Source of the DNA: Bifidobacterium breve
GTDB lineage: Bacteria > Actinomycetota > Thermoleophilia > Miltoncostaeales > Miltoncostaeaceae
Direction: 5' to 3'
DNA: 45,844 bases
Assembly (NCBI GenBank): GCA_945861935.1
Contig: CAMAVU010000001.1
Location: 1-45,844, forward strand
Below the pieces are notes generated by a model. The model did not search any database. It was not told the origin of the DNA and saw only the letters and a program-made list of their open reading frames with translations. The translations under genes and the position numbers were made by a program. Shown here in pieces: positions 1 to 45,844 of this stretch (the first letter of the stretch is position 1; the number at the start of each line of letters is the position of its first letter).

Positions 1-864
1 TCGGAAGACCGCGCCGTCCGCACGCCGACGCAGCCGTCCCACCCCAGCACGCCGGGCAGTGGAGGGTTGCCCTTCCCGACGCAGCCGACGCCCACCAAGC
101 CTCCCACGCCGGGCAACGGGGGATCCACACCCAACCCCACACCGCCGACGCCCAAGCCTCCCACGCCGGGCAACGGGGGATCCACACCCAACCCGATCCT
201 GGTGCCACCCGTCGCACCAGAGGCGCCAGTTGTCCCGGTGATCCCGGGCGGCGGCACCACAGCAGCGTCCCCGCGCAGCGGGGGGGCCGGGCCCACCATC
301 GCAGCCACCGTGGCCGCAGCAGTGCCGAGCCGGGTCCCCACCTCCGGGCTGGCGGCGGGTCGGGGACCCGTCACCATCCATGTATTCGTCGATCTCGGCG
401 ACCCGGATGATGCTGCCGCGCACCTGCGCATCACCCCCGTTCTGCTCCGCCGGGTCGCCACGGACGGAACGGCGACCGTTCTCCTGTCCCCCCTGTGCAT
501 GGGGCGTGATGCCAACAGCATCGAGGCCGCTGCTGCCATGCTCGCCGCCTCACGGCAGAATCGTGCGTGGTCGGTTGCCGCCGGCCTGGCAGGCACCCGC
601 CTGAGCCGTGACGGCGACTGGCTCACGGCTGCGACCCTGAAGCGGGTCGTGGTCTCGGTGAAGGGCCTGACGACGACCCGGTTCCTCAACGACGCCAAGG
701 CCCGGGTGGTCTATCGCGATCTCAACATCATCCGCCAGTCGGCGCGGGCGAGCGGGGTCACAGCGACACCGTCGTATGTCGTGACGGGCGGGAAAGGAAA
801 GCGCGTTGTGACCCGTCCGGACAGCGTCAACGACATCCTCGCAGCCATCGAGGCGGTTCAGTGA
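1..864 (+). CDS. DsbA-like thioredoxin-fold protein with proline-rich N-terminal region (5' partial)
   Basis: The frame is open from base 1, so the true start lies outside the window. About 90 residues of Pro/Thr/Gly-rich low-complexity sequence are followed by a domain of about 165 residues starting near [12 protein letters not shown] and ending with [10 protein letters not shown] and a final helix. This order resembles DsbA-like oxidoreductases: a beta strand, the place of the CxxC, a helical insertion, then a cis-proline loop of TPS type. The usual CxxC is missing (DLGDPDDA stands there) and the only cysteine seen is in SPLCMG, so redox catalysis is unlikely. The Pro-rich stretch suggests an extracytoplasmic linker, perhaps after a membrane anchor or signal peptide upstream. 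The fold is inferred from motifs only and the function is unknown. Confidence 0.6.
97..194 (+). repeat. 57-bp tandem repeat coding a 19-residue Pro/Gly unit
   Basis: The stretch beginning AAGCCTCCCACGCCGGGCAA occurs at 97 and again at 154, with identity running to 194. The period is 57 bp, so the frame is kept, and each unit codes [14 protein letters not shown] plus a short linker. It forms part of the Pro-rich linker of the first gene. Confidence 0.85.
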
Positions 865-878
865 GCGTCGCACTCGCG

Positions 879-884
879 TAGCCT
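879..884 (+). promoter_or_regulatory. -10 box (TAGCCT) of a leaderless-type promoter
   Basis: TAGCCT ends 7 bases before the ATG at 892, and no Shine-Dalgarno sequence lies between. A TANNNT hexamer at this distance would place the transcript start at or next to the start codon. No convincing -35 box is visible. Confidence 0.5.
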
Positions 885-891
885 GCAGGCG

Positions 892-1839
892 ATGCTGACC
901 TCACTTGTGACCGGCGGGGCGGGATTCCTCGGCTCCCACCTGTGCGACCGTCTGCTCGCAGACGGCCGCCGCGTGATCTGCGTCGACAATCTCGACACGG
1001 GGACGCTCGAGAACATCGAGCACATCCGGTCCGGTGACTTCGTGTTCCTCGAGCACGACATGACCCGGCACCTCGAGATCGCGGGTCCCGTGGATGAGGT
1101 GTTCCACCTCGCGTCCCCCGCAAGCCCCATTGATTACCTGCGCCTGCCGCTGCACACGCTCAAGGTCGGCTCGTACGGCACGCACAACGCGCTGGGCCTC
1201 GCCAAGCGCCATCGGGCGCGGTTCCTGCTTGCCTCAACCAGCGAGGTGTACGGCGACCCGCAGGTGCACCCGCAGCACGAGGACTACTGGGGGCACGTGA
1301 ACCCCATCGGGCCGCGCGGCGTCTACGACGAGGCAAAGCGCTACGCCGAGGCGCTCACCATGGCCTACCACCGGCAACAGGGCGTGGACACGCACATCGT
1401 GCGCATCTTCAACACCTACGGCCCACGCATGCGCCCGAAGGACGGCCGCGCCATCCCCACGTTCCTGCGCCAGGCTGCCGAGGGTGCGCCGCTGACGATC
1501 TTCGGCGATGGCAGCCACACACGCTCCTTCTGCTTCGTGACCGACCTCATCGAGGGCCTCGTGCGGCTGATCCGCAGCGACGAGCACTTCCCGGTGAACA
1601 TCGGCAACCCGACGGAGTACACGATCCTCCAGTTGGCGGAGGCTGTGCGTGACGCCATCGGGTCGGCGTCCGAGATCGTGTTCGAGGCCCTCCCACAGGA
1701 TGACCCCGCCGTCCGGAAGCCCGACATCTCCCGGGCCCGGGCCATCCTCGGATGGGAGCCCACGATCACCCTCGCCGACGGCCTGCGCATGACGATCGCG
1801 AGCACCCCCGGTGCCGGTACCGCCGCCACACCCGCCTAG
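892..1839 (+). CDS. UDP-glucuronate decarboxylase (UDP-xylose synthase), SDR family
   Basis: Extended short-chain dehydrogenase of 315 residues. The N-terminus has the NAD-binding [14 protein letters not shown] motif. The core [20 protein letters not shown], then [19 protein letters not shown] with the YxxxK catalytic pair, is typical of UXS enzymes and separates them from 4-epimerases and 4,6-dehydratases. [10 protein letters not shown] and the later [12 protein letters not shown] are also family sequences. The enzyme oxidises UDP-glucuronate at C4, decarboxylates it and re-reduces it to UDP-xylose for cell-surface glycans. The ATG at 892 sits behind a TAGCCT box without a ribosome-binding site. 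The ABC ATPase follows 6 bases downstream, so the two are probably co-transcribed. Confidence 0.88.
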
Positions 1840-1845
1840 CCGGGC

Positions 1846-2781
1846 GTGAGCGACCCAGCCGTTCTGGCGCGGGACCTTCGGAAGGCATACGGCCCACGGG
1901 TCGCGGTGGACGGGATCGACCTTGATGTCCGGCGGGGCGAGTGCTTCGGTTTCCTCGGTCCCAACGGAGCCGGCAAGACCACCACCATGCGCATGCTCGC
2001 CTGCCTGTCGTCCCGGGATGCAGGCACCCTCTCTGTGCTGGGCATGGATCCGGACCTGCACCCGCGCGCGCTCAAAGCCCGCCTGGGCGTTGTGCCGCAG
2101 GAGATCAATCTCGACCTCGAGCTCACGGTCGTCGAGAACATGCTGGTGTACGCGCGCTACTTCGGTATTCCGCAGGGGGATGCACGCCGACGCGCGGATG
2201 AATTGCTGCGATTCGTCGACCTGCACGAGCGCGCCGGTGACACCGTGGTCCGCCTGTCCGGTGGGATGCAGCGGCGCCTCCAGATTGCCCGGGCTCTCAT
2301 CAACGATCCGGAGATGATCCTGCTCGACGAGCCCACCACGGGCCTCGACCCGCAGGCCCGGCGGCTGGTGTGGGAGCGCCTTCGGGACCTGCGTGATCGT
2401 GGCACGTCCGTCGTGATCACCACCCACTACATGGATGAGGCCGAGCGGATGTGCGACCGCCTGGTGGTGATCGACCACGGGGTAGTCGTGCGTCGCGGGG
2501 CGCCTGCCGACCTCGTGCGCGACGAGGTCGGCAGCGAGGTCCTCGAGATGCGCACGACCGCAGGGAATGCGGCGGCGCTGGCCCGGGCGACGAGCGCGCG
2601 GCATCTGGTGGCCGGGGACGTGGTACTTGCCTTCGGGGAGAGAGCCGACGACCTGCGTGCGCACGCGGATGCCTCAGGCATCCCATGGGAGATGGTCGCG
2701 GAGCGACGCTCCACACTCGAGGACCTCTTCATCCACCTGACGGGGCACTCGCTCCGCGAGGGCTCGCCCGGCGGGGACTGA
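1846..2781 (+). CDS. ABC transporter ATP-binding protein (DrrA/NodI-like)
   Basis: 311 residues from a GTG six bases after the preceding stop. It shows Walker A GPNGAGKTT, the Q-loop region VVPQEINLD, the signature LSGGMQRRLQIARALI, Walker B MILLDEPTTGLDP and the switch histidine in VVITTHYMDEAERM. An accessory C-terminal region of about 80 residues follows, as in DrrA-type exporters of the ABC-2 class. Such ATPases normally sit beside a membrane permease gene. None is present: the next gene, tatC, lies on the other strand and its stop abuts this one with no gap. The permease must be encoded elsewhere. Pairing with the sugar-nucleotide enzyme upstream would fit glycan export, but this is inference. 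Confidence 0.88.
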   Translation: MSDPAVLARDLRKAYGPRVAVDGIDLDVRRGECFGFLGPNGAGKTTTMRMLACLSSRDAGTLSVLGMDPDLHPRALKARLGVVPQEINLDLELTVVENMLVYARYFGIPQGDARRRADELLRFVDLHERAGDTVVRLSGGMQRRLQIARALINDPEMILLDEPTTGLDPQARRLVWERLRDLRDRGTSVVITTHYMDEAERMCDRLVVIDHGVVVRRGAPADLVRDEVGSEVLEMRTTAGNAAALARATSARHLVAGDVVLAFGERADDLRAHADASGIPWEMVAERRSTLEDLFIHLTGHSLREGSPGGD

Positions 2782-3579
2782 CTACGTCGGGGTGTCGGTG
2801 GCCCCGGTGGCCACATCACCGGCAGCCCACGGCGCCGGTCTGCCGAAGACGCCGGCGAGCCAGATGCCCACGGCATACAGGATGACCTGCGGGACCATCA
2901 GCATCAGCATGCTGAAGGGGTCGCCTCCGGGCAGGATGGCCGCGACGAGGGCGATGGCGACGATTGCGACGCGCCACCCCGTGCGGAACTGCTGCGCGCT
3001 CACCAGGCCCATGCGCGCGAGGGCGAGCATCGCCACCGGCACCTCAAACACCAGGCCCCCCGCAAACATCAGCGTGAGGGCGAACGAGAAGTACTCGTTC
3101 GCGCGCAGCGCCACCTGGAAGTCATCACCCGCAAACCCCAGGAGCCACTGCAGTGCGACGGGCAGAACCAGGAAGTACACGAAGAAAACGCCGGCGATGA
3201 ACAGGGCCGACACACCACCAACGACCACCATCATCCGCCGGCGCGTCTGTTCCCCGATCGCCGGCACCACGTACGAGTACAGCTGATAGAGCAGCACCGG
3301 CATGGTCACGAGTACGGCGGCACCGAACACGACCTTGAGGATGATCAGGAAGGGCTCGGTCGGCGACAGCGCCAGGAGCGTGCGGTACTCGGGTGCCAGA
3401 GGATCGAGCAGCACACCCATCAGCCACTCGTTGAACCCGTAGAGGACGGCGACGGCGACCGCCAGCGTCGCGACCGCGATGACGAGCCGCGTGCGCAGCT
3501 CAGTGAGGTGCTCGACGACGCTGAGCCGGTCGTCGGGTTCGACCCTGCTCACCCCCCATCGGCCGAAGCGGCGGCCCAT
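2782..3579 (-). CDS. tatC: Sec-independent protein translocase subunit TatC
   Basis: Multispanning membrane protein with the TatC N-terminal signature VVEHLTELRTRLVIAV and the conserved first-loop region LSPTEPFLIILKVV. SYVVPAIGEQTRRRMM, the FVYFLVLPVALQWLLGF helix, the YFSFALTLMFAGGLVFEVP segment and the late LPGGDPFSMLMLMVPQVILY helix follow. Six membrane helices are expected and fit. TatC recognises twin-arginine signal peptides and recruits TatA to export folded proteins. I place the start at the ATG at 3579, five bases after the tatA stop; an earlier ATG at 3624 would give 280 residues and overlap tatA. The stop is immediately next to that of the convergent ABC ATPase. Confidence 0.93.
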   Translation of the reverse strand: MGRRFGRWGVSRVEPDDRLSVVEHLTELRTRLVIAVATLAVAVAVLYGFNEWLMGVLLDPLAPEYRTLLALSPTEPFLIILKVVFGAAVLVTMPVLLYQLYSYVVPAIGEQTRRRMMVVVGGVSALFIAGVFFVYFLVLPVALQWLLGFAGDDFQVALRANEYFSFALTLMFAGGLVFEVPVAMLALARMGLVSAQQFRTGWRVAIVAIALVAAILPGGDPFSMLMLMVPQVILYAVGIWLAGVFGRPAPWAAGDVATGATDTPT

Positions 3580-3583
3580 GGCG

Positions 3584-3901
3584 CTATCCCGCGGCGGGCG
3601 GGTTCCCCGACGGGGGCGCATCACCGCTCACGACGATCCCCTCCAGCACATGCGGCGAGGCCGACGGCTGTTCGGGTGGGCCCGCCGTGGCGGTGGTCAC
3701 GGGTGCAGCCTGCGCAGCGGGGGTGGGCGCGGGAGCCGGGGACGCCGCGTCGTCGTCGCGGGCATCGCCCGTGAGGGTCTCCTTGAAGTCGCGGATCCCC
3801 CGGCCGACCGCACGGCTGAACTGCGGCAGTTTGGTGGGTCCGAGCACGAGCACCGCGATGACGAGCACGATGATGAGCTGGATCGGCGAGATGTCGAACA
3901 T
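3584..3901 (-). CDS. tatA: Twin-arginine translocase subunit TatA/TatB family
   Basis: 105 residues. A single N-terminal helix (ISPIQLIIVLVIAVLVLGPTKLPQF) is followed by the amphipathic helix SRAVGRGIRDFKETL and an acidic, then Ala/Pro-rich disordered tail, which is the TatA layout. The FGPTKLP-type hinge is present as LGPTKLP. TatA multimers form the export pore with TatC, encoded just downstream. The start is the ATG at 3901, before MFDISPIQ; longer readings would run into the promoter and add 22 uncharged residues not seen in the family. A TAGCCT box lies 8 bases before the ATG. Only one TatA/B-type gene is visible here. Confidence 0.9.
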   Translation of the reverse strand: MFDISPIQLIIVLVIAVLVLGPTKLPQFSRAVGRGIRDFKETLTGDARDDDAASPAPAPTPAAQAAPVTTATAGPPEQPSASPHVLEGIVVSGDAPPSGNPPAAG

Positions 3902-3909
3902 CGGGGGGG

Positions 3910-3963
3910 AGGCTAGACCGTGTGCGCCCTCCCGGCCAGCACCAGGGGTGGCTGGGATAGGGT
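3910..3963. promoter_or_regulatory. Divergent leaderless-type promoters for tatA and the chorismate mutase gene
   Basis: The 68-bp gap has TAGCCT on the minus strand (3915 to 3910), 8 bases before the tatA ATG. TAGGGT on the plus strand (3958-3963) ends 6 bases before the ATG at 3970. No ribosome-binding site is seen on either side, and -35 boxes are not evident. Confidence 0.5.
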
Positions 3964-3969
3964 TCACCC

Positions 3970-4263
3970 ATGATGGACGACGACCTCGTCTCGCCGACCG
4001 ATGCCGCCATCATCCGGCAGATACGCGACCAGATCATCGACAACGATGTGCGGCTGGTGCAGGCCATCAACCAGCGTCTCACCCTCGTTGCGCGGCTTCG
4101 CGCCTACAAGCACGAACGCAACATGGAGTTCGTCGACCCATCCCGGGAGCAGTGGATGCACCGGTACCTGCAGGGCGCGAACCGCGGGCCGCTGTCGTCC
4201 GGGGGGCTTACGGAGATCTACGGGCACGTCCTGGAACTGACCAAGAGCGAGACAGAGGAATGA
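3970..4263 (+). CDS. Chorismate mutase, AroQ-type
   Basis: Small all-helical protein of 97 residues. The pattern IRDQIIDNDVRLVQAINQRLTLVARL, then AYKHERN and VDPSREQ, matches the AroQ chorismate mutase domain: first helix arginine, second helix arginine, a lysine at the start of helix 2, and the D-x-x-R pair. GPLSSGGLTEIYGHVLE is the last helix. It would convert chorismate to prephenate for Phe/Tyr synthesis in the cytoplasm as a domain-swapped dimer. The length is normal for a monofunctional enzyme. The gene is convergent with the nuclease-family gene, with only 19 bases between stops. The start is the first of two adjacent ATGs, behind a TAGGGT box. Confidence 0.8.
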   Translation: MMDDDLVSPTDAAIIRQIRDQIIDNDVRLVQAINQRLTLVARLRAYKHERNMEFVDPSREQWMHRYLQGANRGPLSSGGLTEIYGHVLELTKSETEE

Positions 4264-4282
4264 GGCCGGGGCGCCGGACGGG

Positions 4283-4765
4283 TTAGTCGGCGAAGTCCTC
4301 CGGCGTCACGTTGTCGAGGAACTCCTTGAACTTCTCGACCATGTCCTCGTCGTCCTCGGGCTCGTGGTCGAACTCGATCGCGTTTTCATCCAGGAGGCCG
4401 TCGGCGGCGAAGATCGGTGCCCCCGCGCGCACCGCCACCGCGATGGCATCGCTCGGGCGGGCATCCACCTCGATGTCCGGACCCCGAGTACTCAACTGGA
4501 TCAGGGCATAGAAGGTGTTGTCACGCATTTCGGTGACCGTTACCCGGACCACCTCCGACTGGAGACCCTCGACCATGTCGGTGATGAGATCGTGCGTCAT
4601 CGGACGTGGCGAGTCGGCGCCCTGGATTTTCATCAGGATCGCTGCGGCCTCGGCATGGCCGATCCAGATGGGAAGGAACCGGTTGCCCTCGACCGTCTTC
4701 AGCAACACGATGGGCTGCTTGCCGACCATGTCGAAACTGACGCCGTAGATGACCATCTCCTGCAT
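4283..4765 (-). CDS. Bifunctional nuclease family protein (DUF151/BFN)
   Basis: 160 residues. MVIYGVSFDMVGKQPIVLLKTVEGNRFLPIWIGHAEAAAI is the family opening. It is followed by RPMTHDLITDMVEGL and by the signature DARPSDAIAVAVRAGAPIFA, in which the SDA motif is strongly conserved. The acidic C-terminal helix (EPEDDEDMVEKFKEFLDN) is also usual in actinobacterial members. The family name comes from a plant nuclease; the bacterial role is poorly known. The start is the ATG at 4765, because a TATGAT box lies 6 bases upstream and an earlier frame extension would be Pro/Gly junk. The plus-strand tRNA-Ile lies upstream of it. Confidence 0.85.
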   Translation of the reverse strand: MQEMVIYGVSFDMVGKQPIVLLKTVEGNRFLPIWIGHAEAAAILMKIQGADSPRPMTHDLITDMVEGLQSEVVRVTVTEMRDNTFYALIQLSTRGPDIEVDARPSDAIAVAVRAGAPIFAADGLLDENAIEFDHEPEDDEDMVEKFKEFLDNVTPEDFAD

Positions 4766-4771
4766 GCACCG

Positions 4772-4777
4772 ATCATA
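4772..4777 (-). promoter_or_regulatory. -10 box (TATGAT) of a leaderless-type promoter
   Basis: Read on the minus strand, TATGAT is followed by CGGTGC and then the ATG at 4765. The spacing of 6 bases leaves no room for a ribosome-binding site. It is one of the best matches to the TATAAT consensus in the window. Confidence 0.55.
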
Positions 4778-4888
4778 GACCGGGGGTGGGGGTGGGGCTC
4801 GCCGGCCGGGGGTCGCGGCACCACCGCCTGCGCGCACCGGCCGCGAGTGGGGGCAGGACGGAATCCCGCTGCTATGGTCCCGCGCCGC

Positions 4889-4962
4889 GGGCGATTAGCT
4901 CAGGTGGTTAGAGCGCATCCCTGATAAGGATGAGGTCCCAGGTTCGAGTCCTGGATCGCCCA
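4889..4962 (+). tRNA. tRNA-Ile (anticodon GAT)
   Basis: 74 bases fold as a cloverleaf. The acceptor arms GGGCGAT/ATCGCCC pair perfectly. The D arm contains AGCTCAGGTGGTTAGAGC and the anticodon arm is CATCC-CTGATAA-GGATG with anticodon GAT. The T arm GTCCCAGGTTCGAGTCCTGG has the TTCGAGT loop. The discriminator is A and CCA is not encoded. A TATGGT box at 4873-4878 may be its -10. The convergent parB stop lies two bases after the tRNA end. Confidence 0.96.
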
Positions 4963-4963
4963 C

Positions 4964-5875
4964 TCAGCCACCCGCCGGGGGGTCGAGGCGATCCAGAGCG
5001 GCGGCCAGCGCGGCTTCGTCGTCGAAGATGATCTCCACGATCACGCGCCCGCGGGCAGCCGCCTTCACGCGCACGGGGGCACCGAACACCCCGGCGAAGA
5101 TGTCGATCGCCTCGTCGGCGATGTCGGGTGCGGGCGCCCGTGGGCGGCCCGTTGCGGCCAGGTGCCCGGCATTGGCCCGCGCAAGCGATTCCGTGTCCCG
5201 GACCGACAGACCCTTCTCGACGGCAGCCTGCGCCACGGCCCGGCGGCGCTTCGCGCCATCCGCCATCAGGATCGCCCGGCCATGGCCCTCGGTCAGGGCA
5301 CCGTCCACCAGCATCTGCTGCACGTCGTCGGGCAACTCGAGCAGCCGGATCATGTTCGCCACAGCCGAACGGCTGCGGCCCACGGTGCGCGCCACGTCGG
5401 CCTGGGACTGGGCGAAGTCCTCAACGAGGGCCGCAAGCGCCTGAGCGGCCTCGATCGGATCGAGGTCCTGGCGCATGAGATTCTCGACCAGACCCACCTC
5501 GAGCCGCTCGCGCTCGTCGGCGTCGCGGATGACGACGGGCATCTCCTCGAGCCCGGCTGCCAGCGCCGCGCGCCAGCGCCGCTCCCCGGCGATCAACTCG
5601 TAGCCGCCATCCCCGAGCTCGCGCACCACGACGGGCTGGATCAGGCCGGTGGTGGCAATGCTCTCCGCCAGCGCAGCCAGGGCGTCGGGATCAATGCGCT
5701 TCCGTGGTTGGGTCGGGCTGGGGGTGATCTGATCGATGCGGAGCACCCGCAGGGCCCCGCCGCCGGGCGGGGCAGGGGAAGCAGGCCCCGGCGGCGGGAT
5801 CTCAACGATCGGTGCATCGCCGAGCAGGGTGGACAGGCCGCGCCCAAGGCGTGCCGACGACTTCTTCTCAACCAC
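4964..5875 (-). CDS. parB: Chromosome-partitioning protein ParB
   Basis: 303 residues. The opening RLGRGLSTLLG is typical of chromosomal ParB. The N-terminal CTPase domain shows ITPSPTQPRKRID, a box 1-like ATTGLIQPVVVRELG and box 2 GERRWRAALAAG (the GERR(F/W)RA nucleotide contact). A helix-turn-helix follows (SQADVARTVGRSRSAVANMIRLLELP), then a C-terminal dimer domain. ParB binds parS, spreads as a CTP-dependent clamp, and works with ParA and SMC in origin segregation. The GTG start overlaps the last codons of parA by 8 bases, so translation is probably coupled. A perfect parS lies in the same operon at 7319-7336. Confidence 0.95.
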   Translation of the reverse strand: MVEKKSSARLGRGLSTLLGDAPIVEIPPPGPASPAPPGGGALRVLRIDQITPSPTQPRKRIDPDALAALAESIATTGLIQPVVVRELGDGGYELIAGERRWRAALAAGLEEMPVVIRDADERERLEVGLVENLMRQDLDPIEAAQALAALVEDFAQSQADVARTVGRSRSAVANMIRLLELPDDVQQMLVDGALTEGHGRAILMADGAKRRRAVAQAAVEKGLSVRDTESLARANAGHLAATGRPRAPAPDIADEAIDIFAGVFGAPVRVKAAARGRVIVEIIFDDEAALAAALDRLDPPAGG

Positions 5876-6629
5876 GGGCCAGAACCTCCTCGGTGACCTC
5901 GGTGTACGCGCGTGCAGCGGCGCAGTTCGGGTCGTAACGGACGACCGGTTCGCCGAACGACGGCGATTCGGTCACACGGACGTTGCGCGGGATGACGGCG
6001 TCGAGAACCAGCCCGGGGAAGTGCGTACGCACCTCGCCCACCACCTCACCGCTGATACGGGTGCGGGGATCGTGCATCGTCAGAAGCAGACCGCCGACCA
6101 CCAGAGCCGGGTTCAGCCGGGCACGGACCTCCCCGATCGTTTCCATGAGTCGCGACAGACCCTCGAGCGCGTAGTACTCGCATTGCACCGGCACGATCAG
6201 GCGGTCCGCCGCCACGAGCGCATTGATGGTGAGCAGGTCCAGAGAAGGCGGGCAATCCACGAAAACGTGCTGGTATTCGGCAGCGGTCCCGGCCAGGGCG
6301 GACCGCATGAGGCCCTCCCGGGCCACCCTCCCCACCATTTCCACCGAAGCGCCAGCGAGGTCGGGGCCGGAGGGGATCAGGTCGAGCCCGGGCACGACCG
6401 TCGCCATGCGGGCCGCCGCCACGGAAGCCCCATCCAGGAGCACATCCATGGTGGTCAGCGCACCGGGTCCGAGGCGCTCACGGCCGAGGATGCCACTCGT
6501 GGCGTTCGCCTGCGGGTCGGCATCCACGAGCAGAACGCGGTTCCCCATACCGGCAGCGCAGGCAGCGATGTTCACCGCGGAGGTGGTCTTGCCCACACCA
6601 CCCTTCTGGTTCACCACCGCGTAGATCAC
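5868..6629 (-). CDS. parA: Chromosome-partitioning ATPase ParA (Soj)
   Basis: 253 residues. VIYAVVNQKGGVGKTTSAVNIA carries the deviant Walker A motif of the ParA/MinD class, with the signature lysine in KGGVGKTT. VLLVDADPQANATSG gives the A' motif and YQHVFVDCPPSLDLLTINAL the Walker B region. It is a DNA-bound ATPase that moves ParB-parS complexes along the nucleoid. I choose the GTG at 6629 as start: it overlaps the rsmG stop as GTGA and begins right before the first beta strand. An upstream reading adds 24 charged residues inside rsmG. It sits between rsmG and parB, the usual place near oriC. Confidence 0.95.
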   Translation of the reverse strand: MIYAVVNQKGGVGKTTSAVNIAACAAGMGNRVLLVDADPQANATSGILGRERLGPGALTTMDVLLDGASVAAARMATVVPGLDLIPSGPDLAGASVEMVGRVAREGLMRSALAGTAAEYQHVFVDCPPSLDLLTINALVAADRLIVPVQCEYYALEGLSRLMETIGEVRARLNPALVVGGLLLTMHDPRTRISGEVVGEVRTHFPGLVLDAVIPRNVRVTESPSFGEPVVRYDPNCAAARAYTEVTEEVLARG

Positions 6630-7327
6630 GCGATCGGCCTCTTTGCGGCCATCCCCGGGCGGCGGGGATAGCGGTCTGGGGTATCGGCGACCTTGTTCCA
6701 CACAGATAAGTACCTGCTCACACCGGGAATCGGTGTGACGTGGACGTCGGGGGTGGGCGCGAGACCCAACTGACGCCCGGCCTCCCGGGCGATCACCGCA
6801 TCGTCGGCCCCGGGACGTCCACGCCAGGCGACGACGGATCCGCCTCGCTGCACAAGCGGCGCCGCCAATTCGAGGACCACCGGCAGGGGGCCTACCGCGC
6901 GCGCGGTCACCAGCGCATGCGCTTCGCGCTCCTCGCGCGCGAGGGTCTCGCTGCGTTCCGACACCACGCGGACATTAGGGAAGGCCCCGGCGGCACGACG
7001 CAGCCAGTCCGCCTTCCTCCGCTCACTCTCCACGAGGGTCACCCGCACGTCCGGCAACATCGCCGCCAGTGCGAGGCCCGGGAAGCCGCCGCCGCTCCCG
7101 AGATCCACGATGTTGCCCGCGGTGGCCACGGCCGGCACCAGGAGACCGCTCAGCGAGTCGACGACATGGATCCACACGGCCTCGTCGTCGTCGCGCACCG
7201 CTGACAGGTTCTGCGGCTCCGCGGCCATGCGCTGGAGCACGTCCGCGAGGGCCATTGCCACCGCGTCCGGGACCTCCACGCCCATGTGCGCCGAGCGCTC
7301 GATGATGAGTCCGGCGATGCGTTTCAC
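6626..7327 (-). CDS. rsmG: 16S rRNA (guanine527-N7)-methyltransferase RsmG
   Basis: 233 residues with the RsmG layout: N-terminal helices including PQNLSAVRDDDEAVWIHVVDSL, the SAM site NIVDLGSGGGFPGLALA, LVESERRKADWLRRAA, and the late VTARAVGPLPVVLELAAPLVQRGG. It methylates the 16S 530-loop region and its loss can give low-level streptomycin resistance in other bacteria. The GTG at 7327 starts inside the parS palindrome; an ATG fourteen codons later is a second possible start and would free parS from the coding sequence. The stop overlaps parA as GTGA. Confidence 0.93.
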   Translation of the reverse strand: MKRIAGLIIERSAHMGVEVPDAVAMALADVLQRMAAEPQNLSAVRDDDEAVWIHVVDSLSGLLVPAVATAGNIVDLGSGGGFPGLALAAMLPDVRVTLVESERRKADWLRRAAGAFPNVRVVSERSETLAREEREAHALVTARAVGPLPVVLELAAPLVQRGGSVVAWRGRPGADDAVIAREAGRQLGLAPTPDVHVTPIPGVSRYLSVWNKVADTPDRYPRRPGMAAKRPIA

Positions 7328-7336
7328 GTGAAACGC
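7319..7336. promoter_or_regulatory. parS centromere site
   Basis: The 18-base sequence GCGTTTCACGTGAAACGC is a perfect palindrome containing the 14-base parS core GTTTCACGTGAAAC, the ParB site conserved across bacteria. It lies about 2.5 kb from the nearest DnaA box and covers the annotated start codon of rsmG. It is the only perfect copy I noticed in the window. Confidence 0.95.
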
Positions 7337-7341
7337 CGGGG

Positions 7342-7815
7342 TCAGTCGGTCATGACCGGCACGACAACGATGTGCCGGCGCGGTTCCTCACCCTCACTCC
7401 GTGTGTCAATGCCGGGGCGGTCCTGAAGCGCCATGTGCACCGTCCGGCGATCGAGGGCACTCATGGGGTCGAGTTCGATCTCCTCGCCGTACTCCACAGC
7501 CTCGTCGGCAGCCTTCTGGGCGAGCCGCGCAAGAAGATCGGCCCGCTGGCTCCTGTATCCGCCGGCGTCCACAAGGACTCCCCGTCGCTGACCACCCGCC
7601 AGGCGACGCACGGCCTGGGCGGCCAGCAGTTGCAGTGCGTCGAGCACCTCGCCATCGCGACCGATCACGGCGTCGATGTCGTCGCCCTCGATCCGGGCCA
7701 CGAGCCCGTCCTCCTCGCCATACTCGACGATGACGTCGGCAGTGAGGCCCAGACCCTCGATCGCCGCTTCCACGACCTCCCGCAGGACGTCCGCGCCGGG
7801 ATCCCCGTCGGTCAT
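7342..7815 (-). CDS. khpB: RNA-binding protein KhpB/Jag (KH and R3H domains)
   Basis: 157 residues. A KH-type segment around ARIEGDDIDAVIGRDGEVLDALQLLAAQAV (about residues 40-70) is followed by an R3H domain with DRRTVHMALQDRPGIDTRSEGEEPRRHIVV at the C-terminus. This is the short Jag form without the N-terminal Jag-N domain. KhpB works with KhpA as an RNA chaperone linked to cell elongation in Gram-positives. Its ATG overlaps the yidC stop by four bases, and the yidC-khpB order is conserved in Gram-positives and actinobacteria. parS lies just downstream of its stop. Confidence 0.92.
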   Translation of the reverse strand: MTDGDPGADVLREVVEAAIEGLGLTADVIVEYGEEDGLVARIEGDDIDAVIGRDGEVLDALQLLAAQAVRRLAGGQRRGVLVDAGGYRSQRADLLARLAQKAADEAVEYGEEIELDPMSALDRRTVHMALQDRPGIDTRSEGEEPRRHIVVVPVMTD

Positions 7816-8879
7816 TTGCGCCTCTTTGGTGGCTTACGCCCTGCTGGGCGCGATGGTCCGCCGCCCACCCGTTTCCGGGTCGGCGGCCTGCGCTTGTGCT
7901 GCGTGCCCGCCGCGTCGCCGCCCGCATCGTCTGCATCCGGCGCTGGTGTCGCAGCGGGGTCGGGGGAATCGGCCACCGGTGCGGTGGGAACTCCCACGGC
8001 ATCGTCGGACCCCGCGTCAGTCACCGTGGGTCTGCCGGCCCCATCCGCGGTTGCGTCGTCGCGCCGGAAGCGTCGGCGTCTGGGCACGGACTTCGACCGT
8101 ACCTCGACATCCTCCGTCAGCACGGCCTCGGGGGATTCGGGCCCGGGGGGCTCCTCGTCCTGATCGGCTTCCGGGTCGTCCGTCTTGCCGTTCGGGCCCA
8201 CCATCGACCCACCGTTCGCCTCGATCTCGGCCTCAATGCGGCGCTTCAGGACCAATTGCTGCCCGGCTGTCCACAGGTTCGTGGTCGCCCAGTAGATGAC
8301 CAGACCGGACGGAACCGGGAATTGGAAGATGAAGAACACGATGCCGATCGGGAGCAGGCGCATGAGCCAGCGCTGGTTCTTGCTCATCGTGGAGGTCGCG
8401 GAGAGCTCCGTCGAGATCAGCTGAGATACCGCATAGACCGCGATGAGTGGGATTACCGCCCAGCCGATGTCCGTGAGCAACTTCGACACGTCGGGCACGA
8501 CGTACATGAACGAGACGTCGGTGCCGTCCGAGAAGTCCTGGTTGCGCAGCGTGTAGTACAGCGCGATGAACACGGGAGCCTGCAGAAGGAGGGGGAGGCA
8601 GGAGCCGAACGGGTTTACGCCGTTCTCCTTGTAGAACCTCATCGTCTCTTCCTGCAGCTTCTGCTTGTTCCCCTTGTACTTCCGCTGCAACTCCTTCATC
8701 TGCGGTGCGACTTCCTGCATGCGCCGGGCAGACTTGTACTGCTTGACGAAGAGGGGCAGCAGGATCAGACGCACCACCAGCGTGAGCATGACGATTGCCC
8801 AGCCCCAGGTGAAGCCAACCGAGTGGAAGAAGTCCAGAACGGCGCGGAGCGGCGCCTCGATCATGTCGAGGAAGTTCAT
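7812..8879 (-). CDS. yidC: Membrane protein insertase YidC
   Basis: 355 residues. There is no large periplasmic domain, as in Gram-positive YidC. Membrane segments are visible at GWAIVMLTLVVRLILLPLF, LPLLLQAPVFIALYYTL, VIPLIAVYAVSQLIS and IGIVFFIFQFPVPSGLVIYW. The hydrophilic-groove arginine is in VVRLILLPL, and the cytoplasmic hairpin QYKSARRMQEVAPQMKELQRKYKG is well kept. The last 130 residues are acidic and then strongly basic with a K/R-rich end (RKPPKRRK), a tail that could contact ribosomes. It inserts and folds membrane proteins alone or with SecYEG. Four-base overlaps with yidD and khpB indicate one operon. Confidence 0.95.
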   Translation of the reverse strand: MNFLDMIEAPLRAVLDFFHSVGFTWGWAIVMLTLVVRLILLPLFVKQYKSARRMQEVAPQMKELQRKYKGNKQKLQEETMRFYKENGVNPFGSCLPLLLQAPVFIALYYTLRNQDFSDGTDVSFMYVVPDVSKLLTDIGWAVIPLIAVYAVSQLISTELSATSTMSKNQRWLMRLLPIGIVFFIFQFPVPSGLVIYWATTNLWTAGQQLVLKRRIEAEIEANGGSMVGPNGKTDDPEADQDEEPPGPESPEAVLTEDVEVRSKSVPRRRRFRRDDATADGAGRPTVTDAGSDDAVGVPTAPVADSPDPAATPAPDADDAGGDAAGTQHKRRPPTRKRVGGGPSRPAGRKPPKRRK

Positions 8880-9109
8880 CGCGCTCCGAACAGCGTCTGG
8901 TCGGCCGGGAAGTCCACTCCGCCCTGGCTCCAGGGGTTACAGCGCAGCAGCCGCCAGGCGGCCAGCACGAATCCCCTGCTCACGCCGAACATCTCAATGG
9001 ACTCGACCGCGTACTCGGAGCAGGTCGGGTGGTACTTGCAGCGACGCGGCAACAGGGGGGACACGGCGCGCTGGTAGGCGCGCACGGCCCTGATGAGCAT
9101 CTCCTTCAT
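8876..9109 (-). CDS. yidD: Membrane protein insertion efficiency factor YidD
   Basis: 77 residues. The family sequence is nearly complete: RAYQRAVSPLLPRRCKYHPTCSEYAVESIEMFG, then GFVLAAWRLLRCNPWSQGGVDFP. The C-x-Y-x-P-T-C-S-x-Y core and the RCNPW motif are diagnostic. It is an amphipathic, membrane-associated helper thought to assist YidC-dependent insertion. It overlaps both rnpA and yidC by four bases in the conserved rnpA-yidD-yidC order. Confidence 0.96.
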   Translation of the reverse strand: MKEMLIRAVRAYQRAVSPLLPRRCKYHPTCSEYAVESIEMFGVSRGFVLAAWRLLRCNPWSQGGVDFPADQTLFGAR

Positions 9110-9483
9110 GCCGCTGCCTGATGGGTGGCCTTCACGGCGAGATCCTCGAGCCGCTCCCCCAGGGCACCCGACCCGCGCTCCTCGATGTACTCGTGCACGC
9201 CCGGGCGGGCGATCACGACGTAGTCCACGCCCGGAGCGAGAACCGACTCAATGCGGGCGAATTCCTCTCTGAGCACGCGCTTCACACGATTCCGCTCCAC
9301 GGCGCCGCCCACGCGCTTGCCGACGGAGAGACCCAGCCGCGGCGGATCGTTCTCGCCCCTCATGAACGCGTAGACCACGAGGTGCCGACCTGCCGCCGAC
9401 GTGCCCCGGCGGTACACCGTGTCGAAATCACCGGATCGGCTGACCCGGGTCCGCCCACCTCGCGGAGCGGCAGCGCCTGGCAC
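9106..9483 (-). CDS. rnpA: Ribonuclease P protein component RnpA
   Basis: 125 residues. SRSGDFDTVYRRGTSAAGRHLVVYAF begins the fold, and the RNR signature is in LGLSVGKRVGGAVERNRVKRVLREEFAR, which binds the P RNA. DYVVIARPGV forms the last strand. It is the protein cofactor for tRNA 5'-end maturation. The GTG at 9483 lies 12 bases after the rpmH stop; an internal GTG at the VSRSGDFD segment could also serve as start. The stop overlaps yidD by four bases. Confidence 0.94.
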   Translation of the reverse strand: MPGAAAPRGGRTRVSRSGDFDTVYRRGTSAAGRHLVVYAFMRGENDPPRLGLSVGKRVGGAVERNRVKRVLREEFARIESVLAPGVDYVVIARPGVHEYIEERGSGALGERLEDLAVKATHQAAA

Positions 9484-9495
9484 GGGGCCAGCGAC

Positions 9496-9630
9496 CTAGG
9501 CGGAGAGCCGCGCGCGGCCCTTCGCGCGCCGGCGCTTGATAACTGCACGGCCGGCAGCAGTGGACATGCGCTTGCGGAAGCCATGCGTTTTGCTGCGCTT
9601 CCGCGTGTTCGGCTGATAGGTGCGCTTCAC
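9496..9630 (-). CDS. rpmH: 50S ribosomal protein L34
   Basis: 44 residues, [20 protein letters not shown] then [23 protein letters not shown], which is full-length L34. The start is the GTG at 9630, ten bases after AAGGAG (minus strand, 9646-9641). It is the first gene of the leftward origin operon leading to rnpA, yidD, yidC, khpB, rsmG, parA and parB. Confidence 0.97.
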
Positions 9631-9640
9631 TCGCCTGCTG

Positions 9641-9707
9641 CTCCTTGGGGTGCGGGCTCGGGCTGGGCGCCGGGGCGAACTCGACGCACGACATAGAAAC
9701 ACTACCA
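9641..9707 (-). promoter_or_regulatory. rpmH operon promoter and ribosome-binding site
   Basis: On the minus strand an extended -10, TGG-TAGTGT (9707 to 9699), is followed by a leader of about 60 bases ending with the AAGGAG ribosome-binding site (9646-9641). Unlike most other promoters here it is not leaderless. No clear -35 is seen. Confidence 0.45.
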
Positions 9708-9821
9708 GAGTGCCGGCGCAGACGGGCTCGCGCACCGCGCGTCCCGGAATAGTGCCAGAGGGCCGGGGTCGCGTCGGGGGAACCGCTCGCCCTCGTGCCC
9801 GCCAGGCGCCCCGGCGCCCAC

Positions 9822-9958
9822 TTCTCCACATCTGTGGACATCCCTGTGGATAACCGTATGTTCCTCCTGCTCCTGACGATATCCGCACCGCGGCGGCGGG
9901 GCGTGCTGTGGCGGACGCAGACCATTTTTCCCGCTCGCACGGCCCTCGTTCATCCACA
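9822..9958. promoter_or_regulatory. DnaA-box cluster I (left half of a probable bipartite oriC)
   Basis: Nine-base DnaA boxes: TTCTCCACA 9822-9830, TGTGGACAT 9833-9841, the perfect TGTGGATAA 9845-9853 and TCATCCACA 9950-9958. The region from 9631 to 10012 has no gene; the rest of it holds the rpmH promoter and, at 9996-10001, a TAGCGT box 11 bases before the GHKL gene. Boxes here could serve origin function, dnaA autoregulation, or both. Confidence 0.75.
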
Positions 9959-10012
9959 GGCCCTCTCTGCCGCCCGTCGGGCCATCGCCCATTGGTAGCG
10001 TTCCGCGCCCCG

Positions 10013-10741
10013 ATGAACCCCGAACCAGCCGACAGCCTCTCGGACGCCGAGCTGCGCGGCACCACGTATGTGGTGCGCGTGGCGGTACATCGGGCGGCCC
10101 TGGAGCCCCCGGCCATCACCGAGATCCGCGACATCGCGCCCGCGGCGATCATCGAATCCACCTTCTCCCATGTGGCCCGGATCTCGTCTGTTCCGCCCCT
10201 CGCGCTGCGCGAGGTGATCGAGAACCTCATCCACGCAGGCTTTCGCGACGCACTGGTGACCGTTCTCGACGCCGGGCGGACGGTACGGGTGTCCGACAGG
10301 GGCCCCGGTATTTCCGACCCACGCCGGGCCATGGAGCCGGGTTACACCACGGCCGACGAGTCCATCCGCGCGGTGGTGCGCGGCGCCGGCTCGGGCCTGC
10401 CGCTGGCGTCCGGGATCGTCGCGGCCGAAGGCGGCCTGCTCGAGGTGGAGGACAACCTCGGTGGTGGGACCGTCGTGACGCTCACGGTGGACGGGCCCCC
10501 GGCGCCGGACCTGCCCGGCGAGCCCGGCGCACCAAACGACGCCCAGCGACGCCTGCTCGCCCTGCTGCTCGAGATGGCACCCGCCCACCCCGAGACGATG
10601 GCCCGCGAACTGGGGCTGCCCCTCGGCCTCGTCGGCCGGGAGCTCGTGCTCCTGGAACACCGCGGATTCGTCGCCCGGTTCGCCGACGGCGGCAGGGTTC
10701 TCACCGAGCGCGGCGCGGCGATCGTCGCGACGCTCTTCTAG
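10013..10741 (+). CDS. GHKL ATPase with C-terminal winged helix, linked to dnaA
   Basis: 242 residues. A GHKL-type ATP-binding fold is visible: N box [13 protein letters not shown] (about 65-77), D-x-G-x-G motif VSDRGPGI (93-100), glycine lid [13 protein letters not shown] (124-136) and GGGTVVTL (150-157). A Pro-rich linker leads to a helix-turn-helix region, [31 protein letters not shown] (193-223), with the wing GGRVLTERG. There is no phospho-acceptor histidine domain, so it is not a standard sensor kinase; it resembles anti-sigma/GHKL proteins joined to a DNA-binding module. It ends three bases before the dnaA ATG and begins 54 bases after a DnaA box. A role in setting DnaA activity or transcription is inference. 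Confidence 0.72.
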
Positions 10742-10744
10742 ACC

Positions 10745-12163
10745 ATGGGCGCGTCCATCCCCATCGCCCGTGACCCGGCCCACCTCGAGGCGATGTGGCA
10801 GCAGGTGCTCGAGCGCCTGCATGGCGCACTGAACACGGCCACGTACAGCCTGACCTTCGAGCGGGCGCGTGCGCTCGGGCTCGATGACGGCTGCTTCCGG
10901 ATCGGGGTTGAGACCGAGTTCGCGCGGGCATGGATCGTCCAGCGGTACGACTCCCTGGTCCGGGACGCCCTGTTCGAGGTCATCGGCCGTGACGTCTCTG
11001 TGGGCGTCGAGGTCGTCGCGCCCGGGCCTGCTGCTGCCCAGCCGCCGGGGCGCTGGTCGCCCCCCGCGCCGCCGGCCAGGGCCGCCGCGCCGCCGCCTTC
11101 CGCGGCGCCAACGGACCCCGCGGCACGCTTGCAGTCGCGCTTCACCTTCGACGCCTTCGTGATCGGGCCCAGCAATCGTTTTGCTCACGCTGCTGCCCTG
11201 GCCGTCGCCGAGACGCCCGCGCGTGCCTACAACCCCTTGTTCATCTATGGCGGCGTGGGGCTGGGTAAGACCCACCTGCTGCACGCCATCGGGCACTACA
11301 CCGCCGAGAACCACCCCGGGCTCTCTGTCCGGTATGTCTCGGTGGAGACATTCACCAACGAGTTCATCAATGCGCTTCGCGACGGCGGCATCCGCACGTT
11401 CAAGGACCGTTACCGATCCACGGACATCCTCCTCATCGACGACATCCAGATGCTCGAGGGCCGCGAGCAGACGCAGGAGGAGTTCTTCCACACCTTCAAC
11501 GCGCTGCAGGAACATGGCAAGCAGATCGTCATCTCCAGTGACCGGCCGCCGAGCGCGATCAAGACCCTCGGGGACCGGCTCCGCTCGCGTTTCGAAATGG
11601 GCCTGATCACCGATGTCCAGCCGCCGGCCCTGGAGCTCCGCATCGCGATCCTGCGCAAGCGCGTGCAGACCGACGGCTATCAGATCCGCGATTCCGAGGC
11701 GCTCTCGTTCATCGCCGCCCGCGTCTCCACCAACGTCCGGCAACTTGAGGGCGCGCTGATCAGGGTGGTCGCCCACTCCTCCATCTCGGGACGCCCGGTG
11801 ACGGCGGATCTGGCGCGGGAGGTTCTGGCCGACCTGTTCCCGGGCGACGTCGGTGAGCTGCGGATCGACCTCATCCAGGAGGCGGTCGCCCGGCACTACT
11901 CGGTGTCACTCGACGACCTCATCGGAGAGAAGCGCACCAAGCGCGTGGTGGTTCCCCGGCAGGTCGCGATGTACCTGGCCCGCGAGCTCACCGACTCCTC
12001 GCTGCCTGCCATCGGCCGTGCCTTCGGGGGTCGCGACCACACGACCGTCCTCTACGCGGTGCAGAAGATGACCAACCAGATGGCCGAGGGGGGCCCGGTG
12101 TACGAGGCCATCGAATCCCTCACCCGCTCCCTCACGGGCGCCGCAGCCCTCCCGCAGATCTAG
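10745..12163 (+). CDS. dnaA: Chromosomal replication initiator DnaA
   Basis: 472 residues. Domain I (about 1-90, [17 protein letters not shown]) and a Pro/Ala-rich domain II (about 92-127) precede the AAA+ domain. That domain has [25 protein letters not shown], Walker [10 protein letters not shown] (169-177), Walker [11 protein letters not shown] and sensor ISSDRPP. Domain IV ends with the DnaA signature [16 protein letters not shown]. It binds DnaA boxes and opens the origin. Box clusters lie both upstream (9.8-9.96 kb) and downstream (12.35-12.57 kb). The ATG is three bases after the stop of the GHKL gene, so it is probably translated from the same message. Confidence 0.98.
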
Positions 12164-12350
12164 CCCCCGGGGCAGCCGCGGCCCGGTGGCGGCCGGTCCC
12201 CATTCGTACCGCACCCCCGGGGCTCGTGTTGTCACGCGGAGGCTCCGCAGTGACGGGCGGGACCCGCGCGAGGGTGGGGTGCGTGCCACCACGCCCGAGC
12301 GCCGCGGCGGGGTTTCGCCCGCTCGCTGCGACCTTTCGCCAAACCTCGCC

Positions 12351-12617
12351 TGTGGACGGAACCCGGGCGGCGCTGTGGACAACCTGTGGAGAGTCCACGT
12401 GGATCCCCTGGGTCCATCCACACCCGTCCCGGCTCCCATCCCCGCGCCGCTTTTTGCTGTGGACGGCTGTTTGTGGGTGCCCGTGTTCTCCCGGCGTTCC
12501 CACAGGTCGTCCACAGGGGAGAAATGTCGCCTCTCGCGGCGAAGACCGGCATCTATCCACGCCATCCACAGGCCCTATCACTACGACGACGATCTACTGA
12601 TCCATTGTTTTAACATC
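12351..12617. promoter_or_regulatory. oriC: DnaA-box cluster II and AT-rich unwinding segment
   Basis: The 517-bp dnaA-dnaN gap has no gene. Boxes close to TTATCCACA on either strand are TGTGGACGG 12351, TGTGGACAA 12374, TGTGGAGAG 12385, CCATCCACA 12414, TGTGGACGG 12458, GTTCCCACA 12496, TCGTCCACA 12507, CTATCCACG 12553 and CCATCCACA 12562. Next to the last pair, 12571-12617 is clearly richer in A+T (CTACTGATCCATTGTTTTAA) and is the best candidate for the unwinding element. Bases 12164-12350 are GC-rich with nothing recognised. Confidence 0.85.
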
Positions 12618-12668
12618 AGGCACCCCTCCACCCCCGGCTGGTGTGGGCGAGCCCAGCCGACCAGTCGC

Positions 12669-12674
12669 TACGCT
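12669..12674 (+). promoter_or_regulatory. -10 box (TACGCT) of a leaderless-type dnaN promoter
   Basis: TACGCT ends 6 bases before the GTG of dnaN at 12681, with GCCGCC between and no ribosome-binding site, as in other leaderless-looking starts in this window. Confidence 0.45.
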
Positions 12675-12680
12675 GCCGCC

Positions 12681-13784
12681 GTGCGCCTGACCTGCCCCCG
12701 TGACGAACTCGCGAGCCGCCTGGCAGTGGCGTCAAGGGCTGCGTCCAGCAAGGGAACCATCCCGATTCTCGCGAACGTGCTATTGCGCGCCGAGGAGGGA
12801 GTCGTCGAGCTCTCCGCGACCGACACGGAGGTGTCGCTGCGCGTGCCGCTGGAGGACGCCGGCGTCGAGGAGCACGGCGCGGTGGTGCTGCCCCGCCTGG
12901 TGACGGACCTCGTACGCAGCATGGCACCAGGTCCCGTCTCCATCACGCACAACCAGAACGAGGGCCAGGTGCAGGTGTCGGGGGGAGGGTCGTCCTTCAG
13001 CCTGAACTGCCATCAGGCCAATGAGTACCCCGACCTCCCCGCCGACGGCGGCCTGGGCATCGAGATCCCGGCGAGCCGCTTCTTGATCTGCGCGGAGAAG
13101 GTCGTGCGGGCCGCATCGCGCGACGAGACCCGCCCGGTGTTGACAGGGGTGTTCGTACGGCTGGGACCGGACGGCCTGACGATGGCCGCCACCGACAGCT
13201 ACCGGCTGGCCGTTCGCTCGACCGCGCTCGACAACCCACCGGCCGACACGCGGGAGGCCATCCTCCCGGCGCGCGCTGTCGCGGAGGCCGCGCGCCTGGT
13301 GGCGCAGTCACAGAACGGCATGGTGGACCTCGCCCTCGGCGAGCACCAGGCGGGCGTGCGGTGCGGAGGCGTGCGCCTCACCACGCGCGTCATCGACGGG
13401 CAGTTCCCCGACTACCGGCAACTCATCCCCGCGGAGTTCGACCACGACGTCCGCCTCGACCGTGCCGAGTTCCTCGCGGTCCTGACACGCGTCGGCGTGC
13501 TGGCCCAGCGAACCTCACCACTCCGGCTGTCATTCGAGCAGGGCCAGGTCACCGTTGCCACGGCCAGCGACCAGGTGGGAGAAGGCCGCGAGTCGCTGCC
13601 GGCGCCGTACTCGGGCGAGCCTCTGGAGATCGGCTTCAACGCGGACTTCCTCCGCGAGGGCGTGGAGGGGATCGAGGGCGACGAGGTGAGGCTGGGGCTC
13701 ATCAGCCCGCTGCGCCCCGGACTGCTCACGGGTGGGTCCGACGACCACCGGTATCTCCTCATGCCGATCCGGCTGCCCGGGTAG
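12681..13784 (+). CDS. dnaN: DNA polymerase III sliding clamp (beta subunit)
   Basis: 367 residues with three clamp repeats. VRLTCPRDELASRLAVASRAASSKGTIPILANVLL is the first; TRPVLTGVFVRLGPDGLTMAATDSYRLAV falls in the second. The end DDHRYLLMPIRLPG has the conserved Y-x-x-M-P-x-(R/K) tail. The ring-shaped dimer tethers polymerase III to DNA. The frame is open far upstream through oriC, but homology begins at the GTG at 12681, which lies behind a TACGCT box, so I use that start. recF follows after seven bases. Confidence 0.96.
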   Translation: MRLTCPRDELASRLAVASRAASSKGTIPILANVLLRAEEGVVELSATDTEVSLRVPLEDAGVEEHGAVVLPRLVTDLVRSMAPGPVSITHNQNEGQVQVSGGGSSFSLNCHQANEYPDLPADGGLGIEIPASRFLICAEKVVRAASRDETRPVLTGVFVRLGPDGLTMAATDSYRLAVRSTALDNPPADTREAILPARAVAEAARLVAQSQNGMVDLALGEHQAGVRCGGVRLTTRVIDGQFPDYRQLIPAEFDHDVRLDRAEFLAVLTRVGVLAQRTSPLRLSFEQGQVTVATASDQVGEGRESLPAPYSGEPLEIGFNADFLREGVEGIEGDEVRLGLISPLRPGLLTGGSDDHRYLLMPIRLPG

Positions 13785-13791
13785 CCCCGGC

Positions 13792-14922
13792 GTGGCCGGC
13801 GAGTGGACGGCCACCCGCTTGGATGTCGTGGACGTCCGGTCGTGGAGACGGGTCTCCGTTGACCTGCCACCCGGCGCCACCGTGCTGTCCGGCCCGAACG
13901 GCGCCGGGAAGACGTCGGTCGTGGAGGCGCTGGTGATGGCCTGCCTGGGTGTGTCGTTCCGTACCACCCGGGACGCCGAGGTGGTGCGCACGGGGGCCAC
14001 GGCCCTGCATGTCGGCCTGGATCTGGCAGGGCCGGGGGGGGCGCACCGGCGGGAGATCGGGTACGCGGCCCGGCAGGGCAGGCGCCTCTCGTTGGACGGT
14101 GACACCGCGCGGAGCCTGGGCGACTGGCGCGCGGAGGGCAGCGTTCTGGTCTTCCTGCCCGACGAACTCCGCGCGGTCAAGGGTCCGCCCGCGGCAAGGC
14201 GCCGCCACCTGGACCGCCTCCTCGAGGCTGCGGAGCCGGGGTACGCGGGCGATCTGGCTGCGTATTCGGCGGCACTCGCTCAGCGCAACGCAGCCCTGCG
14301 GCACGTGAGGGCCGGACGCACCGGCATCGAGGCGGTCCTGCCGTGGGACGAGCCGCTCGTGGAACATGGCGCGCGCATCACGATCGCCCGCCGCCGGGCC
14401 GTGCTCGACGTCGCCGCTCCATTCGCCCGCTGGCTCGAGGACCTCGGGGGCGGTCCGGACGGGGTGCTCGGCATCGAGCCGTCGCCGGAGGCCATCTCCG
14501 GCACGCCCGACGACGTGGTGAGGGAGGCCTTCGCCGAGCGGCTGTCCGCCGCGCGCGCGCGCGAGGTCGCGGCCGGGATGACCCTCTCGGGTCCCCACCG
14601 CGACGACGTGTTCGTGGGGCAGCAGCGCGCCGGAGGGGTTGTGGACCTGCGCCGCGTGGGCAGCCAGGGGGAGCAGCGGACCGCCGTACTCGCCCTCCTC
14701 ATGGCCCACCGCGCCTATCTGGGTGCGCGCTCCGGCATCCCGATCCTCGTGCTGGACGACGTGCTGTCCGAACTGGACCCCGTTCGCCGTGGCCGGCTGC
14801 TGGACGCCGTGGTGGGAGGGGGCCAGAGCATCCTCACGACTGCCGACCCCGCGGCCGCCCGTGCGGCGCAGGACAGAGGGGCCCGCGTGGTGGCGGTGCG
14901 GGAGGGGCTCCTTGCGGCGTAG
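13792..14922 (+). CDS. recF: DNA replication and repair protein RecF
   Basis: 376 residues, an SMC-like ATPase. LDVVDVRSWRRVSVDLPPGATVLSGPNGAGKTSVVEAL has the N-terminal strand and Walker A. DELRAVKGPPAARRRHLDRLL is the characteristic segment after it. MTLSGPHRDDVFV precedes the signature region and LRRVGSQGEQRTAVLALLMAH, and ILVLDDVLSELDPVRRGRLL is Walker B with the D-loop. RecF loads RecA at single-strand gaps with RecO and RecR. The GTG at 13792, seven bases after dnaN, is the likely start. The end overlaps the dciA start by 11 bases. Confidence 0.94.
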   Translation: MAGEWTATRLDVVDVRSWRRVSVDLPPGATVLSGPNGAGKTSVVEALVMACLGVSFRTTRDAEVVRTGATALHVGLDLAGPGGAHRREIGYAARQGRRLSLDGDTARSLGDWRAEGSVLVFLPDELRAVKGPPAARRRHLDRLLEAAEPGYAGDLAAYSAALAQRNAALRHVRAGRTGIEAVLPWDEPLVEHGARITIARRRAVLDVAAPFARWLEDLGGGPDGVLGIEPSPEAISGTPDDVVREAFAERLSAARAREVAAGMTLSGPHRDDVFVGQQRAGGVVDLRRVGSQGEQRTAVLALLMAHRAYLGARSGIPILVLDDVLSELDPVRRGRLLDAVVGGGQSILTTADPAAARAAQDRGARVVAVREGLLAA

Positions 14923-15397
14923 GCACCGCCGCGACCCCGTGGGCATCGGCGACATGCTGGGCCGGGCGACGCGCGCCTTCACGCGGGCGGGCGACTCGGT
15001 CCTCACGTCAGTGCGTGCGGCGTGGACCGAGGCGACGGGGCCGGGGATGGTGGACCACGCCTACCCGATCCGTAGAAGCCGTGCCGGGGTTGTGACCGTT
15101 GCCTGCGCGGATTCGGTGTGGGCCCACGAAATGGACATGCGGCGGGATGAGATCGAGGCGCGCCTGGCAGAGATCCTCGGAGACAGCGAGGCGGTCGCCG
15201 GGCTCAGGTTCGTGGTGGCCGACCACGTCATTGCCTCCATGGCCGCTGAGGTCCCCCGGCGCGTTCCGCCACCCCCGCCGGGACCCGAGGCCATGGAGCG
15301 GGCACGGGCCGCCACGGACGACATCGAGGACCCGGTTCTGCGCGAGATCGTCACACACGCCGCAGCGTGGTCGCTGGAGCGTGACAAGCGTCCCTGA
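14912..15397 (+). CDS. dciA: DciA-like protein (DUF721), predicted helicase loader
   Basis: 161 residues. GDMLGRATRAFTRAGDSVLTSVRAAWTEATGPGMVDHAYPIRRSRAGVVTVACADSVWAHEMDMRRDEIEARL matches the DUF721 domain: WxxxxG near the N-terminus, then a strand-turn-strand and the W-A-x-E-L-x-like segment, here WAHEM. DciA proteins help load the replicative helicase in bacteria lacking DnaC. The position between recF and gyrB is the same as in mycobacteria and streptomycetes. The start is probably the TTG at 14912, six bases after GGAGG in the end of recF; a GTG at 14939 is the alternative. Confidence 0.82.
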   Translation: MRRRHRRDPVGIGDMLGRATRAFTRAGDSVLTSVRAAWTEATGPGMVDHAYPIRRSRAGVVTVACADSVWAHEMDMRRDEIEARLAEILGDSEAVAGLRFVVADHVIASMAAEVPRRVPPPPPGPEAMERARAATDDIEDPVLREIVTHAAAWSLERDKRP

Positions 15398-15431
15398 AGG
15401 CCCCGCACGGCACGGTTTCCGTGGTGCTCGC

Positions 15432-17944
<2,513 letters not shown>

Positions 17945-17945
17945 C

Positions 17946-20528
17946 ATGTCGATTGACCGGCACGGGAGGATCGAGCCCCGCGAGCTCGCCGAGGAGATGC
18001 GCTCGTCGTACCTCGACTACGCGATGAGCGTCATTGTCGGCCGCGCCCTCCCCGACGTGCGCGATGGCCTGAAGCCTGTGCACCGGCGGGTGCTCTTCGC
18101 CATGCACGACCGCGGCCTGCAGCCCGATCGCGGCTACGTGAAGAGCGCGAACATCGTCGGTACCGTCATGGGCGAGTACCACCCGCACGGCGACTCGGCG
18201 ATCTACGACGCACTGGTGCGGCTCGCCCAGGACTTCAACAGCCGCCACCCGACGGTGGACGGCCAGGGCAACTTCGGGTCTCAGGAGTTCTCCGCTGCCG
18301 CGATGCGCTACACCGAGGCCCGCCTCTCACGGTACGCGACAGAGATGCTGCGGGATATCGACGAGGACACCGTCGATACCGTCGCGACCTACGACGACCG
18401 ACGCCGCGAGCCGACCGTGCTGCCGGCCCGGGTACCGAACCTGCTGGTCAACGGCTCCGCCGGCATCGCTGTGGGGATGGCCACCAACATTCCGCCCCAC
18501 AATCTGGGAGAGGTGGTGGACGCCTGCCTCGCGATGATCGACGACCCGTCCATCGACTCGGATGGGCTCATGGCGTACGTCAAGGCGCCCGACTTCCCGA
18601 CCGCTGGGCAGATCGTGGGCCTGGCGGGCGTGCGCGACGCGTACCGCACGGGACGCGGTCGTGTTGTGGTGCGGGGGCTGGCGCACAACGAGCCGCTGAA
18701 GCACGGCCGCAACGCCATCGTGTTCACCGAGTTGCCGTATCAGGTCAACAAGTCCGACATGCTCCGGAAGATGGCCGAGTTGGCCGCTCAGGGTGTGCTG
18801 AAGGAGATCTCCGATCTTCGGGACGAGAGTGGCCGGGACGGAATCCGGGTGGTGGTGGAGCTCCGGCGCGACGCCGTGCCGAAGGTGGTGCTGAACAAGC
18901 TCTACAAGCACACCCAGGCGCAGACGACCTTCGGCGTGAACGCGATTGCGCTGGTGGACGGTGTGCCACGCACGCTCTCGCTGCGCGACATCATCCGGCA
19001 CTACCTCGACCACCAGCAGGACGTCATCCGCAGACGGTCACGGTTCCGTCTCGACCGCGCCGAGACGCGCGCACATGTGCTGGAGGGCCTCCTTATCGCG
19101 CTGGCGGCCATTGACGCCGTCATCGCGCTCATCCGGCGGGCCTCGGACCCCGAGGAGGCCCGCACGGGGCTGATGCGCGAGTTCGACCTGACCGAACTCC
19201 AGGCCCGCGCGATTCTTGACCTGCGCCTCCAGCGCCTTACCCAGTTGGAGTCCGGACGGATCCAGGCCGAGTACGACGAGCTGCAGGCGGAGATCGCGGA
19301 ACTGCGGGCGATCCTCGGCGACGAGGCGCGCGTGTATCAGGTGATCCGGGACGAGCTGTCCGAGGTGCGCCGGCGGCACGCCGACGAGCGCCGGACCGAG
19401 GTCATTCCGGCGGAGGGCGAGATCGACCTCGAGGACCTCATCGCCGAGGAGGAGATGGTCATCTCGATCACCACGGGCGGCTACATCAAGCGCCTGCCGG
19501 TGACCACGTACCGGGCGCAGCACCGCGGGGGCAAGGGTCTGCGCGGGGCGCGGCTGAAGGACGAGGACCGCGTGGACCACCTGTTCATCGCGTCCACGCA
19601 CGACTACCTGCTGTTCTTCACCAACCAGGGGCGCGTATACCGGGTCAAGGTGCACGAGATCCCGCAGGCCGCCCGGGACGCGCGCGGCAGGCACATCGCC
19701 AACCTCCTGGCCCTCCTGCCGGACGAGGACGTGCGCCAGGTCTTCAATACACGCGACTACGCCGAGGGCCGGTACCTGATTCTGGCCACGCGAAACGGCA
19801 TGGTCAAGAAGACCGAGTTCGCCGCCTACAACACGGTGCTCAAGGAGGCAGGCATCATCGCCATCCGCCTTACGGATGACGATGAGCTGATCGGGGTGCA
19901 GTTGACAAACGGCGGGTCCGACCTGCTCATCGTCTCGGCGCGGGGTCAGGCCGCGCGCTTCGGCGAGGATCAGGTGCGCCCGACCGGGCGGGGCACGCAG
20001 GGTGTGCGTGCGATGAACCTGAACACGGACGACCGGGTGCTGGCCGTCGCCGTCGCCGACGACGAGGCCGACCTGCTCGTGGTCACAGGCAACGGGTACG
20101 GCAAGCGCACAGCCGTCTCGGACTATCCGCGAAAGGGCCGTCCGACAAAGGGCGTTCGCACCATCAAGGTGTCGGACCGGAAGGGCGAGTTGATCACCGC
20201 ACGCATCGTGCGTCCGGGCCAGCAACTGCTGCTCGTCTCGCTGCAGGGCAAGATCATCCGTATCGAGGTCGACGCGGTCAAGCGCATGGGTCGCAGCACT
20301 GAGGGCGTGCGACTGATGGATGTGGGCAACGACGACCAGGTGGCCACCTGCGCCTCGGTGGACGAGCAGGACGAAGTCGGCCCGCCCCCAGAGGGGACTG
20401 ACGCGGGAGGGGGACCGCCCCCAGAGGGGACTGACGCGGGAGGGGGACTGTCCCCGGAGGGGACTGTCCCCGCGGTTGACGTTGAGGTGTTTGACCCTGA
20501 GCTGGACGAGGGCAGCGAGGAGGGCTGA
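17946..20528 (+). CDS. gyrA: DNA gyrase subunit A with repeat-derived C-terminal tail
   Basis: 860 residues. SSYLDYAMSVIVGRALPDVRDGLKPVHRRVLF is the canonical opening. The quinolone region has GDSAIYDALVRLAQDF with Ser and Asp at the two key sites, and the catalytic tyrosine lies in AAMRYTEARLSRYA. The C-terminal pinwheel has the GyrA box as QHRGGKG, with His in place of the usual Arg/Lys. Family homology ends near DVGNDDQVATCASVDEQDE; the last 50 residues (PPPEGTDAGGG twice, then LSPEGTVPAV) come from GC-rich palindromic repeats. The ATG at 17946 follows the gyrB stop by one base; an ATG at 17937 is also possible. Confidence 0.97.
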   Translation: MSIDRHGRIEPRELAEEMRSSYLDYAMSVIVGRALPDVRDGLKPVHRRVLFAMHDRGLQPDRGYVKSANIVGTVMGEYHPHGDSAIYDALVRLAQDFNSRHPTVDGQGNFGSQEFSAAAMRYTEARLSRYATEMLRDIDEDTVDTVATYDDRRREPTVLPARVPNLLVNGSAGIAVGMATNIPPHNLGEVVDACLAMIDDPSIDSDGLMAYVKAPDFPTAGQIVGLAGVRDAYRTGRGRVVVRGLAHNEPLKHGRNAIVFTELPYQVNKSDMLRKMAELAAQGVLKEISDLRDESGRDGIRVVVELRRDAVPKVVLNKLYKHTQAQTTFGVNAIALVDGVPRTLSLRDIIRHYLDHQQDVIRRRSRFRLDRAETRAHVLEGLLIALAAIDAVIALIRRASDPEEARTGLMREFDLTELQARAILDLRLQRLTQLESGRIQAEYDELQAEIAELRAILGDEARVYQVIRDELSEVRRRHADERRTEVIPAEGEIDLEDLIAEEEMVISITTGGYIKRLPVTTYRAQHRGGKGLRGARLKDEDRVDHLFIASTHDYLLFFTNQGRVYRVKVHEIPQAARDARGRHIANLLALLPDEDVRQVFNTRDYAEGRYLILATRNGMVKKTEFAAYNTVLKEAGIIAIRLTDDDELIGVQLTNGGSDLLIVSARGQAARFGEDQVRPTGRGTQGVRAMNLNTDDRVLAVAVADDEADLLVVTGNGYGKRTAVSDYPRKGRPTKGVRTIKVSDRKGELITARIVRPGQQLLLVSLQGKIIRIEVDAVKRMGRSTEGVRLMDVGNDDQVATCASVDEQDEVGPPPEGTDAGGGPPPEGTDAGGGLSPEGTVPAVDVEVFDPELDEGSEEG
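20384..20477 (+). repeat. 33-bp tandem repeat and GGGGACTGTCCCC palindromes inside the gyrA 3' end
   Basis: A 33-bp unit (11 residues, PPPEGTDAGGG) is repeated in tandem from about 20384. It is followed by the 13-base palindrome GGGGACTGTCCCC at 20443-20455 and again at 20459-20471, the second extended to GGGGACTGTCCCCGCGGTT (to 20477). All are in the open gyrA frame and are translated. Confidence 0.85.
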
Positions 20529-20539
20529 CCGCGGGAACC

Positions 20540-20581
20540 AACCGCGGGGACAGTCCCCCGGGGGGGACTGTCCCCGCGGTT
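20540..20581. repeat. Long perfect inverted repeat of the GGGGACTGTCCCC family
   Basis: AACCGCGGGGACAGTCCCC (20540-20558) and its exact reverse complement (20563-20581) are separated by four bases. Each 19-base arm contains the 13-base palindrome found in gyrA and at 38205. The structure starts 11 bases after the gyrA stop and could also end transcription, but it has no U-tract. Confidence 0.85.
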
Positions 20582-20619
20582 GGGCAGGGGGTAGCCCCCT
20601 GCCCGGGTGCCACCAGGGT

Positions 20620-20858
20620 GAGGGAGTCCCGGTCGAAGCGCACATGGTGCCGGGGGAGCTCGAGCGCATCCCAGGCGCCCCGGGCCACCCACCGCGTGGC
20701 GGAGCGGAAGTCGGGCACGCTCACCACGAGGCGCACTCGAACACGCGGAGCCCACCCGGCAGGCCGTGCCGGTGGTCATCGGCCCGCAGAATCTCCCGTT
20801 CCCCGGCCGCCCCACAGACCGGTCACGACGACGCATGGGTGGCGGGCAGAGGCAGCAT
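20620..20858 (-). pseudogene. Remnant of a zinc-ribbon class I SAM methyltransferase with the core deleted
   Basis: Read on the minus strand from an ATG at 20858, the frame gives MLPLPATHASS, then TGA, then PVCGAAGEREILRADDHRHG and LPGGLRVFECAS. This matches the N-terminus of zinc-ribbon methyltransferases (CPVC...HGLPG.F...C..CG), with the first Cys codon apparently changed to TGA. In another frame from about 20736 comes RLVVSVPDFRSATRWVARGA, WDALELPRHHVRFDRDSL, which matches the C-terminal part of the same family (VPNF...W..LD.PRH..HF...L). The SAM-binding core is missing. The join lies at GCCTCGTG, which fits both parts. Homology ends at about 20620, next to the palindrome at 20540-20581. 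Confidence 0.6.
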
Positions 20859-20885
20859 ATGTCGCAGGACCGGGCGCGAAACCAC

Positions 20886-20891
20886 TACCCT
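20886..20891 (+). promoter_or_regulatory. -10 box (TACCCT) of the fab operon promoter
   Basis: TACCCT ends 9 bases before the GTG of fabZ at 20901, and no ribosome-binding site is seen. The transcript would have a leader of at most a few bases. It would be the promoter of the nine-gene fab-acc operon. Confidence 0.4.
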
Positions 20892-20900
20892 TGGCGGACC

Positions 20901-21347
20901 GTGAGCGTCCTCCCCGACCCCAAGGACATCCTCCCGCACAGGGAGCCATTCCTCTTCATCGACGAGGTTCTTGAGCTGGTGCCCGGGGAGTCGGCGCGCG
21001 CCCGGTGGACCCTGCGACCGGACACCCCGTTCCTGGCCGGCCACTTCCCCGGCGAGCCGATCATGCCCGGGGTGATCATCCTCGAGGCTCTCGCGCAGAC
21101 CGGTGCACTGGCGGCGCTGTCCACCGATGACGGCCGGGGCAGGCTCGCGTTGTTCGCAGGCGTGGACAAGTGCCGGTTCAGGCGCCCCGTGCGCCCCGGT
21201 GAGGTTTTGGAGATGAGTACCCGCGTTACCCGCACCCGCGGGCCCATCGGCGAGGCCGAGGCCGTGGCCACCGTGGACGGTCAGGTGGCGTGCCAGGCGA
21301 CCCTGAAGTTCGCCTTGGTCGATCGCGAGCAGGCGGGGACACCCTGA
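20901..21347 (+). CDS. fabZ: 3-hydroxyacyl-ACP dehydratase FabZ
   Basis: 148 residues, hot-dog fold. ILPHREPFLFIDEVLELVPGE opens the domain. The catalytic histidine is in FLAGHFPGEPIMPGVIILEALAQTGA, with the glutamate in LEALAQ on the central helix. DKCRFRRPVRPGEVLEM is the usual later segment. It removes water from 3-hydroxyacyl-ACP in elongation. The frame is open farther upstream, but homology and the TACCCT box support the GTG at 20901. It is the first gene of the operon; fabH follows after five bases. Confidence 0.95.
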   Translation: MSVLPDPKDILPHREPFLFIDEVLELVPGESARARWTLRPDTPFLAGHFPGEPIMPGVIILEALAQTGALAALSTDDGRGRLALFAGVDKCRFRRPVRPGEVLEMSTRVTRTRGPIGEAEAVATVDGQVACQATLKFALVDREQAGTP

Positions 21348-21352
21348 GCATC

Positions 21353-22369
21353 GTGACTGCGGGCCCACGTGCGCGCCGCCGGGCACGGCTCACCGGCGTC
21401 GGCGCATATCTGCCCGAGCGCGTGATGACCAACGCTGACCTCGAGGCGCTCGTGGATACCACGGATGACTGGATCGTCTCGCGTACGGGCGTCCATGAGC
21501 GCCACATCGCCGCCGCCGATCAGGCCACGAGCGACCTTGCGGCGGGCGCCGTGCGCGATCTGCTCCGCCGGACGAACGTCCGGGCGACCGACGTGGACCT
21601 GCTGGTCGTCGCCACCTCCACGCCCGACTACGTGCTGCCGCCATGTGCTCCGATCGTCGGCACCATGACCGGCATGGACACCGTGGCGGCGTACGACACC
21701 AACGCCGCGTGCTCGGGGTTCATGTACGCCATCGCACAGGCGACGGGCATGATCGAGTCCGGGATGGTGCGCACGGCTGTTGTGGTGGGCGCCGACACCC
21801 TCTCACGCATCACGAACTGGGACGACCGGGGCACGTGTGTGCTGTTCGCCGACGGTGCGGGCTGTGTGCTGATCGAGGTGGATGAGGGGGAGCCGGGCAC
21901 GGGGATCCTGGGTGTGGAGTTCGGGTCGGACGGCAGCGGCTTCGGGGACCTCTGGGTGCCGGCGGGAGGCACGCGCACGCCGGCCACTGCCAGCACGCCC
22001 CACGGCGAGTCCTGCATTCAGATGAACGGCCGCGAGGTCTTCCGTTTCGCCACCCGCATTCTGGTGGAGTCGTCGCAGCGGCTGCTCGACGAGGCGGGGC
22101 TCACGATCGACGACGTGGATCTGGTGGTCGCGCACCAGGCCAACGAACGCATCCTCGACCATGCATCCGAGCGCATGGGCATCCCCAGGGAGAAGGTCGT
22201 GATGAACCTCGACCGCGTGGGCAACACATCCTCCGCGAGCATCCCGCTGGCGCTGGCCCATGTCCACGATGCCGGGACGCTCGAACCGGGGTCGCTGGTG
22301 CTGATGGTCGGCTTCGGCGCGGGCCTCACGTGGGGCAGCGTGCTCGTGCGCTGGGAGCCACGCGGATGA
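21353..22369 (+). CDS. fabH: 3-oxoacyl-ACP synthase III (KAS III)
   Basis: 338 residues, thiolase fold. Family landmarks are LTGVGAYLPERVMTNADLEALVDTTDDWIVSRTGVHERHIA, the active Cys in YDTNAACSGFMYAI, the His in VVAHQANERILDH and the Asn in VGNTSSASIPLAL. GFGAGLTWGSVLVRW closes it. It condenses acetyl-CoA or branched acyl-CoA with malonyl-ACP to start fatty-acid synthesis. The GTG at 21353 lies just after the fabZ stop; the last bases overlap the fabD ATG as ATGA. Confidence 0.95.
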   Translation: MTAGPRARRRARLTGVGAYLPERVMTNADLEALVDTTDDWIVSRTGVHERHIAAADQATSDLAAGAVRDLLRRTNVRATDVDLLVVATSTPDYVLPPCAPIVGTMTGMDTVAAYDTNAACSGFMYAIAQATGMIESGMVRTAVVVGADTLSRITNWDDRGTCVLFADGAGCVLIEVDEGEPGTGILGVEFGSDGSGFGDLWVPAGGTRTPATASTPHGESCIQMNGREVFRFATRILVESSQRLLDEAGLTIDDVDLVVAHQANERILDHASERMGIPREKVVMNLDRVGNTSSASIPLALAHVHDAGTLEPGSLVLMVGFGAGLTWGSVLVRWEPRG

Positions 22370-23277
22370 TCGCCCTTCTCTTCCCGGGGCAGGGCGCCCA
22401 GCAGGTGGGCATGGGCCGGGATCTGGCCGAGGCCTTCCCCGTGGCGGCGGAGACCTTCGCCGAAGCCGATGATGCCCTGGGCTACGACCTCACGCGGATC
22501 GCCTTCGAGGGTCCGGAGGAGGACCTGGTCCGAACCGATGTCTGCCAGCCCGCAATCCTCACGATGAGCGTGGCATGCCTTCGGGTGGCGCGCGACCACG
22601 GCATTACCGGGGACCTCGCCCTCGGCCACTCCCTCGGGGAGTTCTCGGCCCTCGTCGCATGCGGCGCGATCGGCTTCGCAGAGGCCGTCCGGCTGGTGGG
22701 CGAGCGTGGGGCCGCCATGCAGGCCGCCGGCGCAGCCCGACCCGGCACGATGGCGGCCATCCTGGGTCTGTCCGATGTGGATGCGGAGGACCTCTGCGCC
22801 GAGGCCGGCGACGTATGGCCGGCCAACTACAACTGCCCGGGGCAGGTGGTGGCGTCCGGATCGTTGGAGGGCATTGCCCGGTTGCTCACCATCGCGGACG
22901 ACCGGGGCATCAGGGCCACGCAACTGAAGGTGGGCGGCGCCTTTCACAGCCCGCTCATGGCACCGGCCGCGGAACGCCTCGCCCCGGCCCTCGAGGCCTG
23001 GGACCCGTGTGCACCGGACCCGGCCTTCCTGTCCACCACGACTGCACGGGTGGAGCCAGCTGACCGGATGCGGGGCGTGCTCCTGGACCAACTGACCTCA
23101 CCGGTACGGTTCGGTCAGGCTGTGGAGGCTGCCGTGGAGATGGGTGCCCGGACGTTTGTGGAGATCGGTCCCGGTCGGGTCCTCTCGGGCCTGGTGAAGC
23201 GCATCAGCCGGGACGCCGTGCTGCATCAGGTCTCGGACCCCCGCGGCCTTCAGGGCCTGGCCGAGGTGATGGCGTGA
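22366..23277 (+). CDS. fabD: Malonyl-CoA:ACP transacylase
   Basis: 303 residues. LLFPGQGAQQVGMGRDL begins the domain, QPAILTMSVACLRV follows, the nucleophile is in GHSLGEFSALVACGAI, and the catalytic His is in LKVGGAFHSPLMAPA. VEIGPGRVLSGLVKRI is the C-terminal motif. It moves malonyl from CoA to acyl carrier protein. The ATG at 22366 overlaps the fabH stop and the end overlaps the fabG GTG, both by four bases, which shows tight coupling. Confidence 0.95.
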   Translation: MIALLFPGQGAQQVGMGRDLAEAFPVAAETFAEADDALGYDLTRIAFEGPEEDLVRTDVCQPAILTMSVACLRVARDHGITGDLALGHSLGEFSALVACGAIGFAEAVRLVGERGAAMQAAGAARPGTMAAILGLSDVDAEDLCAEAGDVWPANYNCPGQVVASGSLEGIARLLTIADDRGIRATQLKVGGAFHSPLMAPAAERLAPALEAWDPCAPDPAFLSTTTARVEPADRMRGVLLDQLTSPVRFGQAVEAAVEMGARTFVEIGPGRVLSGLVKRISRDAVLHQVSDPRGLQGLAEVMA

Positions 23278-24005
23278 GCGTCGCCCTGGTGACGGGTGCA
23301 AGCCGGGGCATCGGTGCGGCGTGCGCCGTGGCCCTGGCCGGTGCCGGCCACGACGTAGCGATCGGCTACGTCGTGGACGAGGTCGGCGCACGGGCGATTG
23401 CCGCGGCGGTGGAGGCCACGGGGCGCTCCGCGGCCTTGGTCCAGGGTGACATCTCCGATTCCGCCGCGGCCACCGCGGTGGTGCAGGGGGCCGAGGACGC
23501 GCTGGGCCCGCTCGATGCCCTGGTGCTGAATGCAGGCATCACACGCGACGGCCTGATGATGCGCATGGGCGACGACGACTGGCAGGCGGTGATCGACACC
23601 AACCTGTCAGGGTCCTTCTACTGCGCGCGCGCGGCCCTCCGCGGCATGATGAAGCGCCGGGCGGGCTCCATCGTCGCGGTCTCGTCGGTGGTGGGCTTGA
23701 TAGGTAATGCAGGGCAGGTGAATTACGCTGCCGCGAAAGCCGGGCTGATCGGCATGACGAAGTCGCTCGCCAAGGAGGCGGGCCCCCGCGGGGTCAGGGC
23801 CAACGCCATCGCCCCGGGGTACATCACGACCGGCATGACCGATGTGCTGTCGGACGACATCAAGGAGCAGTTGATCGGCCACACCCCGCTGGGGCGCCTC
23901 GGTACACCGGACGACGTCGCGGGACTCGTGGCGTTCCTGTGCTCTGATGCGGCATCGTTCATCACCGGGGCGGTCATCCCGGTCGATGGCGGCCTGGGGA
24001 TGTAG
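23274..24005 (+). CDS. fabG: 3-oxoacyl-ACP reductase FabG
   Basis: 243 residues, classical short-chain dehydrogenase. The NADP site is TGASRGIGAACAVALAG. LVLNAGITRDGLMMRMGDDDW is the NAG motif, with Ser in VAVSSVVGLIGNAGQVNYAAAKAG giving the S-Y-K triad. APGYITTGMTDVL and FITGAVIPVDGGLGM complete it. It reduces 3-oxoacyl-ACP in each elongation round. The GTG start overlaps the fabD stop as GTGA. An acpP gene often follows fabG; here fabF comes 12 bases later with nothing between. Confidence 0.94.
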   Translation: MSVALVTGASRGIGAACAVALAGAGHDVAIGYVVDEVGARAIAAAVEATGRSAALVQGDISDSAAATAVVQGAEDALGPLDALVLNAGITRDGLMMRMGDDDWQAVIDTNLSGSFYCARAALRGMMKRRAGSIVAVSSVVGLIGNAGQVNYAAAKAGLIGMTKSLAKEAGPRGVRANAIAPGYITTGMTDVLSDDIKEQLIGHTPLGRLGTPDDVAGLVAFLCSDAASFITGAVIPVDGGLGM

Positions 24006-24017
24006 GCGGAGATAGCG

Positions 24018-25292
24018 ATGGGGACAACGCTCATAGACGGACGCGGCCTGCGCCGGGTGGTTATCACCGGAATCGGCTTGGTGTCGCCGCTCGGCATCGG
24101 GCATGAGCAGACGTGGGCGGCTGCCAAGGCGGGTGTCTCCACGGCAGCGCCCATCCGGCAGTTCGATTCGTCCGGCTGCGCCACGCACTTCGCCTGTGAG
24201 GTACCCGAGGCCTTCGATATCGAGCAGTTCGTCGATCGCAAGACCGCCCGTCGGATGGATCGTTTCTCGCATCTGGGGGTCGCGGCAGCGATGCTGGGGT
24301 ACGAGGACTCGGGCATTGCGGGCACCGTGTCGCCGGAGCGGATGGGTGTTCTCATCGGGTCGGGGATCGGCGGCCTTCAGACGTGGCACGAGCAGATCAT
24401 GCGGCTCCGCGACCTCGGCCCCACCCGCGTCTCCCCGCTGTTCATCCCCATGATCATCGCCAACATGGGAGCAGCGCAGGCATCCATGGAACTCGGCCTC
24501 AAGGGTCCGCTCTCGTGCTCGACCACCGCATGCGCGTCGGCCAACCACGCGATCGGCGATGCCTTCGACCACATCCGCCTCGGACGCGCCGATGCCATGA
24601 TCGCCGGGGGCGCCGAGGGCGCGGTTGCGCTCGTGGGCATCGCAGGCTTCAACGCGATGAAGGCGCTGTCCACGCGCAACGACGACCCGACGACGGCCAG
24701 CCGGCCCTTCGATCTCGATCGCGATGGCTTCGTGATGGGCGAGGCCGGGGCGGTGATCGTGCTCGAGGAGTTTCAGCATGCGATGGACCGGGGCGCCGCG
24801 ATCATCTGTGAGATGGCGGGCTACGGCCTCTCCGGCGATGCCCATCACATCACCGAGCCCGACCCCTCCGCGGTGGGCCCTGCCCTCTCGATGACGATGG
24901 CACTGGCCGATGCCGGCCTCGACCGTTCCGAGGTGGATTACGTGAACGCGCACGGAACCTCGACCCCCGTCGGCGATCCTGCCGAGATCAACGTGATCAA
25001 GCGTGCGCTCGGCGAGGAGAAGGCGGCCACCACGATGGTGAGCAGCACGAAGTCGATGCATGGGCACACGCTGGGTGCCGCGGGGGGTCTGGAGGCCGCG
25101 CTCACCGTGCTGGCGATGCAGGACGGCATCATCCCGCCGACCATCAACGTCACCGAACTCGACCCTGCCTGCACGGGAGTGGATCACGTTCTGGGGGAGG
25201 CCCGCCACGCGGACATCCGCGTGGCGCTGTCCAACGTGTTCGGGTTCGGCGGGCACAACGCCACGCTGGCATTCCGTCGCGTGGAGGGATGA
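24018..25292 (+). CDS. fabF: 3-oxoacyl-ACP synthase II (KAS II)
   Basis: 424 residues. RRVVITGIGLVSPLGIGHEQTWAAAKAG begins the fold and the active Cys is in LSCSTTACASANHAIGDAF. The two histidines are in YVNAHGTSTPVGDPAE and KSMHGHTLGAAGG, and SNVFGFGGHNATLAF is the end. It extends acyl-ACP with malonyl-ACP. It starts at the ATG at 24018 after a GGAGATAG stretch that may act as a ribosome-binding site. The stop overlaps the phosphatase ATG by four bases. Confidence 0.95.
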   Translation: MGTTLIDGRGLRRVVITGIGLVSPLGIGHEQTWAAAKAGVSTAAPIRQFDSSGCATHFACEVPEAFDIEQFVDRKTARRMDRFSHLGVAAAMLGYEDSGIAGTVSPERMGVLIGSGIGGLQTWHEQIMRLRDLGPTRVSPLFIPMIIANMGAAQASMELGLKGPLSCSTTACASANHAIGDAFDHIRLGRADAMIAGGAEGAVALVGIAGFNAMKALSTRNDDPTTASRPFDLDRDGFVMGEAGAVIVLEEFQHAMDRGAAIICEMAGYGLSGDAHHITEPDPSAVGPALSMTMALADAGLDRSEVDYVNAHGTSTPVGDPAEINVIKRALGEEKAATTMVSSTKSMHGHTLGAAGGLEAALTVLAMQDGIIPPTINVTELDPACTGVDHVLGEARHADIRVALSNVFGFGGHNATLAFRRVEG

Positions 25293-25912
25293 TGGCCCGG
25301 TCGGGCCTCGCGGGCGGGCACTTCCCCGGCCGCCTCCGATTGGCGCTCACCCCGTTCCGCGACGCTTGGTTCCGTGTGGCCACGCGGGTGTACGGCCCGG
25401 GCACCAGAACCCGCCCGTGGACGTGGATCGGTGACGAGCGCATCGCCGTCGGCAGCGTGCCCACGCCCGGGAGCCTGCAGGATCTCGCGCGGGAGGGCGT
25501 GACCCATGTGGTCAACTGCCGCGCCCGTACGCAGACCCACTTCAGCCAGGACCTGTCAGCCGAACGCCAGGTGTTCGGCGACCGGAATGTGGCGGTAGCG
25601 CCCATGTGGGACCACGGACGGCATCAGCCCCCCGCGAAATGGGCGCGGGCCGCGGAGATCGCAGCGGGGTGGCTGGACGACGACCCCGATGCGCGGGTGC
25701 TCATCCACTGCCAGCGCGGCCGCAGGCGCTCGCTGATGGTCGCATATGCCGTCCTCCGTCTGCGTGGCCGGTCTGCCGAGGCGGCCGCGCGCGATCTGCT
25801 GGGTCACCGGTACGAGGCACGGTTGGTGCCGACCTATCGGCGGGCCGTGGAGGAGTGGCTGGCGACGGGTGCCCGCCCGATCCACCAAGCCGATCCCGAC
25901 CGCGTGAGATGA
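25289..25912 (+). CDS. Dual-specificity (cysteine-based) phosphatase family protein
   Basis: 207 residues. WIGDERIAVGSVPTPGSLQDLAREGVTHVVNCRAR is the usual start of a DSP domain (from about 46). The P-loop IHCQRGRRRS (139-148) has the Cys-x5-Arg signature with Cys141 and Arg147. Asp108 in MWDHG is a likely general acid. About 45 basic or aromatic residues precede the domain. The substrate is unknown. Some bacterial relatives of this fold act on phosphatidylglycerophosphate or phosphoinositides, and the place inside a fatty-acid operon makes a lipid substrate plausible, but this is inference. The ATG overlaps the fabF stop as ATGA; accD follows after ten bases. Confidence 0.78.
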   Translation: MMARSGLAGGHFPGRLRLALTPFRDAWFRVATRVYGPGTRTRPWTWIGDERIAVGSVPTPGSLQDLAREGVTHVVNCRARTQTHFSQDLSAERQVFGDRNVAVAPMWDHGRHQPPAKWARAAEIAAGWLDDDPDARVLIHCQRGRRRSLMVAYAVLRLRGRSAEAAARDLLGHRYEARLVPTYRRAVEEWLATGARPIHQADPDRVR

Positions 25913-25922
25913 TGGACGCGCG

Positions 25923-26936
25923 ATGAGTCGCGTCGGACGCAACATCCATGTGTCGGTGGATCGCCTGCGCCAGTTGGCGCACCGTGACGCACGCCCTCGT
26001 AAGATCAAGGCCGACGCGGGCACCTGCCCCAAGTGCGACAGCCACTTCTCGGCCGATGAGATGCAGCGGAACCTCCGCGTGTGCACCGCATGCGGACATC
26101 ACTTCCCCGTGAGTGCACGCGAGCGGTTGGAGCAACTGGGTGCGCCGGGCGGATACGAGGAGATGTGGCCCGACCTGCGCGCAGCGGATCCGCTGCAGTT
26201 CACCGATCTCAAGCCGTACACCGAGCGGATCGCCGAGGCCGAGAAGGCCACGGGGATGAGCGAGGCGATCGTGTGTGCCGACCTCGAGGTGCGCCACGCC
26301 CCGGCGGTCGCCGCGGTGATGGACTTCGCCTTCATGGGTGGCAGCATGGGTGCGGTGGTGGGCGAGAAGTTTGCCCGCGCATGCGACCGCGCTGCGCAGA
26401 GGGGGGTCCCCCTCATCGTGGTGGCGGCCTCCGGCGGTGCGCGTATGCAGGAGGGCACCCTGGCCCTGATGCAGATGGCCAAGACCGTCATCGCCCTGGA
26501 CTCCCTGGCGGCAGCACAGGTTCCGGTCATCGTCGTGCTGGCCCACCCCACAACGGGCGGCGTGTGGGCGTCATTCGCCTCGCTCGGCGACGTGACCTAT
26601 GCCGAGCCCGGCGCGCTCATTGCCTTCAGTGGCCCGCGCGTCATCGAAGAGACGACCCGCGAGGTACTCCCGGCCGACTTCGGACGTGCTGAGCGCCAGT
26701 TGGAGAACGGCCAGGTGGACGCTGTCGTGGATCGCCGCCTGCTGGCCGAGCGCATCGGCCGGGTTCTCCACATCCTCCGCCGCCCTGATGACGACGGGCC
26801 CACGAGCACGCAGGCGCCGGCCCTTCAGTGGGCGCAGGGTGGCGCGCAGTGGATGGGCGACGCGGTGCAGGCGCTCCCCCGCAAGGTGATGGACCGTATC
26901 CGTCCGGGGTCGCCGGATGGCGAGGACGCCGGATGA
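25923..26936 (+). CDS. accD: Acetyl-CoA carboxylase carboxyltransferase subunit beta
   Basis: 337 residues. An N-terminal zinc ribbon has CPKC (about 37-40) and CTAC (about 56-59). The carboxyltransferase core has VCADLEVRHAPAVAAVMDFAFMGGSMGAVVGEKFARA and VVAASGGARMQEGTLALMQMAKT, followed by HPTTGGVWASFASLGDV, AEPGALIAFSGPRVIEETT and LPADFGRAERQLENGQVDAVVDR. With AccA it transfers CO2 from carboxybiotin to acetyl-CoA. The stop overlaps the accA ATG. The C-terminal 40 residues are extra and poorly conserved. Confidence 0.95.
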   Translation: MSRVGRNIHVSVDRLRQLAHRDARPRKIKADAGTCPKCDSHFSADEMQRNLRVCTACGHHFPVSARERLEQLGAPGGYEEMWPDLRAADPLQFTDLKPYTERIAEAEKATGMSEAIVCADLEVRHAPAVAAVMDFAFMGGSMGAVVGEKFARACDRAAQRGVPLIVVAASGGARMQEGTLALMQMAKTVIALDSLAAAQVPVIVVLAHPTTGGVWASFASLGDVTYAEPGALIAFSGPRVIEETTREVLPADFGRAERQLENGQVDAVVDRRLLAERIGRVLHILRRPDDDGPTSTQAPALQWAQGGAQWMGDAVQALPRKVMDRIRPGSPDGEDAG

Positions 26937-27856
26937 CCGCGCCCCGCCGTGGTGGGGGATTCGTGCGCAAGGCCACGGGCAAGGTGCGCCGGGCGTCGCA
27001 GTCACCCGACGAGGATCTCTGGGCGAGTGTGCAGATGGCCCGCCATGCGGAGCGCCCCTACACGCTGGACTACATCACCCGTCTGTGCTCCGACTTCGAG
27101 GAAGTCCACGGTGACCGCCTCTACGGGGACGATGCGGCGCTCGTCGCCGGGTTCGGCCGGTACCACGACCGACCGACTGCCTTCATCGGCCAGCAGAAGG
27201 GCCGCGACACCAACGAGCGCACGTTCCGGAACTTCGGCATGGCCGGGCCCGAGGGCTATCGCAAGGCGATGCGCGTGATGGAGATCGCGAACCGGCTGGG
27301 TATGCCGGTCGTGACCCTCATCGACACTCCGGGGGCGTTTCCGGGCGCAAGCGCGGAGGAGCGGGGTCAGGGCGGCGCCATCAGCCGCAGCATTCAGATG
27401 ATGTGGCGGCTCGACGTGCCCACCGTGGCGGTGGTCATCGGGGAGGGCTCATCGGGTGGCGCGCTGGGTCTGGGCGTGGCCGACCGGGTCCTGATGCTGG
27501 AGAACAGCACGTATGCCGTGATCAGTCCGGAGGGTGCCTCGGCCATCCTCTGGCGCGACGCGAGCAAGGCGCGCCAGGCGGCACAGGCCTTCAAGCCAAC
27601 GGCGGCCAATTGTTACCGGTGGGGCGTGGTCGATGCAGTTGTGCCCGAGCCCGAGGGCGGCGCACACACAGATCACGATCAGGCCGCCGGCATCCTGGAC
27701 CAGTACCTGTTCCGCACCCTTACCGAACTCGGCGCCATCCCTGCGAGCGAGCGCAGGCGGGCCCGGCGGGAGCGGTTCCGCAGGCTGGGTCCATTGCGCG
27801 ACCCGGAGGGCGGTATCGGCATGGCGACAGGCCGCGAGACGCCTCCGCCGGGCTGA
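26933..27856 (+). CDS. accA: Acetyl-CoA carboxylase carboxyltransferase subunit alpha
   Basis: 307 residues. RPYTLDYITRLCSDFEEVHGDRLYGDDAALVAGFGRY and FIGQQKGRDTNER come first, followed by GMAGPEGYRKAMRVMEIANRLGMPVVTLIDTPGAFPGASAEERGQG. VVIGEGSSGGALGLGVADRVLMLENSTYAVISPEGASAILWRD contains the oxyanion-binding glycines. This is the standalone AccA of four-part ACC rather than the fused actinobacterial type. The ATG at 26933 overlaps the accD stop as ATGA. The biotin carrier (accB) and biotin carboxylase (accC) genes are not in the window. Confidence 0.95.
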   Translation: MTAPRRGGGFVRKATGKVRRASQSPDEDLWASVQMARHAERPYTLDYITRLCSDFEEVHGDRLYGDDAALVAGFGRYHDRPTAFIGQQKGRDTNERTFRNFGMAGPEGYRKAMRVMEIANRLGMPVVTLIDTPGAFPGASAEERGQGGAISRSIQMMWRLDVPTVAVVIGEGSSGGALGLGVADRVLMLENSTYAVISPEGASAILWRDASKARQAAQAFKPTAANCYRWGVVDAVVPEPEGGAHTDHDQAAGILDQYLFRTLTELGAIPASERRRARRERFRRLGPLRDPEGGIGMATGRETPPPG

Positions 27857-27858
27857 GA

Positions 27859-28284
27859 ATGCCGTCGTCGGACGATTCCCCGGAGCGCCGGATGTCTGCT
27901 GACCGTCTGGCTCCCATCGACGACCCCCGCGCCCTGGCCCGTGCCGTCGGCGACGGGGAGCCGGCGGACCCGTGGCCCCCGGTGCGGGACATCCTCGATG
28001 ATGCCCGCGCGGCTCTTCCCGACGTGGAGTTCGGGCAGGCTGCGGTGGCGATCAGGCGTGTGATCTCTCCCCTCATGCATGGCCACCCCGCGGAGTGGCC
28101 GCCACCGGGCCCGTCGGTCAGGGGTCGTCTTTCCGACGCAGCCGAAGCCGCGGTGCGGGATGTACGTGCCACCCTGTGCCTGTCGGCGCGCCACGGAGGG
28201 CCCGGCAGCAGCCGCGCGCTCCTGCGTCTCGGCCGTCGCATCAGCGCTCACCTCGACGACCTGATGGCCGGGCAGGAGATCTAG
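27859..28284 (+). CDS. Hypothetical protein at the end of the fab-acc operon
   Basis: 141 residues from the ATG at 27859, two bases after the accA stop; a second ATG at 27892 is an alternative. I do not recognise the family. The N-terminal third is acidic and Pro-rich (RLAPIDDPRALARAVGDGEP). The rest looks helical: PPVRDILDDARAALPDVEFGQAAVAIRRVISPLMHGH, RLSDAAEAAVRDVRATLCLS and SSRALLRLGRRISAHLDDLMAG. No membrane segment or signal peptide is seen. The spacing says it is co-transcribed with accA. Its TAG overlaps the stop of the convergent lipid-kinase gene within the sequence CTAG. Confidence 0.6.
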   Translation: MPSSDDSPERRMSADRLAPIDDPRALARAVGDGEPADPWPPVRDILDDARAALPDVEFGQAAVAIRRVISPLMHGHPAEWPPPGPSVRGRLSDAAEAAVRDVRATLCLSARHGGPGSSRALLRLGRRISAHLDDLMAGQEI

Positions 28285-29249
28285 GCGGGCGACTCCGCGG
28301 GCGCGTCGCCCCGGAGTACGAGCAGCCCGTCTGCCGGCCGCAGGACGATCCGCCGGTGCCGCCCGAGCGGTTCGCCGTCGGCCTGCAGCGCCATCCCCTC
28401 ATCGCACTCCAGGACGATCCCCTCGGATGCCGTGCCATGCGCAACCTGTGATGAGTCCAGGTGCCAGCCACCCGTGAAGGCACCGGCGGAGGCGATGGCC
28501 GGACCCGACACCCCTCGTGAGACGGCGGCCAGCCACCCGAGAGATCCCCGGCTGCCGGCGTCTGGGACGAGGTCGAACGGGCGTCGGCGGAAATACGCGT
28601 AGGGCCGCGTGCACGCGACGCTCATGGACGCGACCGGGAAGGGTGTGCCGCCATCGATGCTCGCGTGGATGAGCGGCTGCCGCCACCCCCGTGCCGTCGC
28701 GGCGACGACGGCGCCGGCGAACCACGCCTGGCCCGCCCGCTTCTTCCATCCGGGGTGGCGTTCCACGAGGTCAGTGGCCTCGGCGTCCACCCCCACCCCC
28801 GCGTTCACGATGAAGTAGCGCTCCTGGCCACTGGCGTCCACGTGTCCGATGGTGACCGACTCGGCATGCTGCCCGTTCGCAATGGCGTCGACGAGCCGGT
28901 CGATCGCGGCGTGGGGTTCGGCCGGCCAGCCGATCGTGCGGCTGAACACGTTGGTGCTGCCCGTGGGAACGGGCGCCAGCACCGCGCCCGTGCCGACCAG
29001 CGCGCCGGCGGCCTCGGCAGCCGTTCCGTCGCCCCCCAGCGTGACCACGGTGAGGGCCGCGTGCTCGTCAATGGCCAGCCGGGCCAGATCGGCGGCGTGG
29101 CCGCGTTGGCGGGTGGTGAGCACGGCCCGCACGTCGAACGGCGCCAGCCGGGACTGGGCGTACTCCGTGAGCCCCGGCCGGGCGGCGGTGGCGTGGGGGT
29201 TCACGAGGATCGCGATGGGGTGTTCCGCCGGACGGCGGGGCTGGGTCAC
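28281..29249 (-). CDS. Diacylglycerol/sphingosine kinase family protein
   Basis: 322 residues. HPIAILVNPHATAARPG is the first strand and loop of the DAG-kinase catalytic domain. VTLGGDGTAAEAAGALVGTGAVLAPVPTGSTNVFSRTIG carries the GGDGT and PxGTxN-like nucleotide signatures, with Ser in place of the usual Thr-Gly spacing (PTGSTN). YFIVNAGVGVDAEATDLVE and SMSVACTRPYAYF belong to the C-terminal lipid-binding domain, ending with ALQADGEPLG. Such enzymes phosphorylate diacylglycerol or related lipids, often in membrane-lipid recycling. The GTG start overlaps the stop of the hydrolase gene (GTGA), so the two leftward genes form a pair. Confidence 0.88.
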   Translation of the reverse strand: MTQPRRPAEHPIAILVNPHATAARPGLTEYAQSRLAPFDVRAVLTTRQRGHAADLARLAIDEHAALTVVTLGGDGTAAEAAGALVGTGAVLAPVPTGSTNVFSRTIGWPAEPHAAIDRLVDAIANGQHAESVTIGHVDASGQERYFIVNAGVGVDAEATDLVERHPGWKKRAGQAWFAGAVVAATARGWRQPLIHASIDGGTPFPVASMSVACTRPYAYFRRRPFDLVPDAGSRGSLGWLAAVSRGVSGPAIASAGAFTGGWHLDSSQVAHGTASEGIVLECDEGMALQADGEPLGRHRRIVLRPADGLLVLRGDAPAESPA

Positions 29250-29956
29250 GGGTCGTCCGCGAGGGACTGCTCAAGCCGGGCGAGGAAGGCGGCCACCAGC
29301 AGGTCCACGGCGTCCGATCTCTCGAGTTGCGGGACGTGCGCGGCCCCGGCGATGATGGCGAGCGTCGCGTCCGGCAACTCGTCGGCCAACTCCTCCGACA
29401 GCCAGGTCGGGACCAGTGGGTCGGAGTCACCGCTCACGACGAGCGCGGGCATGTCGAGCCCGCCGAGCCCGCCACGTAGGTCGTGCCCGCGCGCGGCCAG
29501 ATAGTCAGCGCGCAGGGCCGCGGGGCCCATGGAGATGACCGAGTTGGTCCCCCGGCGGATCAGATCGGCGTCGTGGTACAGCCATGACTGCTCAACGAGG
29601 CGGGCGCACTCGCCCGCGAAGTCGTGGTCCAGGCGGGTGAGGGCATCATCCGGGACCGGCAGCCGTGCGCCGGTGGACACCAGCACGAGCCCGGCCACCA
29701 GGTCGGCGCGCGCGAGGGCGACCTCCAGTGCCACGGCGCCACCGAGCGAGTGCCCCACCATCACAAGCGGACCCGGCACGTCCTCCACCTCGGCAATGAC
29801 CCAGTCGGCCATGGCGCGCGTGCCGTCCAGGGGTGCGCCATCCGGGTGGCCGGGCAAGGCAACCGCGAGGGCCCCCTCGAACCTGGCCAACTGGGGTCCC
29901 CAGGACGCCGGCGTGCGGCCCGCGCCGTGGATGAAGACGGGCCGCAGGGCCTCTAT
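29246..29956 (-). CDS. Alpha/beta hydrolase, apparent AUA start
   Basis: 236 residues if read from ATA at 29956. The N-terminal IEALRPVFIHGAGRTPASWGPQ gives the first strand and the HG-x-G oxyanion loop. ALPGHPDG follows, the nucleophile is in VMVGHSLGGAVALEVAL, an Asp in VVSGDSDPLVP, and the His in IAGAAHVPQLE. Starting at the next usable codon (TTG 29890) would remove the oxyanion loop, so the ATA or a nearby CTG (29947) must be used, or the base is an error. AGGAGG (minus strand, 29969-29964) sits seven bases before ATA, which is ideal spacing. The substrate is unknown. It is paired with the lipid-kinase-family gene downstream. Confidence 0.8.
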   Translation of the reverse strand: MEALRPVFIHGAGRTPASWGPQLARFEGALAVALPGHPDGAPLDGTRAMADWVIAEVEDVPGPLVMVGHSLGGAVALEVALARADLVAGLVLVSTGARLPVPDDALTRLDHDFAGECARLVEQSWLYHDADLIRRGTNSVISMGPAALRADYLAARGHDLRGGLGGLDMPALVVSGDSDPLVPTWLSEELADELPDATLAIIAGAAHVPQLERSDAVDLLVAAFLARLEQSLADDP

Positions 29957-30013
29957 GGCTTCACCTCCTGCACGGCGATCATGGTAGCGACGTCATTGGT
30001 AGCCTCACCGGTC
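29953..30013. promoter_or_regulatory. Divergent promoter region between the hydrolase and ileS
   Basis: TAGCCT at 30000-30005 on the plus strand ends eight bases before a GTG at 30014. On the minus strand TACCAA (30001 to 29996) and TACCAT (29986 to 29981) are candidate -10 boxes for the hydrolase. They are followed by a strong ribosome-binding site AGGAGGTGA (29969 to 29961). A nine-codon minus-strand ORF, MIAVQEVKP, runs from 29982 and its TAG overlaps the ATA start. Confidence 0.4.
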
Positions 30014-30115
30014 GTGGCCCCGTTCCTTCCCGCCGCCCGCACGCTCGGCACCATCACCCTGCACGGTGGCTTCCGGGCGACCACCCCCGGGAGCCGGCAG
30101 CCGGCGGGCACGTGA
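30014..30115 (+). CDS. Putative 33-residue leader ORF of ileS
   Basis: GTG at 30014 opens 33 codons (VAPFLPAARTLGTITLHGGF, then RATTPGSRQPAGT). The TGA at 30113-30115 overlaps the ileS GTG at 30112-30114 as GTGA. A TAGCCT box eight bases before the GTG would make it leaderless, like several genes here. A 10-pair hairpin (30068-30077 with 30086-30095) lies inside it. It could be a coupling ORF that brings ribosomes to ileS, which has no ribosome-binding site. It has one Ile codon only, so classical attenuation is not suggested. Confidence 0.45.
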   Translation: MAPFLPAARTLGTITLHGGFRATTPGSRQPAGT

Positions 30116-33100
30116 GGCGCTGGAGGCCGGTCGGTCCGGCGTCGGAGTGGACCGCCATGGAGGAGCGCGTGCTGGAGCGCTGGCGCGAGGGCGACGTGTT
30201 CCGTGAGAGCGTCGCGATGCGTCGGGGTGGCGAGCCCTATGTGTTCTACGAAGGCCCGCCCACAGCGAATGGCCGACCGGGGTCGCACCACGTGCTCTCG
30301 CGCGTGTTCAAGGACATCTTCCCGCGCTTCCACACCATGCGCGGGCGCGTTGTGGAGCGCAAGGCCGGATGGGACTGCCATGGGCTTCCCGTCGAGTTGG
30401 AGGTCGAGCGGCAGTTGGGCATCAGCGGTAAGCCCGGGATCGAGGCCTACGGCATCGCCGAGTTCAACCGGCGCTGCCGCGAGTCGGTCGGGGAGTACCT
30501 GGAGGAGTGGGAGCGGCTCACCGAGCGCATCGGGTTCTGGGTGGACACATCCGAGGCGTACCGCACCATGGACACCGACTACGTCGAAAGCGTGTGGTGG
30601 GGGCTCGCCACGCTGTTCGAGAAGGGGCGGGTGTACGAGTCGGACAAGGTGGTGCCCTACTGCCCCCGGTGCGGCACCGCGCTGTCCAGCCACGAGGTTG
30701 CGCTGGGCTATCAGGACGTGGTGGACCCGTCCATCTACGTGACCCTCCCGCTCCTCCCGGGACAGTCCACGGGAGAGGGACTGTCCCTGCTCGTCTGGAC
30801 CACAACGCCGTGGACCCTGCCCGCCAATCAGGCGGCTGCCATCAGCCCCGGCACGGAGTACGCCGTCGTGGTCCATGGTGAGGAGCGCCTGGTGATGGCC
30901 GAGGCACTGGTGCCCGCCGTCATGGGCGAGGGCGCCGTGGTGGAGCGGGTGATCCCGGCTGCGGATCTGGCGGGTCTGGAATACGAGCCACCGTTCGATC
31001 TGATCCCGGGTCGGCACGTGGTGGTGATGAGCGGGTTCGTCACCACGGACGACGGCACCGGCATCGTGCACATCGCGCCGGCCTTCGGCGAGGACGACAT
31101 GCGCGTGGCGCGTGATCACGGGCTGGACGCGCCGAACCCGGTGGATCGCGAGGGGCGGTTCACGGCTGCGGTGCCCCTTGTCGAGGGTGTGTTCGTGAAG
31201 GACGCCGACTCCGTGCTCATGGGCGATCTCGAGGCCCGCGGCCGCGTGTTCCGGTCCGTGCCCTACGCGCACTCGTACCCGCATTGCTGGCGGTGCTCCA
31301 CGCCGCTGCTCTACTACGCCAAGCCGTCGTGGTATGTGCGCACCACCGATGTGCGCGACCGCATGCTCGACCTGAACGCCGGGGTGGGCTGGCACCCCGG
31401 GCACGTCCGCGAGGGCCGCTTCGGCAAGTGGCTTGAGGGCAACGTGGACTGGGCGATCTCGCGCGAGCGCTACTGGGGCACGCCGCTGCCCTTCTGGCGC
31501 TGCGACGACTGTTCCGAGGTGACGGCCATCGCATCGTTCGCCGCGTTGCGTGCCTGCGCTCTGGTGGACGTGCCCGCCGATCTGGACCCCCATCGCCCCT
31601 GGGTGGACACGATCCCGGTGCGGTGCGGCTGCGGAGGCACGGCCCACCGGGTGCCCGAGGTTGCTGACGTGTGGTTCGACTCGGGCGCCATGCCGTTCGC
31701 CCAGCACCACTACCCGTTCGAGGGCAGCGACGACCTCGCCGGCCGCTTCCCCGCCGACTTCGTGTGCGAGGCCCTCGACCAGACCCGCGGCTGGTTCTAC
31801 TCGCTGCTGGCCGAGGGCACGCTGCTGTTCGACGAGGCGCCGTACCGGAACGTGGTCTGCCTCGGCCTGATCCTGGACGGCGAGGGCCAGAAGATGAGCA
31901 AGTCCAAGGGGAATGTGGTCGAGCCCTGGACCGTCATCGACCACGCCGGGGCGGATGCCTTCCGCTGGTACCTCTTTACGGCGCAGAGTCCGTGGGAGTC
32001 GTTCCGCTTCAGTCTGGACGTGGTGGACGAGACCCGCCGCCGCTTCCTCTTCACGCTCTGGAACACCTATGTGTTTCTGGTCACCTACGCGGCACTGCCG
32101 GACGGGTGGTCGCCCGGTGATCCCGCGCCGCCGCCGGAGGAGCGCCCGGCGATGGATCGATGGGCCCTCTCACGCCTGGACGCCACGGTGGAGCAGGTGA
32201 CGGCCCGCCTGGCCGACTACGACCCCACGGCGGCAGGTCGCGCACTTGAGGAACTGGTGGACGACCTCTCCAACTGGTACGTGCGCACCTCACGTCGCCG
32301 GTTCTGGCGGGGCGATGACCCGGCCGGAACAGCAGCGGCCTTCGCCACGCTGCATGAGTGCCTCACGACCATCTCGCTGCTGCTTGCCCCGTTCTGCCCC
32401 TTCGTGGCAGATGAGATGTGGGGCAACCTGGTGGCAGTGCACGATGACACCGCACCACCGAGCGTGCACCTCGCGGACTGGCCGGACCCGGGGTCCCGGC
32501 GCGATCAGGACCTTGAGCAGGCGATGGTCGCTGCCATGGAGGCCACCACTCTCGGTCGCGCTGCACGAAAGAACGCCAAACTGAAGGTGCGCCAGCCCCT
32601 CCTGGAGGCCGTCATCGCCTGTCCGCCCGCGACGGCCCGCATGCTCCATGGGCTCTCGGGCATCGTGGCCGAGGAGCTCAACGTGCGCGAGATCAGGTTC
32701 GTCACCGACGCGGGCGGCCTGGTGGAGGTGACCCTGAAGCCCAACTACCGCACCCTCGGTCCCCGGATGGGCACGGCGATGCCGGCGATGGCCGCGGCGG
32801 TCGCAGATCTCGACGCCACGGCGACGGTGCGCGCGCTGGACGCCGGTGAGTCGGTGACGGTGACCGTGCAGGGGCGCGACGAGGTGCTGCGCGACGACGA
32901 CATCCTGCGCGAGGTGCGGCCGTCGGAGGGCTATGCCGTGGCCGAGGGCGGTCCACTGGCCGTGGGGCTGTCAACACATGTCACACACGAACTTGAGATG
33001 GAGGGTCTGGCCCGGGACCTCGTGCGCGCCATCCAGAATGCGCGGCGGGCGGCGGATCTGAATGTGGCGGATCGCATCGTCGTGCACCTCGATGGGTCCG

Positions 33101-33261
33101 GCCGTGTCCGCGAGGCGATAGATGCCCACCGCCAGTGGATCGCCGGGGAGGTGCTGGCCACCGACCTGACGGTGGGCCACGGCGTGCCCTTCGCCGCGCT
33201 GCACCGGGAGGATGGGGAGGTTGACGCCGAACCGGTTGCAATCTCCCTCTCCCGCGCGTGA
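30112..33261 (+). CDS. ileS: Isoleucyl-tRNA synthetase
   Basis: 1049 residues. YVFYEGPPTANGRPGSHHVLSRVFKDIFPRFHTM holds the class I HIGH region in the GxHH form known from some IleRS. GWDCHGLPVELEVERQLGI and FNRRCRESVGEYLEEWERLTERIGFWVD follow. Zn-type CPRCGTALSSHEV precedes the editing domain (WTTTPWTLPANQAAAI, DDGTGIVHIAPAFGEDD). SRERYWGTPLPFW and the KMSKS loop QKMSKSKGNVVEPW confirm the enzyme. It charges tRNA-Ile, which is encoded at 4889. Residues of about LLPGQSTGEGLSL come from a palindromic repeat (30759-30787). The GTG at 30112 overlaps a leader ORF; no T-box is visible. Confidence 0.96.
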   Translation: MRRWRPVGPASEWTAMEERVLERWREGDVFRESVAMRRGGEPYVFYEGPPTANGRPGSHHVLSRVFKDIFPRFHTMRGRVVERKAGWDCHGLPVELEVERQLGISGKPGIEAYGIAEFNRRCRESVGEYLEEWERLTERIGFWVDTSEAYRTMDTDYVESVWWGLATLFEKGRVYESDKVVPYCPRCGTALSSHEVALGYQDVVDPSIYVTLPLLPGQSTGEGLSLLVWTTTPWTLPANQAAAISPGTEYAVVVHGEERLVMAEALVPAVMGEGAVVERVIPAADLAGLEYEPPFDLIPGRHVVVMSGFVTTDDGTGIVHIAPAFGEDDMRVARDHGLDAPNPVDREGRFTAAVPLVEGVFVKDADSVLMGDLEARGRVFRSVPYAHSYPHCWRCSTPLLYYAKPSWYVRTTDVRDRMLDLNAGVGWHPGHVREGRFGKWLEGNVDWAISRERYWGTPLPFWRCDDCSEVTAIASFAALRACALVDVPADLDPHRPWVDTIPVRCGCGGTAHRVPEVADVWFDSGAMPFAQHHYPFEGSDDLAGRFPADFVCEALDQTRGWFYSLLAEGTLLFDEAPYRNVVCLGLILDGEGQKMSKSKGNVVEPWTVIDHAGADAFRWYLFTAQSPWESFRFSLDVVDETRRRFLFTLWNTYVFLVTYAALPDGWSPGDPAPPPEERPAMDRWALSRLDATVEQVTARLADYDPTAAGRALEELVDDLSNWYVRTSRRRFWRGDDPAGTAAAFATLHECLTTISLLLAPFCPFVADEMWGNLVAVHDDTAPPSVHLADWPDPGSRRDQDLEQAMVAAMEATTLGRAARKNAKLKVRQPLLEAVIACPPATARMLHGLSGIVAEELNVREIRFVTDAGGLVEVTLKPNYRTLGPRMGTAMPAMAAAVADLDATATVRALDAGESVTVTVQGRDEVLRDDDILREVRPSEGYAVAEGGPLAVGLSTHVTHELEMEGLARDLVRAIQNARRAADLNVADRIVVHLDGSGRVREAIDAHRQWIAGEVLATDLTVGHGVPFAALHREDGEVDAEPVAISLSRA
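30759..30787. repeat. Palindromic repeat of the GGGACTGTCCC family inside ileS
   Basis: GGGACAGTCC (30759-30768) and GGGACTGTCCC (30777-30787) form an inverted pair separated by eight bases. The core is the same as that of the repeats at 20443-20581 and 38205. It is in frame and lies just before the conserved WTTTPWTLPAN motif of the editing domain. Confidence 0.65.
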
Positions 33262-33274
33262 CAATCCGCGTCCG

Positions 33275-33991
33275 ATGAGCGCATTCCTGCTTCCCGCACG
33301 CACCCCGGCGGCGGTGCACCCGTGGGCCCCGCGGTTCGCGCAGGCGATCACGGGCCTCCTCTGCCTCGAGGCCCTGCTATTCCAGACCGGTGCCGTCGTC
33401 TGGGTGGCCACGGTGCTGATCGCACTCGCCCTCGTCGGGCCGCGCTGGTCGCCTGTCTCGTACCTGTTCGCGATTCTGCCGGTGGGGCCCGCCGAACTGG
33501 AGCCGTCCCGGCCCACCCGCTTCGCGCAGTGGATCGCCGTGGTCATGCTGGCGGCCGGGATCATCCTGCTCTACTCGGGTGCGGCGACGGCCGGCTGGAT
33601 CGTCACGGGCGTCGTGGCCGTGGTGGCCCTGTTCTCGGCCATCAGCGGCATCTGCATCGGGTGCATCGCGTGGAAGCAGATCGCCCGGCGGGCCGGAGCG
33701 GCCCATGACCTGAAGCGGGCGTTCGGCCTCCAGGGTCCGGGTCCGTGGCTGCTGGTCGTGACCGCCGAGAACTGCCCGCGTTGCGGCCCCGCGAGGCGGG
33801 CCATCCATGACGCCGCAGGGGGACGTCAGATCGTGGACATCGACCTGGGTGAGCATCCCGAGGCCGGTGCCCTGCCCATATGGAGCGTGCCCGCGGGCAT
33901 CATCATCGAGCCATCAGGCGAGGTGGGGCTTGTGAGGGCCGGTCGGATCGGCGCCGTCGAGGTCGCCGAATTGGTCCGGGCCATGGGCTGA
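33275..33991 (+). CDS. DUF4395 membrane protein fused to a thioredoxin-like domain
   Basis: 238 residues. The first 140 match DUF4395: VHPWAPRFAQAITGLLCLEALLFQTG, VVWVATVLIALALVGPRWSPVSYLF and about four hydrophobic segments, ending CIGCIAWKQIARR. A C-terminal thioredoxin-like domain follows, WLLVVTAENCPRCGPARRAI with a CPRC pair, IVDIDLGEHPEAGAL, then the cis-Pro WSVPAGIII. DUF4395 proteins often sit near thioredoxin or sulfur-transfer genes; a fusion of the two supports a redox role at the membrane, though no substrate is known. It starts 13 bases after ileS and is probably co-transcribed with it. A thioredoxin gene lies 0.5 kb away on the other strand. Confidence 0.78.
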   Translation: MSAFLLPARTPAAVHPWAPRFAQAITGLLCLEALLFQTGAVVWVATVLIALALVGPRWSPVSYLFAILPVGPAELEPSRPTRFAQWIAVVMLAAGIILLYSGAATAGWIVTGVVAVVALFSAISGICIGCIAWKQIARRAGAAHDLKRAFGLQGPGPWLLVVTAENCPRCGPARRAIHDAAGGRQIVDIDLGEHPEAGALPIWSVPAGIIIEPSGEVGLVRAGRIGAVEVAELVRAMG

Positions 33992-34019
33992 CAACGCCGG
34001 CGGCCCCCCCCGGGGTGGT

Positions 34020-34289
34020 TCAGCCCCTCGTCTCGCGGATCCTCACCGACAGGTCAACGTCCCCGCGTACGCGGCGCCAGCACTCGTACGGGTCCACGCC
34101 GGCCTTCCCGCAGATCTCGTCAAGTCGCCCGAGCATGCGCACGTCGGGAAGCAGCATTCCCACGACCACGCCATCTGCGATGGTCAACCGGACACCGTCC
34201 TCCCCCTCCACCGCACGCAGCGACATGTCCGCAAACGGCTGGATGGTGCGGAGACTGAAGTACATCGGGGGCAGCGGCTTCTCGGTCAT
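34020..34289 (-). CDS. Small hypothetical protein
   Basis: 89 residues from the ATG at 34289 (MTEKPLPPMYFSLRTIQPFADM). Strands and helices are suggested by VRLTIADGVVVGMLLPDVRML, RLDEICGKAGVDPYECWRRV and DVDLSVRIRETRG; I do not recognise the family. An upstream ATG at 34337 is in frame, but the added sequence is made of GGTGTCTGGCACC repeats, so the shorter form is preferred. It is convergent with the DUF4395-thioredoxin gene and downstream of thioredoxin, from which it is separated by the repeat array. Confidence 0.55.
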   Translation of the reverse strand: MTEKPLPPMYFSLRTIQPFADMSLRAVEGEDGVRLTIADGVVVGMLLPDVRMLGRLDEICGKAGVDPYECWRRVRGDVDLSVRIRETRG

Positions 34290-34304
34290 GGTGTCTCCGA
34301 AGTA

Positions 34305-34456
34305 GGTGTCTGGCACCGGGGTCAAGGTGCCTGACACCGGGGTTGATCGTAAGGTGATCTTAAGGTGTCTGGCACCGGGGTCAAGGCGGTCTTAAGGTGT
34401 CTGGCACCGGGGTCAAGGTGCCTGACACCGGGGTTGATCGTAAGGTGCCTGGCACC
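34305..34456. repeat. Array of six 13-bp palindromes GGTGYCTGRCACC
   Basis: GGTGTCTGGCACC occurs at 34305, 34364 and 34396; GGTGCCTGACACC at 34326 and 34417; GGTGCCTGGCACC at 34444. Between them recur CGGGGTCAA, CGGGGTTGATCGTAA and TCTTAA. The same larger unit (about 50 bases) occurs at 34305-34353 and 34396-34443. No coding role; the array fills the gap between thioredoxin and the small hypothetical gene. Confidence 0.9.
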
Positions 34457-34494
34457 GGGGTTGGCACAACACACACCACCCCCACCAAGGGTAC

Positions 34495-34812
34495 CTACAG
34501 CAGGTGCCGTGCCAGCGCTGTTCGGAGACGCCGCTCCGAGGGCGTGCCCGTGATGCGCTCCACCTCGACGCCGTCGCGGAACAGGATGAGGGTGGGCAGC
34601 GAGAGCACGGCATGGCGCGCAGCGGCCACGGGATGCGCATCCACGTCAAGGGATACGACGCGCAGGGTGTCCGTATGGTCCCGTGCGATGGCCTCGACCA
34701 GAGGCGACACCTTCTCGCACGGCACGCACCACGGTGCCCAGAAGTCCACCAGCATCAGGCCGCCCGTCTGCAGCACGACCGCATCGAAGTCTGCGTCGGT
34801 GAGCACCTTCAC
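34495..34812 (-). CDS. Thioredoxin with WCVPC active site
   Basis: 105 residues, the full thioredoxin fold. DFDAVVLQTGGLMLVDFWAPWCVPCEKVSPLVEAIA has the active site, with Val in place of the usual Gly of WCGPC. VVSLDVDAHPVAAARHAVLSLPTLILFRDG has the cis-proline (SLPT), and ERRLRTALARHLL is the last helix. It would reduce disulfides in the cytoplasm; the changed WCxPC spacer residue should shift its redox potential. The GTG at 34812 lies 14 bases after the L,D-transpeptidase stop, so the two are likely co-transcribed. Confidence 0.88.
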   Translation of the reverse strand: MKVLTDADFDAVVLQTGGLMLVDFWAPWCVPCEKVSPLVEAIARDHTDTLRVVSLDVDAHPVAAARHAVLSLPTLILFRDGVEVERITGTPSERRLRTALARHLL

Positions 34813-34826
34813 GTGGGGGTCCCGGC

Positions 34827-36428
34827 TCAGGGACTGATCTCCACGGGCATACCGACGGTCACGTACTCATACAACTCCTCGACGTCGGCGATATGCATCC
34901 GCAGGCACCCGTGACTGGCGGCACTGCCGATGGACCAGTCGGCATAGGTACCGTGGATCCCGACGGCGGGGGCGGAGGTGCCGATCCAGCGCGTGCCCAG
35001 CGGGTTCCCGGGTCCCGGCGGGATGGGGCCGAGGCCCTTCGCCCACGGTGAGCTGGGGGGGCTCCACGTGGGGTTGGTCTCCTTGGTCACCACCGTGTAG
35101 GTGCCGGTGGGGGTCGGGTACGCGTCTTGCCCGATGGCAACCCTGTACGTCTTCACCCGTTTGGCGTCGCGGTACAGGGTCAGCGTGCGGGCCGTGAGGT
35201 TGACCGTGATCCCTCCCACGAGGGCCCGCAGGGTACGGGCGTCCACCTTGCCGTTCACCCTCAAGTGGTGCTTCCGCTGGTACTTCTTGACGGCTTTCAC
35301 CGTTCGCGCGTCGTATGTACCGGTGGCATCGCCCGTCCAGACGCCGGCCTCAACCAGTCGCTCCTGCAGCTCGGTGACGTCGTCGCCCACCGCCCCCTTC
35401 ATCAACTGCGACGAGCCGAACCGCGACGACGAATCCACGTACGAGGCGAACTCCTGGCGGGCCACGTTGCCACCGGGGTCGCGCACCCACACCACGATGT
35501 CATTCGCTCCCTCGGCCAGCCTGCCGGGGGTCAGCGCGAATTGGTTCCCGTCGAGCGTGAGGGTCGGGGTCGCGGTGTCGGGGCTGGCGTCCGCCACCTC
35601 CGGCTGCGCGGTCTGCCCACCGATGGCATCGGCCCCTTTGAGCACGGGGATCTGCTGGCCGTTGATCTTCGCACCGAACAGGAGGTCCTTCGGCCGATCG
35701 CCGCCCACGCGGCCACGGATCACCGGCTCCGCCGTGGTGGTGAGCTGGATCAACTCCTTCTCACCGACCAGTGACAGGGTCGGGGCGTGGGTGTCCACGA
35801 TCAGCCGACGCGTCTCCGTGGTGGTGTTCCCTGCCGGGTCGGTTGCGGTGAACGTCACGGTGGAGCGCCCCTCGGGGAGGCGCCCCCCGATGCCCCACGC
35901 ACCTCCCTGCTGCCCGGCACGCACAGTCGCGGCACCGCCTTTCCACGTGGCCCCCACGAGGCTTCCGCCCTGGGTCATGCCGGCGAACCGCACATCGCGC
36001 GTGTTCACGCCGTCGCCCACGGGGACGTTGATCCGGAGCGCCGGGGGCCTGGTGTCAACGGTGAATCCCCACTCGCGTGAGGCGTTCGGCGCGAGGAGGT
36101 TTCCGACCGAGTACGACACCGACATCGTGTGCGGGCCGTCCTGCAGCCGGGGCGCGGTGACGACGATCCCGTCCCCGGCGCCGGTGACCTTTCCGGTGAC
36201 GTCCGTGCCATCGAGCATCACCTTCAGGTCGCCCATGGGACCTGATGTGGTGCCGACCACGATCGGATGCGTCGCCGGGTTGATCGCAGCCCCCGCGGTG
36301 GGCTGCAGCGGGTCCACTCCCGGACGGGACGTCCACTCCACCACCAGGAACGCCGCAACGAAGCCGACTGCCACGATTCCGGTGATGACGATCGCGACCA
36401 GCCCACTCCGTGATCCCAGTGCCCGCAT
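34827..36428 (-). CDS. L,D-transpeptidase (YkuD) with Ig-like and peptidoglycan-binding domains
   Basis: 533 residues. A membrane anchor (LVAIVITGIVAVGFVAAFLVV, about 10-30) is followed by about 300 residues of Ig-like beta modules with TVTFTATDPAGNTTTETRRLIVDT repeats. A peptidoglycan-binding domain comes next (KGAVGDDVTELQERLVEAGVW...TVKAVKKYQRKHHL). The catalytic YkuD domain at the end has IPPGPGNPLGTRWIG and VGIHGTYADWSIGSAASHGCLRM, with the HG and SHGC motifs; the Cys is the nucleophile. It forms 3-3 crosslinks in peptidoglycan or attaches proteins to it, outside the cytoplasm. An extended -10 lies at 36466-36458, and AGGGGG precedes the ATG. Confidence 0.9.
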   Translation of the reverse strand: MRALGSRSGLVAIVITGIVAVGFVAAFLVVEWTSRPGVDPLQPTAGAAINPATHPIVVGTTSGPMGDLKVMLDGTDVTGKVTGAGDGIVVTAPRLQDGPHTMSVSYSVGNLLAPNASREWGFTVDTRPPALRINVPVGDGVNTRDVRFAGMTQGGSLVGATWKGGAATVRAGQQGGAWGIGGRLPEGRSTVTFTATDPAGNTTTETRRLIVDTHAPTLSLVGEKELIQLTTTAEPVIRGRVGGDRPKDLLFGAKINGQQIPVLKGADAIGGQTAQPEVADASPDTATPTLTLDGNQFALTPGRLAEGANDIVVWVRDPGGNVARQEFASYVDSSSRFGSSQLMKGAVGDDVTELQERLVEAGVWTGDATGTYDARTVKAVKKYQRKHHLRVNGKVDARTLRALVGGITVNLTARTLTLYRDAKRVKTYRVAIGQDAYPTPTGTYTVVTKETNPTWSPPSSPWAKGLGPIPPGPGNPLGTRWIGTSAPAVGIHGTYADWSIGSAASHGCLRMHIADVEELYEYVTVGMPVEISP

Positions 36429-36457
36429 GCCCCCTGATGACCGTCCGATTTCGCGGC

Positions 36458-36466
36458 ACGATACCA
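36458..36466 (-). promoter_or_regulatory. Extended -10 promoter (TGG-TATCGT) of the L,D-transpeptidase gene
   Basis: Read on the minus strand, TGGTATCGT lies about 30 bases before the ATG at 36428. The leader carries AGGGGG directly before the start as a weak ribosome-binding site. Confidence 0.4.
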
Positions 36467-36541
36467 GCCGTCATCGTCCCGGAATCGGCCTCATCCGCGG
36501 CCTGCGGGATGGGGGTTCCGGCGGCCCCCCGGCGTACCCGC

Positions 36542-37351
36542 TCAGGCGGCGAGCCGTGCCATGAGGGCGATCACTCCCTCGGTCGCGGCCACCGCCATGT
36601 CCGCGGCCGCACGGACGGAGGGGTCCACACCGGGACGATCGGCCAGCACACAGTGGGCGGCGTGAATCTCCCCCCCCGCCGACATTGCGCGCATCGCGCG
36701 CCACGCATCCGCATCGGTGTGGTCATCGCCCACATAGAGAACGCGGCGTGCCCCGGCCCCTGTCACCAGTGCCCGGAGGGCTGTGCCCTTGTCCACGTCG
36801 ACGTCGGGCAGCAACTCGAGGATCATCTCTCCGTCGCCCGTCCGGAGGCCCGCAGCGATGGCCGCCGGCCGCACCACGTCACGCAGCCACCGTCTGGTCG
36901 CACCCGGGTCGGGCGCCTCGCGGAAGTGCAGGCTCACCGATGCTCCCTTGTCCTCCATCCACGCACCCCGGGGAGCCAGCACCTCGGGGGTCAGGCCAGC
37001 GACGAACCTGCGGAGTGCCCCCACAGCGCCCGCTGCCTCGGGCACCATGTGGGCGTGGTGTCCCGCCTCCGCCACCTCCAGTCCGTGATTCCCACCCCGT
37101 GCGATGCCGGGCACGGGCACCATGCGCTCGACGTCGGCGATCCCCCGTCCGCTGATGACACCGACCAGCAGGTACCTCGCGGTGAGTTCGCCGAGCAGCG
37201 CCAGCACATCGGGGGGCACACGGGCGTTCTGCGCGTTGGGCACGATGGGCGCCAGCACGCCGTCGATGTCGAACACGAGGGCGGTGCGCCCGCGGTCGGC
37301 TCGTGCCTCATCCGCCACCGCGGTGATGTGCGAACCGAGGGGAGTGCTCAC
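36542..37351 (-). CDS. otsB: Trehalose-6-phosphate phosphatase (OtsB family)
   Basis: 269 residues, HAD fold. Motif I is LVFDIDGVLAPIVPN (Asp-x-Asp), VGVISGRGIADVERMV is motif II, GGNHGLEV and APRGAWMEDKGASVSLHFRE are typical of T6PP, and YVGDDHTDADAWRAM is motif IV. It removes phosphate from trehalose 6-phosphate. The synthase gene otsA usually adjoins it; none is seen here. The GTG at 37351 is chosen because a TAGCGT box ends 8 bases upstream and homology begins shortly after. A longer frame reaches into the divergent TauE gene and is a shadow. Confidence 0.87.
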   Translation of the reverse strand: MSTPLGSHITAVADEARADRGRTALVFDIDGVLAPIVPNAQNARVPPDVLALLGELTARYLLVGVISGRGIADVERMVPVPGIARGGNHGLEVAEAGHHAHMVPEAAGAVGALRRFVAGLTPEVLAPRGAWMEDKGASVSLHFREAPDPGATRRWLRDVVRPAAIAAGLRTGDGEMILELLPDVDVDKGTALRALVTGAGARRVLYVGDDHTDADAWRAMRAMSAGGEIHAAHCVLADRPGVDPSVRAAADMAVAATEGVIALMARLAA

Positions 37352-37359
37352 GCCGGGTG

Positions 37360-37365
37360 ACGCTA
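37360..37365 (-). promoter_or_regulatory. -10 box (TAGCGT) of the otsB leaderless-type promoter
   Basis: On the minus strand TAGCGT is followed by eight bases and the GTG at 37351. The divergent permease gene starts within 35 bases on the other side. Confidence 0.45.
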
Positions 37366-37379
37366 CCACCCCGCCGCGC

Positions 37380-37739
37380 GTGCCCCGCGCGTGGCCCATG
37401 CTGGTGGTCGGACTCGCTGCCGGCGCCTTCTCGGGCCTCCTCGGCGTTGGTGGCGGGGTCGTCGTCGTGCCCCTCCTCATGGCGCTGGCGTGGATGGATG
37501 CCCGGCGCGCAACCGCCACGTCCCTGGCCTCCATCGCCATCATCGCCGTATGGGGGGTGGTCGGCTACGCGGCCCTCGGAAATGTCCACTGGGGCCTGGC
37601 GCTCGTGGTGGGGGTCCCGGCGCTCGCGGGCACGGTCATCGGGGTGCGACTGCGCGCCCGGGTGTCCACCCGCCTCATCGCGCGGGCCTTCGCACTGCTT
37701 CTCGTCGCGGGTGCCATCTCGCTGGTGGTTATGCCCTGA
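37380..37739 (+). CDS. Half-size TauE/SafE-family permease, first half
   Basis: 119 residues from the GTG at 37380 (113 from the ATG at 37398). LVVGLAAGAFSGLLGVGGGVVVVPLLMALAWM is the TauE/SafE signature repeat with its G-x-GGG core. ARRATATSLASIAIIAVWGVVGYA and ALVVGVPALAGTVIGVRL are two more membrane segments, and RAFALLLVAGAISLVV the last. Full TauE/SafE proteins have two such repeats in about 250 residues; this gene has one. A second half lies 16 bases downstream. The substrate could be sulfite, sulfoacetate or another anion; this is not decided by the sequence. Confidence 0.82.
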   Translation: MPRAWPMLVVGLAAGAFSGLLGVGGGVVVVPLLMALAWMDARRATATSLASIAIIAVWGVVGYAALGNVHWGLALVVGVPALAGTVIGVRLRARVSTRLIARAFALLLVAGAISLVVMP

Positions 37740-37755
37740 TGGCGGTCGCCCCGTG

Positions 37756-38130
37756 ATGCCATTCGTCATAGCGGGTGCCATCGGCCTGCTGGCCGGAGTC
37801 GTCGCGGCGCTCACGGGCGTGGGCGGGGGCATCCTGTTCGTCCCCGCCCTTACGCTGGTGCTCGGGCTTTCGCAGGTCGATGCCGAGGGCACATCCCTGC
37901 TGGCCATCATCCCGGTCGCCATCCTTGCCACCTGGCTGCAACGGCGCACGGGTGAGGTGGACCTGCGCGCGGCGGCGCTGGTCGGTGCCGGGGCCATCCC
38001 AGCGGCCATCGGGGCCGCTGTGCTGGCCCATTACCTGCCGGACGTCGCACTGCGGGCCACGTTCGCCGGCCTCATGCTGGTCATCGCTGTACGGGTGTGG
38101 GCCGGCACGCGTCGCGTGGGCTCGCCGTGA
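37756..38130 (+). CDS. Half-size TauE/SafE-family permease, second half
   Basis: 124 residues from the ATG at 37756. AGAIGLLAGVVAALTGVGGGILFVPALTLVLGLSQVDAEGTSLLAIIPVAILAT is the family repeat, with the same G-x-GGG core and the later T-S-L-x-x-I segment as the first gene. LRAAALVGAGAIPAAIGAAVLAHYL and ATFAGLMLVIAVRVWAGTRR follow. It lies in a different frame from the first half, with a stop and 16 bases between; each half has its own start, so both look like intact genes that act as a heterodimer rather than one broken gene. Confidence 0.82.
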   Translation: MPFVIAGAIGLLAGVVAALTGVGGGILFVPALTLVLGLSQVDAEGTSLLAIIPVAILATWLQRRTGEVDLRAAALVGAGAIPAAIGAAVLAHYLPDVALRATFAGLMLVIAVRVWAGTRRVGSP

Positions 38131-38204
38131 CCCGTCAAAACGGTGTGCAGGGTCGGGTGCGGGCCTGGCCGCATTCGATGGACTCCCTGATCGGTGGCTG
38201 GGTT

Positions 38205-38223
38205 GGGGACTGTCCCCGCGGTT
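38205..38223. repeat. GGGGACTGTCCCCGCGGTT palindromic repeat
   Basis: Nineteen bases identical to 20459-20477 and 20563-20581. It lies at the 5' border of the transposase remnant, 17.6 kb from the other copies. Confidence 0.85.
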
Positions 38224-38257
38224 GGTGACCCCGACGATCGGGGGAGTCCGAGCCTGC

Positions 38258-38464
38258 ACCGAGGAGTGCTACAACCGCCTCAGGCTCCACTCGGCGCTTG
38301 GCTACCTCTCGCCGGAGGAGTTCGAGCAGCAACACGCCGACGCAGAGCAGGCTGTGGAGATGCCGGCCCGGGGTCAGGCCCAGGGGCCTGACCCCAGCCC
38401 TTGGACAGCCCTGCGGGCCGACCACATCACCACAGGCCCGACGGCGATCGGATCATCTGGGTAG
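38258..38464 (+). pseudogene. IS3-type transposase C-terminal remnant
   Basis: The frame reads TEECYNRLRLHSALGYLSPEEFEQQHADAEQAVEM and ends at TAG 38462-38464. YN-x-x-R-LHSALGY-x-SP-x-x-FE is the hallmark end of the rve integrase core of IS3-family transposases. The DDE residues and everything upstream are missing; at 38205-38223 a palindromic repeat takes their place. After QAVEM the frame crosses a second palindrome (38370-38395) and continues for about 25 residues that do not look like transposase. Confidence 0.85.
38370..38395. repeat. Perfect inverted repeat GGGGTCAGGCCC-AG-GGGCCTGACCCC
   Basis: Twelve-base arms with a two-base loop, inside the 3' part of the transposase remnant. The core differs from the other two palindrome families in the window. 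Confidence 0.85.
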
Positions 38465-38484
38465 AACACCCCAACGAACACATC

Positions 38485-38515
38485 TGAGGTGTCCACGGAA
38501 ACGGGGCAAGCCCAG
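38485..38515. mobile_element. Probable right terminal inverted repeat of the IS3-type element
   Basis: TGAGGTGTCCACGGAAACGG begins a segment ending GGGCAAGCCCAG. TGTCCAC followed by a GGGG-rich block, 20-30 bases after the transposase stop, is the usual form of IS3-group ends. The left end is missing. Confidence 0.6.
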
Positions 38516-38903
38516 GATGCAACGTTTCAGGTTCCGGGTGGCATGCCGTTTGGGTGCTGGGGGTGGGTGCGTCCGTGGGCCTGCGGGGCTCTGTGGCCCG
38601 TACGGGAGGGCGGAGGGCGCTTGGGGGGTCTGTGCCCCGGCGGGGTGTTCACGCCCCGTGGAGGGCGTGGCGGATATCTGGGAGCGGTGCCGGGGGGTAC
38701 CGCTACCGAGCGCAGCGCGTCAGCGTGGGCGGACAGCCTGTTCTCCGTGCGTGCGGTGTGTTGTGGGTCCTCGCTTGCCGGACCCTCCCCCGGCGTGGGC
38801 CGGGCAGGACCCGGGGTGTCCGGTGAACCGGACCATGCACACGTCCATGAACCATCACCACCACAGAGGCCCGGCACGCTCATGATGGGTTGGCTATCTG
38901 GAC
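38516..38903. other. Gene-free interval between the IS remnant and nuoN
   Basis: About 390 GC-rich bases. Several frames are open on both strands, but none has recognisable protein sequence or a credible start. Short direct and inverted GC-rich stretches such as GCCCCGGCGGGG and CACGCCCCGTGGAGGGCGTG are present and may fold. No RNA motif or terminator with a U-tract was found. Confidence 0.5.
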
Positions 38904-40352
38904 CTAGGGGATCATCAGAGCACGGGCGGCGTCCGCGCATACGTCGAGCACCGGCTGGGCCCAGATCGCGAGGGCGATCACCGCGACGCCGGCTGCGATG
39001 GCCACGCCTGCGACCGCACGGGGAACCCCCAGCCGACGTACCTCGTGGCGCCCCCCGGGTGGCGGGGCCCACATCACGATGACCACCCGCAGGTAGTAGA
39101 CGACGCTCACCACGCTGGCCACGGCGCCCACGATGGCCAGCCAGGTCATGTCGGCGTCCACTGCGGAGCCGAACAGCAGGAACTTGCCGACGAAGCCCGC
39201 GAGGGGCGGGAAGCCCGCCAGACACAGCATGGCGAGGGTCATCACGACACCGGCCCAGGGGCGTGCGCGGCCGTAGCCCGCGAGCGCCTCCACGTGGTCG
39301 CCGTTCTCGACCTCGCGCTCACGCAGGATGACGATGGCAAACGCGGCGAGCGTCATCGCCACGTACGCGAACAGGTAGTAGATGACCGACTCGGTACCGG
39401 CGAGCGTTCCCACGGCCACGCCGATCAGGAGGTACCCGGCCTGCGCGATGCTCGACCACCCCAGCATGCGCTTGATGTTGTCCTGAAGCAGGGCACCGAT
39501 GTTGCCGACCACCATCGTGATGGCGGCCACCGCGCCGATGACCACGCGCCAGTCACCTGATGCCTGATGGGTCGCGCCCGTGAAGACGAGCAGGAACGCG
39601 CCCATGACCGCCGTCTTCGTACCGGTGGCCATGAAGGTGGTGACCGGGGTGGGGGCGCCCTGATAGACGTCGGGTGTCCACATGTGGAACGGCACCGTGC
39701 TGGCCTTGAACCCCAGGGCCACCACCACCAGCACGATGGCCGCGATGAAGAGCGGCTCCGGCGCCGGGCTGCCCACGGCACCGAGCCGCGCGGAGATGCC
39801 CTCGAGGGACGTGGTGCCGGTCACGCCGTAGAGGAGCGCGAAGCCATAGATGAGGAGCGCCGTGCCGATCGCGCCGGTGATCAGGTACTTCAGCCCGCTT
39901 TCCAGTGACTGCCCGCGGGCGACTTCGATGGCGCACAGGACGTAGAGCGACACCGATAGGAGTTCGATCCCGATGAACAGCGTGACGAGGTCGCCGCTCA
40001 TCACCGTCAGCATCATCCCGGTGGCCGCTGCGAGCACCAGCCCCGTGAACTCCGGGCGTCGTCCGGCCGCGGCGGGCTCGCCCCACGACAGGAGGATGGT
40101 CGCACCGGCGGCGATCACGATGAGGATGGCGAGGAGCAGGCCGAAGCGGTCAACGCGGAGTTCACCCGAGAACGCCGTCTGCCGCTCGCCCCACTGGGCC
40201 ACGGCGATGGCGACGGTGGCCGCGAGCCCCAGAAGGGCGAGGACCTCGGGCACCCGGCGCCCGCGGGCGCCGAGGGGCGTGACGGCCAGCACGAGGACGA
40301 GCACCGTGACGGCACCCATCACGTAGAGGGCCAGTGCCGCCCCGGCGTTCAT
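38904..40352 (-). CDS. nuoN: NADH-quinone oxidoreductase subunit N
   Basis: 482 residues, about 14 membrane helices. FTGLVLAAATGMMLTVMSGDLVTLFIGIELLSVSLYVLCAIEV has the conserved glutamate of antiporter-like subunits. GLKYLITGAIGTALLIYGFALLYGVTG, LGFKASTVPFHMWTPDVYQGAPTPVTTFMATGTKTA and MLGWSSIAQAGYLLIG are hallmark sequences with the key lysines. It forms part of the proton-pumping arm of complex I. The ATG overlaps the nuoM stop by four bases. It is the last gene of the operon; the IS remnant lies beyond it. Confidence 0.96.
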   Translation of the reverse strand: MNAGAALALYVMGAVTVLVLVLAVTPLGARGRRVPEVLALLGLAATVAIAVAQWGERQTAFSGELRVDRFGLLLAILIVIAAGATILLSWGEPAAAGRRPEFTGLVLAAATGMMLTVMSGDLVTLFIGIELLSVSLYVLCAIEVARGQSLESGLKYLITGAIGTALLIYGFALLYGVTGTTSLEGISARLGAVGSPAPEPLFIAAIVLVVVALGFKASTVPFHMWTPDVYQGAPTPVTTFMATGTKTAVMGAFLLVFTGATHQASGDWRVVIGAVAAITMVVGNIGALLQDNIKRMLGWSSIAQAGYLLIGVAVGTLAGTESVIYYLFAYVAMTLAAFAIVILREREVENGDHVEALAGYGRARPWAGVVMTLAMLCLAGFPPLAGFVGKFLLFGSAVDADMTWLAIVGAVASVVSVVYYLRVVIVMWAPPPGGRHEVRRLGVPRAVAGVAIAAGVAVIALAIWAQPVLDVCADAARALMIP

Positions 40353-41905
40353 GGCTGCTCCGGGTGGTCGGTGGCGGGCAGGGCCGCGCGCGCCGGGAGA
40401 ATGCCGATCTGCTCGACCGGACGGCCGTCAGCCAACTGTGCCGGCGCCAGTGCCATATCGGTGCTGGCGCGCGTTGCGCCTACGAGGCTGCCCGGCCACA
40501 CCGCGATCCACATCATCATGAGGATGAGCGGAATCAGGACGATGGCGTCGCGTGCGGTCATCTCGACCGCCCGGCCGTCATCCCGCACGCCGTGCACGGG
40601 GCCGTTCATCGTGGACTGGTACATGCGCAGCATGTACACCGCCGCGTAGATGATCCCCAGCGTCGCGATGACGGCCATCCATGCGTACTGGTTGAACACG
40701 CCGCCCAGGATGAAGAACTCCCCCACGAAGGCGTTGCTGCCCGGCAGGGCGAGGGCCGCCATCGTGACGATGAGGAAGGCCACGGCCATGCGCGGCGCCC
40801 CCTTCGCCAGCCCGCTCAGCCTGTCCATGTCCTCGGTGCCGGCGCCGCGGCCGAGGATCAGCACGATCACGAAGGCAGCCGCGGCCACGAGGCCGTGGTT
40901 GACCATCTGGAGCACGGCTCCCTGCGCGGCCATGCGGTCGAGCACGATGATCCCCAGCACGATGAAGCCCAGATGGGCCATGCTCGAATAGCCCACGAGC
41001 AGGCGCATCGTGGTTGCACGCCACGCGAGCAGGGATCCATAGACGATGCCTGTGAGCGCCAGGATGGCGATGGGGATGACGACGTTGCCGACTCCCTCGG
41101 GGAACACGGGCAGGCCGATGCGCAGCAGCCCATAGACGCCCGCCTTGCTCATCACCGCCGCCAGCAGGATGGTGACCACGAGGGGCGCCTGCGAATACGC
41201 GCGCGGCAGCCACCCGTGCAACGGCCAGAGGGGGATCTTGATGGCGAACGCGATGAGGAACCCGGCGAGCAGGATGGTGCTGGTGGCCTCGCCGAACGCC
41301 ACGCCCTGGAGGTCGCGTATCAGGAACGACAGGCCGCCCGTGTGGTCCATGGCGATGATGCCGGTGCTGATGATCGCCACGAGCATCAGCAGTGATCCCG
41401 CCATCGTGTAGACGACGAAGACCAGCCCCGCGGTCTTCTGCCCGCCCTCGCCCCAGTTCCAGATGAGCAGCGCGAAGGGGATGAGCATGAACTCCCAGCA
41501 CACGTAGAACAGGATCAGGTCGCCCGCCGTGAACAGGCCGAGCAGCCCGGCTTCGGCGAGCAGGATGAGGCCCAGGAACACGGAGCCGCGCTGCTCGGGC
41601 AGTCGCTGGCAGGCGGCCACGGTGCCCAGCGTGAAGATGGCGGTGGTCAGCAGCACGAGCCAGATCGAGATGCCATCCACCCCGACATCCCACGACACCC
41701 CTGCCGAGGGGATCCAGTCGAGGTGGTCCACCTGCTGCATCACCGCCACGCCGCGGTCGAACGACGCCACCACCACGACGGACACCGCGAGGGCGAGGGT
41801 GGACCCGGCGAGGGCGACGACGCGTGCGATGCGCCGATCGCGCATCAGGGCCACCACCACCGCCGCTGCCAGCGGCACGAGGATGAGGATGCTCACCCAG
41901 GGCAT
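40349..41905 (-). CDS. nuoM: NADH-quinone oxidoreductase subunit M
   Basis: 518 residues. DGISIWLVLLTTAIFTLGTVA and DLILFYVCWEFMLIPFALLIWNWG (conserved Glu) come first. FLIAFAIKIPLWPLHGWLPRAYSQAPLVVTILLAAVMSKAGVYGLLRI and RLLVGYSSMAHLGFIVLGI follow, with NHGLVAAAAFVIVLILGRGAGTEDMDRLSGL after them. This is the antiporter-like proton channel next to NuoL and NuoN in complex I. The ATG at 41905 shares its bases with the nuoL stop (ATGA). Earlier in-frame sequence lies inside nuoL and is not used. Confidence 0.96.
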   Translation of the reverse strand: MPWVSILILVPLAAAVVVALMRDRRIARVVALAGSTLALAVSVVVVASFDRGVAVMQQVDHLDWIPSAGVSWDVGVDGISIWLVLLTTAIFTLGTVAACQRLPEQRGSVFLGLILLAEAGLLGLFTAGDLILFYVCWEFMLIPFALLIWNWGEGGQKTAGLVFVVYTMAGSLLMLVAIISTGIIAMDHTGGLSFLIRDLQGVAFGEATSTILLAGFLIAFAIKIPLWPLHGWLPRAYSQAPLVVTILLAAVMSKAGVYGLLRIGLPVFPEGVGNVVIPIAILALTGIVYGSLLAWRATTMRLLVGYSSMAHLGFIVLGIIVLDRMAAQGAVLQMVNHGLVAAAAFVIVLILGRGAGTEDMDRLSGLAKGAPRMAVAFLIVTMAALALPGSNAFVGEFFILGGVFNQYAWMAVIATLGIIYAAVYMLRMYQSTMNGPVHGVRDDGRAVEMTARDAIVLIPLILMMMWIAVWPGSLVGATRASTDMALAPAQLADGRPVEQIGILPARAALPATDHPEQP

Positions 41906-43821
41906 CAGACGGCCCCCGTGACCACGATGGCCAGGACGATCCCGACAGCGACGATCCCCAGCACCATCCAGAAGGCATACGCCCGCACCAGCCCGCTCTG
42001 AGAGGCGCCCACCAAGCGTGCACCGCCGCGCAGCAGGGCGGTGGTGCCGGTGATGATGCCCTGGGGTCCCTTGGGCTCGACCTCCGCCCACATCACGTCG
42101 GCCACCGTGCGGCCCGGCTCCACGATGACGTCGTCACACACCTCGTCGAAGCGCCAGCCCCCGCGCATCACCTCGCGGGTGCTCCGGGCGACCCCGGCCA
42201 GCCTGAGGCGCCGCGCGGGGTCGGCACCGAACAGCCACCACGCGAGGGCGATCCCCGCCAGTGCCACGACGGACGAGGTGATGACGGTCACCACCTCGGT
42301 GGTGTGGGTCGGCGCGAGAACAGATGGGGCGTTGCCGGTGACTGGCTGCAGCCAGTCGGTGATCCCCGCCCAGCCGAAGGGCACCTGCACCAGACCGCCC
42401 ACGATGCTGAGGACGCCGAGGATCACGACGGGCACCGACATCCACCACCGCGACGGGTGGGGCACAGGCCGGTACCCGCCACCGGGCTCGGGGCCGAAGA
42501 ATGCACGGAACAGCAGGCGGAACATGTAGAGCGCGGTCAGGAACGCACCGATCACGCCGATCACCCAGCACGCGACCCCCACGTTCCCGCCCGCGAGTGC
42601 GCTGGCCAGCACGTCGTCCTTGGCGAAGAACCCTGCGAAGCCCGGCACGCCTGCGATGGCCAGGCAGCCCGCGCCCATGCCGAAGTAGGCCACACGCAGG
42701 TGCTTCCGCAGCCCCGCCATGCGATCGAGGTTCTGCTCTCCGTGCAGCGCGTGGATGACGATGCCCGCGGCGAGGAAGAGCGCCGCCTTGAAGAAGGCGT
42801 GGGCCATCAGCATGAACATCCCGCTGGCATAGGCACCCAGACCCACGGCCATGATCATGTAGCCCACCTGGCTGATCGTGGACCACGCGAGCACGCGCTT
42901 GATGTCCACCTGCTGCAGGGCCACGGTGGCCGCCATCAGCAGCGTGATGGCACCGACCACGGCCACGATGTCGCCGGCGAGCCACGAGAGGTCGAAGAAG
43001 ACGTGGCACCGCACCACCAGATACACGCCCGCGGTCACCATCGTGGCGGCGTGGATGAGGGCACTGACCGGGGTGGGTCCCTCCATCGCGTCGGGCAGCC
43101 ACGTGTGGAGGGGGACCTGCGCGCTCTTGGCCGCCGCGCCCATGAACAGCAGCAGGCAGATCGCCAGGAGCGTGCCCGAGTCCGCGCCGATTGACCCCGC
43201 GCCCGCGAATGCCCCGGCGTAGTCGAGCGTGCCCGTCTCGCGGAGGATGAGGACCGCGCCCAGCACCAGACCCACGTCGCCGATGACGTTCACGATGAAC
43301 GCCTTCTTCGCGGCGGCCACCGCGGTCGGCCGCTCGTACCAGAAGCCGATGAGCAGGTACGACGCCAGGCCCACGAAGGCCCAGCCGACGATGAGGAACA
43401 GGAAGTTGCCGGCCATGACCAGCAGCAGCATCGAGAACACGAAGAGGTTCATACCGGCGAAGAACCGGCGGTAGTCCCGGTCGCCGCCCATGTACTCGGC
43501 GGAGTACAGATGGATGAGGAACCCGACCCCGGTGATGACGAGCATCATCATCACGCTCAGCGGGTCCACCAGGATGGACAGGTCAACGGTCACGTCGCCG
43601 ATGGCGATCCACTCGAAGGCGCGGGAGGTGAGGGACCGCTCCTCCGGGGGGCTGCCGAGCAGGTCGGCGAAGACCCAGACCGAGAGAGCAAACGCCACCA
43701 GGATGCTGCCGATGCCGAGCACGCGGGTGATGGCGCGCGGCGGCTCGGACGGCCAGCCGGTGAGCACCAGACCGCTCACGAGCGGCAGCACGAGGACCAT
43801 CCACGACAGCGTGGTGGCCAC
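41905..43821 (-). CDS. nuoL: NADH-quinone oxidoreductase subunit L
   Basis: 638 residues. VDLSILVDPLSVMMMLVITGVGFLIHLYSAEYMGGD and FFAGMNLFVFSMLLLVMAGNFLFLIVGWAFVGLASYLLIGFWYERP are typical. AAKSAQVPLHTWLPDAMEGPTPVSALIHAATMVTAGVYLVVR, RVLAWSTISQVGYMIMAVGLGAY and HAFFKAALFLAAGIVIHALHGEQNLDRMAGL give the remaining core motifs. The C-terminal long helix region follows, with LFRAFFGPEP. NuoL is the outermost proton-pumping subunit of complex I. The start is the GTG at 43821, three bases after the nuoK stop. Confidence 0.96.
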   Translation of the reverse strand: MATTLSWMVLVLPLVSGLVLTGWPSEPPRAITRVLGIGSILVAFALSVWVFADLLGSPPEERSLTSRAFEWIAIGDVTVDLSILVDPLSVMMMLVITGVGFLIHLYSAEYMGGDRDYRRFFAGMNLFVFSMLLLVMAGNFLFLIVGWAFVGLASYLLIGFWYERPTAVAAAKKAFIVNVIGDVGLVLGAVLILRETGTLDYAGAFAGAGSIGADSGTLLAICLLLFMGAAAKSAQVPLHTWLPDAMEGPTPVSALIHAATMVTAGVYLVVRCHVFFDLSWLAGDIVAVVGAITLLMAATVALQQVDIKRVLAWSTISQVGYMIMAVGLGAYASGMFMLMAHAFFKAALFLAAGIVIHALHGEQNLDRMAGLRKHLRVAYFGMGAGCLAIAGVPGFAGFFAKDDVLASALAGGNVGVACWVIGVIGAFLTALYMFRLLFRAFFGPEPGGGYRPVPHPSRWWMSVPVVILGVLSIVGGLVQVPFGWAGITDWLQPVTGNAPSVLAPTHTTEVVTVITSSVVALAGIALAWWLFGADPARRLRLAGVARSTREVMRGGWRFDEVCDDVIVEPGRTVADVMWAEVEPKGPQGIITGTTALLRGGARLVGASQSGLVRAYAFWMVLGIVAVGIVLAIVVTGAV

Positions 43822-43824
43822 GCC

Positions 43825-44130
43825 TCAGCCCCTCATGGACGACATCTCGTCCACGTCGAGGTTGGTGCGCGACCGGAAGATCGCCACGACCAGGCCCAAG
43901 CCGATGACCACCTCGGCGGCGGCCACGACCATCACCACCAGAGCGAACACCTGACCGGACGGGTCGTCCCAGAGGCGGGAGAACCCGATGAGCGCCACGT
44001 TCCCGGCGTTGAGCATGAGCTCCACGCTGAGCAGGAGCATCAGGGGGTTCCGCCGCCGCATCACGCCGATGAGCCCCAGGATCAGGAGGGCCAGCGACAG
44101 CATCAGGTAGGCCCCGATGGGAACGCTCAC
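43825..44130 (-). CDS. nuoK: NADH-quinone oxidoreductase subunit K
   Basis: 101 residues with three membrane helices. LMLSLALLILGLIGVMRRRNPLMLLLSVELMLNAGNVALIGFS has the conserved glutamate in helix 2 (VELMLNA), and GQVFALVVMVVAAAEVVIGLGLVVAIFR the one in helix 3 (AAAEVVIGL). Both belong to the central proton path of complex I. The GTG start overlaps the nuoJ stop as GTGA. Confidence 0.96.
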   Translation of the reverse strand: MSVPIGAYLMLSLALLILGLIGVMRRRNPLMLLLSVELMLNAGNVALIGFSRLWDDPSGQVFALVVMVVAAAEVVIGLGLVVAIFRSRTNLDVDEMSSMRG

Positions 44131-44648
44131 CTGCCGCCCTCCCCCTGCACGGCACCCCGGGCCAGGATCACGGCACCCACGGCCGCCACCAGCAGCACCA
44201 ACGAGGTCACCTCGAACGCGAGCAGGTGACCGGTGAGGAAGGCATCGCCGATCGACGCCGGCGAGCCGACGTCGGTGCTCGCGGGTGCCGCCTGCACCGG
44301 CCCGGCCGTGGAGGTCTGCACCACGATGGCGCCGAACGCCCCCAGGCCCATCAGGCCCATCCAGCCGATCACCTGCCAGCGGTCCAGCCGATCCGGCGTG
44401 CCGATGTCGCCCCGGTCGCCCAGATAGGCGATGACGAACAGGAACATCACGACGATGGCGCCCGCATAGACGATCACCTGCACGGCGGCGGCGAACGGCG
44501 CGAGAAGGGCGATGAAGAGCAGGGCCACCGACACGAGCGTGCCGATCAGGCTCACGGCGGCGCGGAAGGCGTCCCGGAAGAACACCACTCCGATGCCGAA
44601 GCCCAGCGCCCCGACGGCCGCGACGGCGAACGTGACCGCCTCACCCAC
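44127..44648 (-). CDS. nuoJ: NADH-quinone oxidoreductase subunit J
   Basis: 173 residues, five membrane helices. FFRDAFRAAVSLIGTLVSVALLFIALLAPFAAAVQVIVYAGAIVVMFLFVIAYLG is the conserved N-terminal half, with the VYAGAIVVMFLFV pi-bulge helix. DAFLTGHLLAFEVTSLVLLVAAVGAVILAR is the last helix. Part of the central proton-translocation region of complex I. The GTG start at 44648 overlaps the end of the cupin gene by eight bases; the usual upstream neighbour nuoI is displaced by that gene. Confidence 0.93.
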   Translation of the reverse strand: MGEAVTFAVAAVGALGFGIGVVFFRDAFRAAVSLIGTLVSVALLFIALLAPFAAAVQVIVYAGAIVVMFLFVIAYLGDRGDIGTPDRLDRWQVIGWMGLMGLGAFGAIVVQTSTAGPVQAAPASTDVGSPASIGDAFLTGHLLAFEVTSLVLLVAAVGAVILARGAVQGEGGR

Positions 44649-45129
44649 CGAGCACCGCCGGGTCGTAGGGTCCGAGGATCCGCATGCCGTGGCGCCCGGC
44701 CACCTCCATCGCCCAGTCGCTCTGCTCGCGGGTGACCTCCGGCAGGGGCGCGGCGGGGTCGCCCAGCGGCTCGCACACCTCGCGCAGGAAGGCCTCCATG
44801 TCGTGCGGCGGGGACAGGGTGCACACGAGGCGCGCGGGCACGTCGCCCAGGTTCCGGTAGGTGTGGCCGAGCCACGGCGAAATCGTCACGCTGTCGAAGG
44901 GGCCCAGCCTGTACACGCCCTCGTCGGTGATCACGGTGATCGTGCCTTCGAGGCACATGTACTGCTCGGCGGCCACGTGGCTGTGGAGGTCCAGCGGACC
45001 ACCGCCGGGTCGTGAGGCGATCTCGGCGATCAGGAAGCCCCCACGGGTCGTTTCGCTGGTCGCGTGGACACGGAAGCCCTCGCCCATGAACAGCATGGGC
45101 ACACCGGGTGCCAGAACGTCCACAGGCAC
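44641..45129 (-). CDS. Cupin-domain protein inserted between nuoI and nuoJ
   Basis: 162 residues. The cupin motif 1, PLDLHSHVAAEQYMCLEG, fits HxH(x)3E(x)6G exactly, and motif 2 is GPFDSVTISPWLGHTYRN with the third metal histidine. The N-terminal strand FRVHATSETTRGGFLIAEIAS and C-terminal PPHDMEAFLREVCEPLG flank the barrel. A metal is probably bound; the substrate is unknown. The GTG start shares one base with the nuoI TAG stop, and the stop overlaps nuoJ by eight bases, so it is fully embedded in the complex I operon. It is not a known complex I subunit. Confidence 0.85.
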   Translation of the reverse strand: MPVDVLAPGVPMLFMGEGFRVHATSETTRGGFLIAEIASRPGGGPLDLHSHVAAEQYMCLEGTITVITDEGVYRLGPFDSVTISPWLGHTYRNLGDVPARLVCTLSPPHDMEAFLREVCEPLGDPAAPLPEVTREQSDWAMEVAGRHGMRILGPYDPAVLGG

Positions 45130-45611
45130 TAGACGTCCCCCACCAGAGACGGGTCGCCGGGCACGTTGGGGTGCAACGGCGGCTGCTTCGGCGCCGGCTC
45201 GAGCAGGACGTCCTTGGTGTAGATGAGCGCTTCGCGCGTGTACTCGCTCAGTTCGTATGAGTGCTCGAGTGTGATGGCGTCGAACGGGCATGCCACCTCG
45301 CAGTACCCGCAGAAGATGCACCGGGCCATGTTGATCTCGTAGATACGGGCGTACCGCTCACCCGCCGATACGCGGTTGCCGGGCGTGTTCTCCTCGGCGA
45401 CCACGCGGATGCAGTCCGCCGGGCAGGCCGCCGCGCACAGCGAGCAGCCCACGCACTTCTCGAGTCCGTTCTCAAATCGCCACAGTCGGTGGCGACCACG
45501 GAAGCGCGGGTACACCGGGGTCCTGTGCTCGGGGTAGCCGATCGTGACCGGCTTCGTGAGCAGGGTGCGGAACGTCACGCCGAAGCCCTTGAAGGGGTCG
45601 AGTACGCCCAT
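45129..45611 (-). CDS. nuoI: NADH-quinone oxidoreductase subunit I
   Basis: 160 residues. Two 4Fe-4S ferredoxin motifs, CVGCSLCAAACPADC and CIFCGYCEVACPFDA, are intact with the CP ends. PVTIGYPEHRTPVYPRFRGRHRLWRFENGLEKC is the typical approach to the first cluster. It carries electrons from the NADH/NuoG side towards NuoB (clusters N6a and N6b). The ATG at 45611 overlaps the nuoH stop by four bases. The stop shares a base with the start of the cupin gene. Confidence 0.96.
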   Translation of the reverse strand: MGVLDPFKGFGVTFRTLLTKPVTIGYPEHRTPVYPRFRGRHRLWRFENGLEKCVGCSLCAAACPADCIRVVAEENTPGNRVSAGERYARIYEINMARCIFCGYCEVACPFDAITLEHSYELSEYTREALIYTKDVLLEPAPKQPPLHPNVPGDPSLVGDV

Positions 45612-45844
45612 CAGTTCGCGAACCCGAGACCGAGGACGATGGCCGTCACCAGAATGTTCAGGGTGGAGATCGGGATGAGCACCTTCCACCCGAACTTCAT
45701 CAGGCGGTCGTAGCGGAAGCGGGGGAGCGTGGCGCGCACCCAGATGAAGATGAACAGCAGCACCGAGATCTTGAGGCCCAGCCAGATGAAGCCGGGCAGC
45801 CACGGGCCATCCGGCCCGCCCAGAAACAGGGTGGCGCCGAACGC
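45611..45844 (-). CDS. nuoH: NADH-quinone oxidoreductase subunit H (3' part only)
   Basis: The last 77 codons are in the window; the rest lies beyond its end. [20 protein letters not shown], then [20 protein letters not shown] and [20 protein letters not shown] match the C-terminus of NuoH (FIWVRAT-x-PRxRYDxLMxxGWK). NuoH joins the hydrophilic arm at the quinone site. The nuoI ATG overlaps its stop. Confidence 0.95.

Follow-up and report, generated by a model that had tools for sequence, protein, structure and literature searches.

To our knowledge, DnaA regulators have been characterised in detail in a small number of model bacteria, and most of them do not extend to other phyla. Known regulators of DnaA and oriC are YabA, SirA, Soj and Spo0A as well as Hda (PMC5295017), and in Staphylococcus aureus WalKR acts in the gap between dnaA and rpmH (PMC10746227). 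The origin of B. subtilis is bipartite and arranged around dnaA (PMC5295017). We analysed a stretch of 45,844 nucleotides, referred to as the window, whose origin is likewise bipartite but has an extra gene inside it. This gene encodes a GHKL ATPase fused to a winged helix (GHKL-WH) and its product may, like the regulators named above, act on DnaA or on dnaA/oriC DNA. However, none of these regulators is a GHKL-winged-helix protein or is described in the two papers as encoded between rpmH and dnaA, and the word GHKL is absent from the review of DnaA regulators (PMC5295017). Within the open-licence literature we found no paper on such a gene between rpmH and dnaA.

For the protein itself, several described systems can be compared. 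Architectures that join a GHKL ATPase to a winged helix are already known. In Corynebacterium diphtheriae, DIP2311 (PDB 3lmm) is a predicted regulator with these two domains, which we take to be of the AlbA_2/HATPase_c_4/wHTH type. The HATPase_c domains of the histidine kinases HK853, ZraS and Sporulation kinase B have the Bergerat fold with N, G1, F-like and G2 boxes. SpoIIAB shows the pattern E-x-x-x-N, and the ATP-hydrolysing GHKL proteins GyrB and MutL carry a glutamate at position N-4.

The gene and its product

The features of the window that we refer to are the following:

9496-9630, minus strand: rpmH, the divergent neighbour upstream
9822-9958, no strand assigned: upstream DnaA-box cluster with boxes at 9822 (+), 9845 (-) and 9950 (+), the first half of the bipartite origin
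9925-9934, plus strand: TTTTTCCCGC motif, conserved, not a DnaA box, adjoining the box at 9950; a degenerate second copy lies near 9860-9874
9992-10001, plus strand: invariant core TTGGTAGCGT just ahead of the start codon, from an alignment of 13 genus members
10013-10741, plus strand: GHKL ATPase-winged-helix gene, which encodes 242 aa and opens the dnaA operon
10202-10492, plus strand: HATPase_c (Bergerat) domain, residues 64-160, Pfam E 3.9e-9, box residues unchanged or almost unchanged across 103 sequences
10517-10738, plus strand: C-terminal winged helix, residues 169-242, with R209 in the recognition helix and R228 in the wing, placed by Pfam (DprA_WH), fold and conservation
10745-12163, plus strand: dnaA, immediately downstream of the GHKL-WH gene
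12374-12570, no strand assigned: second DnaA-box cluster in the gap between dnaA and dnaN, with one box at 1 mismatch and six at up to 2

The preliminary description had read positions 10013-10741 as a real open reading frame, and the frame is indeed intact over its 242 codons. Its TAG stop codon occupies 10739-10741 and the ATG of dnaA begins at 10745, which leaves 3 bp between the two genes. We compared pN/pS for both genes in the same pairs of genomes, using genus members with about 0.5 synonymous differences per site, and obtained 0.17-0.27 for the GHKL-WH gene and 0.19-0.28 for dnaA. Purifying selection on the GHKL-WH gene is as strong as that on dnaA. These low, dnaA-like values identify GHKL-WH as a functional gene and rule out a chance ORF. 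A 648-aa open frame on the minus strand (9950-11896), which runs antisense to the GHKL-WH gene and dnaA, is a spurious ORF driven by the GC content.

The window protein matches two Pfam families above their curated cut-offs, HATPase_c and, over residues 170-226, DprA_WH (E 2.6e-5, 24.6 bits versus a cut-off of 22.9). The HATPase_c domain contains an N box (E67/N71/H74), a G1 box (D95-x-G97-P98-G99), the F-box-like PGYTTA (109-114) and a G2 box (G124-x-G126-x-G128). In a diverse alignment HATPase_c was matched in 25/25 members, and at the C-terminus of these 25 members winged-helix DNA-binding families recur (DprA_WH, HVO_A0261_N, TrmB, MarR and others). The AlphaFold2 model (pLDDT 84.9, pTM 0.70, 21-row alignment) shows residues 1-15 with low confidence, followed by the GHKL domain and the C-terminal winged helix, and the first 60 residues consist largely of strands, with a single helix. 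A GHKL fold with a winged helix and without a phospho-acceptor domain had been predicted beforehand; the profile search returned a strong GHKL match, both folds were recovered by Pfam and by fold comparison, and HisKA and DHp domains were absent among the Pfam families listed for the window protein at E up to 10. In the Coriobacteriia homologues (L094-L108) the ATPase is joined to the winged helix by a long low-complexity linker rich in P, Q, G and Y, as if the winged helix were a tethered module. The open frames of these homologues reach about 490 aa and a linker of this length is absent from most other classes.

We counted residue conservation across 103 non-redundant sequences from three phyla. 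N71, H74, D95, G97, P98, G99, G110, G124, G126, G128, G141 and G152 are unchanged in 103/103, and E67, which lies four residues ahead of the Mg-binding Asn, is a glutamate in 102/103. Of the two winged-helix arginines, R209 (recognition helix) is kept in 100/103 and R228 (wing) in 97/103. Thus the ATP site is complete and the putative DNA-contact face is conserved. Judging from these residues, the GHKL-WH protein would be expected to bind and hydrolyse ATP.

Comparison with known families

The best PDB sequence matches of the window protein are histidine-kinase HATPase_c domains (Sporulation kinase B, 1.7e-8), with which it shares the fold and the boxes. In contrast to the histidine kinases, the window protein has no DHp domain or phospho-acceptor histidine, ends in a winged helix, is soluble and is tied to dnaA. 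Membership of the sensor histidine kinases was rejected for lack of a HisKA-type match among the families listed (E up to 10). We also rejected the SpoIIAB/RsbW anti-sigma kinases (TIGR01925, 21.9 bits versus a cut-off of 135) and MutL; TIGR00585 reached 15.8 bits versus a cut-off of 180 in a homologue from the third phylum described below and was absent among the matches listed for the window protein. The GHKL-WH protein would work like the histidine kinases or SpoIIAB but is a member of neither.

The best fold match of the model is DIP2311, with a Z of 15.0 across residues 15-161 (GHKL domain). The two proteins are, however, only 14% identical, and DIP2311 is much longer, has an extra N-terminal part and has no known tie to dnaA. 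Membership of the DIP2311 type was rejected because the window protein has only about 60 residues ahead of its ATPase core and because AlbA_2 and HATPase_c_4 were absent among the listed Pfam matches. Residues 169-242 superpose on the winged helices of MarR, CggR and Csa3 (Z 12-14, ~13), but those carry ligand or CARF domains and not a GHKL ATPase. Distant homologues match CRISPR regulators (CasR/Csa3/CARF) only via the winged helix, and a defence role was rejected since PADLOC gave no match for the window protein. The PDB holds no close relative of the window protein, NCBIfam gave only sub-threshold histidine-kinase matches with no curated family near its cut-off, and no match in PDB, Pfam or NCBIfam names a GHKL-WH family. 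As far as we can tell, a GHKL-winged-helix family that is locked to dnaA in three phyla is undescribed.

Distribution and inheritance

The closest relatives belong to the Miltoncostaeales/Thermoleophilia, and the gene is present with unchanged neighbours in the genus and family of the window. A phylum-wide profile search detected it in 157/396 sampled genomes of Actinomycetota (about 40%), with one copy each. In the Coriobacteriia, the class of Eggerthella, 86/99 genomes carry one copy of the gene, or 84/90 if only those of good quality are counted. The complete genomes with the gene include Eggerthella lenta (3,632,260 bp), Atopobium parvulum (1,543,805 bp) and Cryptobacterium curtum (1,617,804 bp), and in all three it sits at one extremity of the record, where the origin lies. 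In the Bacillota, the phylum of Bacillus, the gene occurs as a single copy in 31/299 sampled genomes (about 10%), and one class within this phylum has it in 15/17. The third phylum is a small group that was reached from a record titled Armatimonadetes; here 38/43 genomes have a single copy. All five genomes of this group without the gene likewise gave no match to dnaA (E 1e-60), so the origin region is probably missing from these assemblies. The gene was found in 0/189 Pseudomonadota-type and 0/79 Verrucomicrobiota-type genomes by a search that had no positive control in these groups. Plasmids and phages gave no matches and an origin from either was rejected. Five families of the window's class and many Bacillota lack the gene; its absence from such large sister groups indicates that initiation as such can proceed without it.

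The order rpmH (divergent), DnaA boxes, GHKL-WH and dnaA (same strand as GHKL-WH) was observed in every locus with sufficient contig. In the loci without a visible dnaA the contig or stretch stops within a few hundred bases. The proposed coupling to dnaA therefore held in every locus that reaches far enough, with dnaA directly downstream, and tabulating the neighbourhoods placed homologues only at dnaA throughout the three phyla. The preliminary description had also called the intergenic region upstream of dnaA normally gene-free. This is correct for genomes without the gene, 14 of which have a gene-free gap of 110-583 bp with no room for it, but not for the carrier lineages, where the distance from rpmH to dnaA is 1016-2730 bp. 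Thus the loss (or gain) of the gene was clean. The entire neighbourhood (jag, yidC, rnpA, rpmH, dnaA, dnaN, recF) is syntenic across the loci. As it is rigid as a whole, the place alone is no proof of a replication role, and adjacency to dnaA supports a shared function less strongly than it seems to.

The pairwise distances of GHKL-WH and DnaA are correlated (r 0.69), with a maximum of 0.11 after shuffling. The two trees largely agree; they have 51/100 splits in common (37 of the supported ones) and show 5 supported conflicts. The gene is old, and these results fit mostly vertical co-inheritance with an origin before the phyla split, or an early transfer of the whole locus. A Miltoncostaeales-type locus was also seen in CAMCDF010000004.1 and CAMCOB010000014.1, both titled Bifidobacterium breve, and in JAGWYY010000028.1, titled Acidobacteria bacterium (loci L034, L043 and L035), at 79-85% protein identity. 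These three records look misnamed.

Layout of the origin

We defined a DnaA box as a match to TTATCCACA with at most 1 mismatch. The 383 bp from rpmH to the GHKL-WH gene contain 3 boxes compared to 0.003 in shuffles, whereas there are none within the GHKL-WH gene and none within dnaA of the window. Together with the cluster in the dnaA-dnaN gap, the boxes at 9822, 9845 and 9950 agree with the earlier suggestion that two clusters frame the gene. Of 97 distinct loci, 95 carry one or more boxes upstream of the GHKL-WH gene, and the density is 5.5 per kb in the upstream interval compared to only 0.34 per kb within the gene.

The invariant upstream blocks in 13 genus members are the DnaA boxes, the adjoining TTTTTCCCGC-type motif and TTGGTAGCGT; in the upstream DnaA-box cluster, TCCACA-nn-TGTGGA and TGTGGATAA blocks are invariant in the same members. 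A TANNNT-type -10 candidate, TAGCGT, is located at 9996-10001, 11 nt from the ATG. The TTGGTAGCGT region is likely a near-leaderless promoter of the GHKL-WH-dnaA operon.

Possible functions

As a conserved, single-copy, ATP-binding and probably DNA-binding protein encoded beside dnaA, GHKL-WH is a candidate regulator of the time of chromosome copying. The reading that we favour, and to which we give roughly an even chance, is a DNA-binding regulator of dnaA/oriC that is controlled by its ATP state. The protein and DnaA would share one message, and the protein would act on the surrounding oriC/dnaA region. Its GHKL domain would bind ATP and, with complete N, G1 and G2 boxes and the N-4 glutamate, probably hydrolyse it slowly. 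The nucleotide state would then alter lid closure and self-association, and the altered state could change how tightly the C-terminal winged helix binds sites in the operon promoter and among the DnaA boxes. In this way the energy state of the cell might be coupled to the expression of dnaA, to the assembly of DnaA at the origin, or to both. More tentatively, and with somewhat less than even confidence, we suggest that ATP-gated GHKL-winged-helix proteins co-made with DnaA form an undescribed, phylum-spanning class of replication regulators that sets initiation at bipartite origins in deep-branching Actinomycetota, several Bacillota lineages and the third phylum.

There are several other possible roles. 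DnaA itself could be the target of the protein, whose GHKL domain would serve as a clamp or chaperone driven by ATP in loading, disassembling or inhibiting DnaA, with the winged helix only as a tether to the origin or to DnaA. We consider this unlikely: co-translation with dnaA (3 bp in the genus) and the N-4 glutamate, as in ATP-hydrolysing GHKL proteins, are consistent with it, but the distance correlation with DnaA, which exceeds the shuffled maximum and would also suit such a role, is expected from shared ancestry alone, and the conserved arginines of the recognition helix and wing favour DNA contact. The synteny of the whole neighbourhood and the clean absence of the gene from many relatives would both be explained by an ancient general transcription regulator or stress sensor that is unrelated to replication and stands beside dnaA only since this neighbourhood rarely rearranges. 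Such a regulator is improbable, however, as the gene is never away from dnaA in three phyla and lies on the dnaA side, within the operon of dnaA and with DnaA boxes on both flanks. It seems very improbable that GHKL-WH is a protein kinase, either of histidine-kinase or of SpoIIAB type, with a substrate partner provided in trans. Although the HATPase_c domain is nearest in sequence to histidine kinases and has E-x-x-x-N as in SpoIIAB, no DHp/HisKA domain was listed, the SpoIIAB profile scored far below its cut-off, the winged helix is unlike either kinase class and the operon has no partner gene.

Returning to the favoured ATP-controlled regulator of dnaA/oriC, the gene stays locked to dnaA across three phyla or more, and its carriers include the gut and oral bacteria E. 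lenta, A. parvulum and C. curtum. It combines dnaA-like selection with no assigned function in the sources that we searched. Should the protein act on oriC and sense ATP, energy state and initiation would be directly linked. Otherwise, the gene is still a good target for studying the control of these origins because of its age and fixed place.

Search for an operator

The TTTTTCCCGC motif is conserved in the window's family and limited to it. There is one copy in the 1.6 Mb genome of the window, and the reversed control also occurs once. A looser form, TTTTYCCYGC, is located ahead of dnaA in two relatives without the GHKL-WH gene (L162, L164). We therefore rejected TTTTTCCCGC as the protein's own site; the motif is not tied to the GHKL-WH protein and no operator is established. 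It is perhaps a general origin element. Several gene-lacking Thermoleophilia (L155-L162) have in common a CCTGCAAA..TTTTCC-like element upstream of dnaA, which is possibly related to the TTTTCCC(T/C)GCTCA motif of the window's family.

A k-mer enrichment over the upstream intervals of 78 dissimilar loci did not reveal an operator common to the clades. The enriched k-mers CTTGACAC and ATTATAGC were rejected because they belong to the rpmH promoter, whose consensus is TTGACA/TATAAT and which is usually found 10-140 bp from rpmH. This promoter is near-perfect in most of the 78 loci, in Actinomycetota as well as Bacillota, but not in the high-GC family of the window.

Two further elements were noticed on the dnaN side. 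TACGCT precedes the GTG of dnaN by six bases (12670-12683) and is conserved in the genus, and dnaN looks leaderless, like the GHKL-dnaA promoter. The stretch ACTACGACGACGATCTACTGATCC (12576-12605) follows a DnaA-box-like site and resembles DnaA-trio repeats, and this region is likely the unwinding site.
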